26,340 bases of DNA. It comes from Chromera velia. Its lineage: Eukaryota; Sar; Chromeraceae. How positions within the stretch are numbered: position 1 is the stretch's first letter; the number at the start of each line of letters is the position of its first letter. Shown here in pieces: positions 1 through 26,340 of this stretch. Both the position numbers and the translations under genes were made by a program. Below the pieces are notes generated by a model. The model searched no databases. It was not told where the DNA came from and saw only the letters and a list, made by a program, of their open reading frames with translations. The stretch spans positions 5,001 to 31,340 of the forward strand of contig JAHBMJ010000302.1 of assembly GCA_018398765.1 (NCBI GenBank), read 5' to 3'.

Positions 1-757
1 AAAGGACGTGCCAGTTCTGTCAAGGGTGGTTGGGAATCGAGGTGGTGGAAGATGAAATCTATCTGGTGACAGAATGTCCTATTTTTGACAGAAAGAAAGC
101 AGAGATGTTTAGAAATTAAGATAGAAGAGAAATGGGACAGCAAGATGGAAGAAAGAGCCAGAATGGCAGCCACAGAAAGAGAAGGGCTCAACAGAGAAGA
201 GGGAAAAAGAGACAACTCAACGCTTTTCTGCTTTTTGTTGAATGAATGTCATGCCAGAGTGGATAAGTTTTTGGGATGGGCGTCATTCAGACGCAGGGTG
301 TTTGAGGAGTGTCCAGGATGGTACGGACACATAGAGGGAGACGCTCTGACGGCCAGACATGTAGGAATCACCGGAAGGCAGCGGGCGATCAAGAGACTAA
401 CAAAAGAATATGAGGAGACAATTGATAACTTAGAGACGACTGAAGGAGCGTTAGGGTGGGGAAAGAGGAAGCCGCAGAAGAAGATTGATAAAGCAAACAA
501 GAAGAGCGAGGAAGCCCAAATCGTATGCCGTTTCAGATCGATTTTCAGGCCGGAAAGCCAACGCGGATCCAGAGCCGTGGCTCGAACAACGAACAATCAT
601 GCAGCAGCGGCCAGGGCAACAGACTCTGGTGGGCCCCGAAGGTGGGGTCTGATACCTCAGCTTAGGCTGGGGAACGCCCCGCCCTGCTAGCTCTGGCGAC
701 AGATAGATATAGCGGGAAGGCCCTAGGGTAGAACATATCAATCAATCAATCAATCTA
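1..757 (+). mobile_element. 3' end of a degenerate non-LTR (LINE) retrotransposon
   Basis: Frame 3 from position 3 to the stop at 117-119 reads as the C-terminal zinc-knuckle tail that follows the reverse transcriptase of many LINEs: a CxxC pair (RTCQFC), an acidic stretch and an EC-P-x-F-x-R ending (TECPIFDRKK). A second open frame (85-690) overlaps it and carries a charged, Lys/Glu-rich continuation, which suggests a frameshift in a decayed copy. The last 100 bases before the tail are GC-rich with self-complementary G/C runs, as in a LINE 3' UTR. The element ends in a short tandem tail of AATC units (about 738-755), the kind of tail made by target-primed reverse transcription. The 5' part lies outside the window, so no RT or endonuclease domain can be checked. 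The clade is not assigned. Confidence 0.6.
85..690 (+). pseudogene. Frameshifted C-terminal remnant of the LINE ORF
   Basis: This open frame of 201 codons begins inside the zinc-knuckle tail of the LINE protein but in another frame, and it has no ATG at its first codon. It is rich in Lys, Glu and Arg for the first two thirds and then runs into what looks like the element's 3' UTR. The likely reading is that an indel between about 85 and 117 moved the original frame. I cannot tell whether the last third was ever coding. It is not a host gene. Confidence 0.35.
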
Positions 758-1134
758 GATATTACATAAAATGTTATAATGGATGCAATAGAGATGCTAA
801 AATGACTCACAGATATTATACCACTGTTTTTTTTTAAAAAAATGCTTGAACAGCTAGTTGAACAGCTTTACAAGCACTGATATTTTTATCCATAGTTTTT
901 TTCTAGCACTTTTACATACGGTATTGATCTAAAAGTATCAGATATGTATGCAGAAAACATCTTTGAAAGCTACAATCAAAGCTGAGAAAGTGATACTTCG
1001 ACCGGACTAGCTCAAGATCTCTGTCACGCAGGAGGCCGCTACCAAAGACTCCAGAGTACGATGGGTCCTCCTGCATAAATTGTGTACAGTTGAGCCTCAA
1101 CTTAAAAACTTTGAGCTGAGAAAAGTCCTAAAAT
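758..1134. other. AT-rich spacer, no gene
   Basis: The stretch after the LINE tail is AT-rich up to about 1000, with a poly-T/poly-A run at 829-842, and has no credible reading frame. Its right part should contain the 3' UTR of the minus-strand LIN9-like gene that stops at 1135. The composition resembles the AT-rich island at 15096-15790, so both may be remains of one repeat family. Confidence 0.4.
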
Positions 1135-4100
1135 TCAAGACACGTACGGCATTCCTGAAGCACTTCCAAGGCGTTCTAGCTCCGTATCGACCACTGCTAG
1201 CTGATCGATCCACCACAAATACTTTCCCCGAATGTCGGAAGGCGGTACCGCAGAGTTTTGGGGGCTTGTGGTGGGACAATGGTTCGGGTGATGGGGCGGA
1301 AGTGTTCCTGCCTGATCGGAGTGCAGATGGGGGGAGCTGGTAAGAGTGGGAGACTGCGTGGCTGTCGGTGCCACAGGTCCGTTGCTCGCTGCAGCTGCGG
1401 GACCGTTTGGCTCCTTCTCGTCTTTTTTGAGAGGAGGCGAGAGGTCCAACAAAATCCCTGCATGGTTCTCCGAAACTTTTGGGCCGGCCTTGGCTTTTGC
1501 GTCTACCCAGACTGGTTTGTCTGGGAAGAAGAGAGAAAGGCCTGTCTCGTCTGGAATGTCAGGAAGAAAGTCTCGAGGGAGAGACTGGTCGGAAGAGGAT
1601 GACAGTCGCTTTCGAAGCTGCAAGAAGCGAAAGGAATAGAAAAATCGAAACGCTTTCCCACTTTCAGAGGGGTGCCCGTGTATTGGAAGAAGGCTGGCTG
1701 AGAGCGGAACGGAACCAAACAATTGAGATATTGGGGAGAGAGTCACCCAAAGTTGTCAGAAGGCTGTCGCTGTGAGATTCGCTGTTGCTAAAATTGAGAC
1801 ATCTCAAGCGCACGTCGACAGAGGTTGGGGGATCTCTCTGCCTCGGTAGGGTGCATGCAGCTGCAATTAAGTGGACGCGTAATTGAATACTCCCCCGGAG
1901 CAAAAAGAAAAAAAGAGAAGAAGAAAATTCATCCTCTGCACATGCACATACAGGGACTTACTGATCAGTCGACTCACCTCTCGAAGGAGGGCGACTATCT
2001 GGAAGCGTCGTTCGGTGGCTCGCCAGTGTTTGGAAGCGACGAGTGCTTGAGCTGCGCGTGTATCGATCAACATATTTAGTTATTGGTTTATCTCGATGAG
2101 ACTGTCAAAAAAGAACCAGAAAGACAGCAGGAGAGCGTCGAATGAAAACGAAAAAACAGGTGGACACTTGCAAAGAGACTTCACAGTACTTCTGCGGGTT
2201 TGCAAAGCACAATTGCACAGATCGGCACATGGTTGTCGATGATTTCGAATTCACCCCTCTCGACTTTTGCTCTCAATTGATGGGTTGCCCAAAAGAATTG
2301 CTAGAGCGCTTCCGCTCAGGTCTCGATCAGGCACCGAGTTCCAACGCACCTTCTTCCACCTCCGAAATTGCGGGAGTGTACGGATTGGAGTCCGTCATAA
2401 ACGCCAGGCGCTCCCGAATTTCCCTCAATTCCTCCTCCGAGCGTGCGGGTTCAGCTGAAAGAAGGAAAACAAAACGCATGGCCATGTATACACAAGTGTT
2501 CTTTTTCTTTTTCAAATTTTCAGCCCCTTCAGCTGCTTCTCTGGAAGTGCCGGTTGAAGCGTGCGTTCAGCTAAGGAAGGAGAAGCGAAGTCGAATGCAA
2601 GAGACGGCAAGAAAAGAGCTCAATGAGGCAACAACGTCACATGTCATGACAAGCGACCAGATTCAAGACATAAGGTAAGACGTGAATTTGCCCATCAAAA
2701 TATCACAAACTTTGCAACTCCATTCTCGCTGACTTCCACTGGCTGTCTGCATTGCAGAAGAGACTGGCACAGTCACGACCTGTGTCTGCCCATTCATTCT
2801 CATCTCCACAAACCGCACTACCCGCCTCTCTGCTTTGCTGACCGATTTGGCTGCTATCTAGAAGACGCCAGTGTGTGAGAAAAGGGAGTCCCGACACGCC
2901 ACCTGGTGGTGGGAACTCTTTGCCAATTCCGGTGCGGTCTGCTGATTTTCGCACCACACCCCCGTCCCCATCCACCTGCCGCTGTGCTAACGGCATAATG
3001 TCATACAGTTTCACTGTCACGGGAGTCTCTTCAGAGGCCAAGCGAACCTTCAGCATCCTGCACAAGGAAGGAGCATATGAAGATGCATATGTACGAGAGC
3101 CAGCCGCAAATACACAGCCTCACGAGCTTCTCTCATAATTCCTGCGGCTGACGGCAGCACACGGAAAGAAAATGAAAAAAAGAGATTTATTGTGGGACGA
3201 CTAAAGTGGTTTCAGTCCCCTCCGCTCGCTGCTCATCTTTTCCTTCTACTCACCCCATCATGGCAGAAGAGGGGTCTGAGCAAATCTCTGCCTCTCGCAA
3301 ATCCCTTCGAGAATCCACCACAAGGCAGGGAAGTCCGCTTGCAGAATCCAAAGGGGGGGACACGAGACCGTAGCTTGCCGCTGCCAGACGCCCCATATTG
3401 TGCGGAATGATCTGAAATCATCCACATGTACATACATACATACATACATGTATACATCGAGACATGCAAACATACATACATGTATCGATGCAGACGTACA
3501 TTCACTTCCATTCCAACGAATTGGTGGGTGCCAATGCAAGCAGATGCTCCTAATAGTAAAATTCCGTATAACCAAAGACAAAGGTCTCACATGGAGGCTT
3601 TTTTTCTTGTCTCCTTTCTTCCTGTGACCCTGCTTGCTTGGAAGGCGTTTTGAGTCCTGTCTCTGTAGGCCTCGCCATTCAAGAAGCTCAGGGGGCAGTC
3701 TTGTTGATTTCATTCGACCGGACGAGCACTCAAACAACCAAGCTACCTGAAGAAATTGCTCACCGAGAAGAATGGACGAAGTTCACGAAAATGAACGATC
3801 TCTGCCCTTCTTCCCGCGAGAAGACGCCCCACTGCGTCCCTGAACCTGCTCAGCCTCGAGCGTTCCTTTTCCAGTTGCTTCCATGTCAACACCACCGGCT
3901 CCCCACCCGTGCACCGCAAGAGCTGCCAGGAGCGGCGGGGCAACTTCAGCCCCCCCCCGGGGTGTGGAAATGGCGGAATCCTTTTTACCAAAAAGTCTTC
4001 TCTACCCTCCCCTCCGCATCCGTCAGTTTGGTCGCCCCCAACGCCGTAAGGGCCATTTACACTCTTCTCCCTCGATGACGACTGGACGGGTTTGACCCTT

Positions 4101-5255
4101 TCGTGCGGCCATTTGTGTCGGTGTCCCAGGCCCCACTGTCTAATCATGGCCGCGAGATCTGACACACCGAGAAAGGCCACGTCAATCGGGGACATGAAAA
4201 ACTCGAAACGGGCCCACTCCCTCCCCAGCCCTGTCAAAAGAGACTCCAAAGAACATTTCAGGGCAACACTCGAGGAGGGAGACTTCAAGAGAATTTCCTC
4301 AAACCCCATCTGCATTCAAAAACATCAAGAAATGGTATCGTTTTCATAATGGAATAGTGCTCTACTCAGGGTGACAGTAGACTTCAGGAAGACCCACCGA
4401 TTCTAACGACCGTGGGGAGGAATCATCGCTGAAACAGAGAAGACGAGATGCAGTGCATTTTATGACAAACACAAAACTCGGACAGCAGAGAACAGAAGAC
4501 TGAAGCACCGCAAAATCAATTCACCGACAGAGGAAAGGGTGGTTGGGGGAGAAAGGGAGCCAAAGGGTGGAGCAAGCAAAGAATGTATGCGCGCGTGCCT
4601 CGTTTTACCAAAATAAGCACCACAAGGAGGAACAGGAACCGCAGAATCAGACTGACCAATGCGGGAGGAGGCGCTTGTGCCGGGGCCGTATCCGAAATTG
4701 AAAATGGACTCCCTTCTTCAGCCTTTCCCTTCCGTTCTCGACGAGCCTTCTCCGTTTTGGCTTTCGGTCTGCTCAGATATGGAGGCGATTGTCGGAAAAA
4801 TAAGAGATAATTGTGCTTGCTGTCTCTTTGTTGAGGAGAACACTGGATTCGAGGAGAACGGCCGAACGAAAAGGGCACATGCGAAGAAGGAAGGAACGGA
4901 GAATTGAAAGGATTTCCTTGCTGCACGTTTCTTTGCCGAGACGGAGATAACTTCCACATCGCAGAATGAATGAACACATAAAGTGACATTGGATTGTTCT
5001 TTGTTCCCTTGGCACCCCAGGCTTCATATTGCAAGTGCAATTTTTACGCAAACAAACGAAATGTTCTTCACAAACTCACCCAGACGCGCGGCCTTTTTCC
5101 TCTGCCGAGGCTGCTGCAGTGTAAGCAGCCTGTAAGATTGCCTCCTCTTCCCTCTCCCTAATTGATTCTCTTCTCTTCTGAGGCCGCCCGATCGTACCGG
5201 GACCCCGGACCTGTCTGACCCACTGTGCCCCCTGGGCCTCAGAGCATCGCATCAA
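1135..5255 (-). CDS. LIN9: LIN9/ALY-type DIRP-domain protein (MuvB/DREAM complex subunit), nine-exon block
   Basis: Exons on the minus strand: 5255-5080, 4768-4657, 4309-3764, 3662-3591, 3411-3254, 3057-2780, 2454-2350, 2051-1978, 1617-1135. All junctions are GT-AG, the phases agree throughout, and the sum is 2004 nt (667 residues). Block residues 126-158 (REWARFEFFMSPIDVAFL) match the first half of the DIRP domain. Residues 217-256 (LPRRSWQLLR, then LTWKQLEKERSRLSRFR) match its second half, the LTRxEWxxIR...FLxEERxxLxxFR pattern of LIN9/ALY. Residues 356-378 (KVRLASEETPVTVKLYDIMP) match the segment after DIRP that reads YRVQFDRPELGVxxVxDxDVMP in the family. About 58 extra residues split the DIRP domain, with no convincing intron there. 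The N-terminal 96 residues are a charged coil; the C-terminal exon is Pro/Ser-rich. LIN9 proteins act in the nucleus in cell-cycle gene control. The start at 5255 is only the first ATG of an exon preceded by TTGCAG, so the gene probably begins further upstream. The weakest junctions are the 2780 donor (GTCGTG) and the 2051 acceptor. Confidence 0.7.
3425..3485. repeat. (TACA)n microsatellite
   Basis: Interrupted TACA/CATA tetranucleotide units lie in the intron between the fourth and fifth exons of the LIN9-like block. They produce spurious Tyr/Met/Val-rich frames on both strands and are not coding. Confidence 0.7.
3830..4222 (-). other. DIRP domain with internal insertion
   Basis: The region lies in the third exon of the LIN9-like gene. 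The first half (4222-4124) holds the aromatic WARFEFF and SPID core; the second half (about 3955-3830) holds the PRRSW...LR and FLE-like KQLEKER helices. Between them about 58 residues, rich in Gly, His, Lys and Ser, have no match in the family as I know it. The frame is open across the insertion. A donor-like GTAAAA at 3988-3983 exists, but no good pyrimidine-rich acceptor follows before the second half, so I read it as coding. Confidence 0.55.
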
Positions 5256-5762
5256 CACTACTGCAATTCATTCAGCAAAGGTACAAGCAAAAAGGTTGAA
5301 ATCAAAACGGGACAGATCACACACCAGACACGACTGACAGTCCTCACTCATGTACTTTTTTTTGGGAGTGAAGGATCGCAACAAAAAGGACCATTGAAAG
5401 CGCCCAGAACAATGACGAGGATCAGTGTTTTGGAGAGTGAATGAGAAGAGGTTGAAACAGGAAAAAGAAGCAAGTACACGAATGCAGTGATGAAAGAAGG
5501 ACAAAATCGCGAGGAATGAGGATGAGCGACGATCAAGATCGATCGAACATGAACGAACATAAGTTGTACAGTTTCTAAAGAGAAATCAAAACGCAAAGAG
5601 ACCAAAGACAAATGAACAACAGTGCCCGTCTGTGTGTGTCTCCCTCAGGCTTTGTGAGTGTCTGGATTGTGTGTCTACATTGGCGCATCAATCTTCTTCT
5701 TCAAGTGCTGGATTGTATTCATTTGTCGCCAGGAAACACCCCTATCTCACATGTACCGGGGG
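5256..5762. other. Spacer or intron between the two minus-strand coding blocks
   Basis: No protein-like frame is seen. On the minus strand a good acceptor (AATTGCAG) ends at 5263, directly before the first LIN9 exon frame, and a phase-1 donor candidate (GTCGGT) lies at 5821 in the upstream block. The stretch is therefore best explained as most of an intron that joins the blocks, or else as the gap between two tandem genes. Confidence 0.35.
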
Positions 5763-7588
5763 TCAGGCGAATCGCACAGACATGATCGAGAGTTGCCTTG
5801 AAAGGAGGGAGCGTGACCGACCTTTCCGTTCGACTGCCCCCATCGCATCTGCTTTCGGCTCAGCGTCCGCACGGTTGAGCCTCAAGAGACCTGTTGTGCG
5901 TCGGCGTATCCATGGACAGGTCCTCGGCATCTGCATGAAGGGCTCAACAGGGCAGGAGTTGAAGTCGAGACTCTCTCGAATGGGGAACGTGCTGCTACTG
6001 CTACTACTACTGCTACTGCTGCTGTGAGACGACGGCTCTGCCCATCCACCGATCACTTTCAAAACCGTTCCTCCTTCTCCCTCAGTCTCGAAGGCCCTTG
6101 ACGCAGAGGGAAGAGATGCGACTGCTTCAGCAGTCCGCTTTTCGCCCTTCCGAGCCTTTTTCTGAGGGGCTCTGGGTTTCTGTTCTCCCTCTTCGTCCTC
6201 CTCTTCCAACAGATCATCCAGGGGATCTGGCTCCCGCTTTATTGAACGTCCCTGCCCCCCCAGCCCTGCAGAGTCCCCAAACTGCTCTTGACCTCCTATC
6301 CCCCCACGACTGGCATCGAATACCCCTCCGTCACCCCTGTGAATCCCGTCAACCCTCCCCTGTTGCTTCTCTGCCTCCCCCCCCTCCTCCTCTTCCTCCA
6401 ACAAGGCATCGTCGAGAGAGCGCTCAGACAATCGGCCGTCAAGCCGCAGCCTCTCCCTTCCTTCTGATAGTGCAGGCAAAGTAAAGTCTCCTACCCCTCC
6501 GGAGACGGCGGCTGCCGAGCTAGAAGACGCGGCAGTGAGAGCGTCCTTGGCCCTGACCTGGCTGCCGTCAGGTGCGAATAAGAAATGAGGCCGGCTTCTC
6601 ATCAGGGAGACGCGAATGACAGGAAGATCCTGAGAGTTGGGGGTTGGGGACTGCGGAGGGGGATGGCGGGGGGAGACGGAGGGCTTCGGGGCTTCGACTG
6701 GTGCTGGACGAGGCTCGGCCTTTTCTCTCCCGTCGCCGCCTGGCGATCCGGGGGGCTTTTTCGGTGCTCTTTGACGCAAGCGCATGTGCATGGAGCCCGA
6801 AGAGCCCTGCTTTGGCGCGGGGACGGGGGATGTGGATCTTCCCCGTCTCTCCTGCTGAACTCCGTCTGTCTCTTCAGCGGCAGAAACTGGATCCTGCATT
6901 TCTGTGTCGGCTGGCCGACCGTATCCCTCCTCCTGCGCACGCTCCCACACGGACTGAGGGTCGGGGAACGCACCACACGCATCACCAGGCCATGTTTCCC
7001 TCAGTTTCAGGTGGAGAAGGGAAAGACGCGCGAAATCTTTGTGGGGCGTCTCGGCAGCTATTTGTGAGAGCAGCGCGTCTCTCTTTTCGTCTCCTGAGGG
7101 ACGGTCTGCTTCTGCGGACGCGAGTGAGTTCCATCGCCCCACGAAATCCCGGATCTCCGTCTCCTCCCTGCAATGAAACACATGAGCAGCAGTAAGGGGG
7201 CTATGTATGCGCAATGAGCCAGGCACGCGGAGAGGTACAAGAGGCAATTGACCAGATACGCGCGGCGTCCATTCGAACGAGACGGCCGATGTTGAGAGGG
7301 AAGTCTCGGACCCCAGAACGCAAAATCCACCCTGTACCAGTGGAGCTGAGCTATTCGTGTTCACAGAAGGCCCTGCATATTGAGCTGGGGCGAGCTGGAT
7401 CAAAGGTTCACTCGAAAAGAAAGTCAAGGTGAGGGCCGTCTCCGGCTGTCTCCTCGGTGCTTCCCTCTTCCCCTGGCTGTAGAATCGAGCTCTGAATCGA
7501 GGCCGTTGTCTTTTCAGAGGGTTGGAGGAGAAGTTGAGGGGCCTTGTAATGGAATGACTTACTCCCCTCCCATTCTTTCATGGACCAT
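5763..7588 (-). CDS. Acidic, Ser-rich nuclear-type protein; probably the N-terminal half of the LIN9/ALY-like gene
   Basis: A short first exon 7588-7563 starts with ATG (MVHERMGG) and ends in phase 2 at a strong donor (GTAAGT). It joins the acceptor TCTACAG at 7477 to a frame open from 7476 to the TGA at 5763 (579 residues together). A 96-base intron at 7259-7164 may be spliced out without changing frame; it would bring EWTPR next to ETEIRDFVGRW, the W-T-P-x-E start of a SANT/Myb helix set, with later helices at LLSQIAAETPHKDFARLSLLHLKLRETW. Plant and algal ALY proteins carry a SANT domain before DIRP, so this fits the N-terminus of the downstream gene. The rest is low complexity: Pro-rich, then acidic runs (EEEEEGGEAE, DLLEEEDEEG), a Lys/Arg cluster that could be a nuclear signal, and a poly-Ser run encoded by AGC/AGT repeats near 5988-6025. 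It may instead be a separate gene of unknown function. Confidence 0.5.
5986..6025. repeat. (CTG/CTA)n trinucleotide run, poly-Ser codons on the minus strand
   Basis: CTG and CTA triplets on the plus strand read AGC/AGT on the minus strand and encode about a dozen Ser in the acidic protein. On the plus strand they give a poly-Leu shadow frame. The run contains several GTAGCA or GTAGTA donor-like words that could confuse splice prediction. Confidence 0.8.
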
Positions 7589-8509
7589 TCCTTTTCATTC
7601 AGCTCCAGCGAGCGCCGTCTCCGCAGCACTGATTTGACAGAGGAAAAAATTCTGGAGGTTTCAATTCGTGCCCCCCAAGCATGCATGCACTTCGTGCGAT
7701 CACGCGCGCGCTGAACGATGAGCTCGCGACTCCTCGGACCTCGGAGGGCGGCACATGCAGTCTCATATGTAGAGCTGTCTGGGCCCCAGGAAAAAATCCG
7801 CATACAGTTTTTCGTATGAACGGGATACACCCAACCAGTTGGGTGAGTGCCTCGGGGGGCCATTTAGGGGGTCCGCTCATATTTGAATGGTGCACACCAT
7901 CGGGGGCTTAGGCATGTCTTGTGCGTGGGGCGGGGGCCACGGCAACACCCACGAATTAAGTACGTATGCCTTTCGGGACCGCGCGAGCATGCACTTGCAA
8001 CTCCGTGCGAGTTACTTGAGGGGCACGCATGTGCGAAGTAATTCAGCGATCGCGGCTCCGTGCGAGTTGCTTGAGGGGCACATTTTGGAATTCATTAGAT
8101 AGAAGCGAACCCCCCCCCCCCGAAATGAAAAAATGCGTTATGCGAGTGCGTGCGATCTCAGGGCCTCTCGGCTGATCTCAGCAGAGCTGAGCTGCCCCCC
8201 GAGGCGACGTACTCGCGGTTTCTTCTTGGATACAAGACGGAGGCACTAACTAATTGGGCCCAAGAGAAGGAGTGTATCACGTGCTGCAATATGAGAGAAC
8301 GGATTCAATTGCCTGACCTTGATAGAAAAACACCACATGAAGTGACGTCAGAAAGTTGTTTGATAGCACACACGTATGCACACGTAGAGCTTCAGTGACA
8401 AACTGTAAGTTCATGTGCCTGGTCAGTAGAGTTGGATCATCTTCCTTGTCAGTACGCTCCAACACCAGAAGGCTGTCGCAGGTGAAGCCAGAGAAATAGT
8501 CCAGGCAAG
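7589..8509. promoter_or_regulatory. Divergent promoter region between the ALY-like and GMC genes
   Basis: The minus-strand ATG at 7588 and the plus-strand ATG at 8510 point away from each other, so this 921-base stretch must hold both promoters or a shared one. It is rich in CpG and in alternating GCATGC, CGCGCG and GTGCGAG words, has a 26-bp direct repeat at 8001 and 8056 and a run of C near 8110. No clear TATA box stands out. Small frames here are not convincing as genes. Confidence 0.45.
8001..8081 (+). repeat. 26-bp direct repeat, two copies 55 bp apart
   Basis: Copies at 8001-8026 and 8056-8081 share the core CTCCGTGCGAGTT-x-CTTGAGGGGCAC and differ at one base (A/G at the fourteenth position). 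Both lie in the divergent promoter about 430-510 bases upstream of the GMC start codon. Related GTGCGA words recur at 7693 and 8147. Confidence 0.75.
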
Positions 8510-9640
8510 ATGAGAGCCAAGCGCTTTTTCAAAGCGCTTGCTTCTCTTGGGTGGTTTGCACTTCAGCAATTGCCACCGGTGGAGGGAAATTTGGACATGG
8601 GGGAGAGATTAGAGTTTGGGGATTTCCTCAAGGGGTTGCCAAAGTTGGACAGCTCTGGCTTTGACTTTTCCAAATTGGATGATTCTTTTGCCGGAGACGA
8701 CGTCAGTGATTCTCCGATCCCCCCGATGGACTCTGGTCGTATGAAAGTGCCCGAAGGATTCAGCATTTCACTGGACGGGCTTTTTAAGAATTTCGCAGAT
8801 AAATCTCCTGCAATTGAAGAGGGGACATACGACTACATCGTCAACGGGGGGGGGGGTGCTGGATTGATCGTTGCACAAACCCTTGCAGAAAACGGCTACT
8901 CCGTTTTGGTCGTGGAAAGAGGCCCGACGAGGGAGGTGGCAGGGGACCCTGTGCAGTACAAGCGGTTCGTTGGGTATGAACGTCTGTACCGTCAGGTGAA
9001 TGAAAACGTCATTACCAGACAGGGCGTCAGATCGAATGCCGGTCGGGTTCTCTCGGGAGGCACAGCAATCAATCAGGGCATCATCATTGCAGAAACACCT
9101 GAGTACTTTGGCTGGCTCAACAGGGCACATGGAATCGATCTGGACATGACCCTCATCAATGAATCCTACGAATATGTCTTTAACCGAATGTCAGAGTCTC
9201 CGCAAACTGATTCCACACTCACGGGGGGTACTTTCGATCTGCCTCTCGACCACTTGAAGGAAGCGCTGACGGCCGAAGGTCAGTCAATTTTGGAAAACTT
9301 GGTGAGAATGCATGTTTGCGTGCCACCTCAACGTAGATCGAGACTTTTCTACGGTCATTCCCGCCGTAGACCCTTTTTAAGCCTCAAACTGCTCACTAGC
9401 TCCATCCATCACTGCAGGATTCTCCCCACATGATTTCCACAGCGAGACCCTTTTCACCGATGGGTGGTGGCAGACCTACAGCGCTTTCAACACAACGCCG
9501 GGCTCCTACCCGACAGAACCTCTGAACGAGATTGGAGTAAGAGCGGCGTCGGACAACTTTGTGGACTTCTCGCTCCCCAATTTGCGAATTGCAACGGATT
9601 CAACGGTGCTGAAGGTCTGCACGGACTTTGTCCTTGTCAA

Positions 9641-9721
<81 letters not shown>

Positions 9722-12700
9722 GAGACCTTCATTTGGCTTGAACATCAGCATTGGCGCCTCTCTGCTTGCGCGAAATGCGTTTGTTCTGCAAACAGCCGAC
9801 GAGCACATGAACCTGAACTCTAGGTCTTCAAGTCTGCGTAAAAGAACGACATCGGGACCTTGAGTGGGCGTGTGAGCGAGAAAGGAAGATGCCGTGTGTA
9901 TATTTCTGCATGTTTGCCTACGTGGATGAGTGAGTGAGCGATTGAATGAGTGTCTGTGCAGGTTGAGTTTGAGACGCCTTCAGACGGCAGTGAGCCCATT
10001 GCCCAGTGCGTGCTCTGGGAAGACACAGAGAAGCTGGACATCGTCGACCAGCAAGTGGACTACACAGAGGACCCCTGGAAACCCGCTGGCGGTAGGTCGG
10101 ACTGGCGTGTACGCTGTGGCGCAGATGCGCGTCTGGCAGGTGCCACGAGAAAGACCAAGCCAGCAGTCACTTCGAGGAAGAGACTGCGAATGAGTGGAAG
10201 GGAATAGGGAAAGTCAACCAGCATGATTGCATTCGAATTTGAATCGTTTATGCATTGTTGTTTCTTTCTGGGAATATGTGTTCCTCGTCTTTTCTTCTTA
10301 CTCATTTCTTGTTTTTTCTTCTTCTCTGAGGAGCAGAGGGGTTCCATGTTCCTCCTCGTGCTCTGAGCCAGACTGTTCTCATTCATTCAGTCCCGAGCCT
10401 GCTTCCTTATCCTCCTGCCGTCTCTCTTGCGCTTGTGCAGGCCAGCTGGAGAACGCAATCTCAAAACAGAAGGTGGCGTACTGGCTTCTTCTTCTTGAGC
10501 TCTCTCCCGCAGCCCCTTTCGCCGAGTACCCGGGTGCAGACTCTCAGGACGCCCAGATTGCCCGTCAAATCATGATGCTGCAGAGACTCGACGCGGCTGT
10601 CGGGGGCGTGGGCCTTCATGAACTCGGCCTTGAGCGTTTGGACCTCCCCAAGTCTTTTGGCCTGGGCGCAGGTCGCTTCTTTCCCTCTGTGAATGAGCTG
10701 ACGAAGACAGATGCGGGGTCTGCCTATATCAGGAGACTGGCACGGCGTCTGGACTCTGCTGCATCTGGAGGAAAAATCAAAAGGCATAGAGCTTGTCTGT
10801 CTGACTTTGCCCATGCAGAAATCATCATGTCTGCTGGTGCAATCCACACCCCAGCAATTCTGTATAAGTCAGGGGTTGGCCCGAAGGAACTGATCAAGGA
10901 CAAGTACAAGTACGATCTGGTCGTGGAAAGTCCGTACTTGGGGAAGAACCTCCACGACCGCCTCATTCTTCCGGTAGCCACGTTCATCAGGGAGGAAGTC
11001 AGAGACGCAGTGACGGAAAGTGCAAAGACAGACTATGGAAAGTACGATGTTCTCAGAGCAACCTCTGCAGAAATTGCAGGGCTGTCCAATTTCGGATCCG
11101 ACTGCAGCAGCTGGGAGGGTCTGGACAACGAGGACGACACCTGCGCGTAAGTGGGTGGGCAGCCGGGGTTTTTTCTGGCCATATAGATTCATTTTTGTGT
11201 ATCGACAGGAGTAGGATATTTCTCCGGTTGAATAGATTGAAGCGTTTAGGCAGAATTAAGTTGAGGGGGGGTCTCGCTTTTGAGGGCCGGAATCGAAGAA
11301 GAGTTCTGAGAAGTAGTTTTGTTTGCACTCCAGGCATCGGCAACAAAACTCAGAAAGGGGCGATGCAGTTGTTCGGGACTTTACACTTGGATCGCTTGGT
11401 CCCACCATTGATTTTTAGAGAGAAGGTGTGTGAGTGAAACGAAATGTTGTGAGTCACGTACAGCATACACACAGACACTGTCTCCAGTAGCGGACACATA
11501 GTAAACAACGGATGGCGTCACAATCCATATTCATTCTTTGATCTCTCTGCAGGTATGTGTTGATTGAAGAGAACTCGTTCGGTCACCTGATCGAGGGTGT
11601 TCTGTTCCAGTCGAGGTTCATCTTTCCCCCCTCACTCCGGAACTCCAAGGCTGCCGACACCATCATGTCCTACAACAAACTATGTCAGCCAGCTAGCATG
11701 TTCTGTTTTTGTCGTGCGTGATGCTGCTCAAGATCCGCAAGTAGTGGGAGAAAGGAAGCGAAGAGACACGAATGAATCTAGGGGCCGGCTGATGAATTCA
11801 TCATGCTGATTGCCCTGCTGCAACTTTTCTCCTTTGGAATCCCTGCTTCTCTCCTTTCCTTGTATCGTCCATGTTTTTCGTTCATTCTTTCTTTGATGTT
11901 CCGCTCTTTCGCTCCAATTTATCCCGCTGCAATTTTCTTTCCGCGTCTGCAGAAGAGTGTGCGTTTGCACGTGGAATTGTGGGTGTAAGTGCTGGCCATG
12001 TTCCCATTCAAAAGTGTTTTGGATCTGAAGAACTAGGCAAACTCTCATAGACAGCAGGTGATGCGGCCATACCAGATGCGGAGTAGTGATACACAGATGA
12101 GTGTATTTCTGTATAGATGTGCGTGGTTTCCTTCCTTTTTGTATATTTCTCAAATATGAACAAGGCACTGCAGGTGATGCTGCTGTGCCAGACGCGAGGT
12201 TTGCCCCCATCTGCAAATCCATCAACTTCCAGGAGCTCTACGACTGTCTCGAGAGAGCGGCAGGATGGGCCTCTATCGTTTCTGTGCCTGTGTCGAGAGG
12301 AACCATTGATCTCAACGAGAAAGGTGAGCAGAAATAAGAGCATTGTCTTGTGCCGCATCATCAGACTCTAGTCATCCGAGAGGAGTGCCAAAGAAAGGAA
12401 CTTCAAGAAAGTCGAAAGGTTCCACTCAAAACCGACAACCGGCTTTTTGGGTGACCAACACCCTTAGCTTGCTGTGAAAGGTTGAAAAATGAAGGTGTTG
12501 ACCGACCTCTCGCAGAGGATTCTCGATGTAGCATGCCTGAGTCCAAAAGAGAAATGAAGGGTGTATAGGAGGTACGTGTCTTTTTTTGAACGCTCGAATC
12601 CCGAATCTTTCTCATCTTCCTACATGCGCTCATTTGTCTTCCTGCCTGCCTCTGCCTGTCTGCTCAATCCTCTGCCTGCAGGAGAGGTCCTCGTCGACCC

Positions 12701-14564
12701 TAACTACCTCGATGACCCTCGAGACAGAAGGGCAGCGGCAGAGGGCGTAAGGAAGCTGCGGCAACTTTGGACGACTGTCGAGAACGACCCGACAAAGAGG
12801 GCCATCTATGAGTCAGAAGACGACAGCAAAAACAAGCAGATGTGCCCAGCAACAATCTTCAATATTCTCCTTTCTGCTGCAGAGAACATCTTCTCGCTCT
12901 TCACTCTCCAGTCAGACAACCTCGTTCGGTTGGACATGGAGAAGGTCAGCAGACAAATGAAATTTAGAAACTTGCTTTTCAGGGGGAGAATTCCAGTTTT
13001 GATTTTGCGAGAGGCTCAAAGCCACTTAGAGATGAGCCTCTCGGCTTGCAAGTACATTTTCCTTCATCAGCTACCGCAAATAGACAAGTCCCCCCCGAAA
13101 ATTCCTGGCTCTTTCATCCAGAGTTTATTCTTTGGATCAGCGTCCAAAAGATAAAACAAGATAGGCGATGGAAGGACATGGCGTTGATGCTAAGATTTGC
13201 ATGCAATCAATGTGATGGTTGTTGCAGATTATCAATTACCTGAAAGCAGTCATCAAGGACCCCATGGCGGCTGCTCGAGACAACACTGAGGGCAAACCTG
13301 ACAGCTCCAGGCCGAAGGATCCCGCTGACAGAATCCTCTACTTCCCGGGCCTTCCCAACAGTCAGTCAGCCTGTATATCAGTCTGTATCTGAGTCGGTCA
13401 GCTTGAAGAAGGGTTGGGATCACAGAGGATATGGCAAAAACAAATTGAACCACTCTGATGCTGCTCCCCTCCGCGCAAAAAAACGGGTGCTGTTTGTGCT
13501 CTTTAGCTTCGAAGTTTTCTTCCCGAGACTTTCAAGAGGCGATCCCCCATTTTGTTTTTACGCGCGCCACCAGGGAAGAAAACACTTGGTTGAATCTTCA
13601 TTTTGTTGTTTTCGATTTTTGAGAAGACTTGGTCGAATGTCTGTGATTGCATAAGCGTTGGTCGCAGTCGAGGACATTGACGATGACAAGCTGATGCTGG
13701 ACTTTTACGCAACTTTTGGGACCTCCATGTGGCATATGGCCGGGTACGTGAGTTCATGCAGCAATCAATGCTTACGTGCTGCTTCGATTGATTCGCATCT
13801 GCTTTGAGGGTGTCTGGGAATGCTCTGTCTGGGGGTCTGAGAATTCTTTCCCCTTTTATTCGCATTTTTTTCATTGCAAAGAAACATACTGCACTCCTGC
13901 ACTTGGGATCTTCGACGCAGCAGGGCAGCATCTCCAGCATGCCTGGACAGCAGGAGGGAGGGAGGGAGGGANNNNNNNNNNNNNNNNNNNNNGGAGGGAG
14001 GGAGGGAGGGAACAGGAAGACCCACCCCGACTTACTCTCTTTTCTGCACGTACGTGCATTCCTGGCTGATTTAAGCTAAATGGAGTCCTGCGGAAAGGAT
14101 TTGTATGATTGATGTATGCAACGCGATCCAGTCGCGAAAAGCAGGCTCGAAGGTTGCGAATTCGATTGAAATTCTTTTTGTCATGAAGAGAGAAGATGTA
14201 GGATGAATGACGCAGCACATGTTGTTTTGTGTCATCCCTCTGGGTGTCTATTGACGAGTCTGCTGTCTGCATATCGGATCCAAAACGAACTGACTGCAGG
14301 ACCGCCAAGATGGGCCAGGATGACGATCCGACAGCAGTGCTCAGAAACGATTTCACCTTCAAAGGTGCTAAGCGGCTCGCAGTCATCGATGCGTCCGTCT
14401 TCGCTCAGCTGACCCGAGCCAACCCCGCCATCACAGTACAGGCCTTGGGACGGTATGCAGGCCTACTAAGGGTGCAGAAGAATTCTGCTGTGTCCTCTTC
14501 TTCTACGGGAGCGTCCATGCCCATCCTGTCGAGCCTGTTGCAGGGAGGGAAAATAGGGGGGTGA
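8510..14564 (+). CDS. Secreted GMC-family FAD oxidoreductase, ten exons, 939 residues
   Basis: Exons: 8510-9278, 9418-9614, 9962-10091, 10441-11146, 11553-11683, 12174-12323, 12682-12944, 13228-13360, 13668-13743, 14300-14564. They sum to 2820 nt with every phase consistent. Residues 1-26 look like a signal peptide (basic start, FFKALASLGWFALQ core). Residues 107-138 are the Rossmann FAD site (YDYIVNGGGGAGLIVAQTL, ending VVERG). VLSGGTAINQG near 180 and AGAIHTPAILYKSGVG from 497 are the two GMC signatures. WHMAGTAKMG gives the catalytic His849, and Asn893 (RANPAITVQALG) is the second active-site residue; the 44-residue spacing is normal for the family. GMC enzymes oxidise alcohols, sugars or choline-like substrates; the substrate here is unknown. 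The protein is longer than the usual 550-650 residues because of an N-terminal extension of about 100 residues and roughly 100-120 extra residues around 366-485 in exon 4. A small hidden intron in exon 4 (10471-10584) is possible but not needed. Confidence 0.9.
9644..9710. repeat. Compound (CA)n(GA)n microsatellite in GMC intron 2
   Basis: About 17 CA units run directly into about 14 GA units, then a few GAGC units. It sits inside the intron between exons 2 and 3 and gives spurious His/Thr and Arg/Glu frames. It is likely to vary in length between strains. Confidence 0.9.
13951..14010. repeat. (GGGA)n repeat with a 21-base assembly gap
   Basis: GGAGGGAG units on both sides of an N run at 13972-13992 show that the assembler failed to close a GGGA tetranucleotide repeat. 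It lies in GMC intron 9, so the coding sequence is unaffected. The true length of the repeat is unknown. Confidence 0.9.
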
Positions 14565-14566
14565 CT

Positions 14567-14603
14567 CATTCATTCATTCATTCATTCATTCATTTATTTA
14601 TTC
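14567..14603. repeat. (ATTC)n microsatellite just after the GMC stop codon
   Basis: About seven ATTC units and two ATTT variants begin three bases after the TGA. They will be in the 3' UTR of the GMC transcript. Confidence 0.9.
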
Positions 14604-16320
14604 TACCAAGGTCGGGGGATTGATGGAGTCACGGTTGAGAGAGTTGGGAGTTCGATCAAGGTTCACATCATTACCTAATTCATGCATCGACTGTTTGAAT
14701 TCCATGCTTGTTCGGATCCGCATCGACTGGCGGATCGAGCTAGGGCTCGAAATGTCTGCATGAGACCTGCTCAGTTAATTCTCTGAATGGAATGGTGTGT
14801 GCATGGTTGAAAGAGCATTCAAGTTCCACTCAGTCACCATGTCTCGCTCAGTTGATTGTATCCACAGAGTCAGTTGATCAACATTCTTTGCCCCATTTTT
14901 GCATGCATTGGGTGCCATGCAGCCTGTCAGCCAGGCGTCAGACCGAGACTATCTCTCTGTGTGAATGCAAGGAAAACAAGGTGGCGATTTGGTTTGCATG
15001 TCGATGACAAGGGACTGACAGGTCGCAGCAAATACGCAGGTCGATCTCTGTCCCTCTGGCATGCGTCTCAACATTGCACTGCTTCTAGCACTGCTTCTTA
15101 ATGATAGAGCCTAGGATAGAACCTTGAACTATCCTGCAATTACATGCAATAATCACTAGCTCTGAATCTAGCTCTGGATTTTTAAAAAACATGACAAGAC
15201 TAGTGACAAGACCTCAAGTTCTGAATGAAAAGCACATTAACTTAAAATCATATTCTAAATGTTTTCACAACAATCATATAGAAGCCCTATTTTATAACTA
15301 GCTATTCTTTGACCGTTAATTGCAAGGCATTGCACAGTTTTGTAACATCTTTATACATCTTTATCAAGGTTATGATATTACCCAATTATCATTAAAAATA
15401 TAATTATTATTTTTTTATTTCTAGCATAAAATCCGCTAAAAGCCTAGTCTATTACTAAGTCTAAAATCATGGAAAATCCTACTAACTACGTGTAGGGTAG
15501 TATTTGCTAGAGCATTTGTATGTTCTAGCTAAGCTATCTCCTAGGCTATCTCTAACACTTCCTGTGGTTATACTACTAATAAATTCAATCTCTAGTTTTC
15601 TAACTTTTATTTCACTATACAGGCAGCATGTAACTAAGAATATAATAAAAAAATTTCAAACAAATCTAGGAACAAACTTCAAACATTGTTTTAAACATCA
15701 CTGATATAAAGTTGTGTGGTGTTCAGTAATAAATATATCTAAAAAAAATTTTGTATATTCAATTTGTTTCTAATTTTATGTAAATTGAAATCGGCCCTGC
15801 CACTCCGACCTGGGACCTTGATGTTTTGAATGTACGGTCTTATTATGACTCTTATATATGCCCCTGCAAAAACAGTTGCCTAGCGATTTGGACCAGTCAA
15901 AGAACCTTGAGAAGAACTAGGCAGATTGTACTGGATGCTGAGCTCGTGGAAAAGCTTTTTTTTTTTTTAATTCATTTTCTGGCGATTCTATTCTTTGTTT
16001 ATTTACATTGGGTGACTCATAGCAGTCCGACCCTTTGCTTCTGACGTTTGTTTTTGCCGGGGGGGAGGGAGGAAGACGGCGTAAATCCAAAGACAAAGAG
16101 AAAACGGGCAATCCGAATCCTCCTTCAACCGTCTGCCATCCTTTTCCTCTTCCCTCCTGTCGCACGTATCTCTACGTGAGAGAGAGAGAGACATCGAATT
16201 AAGAGTCGTTCTAGGTGTTTCCTTCCCGTTCCCATGCAGATTCAAAACTTCTATCACCTGAACCCTCCTGGCGAATTCCCCCCTCACCCACCCATTCCCT
16301 CGTGAGTTCATTCAGATTAT
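14604..16320. other. Gene-poor interval with an AT-rich island
   Basis: This lies between the ends of two convergent genes. 14604-15095 is ordinary mixed sequence with no credible frame. About 15096-15790 is sharply AT-rich, with scattered CTAGCTCT words, and looks like an old insertion; it has no long frame and no inverted ends that I could pair. From about 15960 (a run of T) to 16320 the minus strand would be the 3' UTR of the Trp-repeat gene. No RNA gene was recognised. Confidence 0.45.
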
Positions 16321-18719
16321 TCAATGAGTACGCACTCTCTCCGGGCTTGGAAGAGGCGACTCGAGGTCAACGAAATCGTCTAGATCCTCCTGCTCTTCTT
16401 CATCGGAAGAGGCGTCCCCAGTTCCGCCCCTAGGCTGAGGGCACAACTGGGGAGACGACTGGGAGGTCTCCCACTGAGGGGGTACCGGGGGTCCTCTATG
16501 TCCGAACGTCGAGAGACTTCGGGGAGGGGGGAGATCGTTCATCTCACCTCCCACCGCCTGATCTGACTCTCTCTCTTCATTTTGTGCCTCCAGATCGATT
16601 TCCTGACTCTTTTCGGCAGCCTTTTCATCAACCGGAGGTGTCACGACATTTGCTTCTTGGGACTCCCTATGGGGGGGGCGGAGACCCAAAAGGGCGGGGA
16701 CAGAAGAGACGACCCCTCGGACCCGGGATGCGACACTTGTCGACTTGCTGGGCCTTTTCTCTTGATCTTTTGTCTCTTTTTCTGCGCCGCCGTTGGAGTC
16801 CTGTGCTGCTGTTTTGATGGTCGGTGGAGTTTTCTTCTTTGTGGGCTTGAAACAGACAAGACAACCGGCAAGACAGCCGGCAAAAATACCCCCAAGCCAG
16901 AGGAAAAACGCACAAGACTGCTTTCCTATAAAATTACACGCTGCCAAACAACCCTTCCACAGACTGACCAATCCAACCACCAAACCATTCCAGATTGCAC
17001 CAAGTCGGGCTGCAATTGGAGACCACACAAAGGCACACCTGTGTGCACATGAGGTCCACGTGAGGGAGTAGCAGAGAGCAAAAGCAGCCCAACAATTCGA
17101 ACAGCCGGTTGAAAACGAGGTCCACAGCGCAGTGCAACCTTTTCTAATGGGATGCCACGTAGCGTTGCAGCACGCAATCACACGTGCCCACAGGCTGGTG
17201 AGGAATACACCCACAGGAGTGCACACAAATGTGCAGAAGGATGCTACTCTTTTCCAGAGGCCTGAGGCACAGGCACCCACTGGTTTCCACACAGTGGTGC
17301 AGAATGCTGCAATACGTGCCCAGACGCTTGCAAAGAATCCAGCGACGGGCTTCCACACAGCGGTGCAGAAAGCCGCTACCCGCAGCCAGATGCTTGAAAA
17401 GAAAACCCCCACGGGATGCCACACAGCGCAGCACCACACACAGAAGGTGCCCCAGGCAGCCGCACAGCACGAGGCGGCGGTGGTGCACCAGCGGGGAGGC
17501 CCTCTTTGGGAAGCGAACTGACACCACTTCAGTCGAGCCAGGCATGTGCCTGCTGCGACTGCGGCAATTCCGAGCATGCGGGTGAGGGCAGCACAGGCAG
17601 CGGTTACTCTGTTGAGGCAAAAAAAGAAACCGATTCCGGTGATGTTGCTGAGAATACCGAGGACCAAGCAGACGGCAAAGAATGCCCATGAGAGCCTGTT
17701 CATGCCAAGATAAGTCCTTTTTATTGCCTGCCTCTCGGCTATCCTTTCAGCATCCGCAATACCTCCCTCCCTCTCCCGAGACTGATCTGTCTCCTCTCCT
17801 CCTGTGCTTGGATCGCTGGGTGGGGGCCCTCCTCGTCCATTTTCTAAATTTTCCTCTTTGGGGTCTCGCGAGGGGGGAGAAGAATGTTGGGCCGGCGGTT
17901 CGTTGCTTGAAGGAGGGGCAGAAGAGGTTGCAGGTTCTCTAGCGGTGGCAGGAGGAGGCGAATCGCCCCCAGAGGGCATGGAGGGTTGCGGGTTCGAAGA
18001 AGGGGGGGGAGGCACCGGCTCAGTGGGGGTTGGGCCGGAAGGGATTCCTGCGGGAGGTTGTGCTGTTGGGATGAGGGCTGAGTGGGGGGGAGGAGGGGTG
18101 GCTTGACGCTGTGAAGGGGGGAGGCTGGGTTGGTTGGGCGATGGGGATGAAGAGGGAGGAGGTGTCCCTCCAGGAGTGCGTTCGACTGGGCTGTGTGGAG
18201 GCGGGGGGGGAGGTGCAGATCCTCCTGCGTTGCTGGATGGGGGCGGGATCGGGTTGTTGGGAGAGGTCGCGGGCGCACCTGTCGGAGAAGTGGCTTGGTT
18301 GTTCGAGGGAGGAACAGGTTGCCGTGCCTCTGCGTCTGGGCGTGTGGAATCGCCATCAGACCCTGGAGCTGGTGGTTGCGTTCCTGTGGAAGGGCTTGTG
18401 GGTGTGTTTGGGGATGTCCGCTGGCCTGTTCCACGTCCAGGTAGGACGCTTCCTGCAGGTAGTGGCCCCATATTGAAGGGAAAGCGTGGGGGGATTCTCT
18501 GTCCCCCCCCCATGTTGCTTCTGCTTCCAGGAGGCCCAATCGGGAAGGATGGGACAGGACGGGAATCTGTTCCTTCGTGTACAGTAGGGTCATCTGAGAT
18601 GGTGGAATATCTGTACGTGGTCCTGGTGGATGTCCTTGTGCCCATCAAGGCGAAAGGCAGAACGATGGCTAGGGTTAAACAGACCAGCACAAGGGCCAGG
18701 AGATTGGCAAATGCAGCCT
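16321..18719 (-). CDS. Proline-rich membrane protein with tandem 11-residue Trp repeats
   Basis: One long exon of about 799 codons (numbering below starts at codon 18777). It opens after a likely acceptor (GTACTTGCAG, ending at 18720), because no ATG precedes the first hydrophobic helix. Residues 21-46 are a membrane segment (ANLLALVLVCLTLAIVLPFA). Residues 60-340 are Pro/Ser/Gly/Gln-rich. Residues 363-390 are a second hydrophobic segment (SWAFFAVCLVLGILSNITG). Residues 451-626 are about sixteen 11-residue units, nearly all with Trp at position 3 and many with Cys. The units alternate as VWKPV-type and VWARI-type, giving a 66-bp DNA period. The tail has a basic KPTKKK patch and then a long polar, acidic C-terminus (SSDEEEQEDLDDFVDLE). 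I do not recognise the family. The repeats suggest an amphipathic or membrane-embedded helical array. A possible first exon with ATG at 19263 (MSKQNNRAAAERHEKEQ) could join in phase 0, but its donor is weak. Confidence 0.75.
16900..17427 (-). repeat. Sixteen tandem 33-bp units (11 residues each) with conserved Trp
   Basis: Reading down the minus strand from 17427, each 33 bases encode 11 residues, and 14 of 16 units have Trp at position 3. The fourth 22-residue pair has Cys in its first half, and the last unit lacks the Trp. Clear pairs are 17427-17362, 17361-17296, 17295-17230, 17229-17164 and 17163-17098. Examples: AVWKPVAGFFA followed by SVWARIAAFCT. At DNA level adjacent 66-bp units are only moderately similar, so the array is old and its protein pattern appears to be under selection. 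Confidence 0.85.
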
Positions 18720-19309
18720 GCAAGTACAGAGGACACGGGTTGCTTGTTTGCGGTCCTCTGCAGATTCGAATACCCAAAGCAAAACAAAATTGCAGCCTGC
18801 TCAGGGGAAAGAAATCGGCTTTCTTTGCGTTTCAAAAATAGACAGAAAGAAATGACAGGCAGAGCAGACATCTCGGACGAATACGAAGAAAATTATGATG
18901 AGGAACAAAAAGGAACGCTGATCGAAAGAGGTGCGGACTGACTGACGATTCGGGTTCCTCGAGTCCGTCTCTTCCTGTCAAGCAGACAAAAACCCCAGAT
19001 CGCACCTGTAGATCAGACAGCGTTGAGGGGCACAATTTGAGTTTTCAAGAAAGAAGGTGGCCTTTTGTGTGGGAAAATTTCAGGGGCACAGTCGATCGTT
19101 TGCAGATGCCTTGCTGAAGCAATAAACAAAAGTAAAAATGGGGCTGCAGGATACGTGGAAAAGGAACTTTTGCTGTTTCCCCTCTCCCCCTTTCCATCTT
19201 GCCCTCGTAATTCTGCTCTTTCTCGTGCCTCTCTGCAGCCGCCCTGTTGTTCTGTTTACTCATCTGCCTGTCTGTCCCTTGTTCTCCGATCTTTCTACCT
19301 CTTTTGTCA
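18720..19309 (-). other. Unresolved 5' region of the Trp-repeat gene
   Basis: The 590 bases between the two minus-strand genes must hold the promoter and the first exon or exons of the Trp-repeat gene, or else further exons linking it to the kinase-like gene. Candidates on the minus strand are ATG at 19263 with a hydrophilic start, ATG at 18871 (MSALPVISFCLFL), and a good donor CAG|GTGCG at about 19003. None gives a complete phase-consistent join with a strong donor. Confidence 0.35.
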
Positions 19310-21637
19310 TCAGAACGAATGCTGACCGATGGCCCACGGAAAGCCCAAAAAGAATCCGGTGCCGAAAAGGATCCAAAGAAGGCAAGTGGGATCCTTCAGA
19401 CCTCTCTCTGCCCTCTGCTCTCCCAGAAGAGTAGCTCCCTTCAGGGGGTCCTCTTGCTCATCAATGGAAGCCAAGCCATGATTTTGGGGGACAAAACTCG
19501 GGTCCGACACTGCCACAGGTTGACTCGGAGCTGTGCGCGAACCTGACGCTGCACAGGATGTTAACATATGGAGAGTGCACGTCAATGTTCTGGAAGAACC
19601 TTTGAGATTGTATGAGTCATCACGCGGTTTAACGAGCATTCATGCGGCTCAGTGAAAGAAAAAACGTTGCCATTTTTGAGAACGAGAGCGAAGGAATGCG
19701 ATCGAGTAGGAAGGAATGAAAAGAACAAGACACCCGTGGACGTGGTCGCTGTTTTCGGATCCTCAGCTTGCGGATGAACAAAACAGAGCGACACAAAAGG
19801 GCTCTTCGGCAAGCCGGGACACACTCCACTTACCGGTGGATGATCTGGCCTGCCCCCTCTGGTTGTTCTGGGAAGTCGCGCAGGGGTGAAGGGAATCCTC
19901 AGGGGCTGCGTTGACTTCGTGTTCCTCTGCAAGGGGGGGCAGCCGGGGGGTAGAGAAGAAGGGGCGGGCAGCATGGCCCCTTTTTCCAAATCCTCCTTTC
20001 CTCTCTTCTTTTGCTTCCACCACAACGTTGTACAGGCAGCTGGGCCGAGGTCCCTGGAGTCTCTGCATGGACCGAGGGGGGAGGAGAAGGGATCGAGAGG
20101 AAGCAAGAAAGTGATGGCATAAACAAGATGACTGCAATTAAAAAATGCAGTACACATGACCTACCTGCTGATTGCTACTTTCTCTCACTGATCTGTATGA
20201 GTGGTATCTATGTCTGCCTGCCTAGAAAGAGAGAAATGGATGAGCAGCAGTCGAGGGGTCAGTCAGTCAGTCAGTCAGTCAGTCAGTCAGTCAGTCAGTC
20301 AGTCAGTCAGTCAGTCAGTCCTCTTCAACCCCCCTTTGCCTCTCTGGGCCGCCCTCGCCTTTCTAACCTGCAAGTAGGTGAGGTTCTTGGTATTTACAGT
20401 GGGGTTTTGCGTGTCTTTGAACACCATCATTGTGTTTCCAAAAGTAATGCATACGCCTGCAGGCACCATGCAGGGCAGACAGAGGATGACAGGCAATTTA
20501 TGTCAAGTGAGGGAATCACATCCATGAACGAATCCACGGTGAGGCGTCAAGAAACAAAGAAAAAGCAGACAAACAGCGTTTGGAGAGAAAGAAAGGAATT
20601 CTAAGAATGGAAGCGGGAGTACGACGCAGGGGTTGACATCCCTCTCTTCTCCTCAAAAAGCTGCAAGCATCCCAAAAGTCAAAAGTTCCCCTTCTCTTTC
20701 CCCCTCTTCTCCAGCTGAAGCTGCTCAATGACCCACCGATCTACCAGCGAACCGACCTATGCATCTGGGATAGTCTGGGGTTTTTGCTGATCGATCCTGC
20801 ACTCTCCTAATTGCCTCCTCCATGGCTTTCAAGGACGTCGCGTGTCGGCAATACTCTTCGTACAGCATGGAGTGGTACAGAGTCCTCTTCATCGTCCGGG
20901 AGGCCTCAGCTGCTGCCTTTCTCTTCAAACTTGGGTGGAACTCTATCGGTTCAGCATCAAAAGTCTTCACAACCACTGGGTTCCCTCTGTACGTGCTTTT
21001 GAAAGCCTGCACATTTGAAACGGGCATTTGAATCTGTTTTGTAGAAGAAATCAGTCGGCAAAACAGCACTGGTTTGTTGTGTGAAACCCAAAGGATACCC
21101 GGAGAGCAAAAGAGAGAACGAGGAGGGAAGGGTACATCAACCGACCGGGCCGCTCCACATTTGAAGATAGTCGTCTGTTGAGCTGTTGAGAGTAACTCCA
21201 GTGGGAGGGGTTGCTGTCTGTTTGCCCTTTTGAGGTTCTTGTACGTCAGGAAAACTTTCGATGAGGTCGGAGTAGGACAGGAGAGGAATTGCGTTCTCCT
21301 CTCGCACCATCCCGGGAACTTGAACCTCATGATCATAAACTTTCAACACATTCTGCCGTAGGGCTCTTTGTTGCTTTCGAAGGAAAGGGAGGACAATACG
21401 GGTGAAGGTTTCGATATCCTCCTGCAAAGATGTATGTATAAACATGTATATATTTGAATACTCTGCACGGAATAAGAAGAAACAAACCACACACGAATAA
21501 GAACCAGACGCGCCAAGAATGACCCGTACCTTGACGAGAGTCTGGGCTTCTTCCCACAGTGGAGATCCCTTGAGTGATTCGATGTCCTTTGGTGACCAGC
21601 CAGCCAAGCAACAGTGTTCACGAAGAAAGTTCTCCAT
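19310..21637 (-). CDS. Kinase N-lobe-like protein with C-terminal hydrophobic segment, seven exons, 428 residues
   Basis: Exons on the minus strand: 21637-21530, 21421-21146, 21033-20745, 20456-20368, 20221-20165, 20062-19834, 19548-19310, summing to 1287 nt with all phases consistent. Residues 1-128 are helical and charged. From about 133 the sequence resembles a protein-kinase N-lobe: FKSTYRGNPVVVKTF with the VxVK lysine at 151, a long helix with EEYCRH near 187 in the place of helix C, then YPRCIGRF and CITFGNTMMVFKD as strands 4 and 5. No glycine loop of normal form, no HRD and no DFG follow. The next exons are basic and Pro-rich, and the protein ends with a hydrophobic segment at about 403-424 (CLLWILFGTGFFLGFPWAIG), a possible tail anchor. 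It may be a pseudokinase fragment or a lineage-specific family. The similarity is by eye and the fold call is tentative. A donor-like GTCAGC just after PWAIG leaves room for further exons. Confidence 0.55.
20258..20320. repeat. (CAGT)n microsatellite
   Basis: About 15 perfect CAGT units lie in the intron between exons 4 and 5 of the kinase-like gene. The repeat gives a Ser-Gln-Ser-Val shadow frame on the plus strand. Confidence 0.95.
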
Positions 21638-22050
21638 GCTGTTGCTGAGGCACGTCAAAGCAAAGTGGACGTTTCAAACAGGCCGTGGAAGTCAAAATCG
21701 GCAAAGCCAGCAGACTATAGTAATTGGGTGAGCAGTTGTGTCCCTGTTCTCGCGAACAAGTCAAGTCCTCTACGATGAGTGCAGGGCGATCGACTTGTTT
21801 TCGCCGTTGCTATATATATTTAAAATGAACTTCGTCTGTGCTTCTCGATTTCGAAGAGTCTTTCAAACTTTCTTCACGAAGGCAGAGGAAGCTTTAGGGG
21901 CTTTTTTACGCTTGTCCAAATGGTCTGGCTTGCGTGCAGCAGCAGGTCAAAGTATATATAGAACAGACTGGGGATCAAATATATAGACGTACGAAGTGTA
22001 TGAATATAGCTAGTGTATACGCATGCATGCGTGGTTTCAAAAATTATACA
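21638..22050. other. Upstream region of the kinase-like gene, no gene seen
   Basis: The 413 bases upstream of the minus-strand ATG at 21637 hold no credible frame. A TATATATTTAAA stretch at about 21812-21823, about 175 bases upstream of the ATG, is the only TATA-like candidate. The rest becomes AT-rich toward the foldback element. Confidence 0.4.
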
Positions 22051-22472
22051 TATATATACCAAGCGCAACTCAATTTGGCACGATTACGATTGTGATTGCA
22101 AATGTGAAAAAGATTTTTATCGTGCAAACAGTCTTTTAAGACTTGCGATATGTTTCTGATAATATATATTTGTAAAGTCTGTACAAATTTTCAAGTTCGT
22201 ACGCGCAACCGATTACGTTTGCGAAAAATATGAAAATTCAAAGTCAGGATTCGTTTTCCGGGGCCGCCCGACTTTGAATTTTCATATTTTTTGCAAACGT
22301 AATTGGTCACGCGTACGAACTTGAAAATTTGTACAGACTTTACGAATATTATCAGAAACATGTTGCAAGTCTGAAAAAACTGTTTCCGCAATAAAAATAT
22401 TTTTCACATTTGCAATCCCAAACGTAATTGGCTGTATGGGTTTGCCAAATTGAGTTGCGCTTGGTATATATA
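22051..22472. mobile_element. 422-bp palindromic foldback/MITE-like element
   Basis: The first 30 bases (22051-22080) and the last 30 (22443-22472) are perfect reverse complements, beginning TATATATACCAAGCGCAACT. The inverted similarity continues with few mismatches through both arms to a small centre near 22255-22265 (CGTTTTCCGGGGCCGCC), so nearly the whole unit would fold into one hairpin. It has no coding capacity. The ends lie in TA-rich sequence, so a TA target duplication is possible but cannot be separated from the repeat itself. Confidence 0.85.
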
Positions 22473-22638
22473 TACAAGTTATTCAGTTCGCGCGCCTTCC
22501 GCGCGAAAGTAAGTCTGGCAGAGCGGATCGGTTTATGCATGCCTGCCTGCCTGCAATGGCATACATACAGTAGCTCCTTTACTCAAATCCGCGCGCGCGA
22601 CTTGCTACGATTTGCAGAACTTAATTGCAGCTATTCTC
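22473..22638. other. Short spacer between two transposable elements
   Basis: No gene is seen. It contains GC-rich alternating CGCGCG words and a short GCCT run (22541-22552), and it separates the foldback element from the MITE. Confidence 0.5.
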
Positions 22639-22797
22639 AGAGACAATGATTCCGGGCAACCCGGCTTGGCTCATCTCAGCAACTTGGCTCATCTCAGATA
22701 CGTAACGCAGTTGCGCTGCGCGGTGATCCAAGTTGCATCGTCGCGCAGCGAATTTAACTTGCATGGTTGCTTTCATCGTACATAAAAAAGCTGATCG

Positions 22798-23052
22798 CGC
22801 TACGGAGTGTAGTGCAGTGGCTAGTTTGTTGTACGGGGCTCATATGGTATAAGAAGTTCTGTCATACAAGGTTCTTACTTCTAGGTACTCCCTTACAGAC
22901 TTTCATACGAAGGCTTGACTCACTACTAACTGCATGCATGCGCGTAGCTTAATTACATAGATGCAAATACGCTCGAACTGCGCGCATCTCGATACGGCCT
23001 GACATGCTGCTTCGCGTACCATTGCACGGCTGGCTAGCCTCACAACGTTACG
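22798..23052 (-). repeat. 3' LTR
   Basis: This 255-bp copy is the downstream LTR for the minus-strand element. It aligns without gaps to 25625-25879 with 13 differences by my count, all transitions. Confidence 0.85.
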
Positions 23053-23067
23053 TGCCACCTCCCCCCT
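23053..23067 (-). promoter_or_regulatory. Polypurine tract
   Basis: The minus strand reads AGGGGGGAGGTGGCA and touches the start of the 3' LTR. This is the position and composition expected of the plus-strand primer of an LTR retrotransposon. Confidence 0.65.
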
Positions 23068-23530
23068 GAAGTCACGTCCACGCTGGCTTACATGGAGAAC
23101 GCAAGTGAATCTTCTTATGCAACTCTTTTGGGCAATGGAGTGATAATCGTTGATTAGATCATCGCTTTTCCTTATACCTGCAGCATCGTAGAAAACCAAA
23201 AATCGTCTTTCTTTTCTTTTTTTTTCTTTTCTTTCGACTCTCTCTCATTTCTGTTTTCAGAATTTCCTTTACCATCTTTTCTGTGGTTCTTTCTCTCTTT
23301 CATATCATCGAATCATAGTCCACTCCAGTCAAACAATCACAACAGTTACTCCCAACCACCATCTATACTGACTCCACCATATACCCAGTGCACATGCCCC
23401 CTCCCCCTTCAAAGCCGCGTCCACGCTCAGTCAGAGAGAGTGTGACGCACATAAGAACAACAACAAAGAAAAAAAAATCAGACGCAAAAGGGCGGAAAAC
23501 ATATACATCGGCTAAAAATTGTTCCTTCAG
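23068..23530. other. Non-coding 3' region of the LTR element
   Basis: No protein-like frame is seen between the end of the element's gene and its polypurine tract. A pyrimidine-rich run at about 23210-23250 reads A/G-rich on the coding strand. Confidence 0.5.
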
Positions 23531-25413
23531 TCACGGAGTCCACTGGATGCCATAGTACTGCATCTCCCAATCGGTTAGCCCCACAATCACCCCCGGCTCT
23601 TTCCTATCTATTTGATCCGACTCTCCGTTAGCTTGGTGCTGCTGCTCTGATGGAGGTTGTAGACTGATAAAAGACCGCGCTGAAGTGCGGGTGGTCCGTA
23701 TGCTCCTCATCTACCGCACTGCAGGTCTCACTTCTGGCACACACGGCACCACACCCTCTCTATTCCCATACATCTCGGAGTCCCTATAAAATGTCTCCTC
23801 TGTCTGTCCACACCCACGACGTACCAAAAATACATGCCAGTCTGTAGTGCCAATTCCCTGAACATTTGGAATTAAGTCCTCCCATCCCAACCAAAAACGA
23901 AAAGACACATCCTCCCAATACTCATACTGGAGTGGATCATACGGTGGGACTGGCGTCTTTGGTTTTGCATGGGCTGCTTGCCTTCTCTTTTTCTCTTTGT
24001 TCTTCGCTTCTGTTCTTTCTTGCCGACGCCTGGCCTGACGAGACGGTGTCAAACCATCAGACGAGACTGCCGGTTCCTCCACTCCCTCACTGATTGGAGG
24101 CAGAGGGGACCAAGGGCTGTCTGTCTCTTTCGTTTGCCTCACAGCCAGCATTTCCCTTTCATGCTTTTCCTGCCTTTTTCTCTCTTTCTTTTCTTGGTGC
24201 TTTTGTTTCTGTCTCTCTGCTTTCTCTGGACTTCCACCCCCAAAGTCATTTCCCTGCCCACCTGTCTCCAAACGATTGAGCTGCGGAGACGGGCTGTGTG
24301 GTCTCTCAGACTGGCAGTGGATTTGCTCTCTCAATTCCCAACTCCCAACTCTATACAGCGATTCAAACAAGTCTTTTCCCATATCTCCTTCGTCCTTCTT
24401 ACTCCTTTTGATCCGGCACAGCTCCATCAGAGCGGGCTCATTCATTTGACCATCCTCTCCGGTAGGAGCCATCACAGGGGAGCTCTGACCGAAATCAAAA
24501 GTCGTCTGAGGCGTCGCAAAGAACACACCCCCATCGGAATTGACAATCCCACTCCCCTTTTGCACTTCCCACGTCCCTTTGCCTTCTTTCTGGGACGACT
24601 GACTGAAGTCGAACGTCGTGCTTGGAGTTCCAGCGAGTGTGGCTCCCACAGAGCTCACAGGAACACTTCCCTCTCGCACCCCAGACATCTGCACATCTGT
24701 TTGCTGCTGCAACTGATTGGGAACGCCTGACTGCGCACAGCCGTGCGATCTTATATGAACACCGTCATCACCCAAAGTTTCTTCGACCCAATCCACATCC
24801 CCCTCTCTCACACGGAATTCCTTCTCTGGGGTACCTGGTGGAATAATTCTTCTCTCTCTCTCTGTCCCTCGCCCAGGCCTCCTCCATTGTTGCGAGCGTC
24901 CAGAAAAATTCGAGTGATTGCTGCCAAAACCTCGCCTGCTCGCTTTATCTCTTTTTCTACTTCGATTTGCATTTCCATGTGCGCCTGGAGCTTTGGCATG
25001 CCTTCAGAGAAGACGTCTCTGGGCTGCTGGACTTTCTGTTTCCTCCCTCTCCCTGCTGAACCTTTTGGGCAACCAGCATTACAGTGCTCAGATGATTGCC
25101 GAGACTGCGTTTGCTCTACCACTTTTTTCTTCCAGGCTGCCTCTGTCAACCTGCAACTTCTATGAGTTTTCGGTTTGCCCGTATCGGTGTGTTGAGTCGC
25201 ATGTTGGACTGCACTCTGCTTCTCAAAAATCCCAGTTGGTGGAACAGACAGTCTACTGGCTCCTGTAGACTCCAAGAGTCGCTCTGCAATCTCAAACCCT
25301 TCCTTCAAGAGGGTCTCACCGTTCGCTTGCACTTCTCTGGATGGAATGTCCTTGAATTTTTGAAGTTCACATACAAGCGAAAGAAAATTTTTGAAACGTT
25401 CCCAGATCGACAT
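23531..25413 (-). pseudogene. Gag-position gene of the LTR element, broken by a frameshift and an in-frame TAG
   Basis: Three minus-strand segments look like one former gene of about 630 codons. Segment 1, 25413-24808, begins with ATG (MSIWERFKNFLSLVCEL) and is charged and helical. In the (GA)n run at about 24849-24862 the frame shifts, and the protein-like reading continues in the next frame (IIPPGTPEKEF, then VREGDVDWVEETLGDDG) down to a TAG at 23711-23713. The same frame goes straight on with ATG for 59 more codons to the TGA at 23531, ending DWEMQYYGIQWTP. The middle has a Lys/Glu/Arg-rich coil (KQKHQEKKERKRQEKHERE) and two copies of a TTFDFxQSS motif. No CCHC zinc knuckle is present. The gag role is inferred from position only. 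Confidence 0.6.
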
Positions 25414-25614
25414 GACCGACGTGCTGCTGAAGACTTCTGAGAACTTTCACAAGACAAAGCAATGAACTCGTACTTTCTGCTTATTGCAGTGGTTGCGTGC
25501 ATAGTCAGTGCAAGCTGTGTGAAGCTGCAAAGAGACCTCGCACTGTCAGACAGAGAATGTGTTCACGACGCAAGACGGATGGTCTACGAACTCTACTGAG
25601 GCTGATCGTTTCGT
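25414..25614 (-). other. Leader of the LTR element
   Basis: About 200 bases between the primer-binding site and the first ATG of the element's gene. It would hold the packaging signal; only short frames are seen. Confidence 0.4.
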
Positions 25615-25624
25615 TCTGCTACCA
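25615..25624 (-). promoter_or_regulatory. Primer-binding site, initiator tRNA-Met type
   Basis: Directly after the 5' LTR the minus strand reads TGGTAGCAGA. This is complementary to the 3' end of eukaryotic initiator tRNA-Met, which ends UCUGCUACCA. It fixes the orientation of the element and its 5' LTR boundary. Confidence 0.75.
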
Positions 25625-25879
25625 CGCTACGGAGTGTGGTGCAGTGGCTAGCTTGTTGTGCGGGGCTCATATGGTATAAGAAGTTCTGTCATACAAGGTT
25701 CTTACTTCTAGGTACTCCCTTACAGACTTTCATACGAAGGTTTGACTCACTGCTGACTGCATGCATGTGCGTAGCTTAATTACATGGATGCAAATACGCT
25801 CGAACTGCGCGCATCTCGATACGGCCTGACATGCTGTTTCGTGTATCGTTGCACGGCTGGCTAGTCTCACAACGTTACG
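25625..25879 (-). repeat. 5' LTR
   Basis: This 255-bp copy is the upstream LTR for the minus-strand element and should hold its promoter. It lies next to the primer-binding site on one side and the GATCA target copy on the other. Confidence 0.85.
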
Positions 25880-26045
25880 GATCAAAGTTGCGCGGCCACG
25901 TGATCGGAGCCAAGTTTTTCGGTGATCGAAGTTAAATGATCCAAGTTAATTGCGATGCCGCGCCAAAAATTTGTGAACGAAAAACGTAGATGAGCCAAGT
26001 TGCCTTGAGATGAGCCAAGCCGGGTTGTCCGTAATCATTGTCTCT

Positions 26046-26340
26046 AATTTGGTTTCTCTGAGAATATATAAAAGTTAGTGCTTGACCTATACCTACCAGC
26101 ACCACCAATTAAATCACCACAACTATCACGATTTATCGCGATTGAATCATTTCTAATCATTTCTTTTAGATTGAAAAATGCATGCCAGAAATGATATGAT
26201 GCGAAAGCAGTTGGTGGCAACTTAATGTAAAACTTATCAATTTTAATCAATTTATTACTATCACTAACTATCACTATAGGGGCCATGTAAAAATTCATTT
26301 GAGTGTCAGTGGCACGCAAACGGGTTCAAAGGGGGGGGGG
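26046..26340 (-). other. AT-rich end of the window with a 91-codon open frame
   Basis: The minus strand is open from 26319 to 26044 with codons rich in A and T. The first ATG is seven codons in (MNFYMAPIVIVSDSN), and the frame ends inside the MITE end. The reading has mixed hydrophobic and polar residues and could be a fragment of a coding exon or of another transposon. I do not recognise it. The window ends in a run of G. Confidence 0.25.

Follow-up and report, generated by a model that had tools for sequence, protein, structure and literature searches.

A gene on the minus strand of the window, the 26,340-nucleotide stretch of Chromera velia DNA that was analysed, encodes a protein in which sixteen consecutive 11-residue units carry Trp in an almost invariant register. 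The array spans residues 442–617 of the main open reading frame (ORF; positions 16927–17454, minus strand). It is amphipathic along its whole length, has a purely basic charge, and is located between two hydrophobic segments. The unit pattern itself is known from phage tail proteins. What appears new, on sequence comparison, is a cationic, Cys-rich form of the 11-residue helix array in an unusual setting.

Our preferred reading, held with slightly less than even confidence, is that the array forms a cationic amphipathic helix lying in the plane of the membrane, which it scaffolds or senses. In this multi-pass membrane protein, the 165–176 residues between the two hydrophobic segments would form an 11/3 amphipathic helix in the membrane interface, probably on the side with anionic lipid. 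The Trp residues would anchor the helix and Lys/Arg would bind lipid headgroups. The Pro that recurs every 22 residues in the first half would let the helix bend round a curved surface. Tethered by its flanking segments, the protein may scaffold, flatten or sense the membrane.

Exons and predicted membrane segments

The minus-strand ORF at 16321–18777 comprises 818 codons and begins with TTG. It is as the preliminary description gave it, with residues 451–626 corresponding to positions 17427–16900. The extent of the gene has to be revised, as at least two more exons lie upstream of this frame. The main exon, the last one found, occupies 16321–18717 (minus strand) and ends with the stop codon. 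Its boundary, with the acceptor TTGCAG followed by GCTGCATTTGCC, was set at the start of homology to a copy of the gene at C763. A short upstream exon of 59 bases (18947–19005, minus strand) encodes the end of membrane segment 1 and a basic loop, DRKRRTRGTR, and shares its splice signals with the C763 copy. Two GTCAGT donor candidates, four bases apart, are present at this exon. The one that keeps the frame was chosen, as the other breaks it, and the open frame at this exon is therefore partly by construction. Independent support comes from the peptide common to the C763 copy and from a dN/dS of 0.33 between the two copies (20 codons). The upstream exon with membrane segment 1, CLLWILFGTGFFLGFPWAIG, is found at 19327–19567 (minus strand). 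It shares 63% amino-acid identity with the C763 copy, with a dN/dS of 0.22, over the compared portion at 19327–19516. The start codon was placed at 19567 by guesswork, and the gene may have an additional 5′ exon.

The exon borders with splice signals common to both copies are 19327 (donor), 19005–18947, and 18717 onward. Over 122 codons, dN/dS between this gene and the C763 copy is 0.24, indicating that the upstream exons are real coding sequence. Judged by this comparison, the gene is real and intron-containing, with at least two exons upstream of the ORF.

The upstream exons add one membrane segment and the basic loop before the first hydrophobic segment of the ORF itself. The protein is sequentially composed of the N-terminus, segment 1, the basic loop, segment 2, a Pro-rich domain, segment 3, the Trp array, segment 4, KPTKKK, and an acidic tail, and all of these features are on the minus strand. 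Membrane segments were called by hydropathy and by eye, and the borders of segments 2–4 were placed by eye. Segment 2 (AAFANLLALVLVCLTLAIVLPFAL; 18646–18717) reaches a KD mean of 2.94 and is conserved in the C763 copy. The Pro/Ser/Gly-rich domain (residues 45–340; 17758–18645) has partial copies at C763 and C245. Segment 3 (residues 361–387; 17617–17697) and segment 4 (residues 620–643; 16849–16920) have KD means of up to 2.13 and 2.15, respectively, and segment 4 may be either crossing or re-entrant. The basic patch KPTKKK (16831–16848) precedes a C-terminal tail (16324–16419) with the acidic run DEEEQEDLDD. Hydropathy and reading of the ORF thus recovered all that had been proposed around the array, namely the flanking hydrophobic segments, the Pro-rich domain, the basic patch, and the acidic tail.

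The positive-inside rule would place the array inside and the Pro-rich part outside, and the C-terminal side is ambiguous owing to segment 4. Basic residues occur both in the array and in KPTKKK, although a hydrophobic segment separates the two.

Membrane segments 1 and 2 may conceivably resemble those of the plant 60S ribosomal protein L18a-like family. The N-terminal exons gave only sub-threshold matches in Pfam (TatC at 0.063 here and at 0.005 in the C763 copy; TgpA_N at 4) and one match in the PDB (E 0.099). No Pfam family matched the ORF at E ≤ 1. At E ≤ 10, the array stretch and the ORF yielded only a sub-threshold match to SSI (0.041, array stretch), and NCBIfam yielded one sub-threshold match (0.47). 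A single-sequence AlphaFold2 model consists of helices with a mean pLDDT of 52.6 and a pTM of 0.27. Structural comparison with the PDB matches aligned four chains, the best with a Z score of 5.2 at 10.8 Å rmsd. Neither result was used to choose among the readings below. The literature consulted, most of it open-access, yielded no report of the protein or of a eukaryotic fixed-Trp 11-mer array.

The gene is located on a contig of a 177.8-Mb genome carrying light-harvesting genes. Two loci in the genome contain diverged copies. C763 is a decayed copy with collinear blocks matching this gene and in-frame stops in the main exon. C245 matches residues 208–341 only, in the Pro-rich part, and has a 185-codon frame with no stop. 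Both copies lose similarity before the array. The sequences downstream of C763 and C245 (7.3 and 6.1 kb) contain at most four and three in-phase Trp per window, respectively. With the similarity ending ahead of the array and so few in-phase Trp downstream, neither copy can date the array. Profile matches in the genome, tallied per exon rather than per gene, include 58 to PF00504 (light-harvesting) and 11 to PF12314 (alveolin), and suggest that the protein is probably that of a photosynthetic alveolate alga. PF12314 was also matched in Caulobacter. A light-harvesting fragment from the genome had no identical counterpart among solved chains.

Trp register and helix geometry of the array

Trp is found at residues 442, 453, 464, 475, 486, 497, 508, 530, 541, 552, 563, 574, 585, 596, and 607 of the ORF. 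These residues occupy 15 of the 16 positions of a register of 11 running from 442 to 607, and the remaining position, 519, is Cys. Fifteen of the 19 Trp in residues 393–640 fall in one phase modulo 11, a count equalled by none of 20,000 shuffles. Among 4,506 array-free windows of 176 residues from the six frames of the window, four in-phase Trp are present in three and more than four in none. Of five further genome stretches examined, one has more than four, the C3501 gene with seven. The 11-residue Trp array claimed earlier is therefore exact in register and stronger than first stated. It extends further as well, with one additional in-register unit before residue 451, where it had been thought to start. 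The paired VWKPV and VWARI types are borne out in part. From residue 453 onward, W-x-P and W-x-R alternate over nine units (P,R,P,R,P,R,P,R,P) before the pattern fades.

Residues 453–540 (17158–17421, minus strand) are built from four 66-base duplications, each encoding a 22-residue W-x-P/W-x-R pair. The four copies are 53–73% identical, and only this part of the array is recognisable as duplications at the DNA level. Pairs involving the 22-mers that start at residues 541, 563, and 585 show 38–48% DNA identity with the register kept.

The array is coding in the ORF frame, as judged from differences among the duplicated units. All six pairs, which are not independent of each other, give a dN/dS of 0.34 in the ORF frame, versus 0.87 and 1.68 in two shifted frames and 1.10 in one antisense frame. 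Replacement differences per site are thus about half of the synonymous ones in the ORF frame only, in agreement with the frame proposed at the outset. Neighbouring units differ at codon positions 1, 2, and 3 in 75, 77, and 97 of 154 comparisons, respectively. The corresponding counts for units two apart are 76, 60, and 77 of 143, with positions 1 and 3 alike. These counts agree weakly with coding in the ORF frame.

The hydrophobic moment of residues 453–617 peaks at 98.0° per residue with a strength of 0.41, and is 0.05 at 100° (Fauchère–Pliska scale). Shuffled arrays have a mean moment of 0.07 and a maximum of 0.20 over 2,000 shuffles. An angle of 98.0° corresponds to 11 residues per three turns, the helix that the preliminary description had proposed. 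The hydrophobic positions of the unit are W+0, W+3, W+6/7, and W+10, and the most polar are W+1, W+2, and W+8. The nonpolar face is composed of Trp (W+0), Val/Ile (W+3), Phe/Cys (W+6/7), and Val/Leu/Ile (W+10). The opposite face is composed of Lys/Arg/His, mostly at W+1 and W+2, along with Thr/Ser and Pro. In its 3-11 periodicity and its division into one nonpolar and one polar face, the array therefore agrees with lipid-coating 11-mer helices.

The array contains 12 Lys/Arg, 3 His, no Asp/Glu, 15–18 Cys, and 6 Pro, with a GRAVY of 0.89–0.93. Eight of the 12 Lys/Arg occupy W+1 or W+2 and so belong to the polar side. The rest are at W+4, W+5, and, twice, W+6, so that three (W+4 or W+6) are on the nonpolar side or its edge. 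The 158 hydropathy windows of 19 residues within the array reach a maximum of 1.78. Seven are at or above 1.6, a value commonly taken as the threshold for membrane spans, and 151 are below it. All 158 remain below the maxima of segments 2, 3, and 4 (2.94, 2.13, and 2.15).

Likeness to phage tape measure repeats

Period-11 repeats in phage tail tape measure proteins are described as Trp or Phe markers along the phage tape (PMC3271669; PMC5099701). The supposition that period-11 repeats with a fixed Trp were unknown is thus not supported (PMC3271669). In the PDB, the ORF matched a tape measure chain (6v8i_CF, E 5.8e-4) as well as Gp14 of 9m8o (E 0.021); residues 380–640 matched the same two at 1.3e-3 and 0.0053. 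At E ≤ 1, the ORF matched nine PHROGs families, six of tape measure proteins and three of unknown function. A 165-residue array query matched 16 families, ten of them tape measure, with a best E of 1.8e-11. In phage genomes, 261 of 50,697 records matched at E ≤ 0.01. Among the 25 matches listed, which include some phages with two records, 18 are tape measure, 3 tail protein, and 4 hypothetical, with identities of 21.5–27.1%.

The PHROG search was controlled with one array of each kind. The reversed array gave a best E of 0.28 and the full shuffle no match, whereas the column-shuffled array scored as well as the native one (3.1e-12 versus 1.8e-11). The match therefore comes from the directional unit pattern, and the order of the units adds no information to it. 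With one column-shuffled array scoring equally, no similarity to the phage repeats beyond the register was found.

The algal array and the phage repeats (PHROG 4200, 1272, and others) share tandem 11-residue units with a fixed Trp/Phe and the same register and direction of hydrophobic positions. The algal unit reads W-x-x-h-x-x-[F/C]-[F/C]-x-x-h and the phage unit W-x-x-h-x-x-[FA]-[FA]-x-x-h. Position-wise hydrophobicity of the algal unit correlates with that of 39 Trp-to-Trp phage 11-mers from four records at r = 0.97, compared with −0.63 for the reversed unit. Without the Trp column r is 0.95; when the ten other positions were permuted 100,000 times, 12 permutations gave a value as high. The four phage arrays have moment peaks at 98.0–98.6° with strengths of 0.42–0.52, and GRAVY values of 0.55–1.02.

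The two kinds of array differ in composition and context. The phage arrays contain 0 Cys, 0–2 Pro, 5–9 Asp/Glu, and 1–13 Lys/Arg, in contrast to the Cys-rich algal array with its 12 Lys/Arg, no acidic residue, and a Pro recurring at 22-residue intervals over its first half. Basic charge by itself cannot tell the two kinds apart, as one phage array, L032, contains 13 Lys/Arg. Unlike the phage arrays, the algal array is part of a gene with introns and several membrane segments. Its exons with shared splice signals are at odds with an intron-free gene in a phage genome.

PF05017, the Pfam 'TMP repeat' family with the motif WXXh, matched neither the ORF nor the array stretch. A genome search with PF05017 was also empty, but it was equally so in 14 of 14 control genomes and is uninformative. 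The phrog_1272 profile found no match in the genome (320 candidates, 2 scored). Scans of viral and prokaryote contigs with the array yielded 5 and 61 pattern-matching stretches, respectively, and no relatives by tblastn; scans of this kind detect close relatives only. The array had been called unrecognised, pending a confident match to a known repeat family. The directional pattern does match tape measure proteins, so that description is only half right, although a match of pattern does not prove homology. From sequence, the two kinds of array have the same helix geometry, which need not mean common ancestry.

This likeness underlies the main rival to a membrane-lying helix, in which the array would be a self-associating 11-residue-repeat helix bundle, with several copies aligned in parallel as a coiled-coil, tape-measure-like rod or ruler and with Trp buried between helices. 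A rod of 165 residues at 1.5 Å each would be about 25 nm long. The register match (r = 0.97), the PHROG match (E 1.8e-11), and the match to 6v8i_CF (E 5.8e-4) favour such a bundle, and the phage arrays are the same in moment and hydrophobicity. However, with no acidic residue the array could form no interhelix salt bridges. It has 15–18 Cys and 6 Pro, compared with no Cys and at most two Pro in the four phage arrays, and it is located between membrane segments. We consider the bundle rather unlikely.

A putative membrane-lying helix and the origin of the array

A helix in the membrane plane is suggested by the amphipathicity along the whole tract, the purely basic charge, the abundance in the array of Trp, a usual interfacial residue, and the flanking membrane segments. 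An array of the same style beside a hydrophobic segment at C3501, described below, also counts in its favour. On the other hand, the phage arrays, which are not membrane coats, are equally amphipathic and about as hydrophobic. Amphipathicity and hydrophobicity thus do not prove a membrane role. The seven windows at or above 1.6 and the three Lys/Arg on or by the nonpolar side also count against an in-plane helix, and the regular Pro could break it.

According to a study of perilipin 4, 11-mer repeats could adopt a 3-11 helix, which in apolipoproteins and synuclein requires contact with lipid to fold (PMC5889406). The same study states that binding, both to droplets and to bilayers, increases with larger hydrophobic residues, that charge affects targeting, and that perilipin 4 has three positive and two negative residues per 33-mer (PMC5889406). 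By analogy, an array of net charge +12 that is rich in Trp and Phe would be expected to bind anionic bilayers firmly rather than to select droplets. The algal array shares 11-residue repeats, a 3-11 helix, and likely lipid surface binding with the helices of perilipin, alpha-synuclein, and CCT-alpha (PMC5889406). Unlike those helices, it has a fixed Trp, frequent Cys and Phe, no acidic residues, and a tether of membrane segments, and neither the ORF (E ≤ 1) nor the array stretch matched a Pfam family, including perilipin. Exchangeable apolipoproteins are composed of 22-residue units, with the helix bending at a Pro once per unit. The algal 11-mer pairs likewise form 22-residue units with one Pro each, but lack acidic residues, have a fixed Trp, belong to an integral membrane protein, and have no Pfam match. 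A lineage-specific membrane coating is our favoured guess, the searches having covered this genome alone among eukaryote proteomes.

Alternatively, each 22-residue unit of the array could make one pass, in a run of short hairpins that span the membrane or re-enter it and place Trp and Lys/Arg at the interfaces. The GRAVY of 0.89–0.93 and the seven windows at or above 1.6 are compatible with hairpins, as is the 22-residue super-unit with Pro, and often a basic residue, beside every second Trp in the first half. Membrane spans are also predicted in hydrophobic regions of the tape measure protein of TP901-1 (PMC5099701). However, Lys/Arg are also found mid-unit (WARI, WKRV), the 98° moment is strong over the whole tract, and 151 of the 158 windows fall below the threshold. 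The hairpins are accordingly improbable.

A second, weaker, and Trp-poorer array may be present in another membrane protein, encoded by a 620-codon frame at C3501:35797–37656 (minus strand). This is suggestive only. The frame was found via a tape measure family search of the genome (E 0.32), and its best 176-residue stretch has 7 of 8 Trp in phase. The 198 residues tested show a moment peak at 98.0° of 0.226, against a shuffle maximum of 0.164 (0 of 2,000). They contain 20 Lys/Arg, no Asp/Glu, and 18 Cys, and are followed by a hydrophobic segment. These statistics are post hoc, the stretch having been picked after its frame was read. An Asp is found just before the tested residues, and out-of-phase Trp are also present in the frame. 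The C3501 protein shows no similarity to the present one at E ≤ 0.1. Its head-to-head paralog at C3501:38185–39246 (plus strand) shares the hydrophobic segment and a C-terminal domain at 59% identity, in an open frame without the array.

Besides the window and C3501, no further array was accepted in the genome, in searches that were not exhaustive. The matches at C1216 (35–39 kb; E down to 7.0e-7 with the array) stem from an 11-base minisatellite, every frame of which gives 11-residue peptides. Three candidates were set aside by eye: near-exact 33-base units at C354 (WEGTLTARRSV, 20 Trp in phase, E 1.2e-5), a simple repeat of Phe/Ile/His/Ser at C946, and, at C1352, near-exact units of 66 bases in which Trp recurs once in every 22 residues. 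C354 and C1352 could be young repeat proteins.

Tape measure proteins are the best sequence matches in the collections searched, as would be expected if the array derived by capture from the tape measure gene of a phage or prophage and had then lost acidic residues and gained Cys. Yet a column-shuffled array scores equally, so nothing is common beyond the register. The first half of the array is visibly a local 66-base duplication, the host gene has introns, and the Trp-poorer second array suggests a local origin. Capture is therefore very improbable. The array might also have arisen neutrally, as minisatellites expanded, and have no selected role; the 11-base and 33-base minisatellites at C1216 and C354, which yield 11-residue peptides, speak for this. 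Such an origin is scarcely credible and already disfavoured, given that, among four readings, only the ORF frame shows about two synonymous differences per site for each replacement difference per site, that the register persists in the second half where DNA similarity is mostly gone, and that the first exons of the host gene are under constraint.

It is conceivable, though we think it doubtful, that a modular cationic Trp/Cys helix of 11-residue units arose in the algal lineage with no contribution from phages and was added to membrane proteins unrelated to each other, the present one and that at C3501, to serve as a scaffold lying on the membrane. It would then be the eukaryotic equivalent of the tape measure repeat, employed on membranes, and its Cys in Phe positions would possibly be lipidated or cross-linked.

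If the array does not bind membranes, it would be a clean case of profile searches naming a eukaryotic protein tape measure by pattern alone. If it does lie on membranes, the Trp-marked 11-residue unit of phage tails would be a generic solution for very long straight helices, one that eukaryotes can reach independently and turn to membrane scaffolding. The cationic pattern W-x-x-h-x-x-F/C-F/C-x-x-h would provide a testable rule for related algae and protists.

Features of the window and a decayed copy of the gene

The plus strand of the window contains open reading frames at positions 8510-13150 that, by eye, resemble exons of a GMC-type oxidoreductase. A perfect GTCA tetranucleotide repeat of 15.8 copies occupies positions 20258-20320. 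Elsewhere in the Chromera velia genome (G000), a decayed copy of the window's array gene lies on contig C763 (C763:100300-103600). A frame judged by eye to be that of a chromodomain-type retroelement is located about 0.5 kb downstream of the last matching part of this copy.

A head-to-head gene pair

Two membrane protein genes are arranged head-to-head on another contig of the genome, at C3501:35797-39246. Their C-terminal domains share 59% identity, and a long basic Cys/Ala/Trp array of 11-residue repeats is present in the open frame of only one of them.

Near-identical tandem repeats and a long minisatellite

At C354:39323-39955, about 20 near-identical 33-base units read as the peptide WEGTLTARRSV within an open frame of 248 codons; the repeat is either a minisatellite or a young repeat protein. 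The near-identical units at C1352:24336-24734 are 66 bases long, with Trp once per 22 residues. In a long minisatellite with an 11-base unit (C1216:35000-39630), open frames range in length from hundreds of codons up to 1,444, and three readings give 11-residue peptide repeats. This minisatellite is a trap in searches for repeat proteins.
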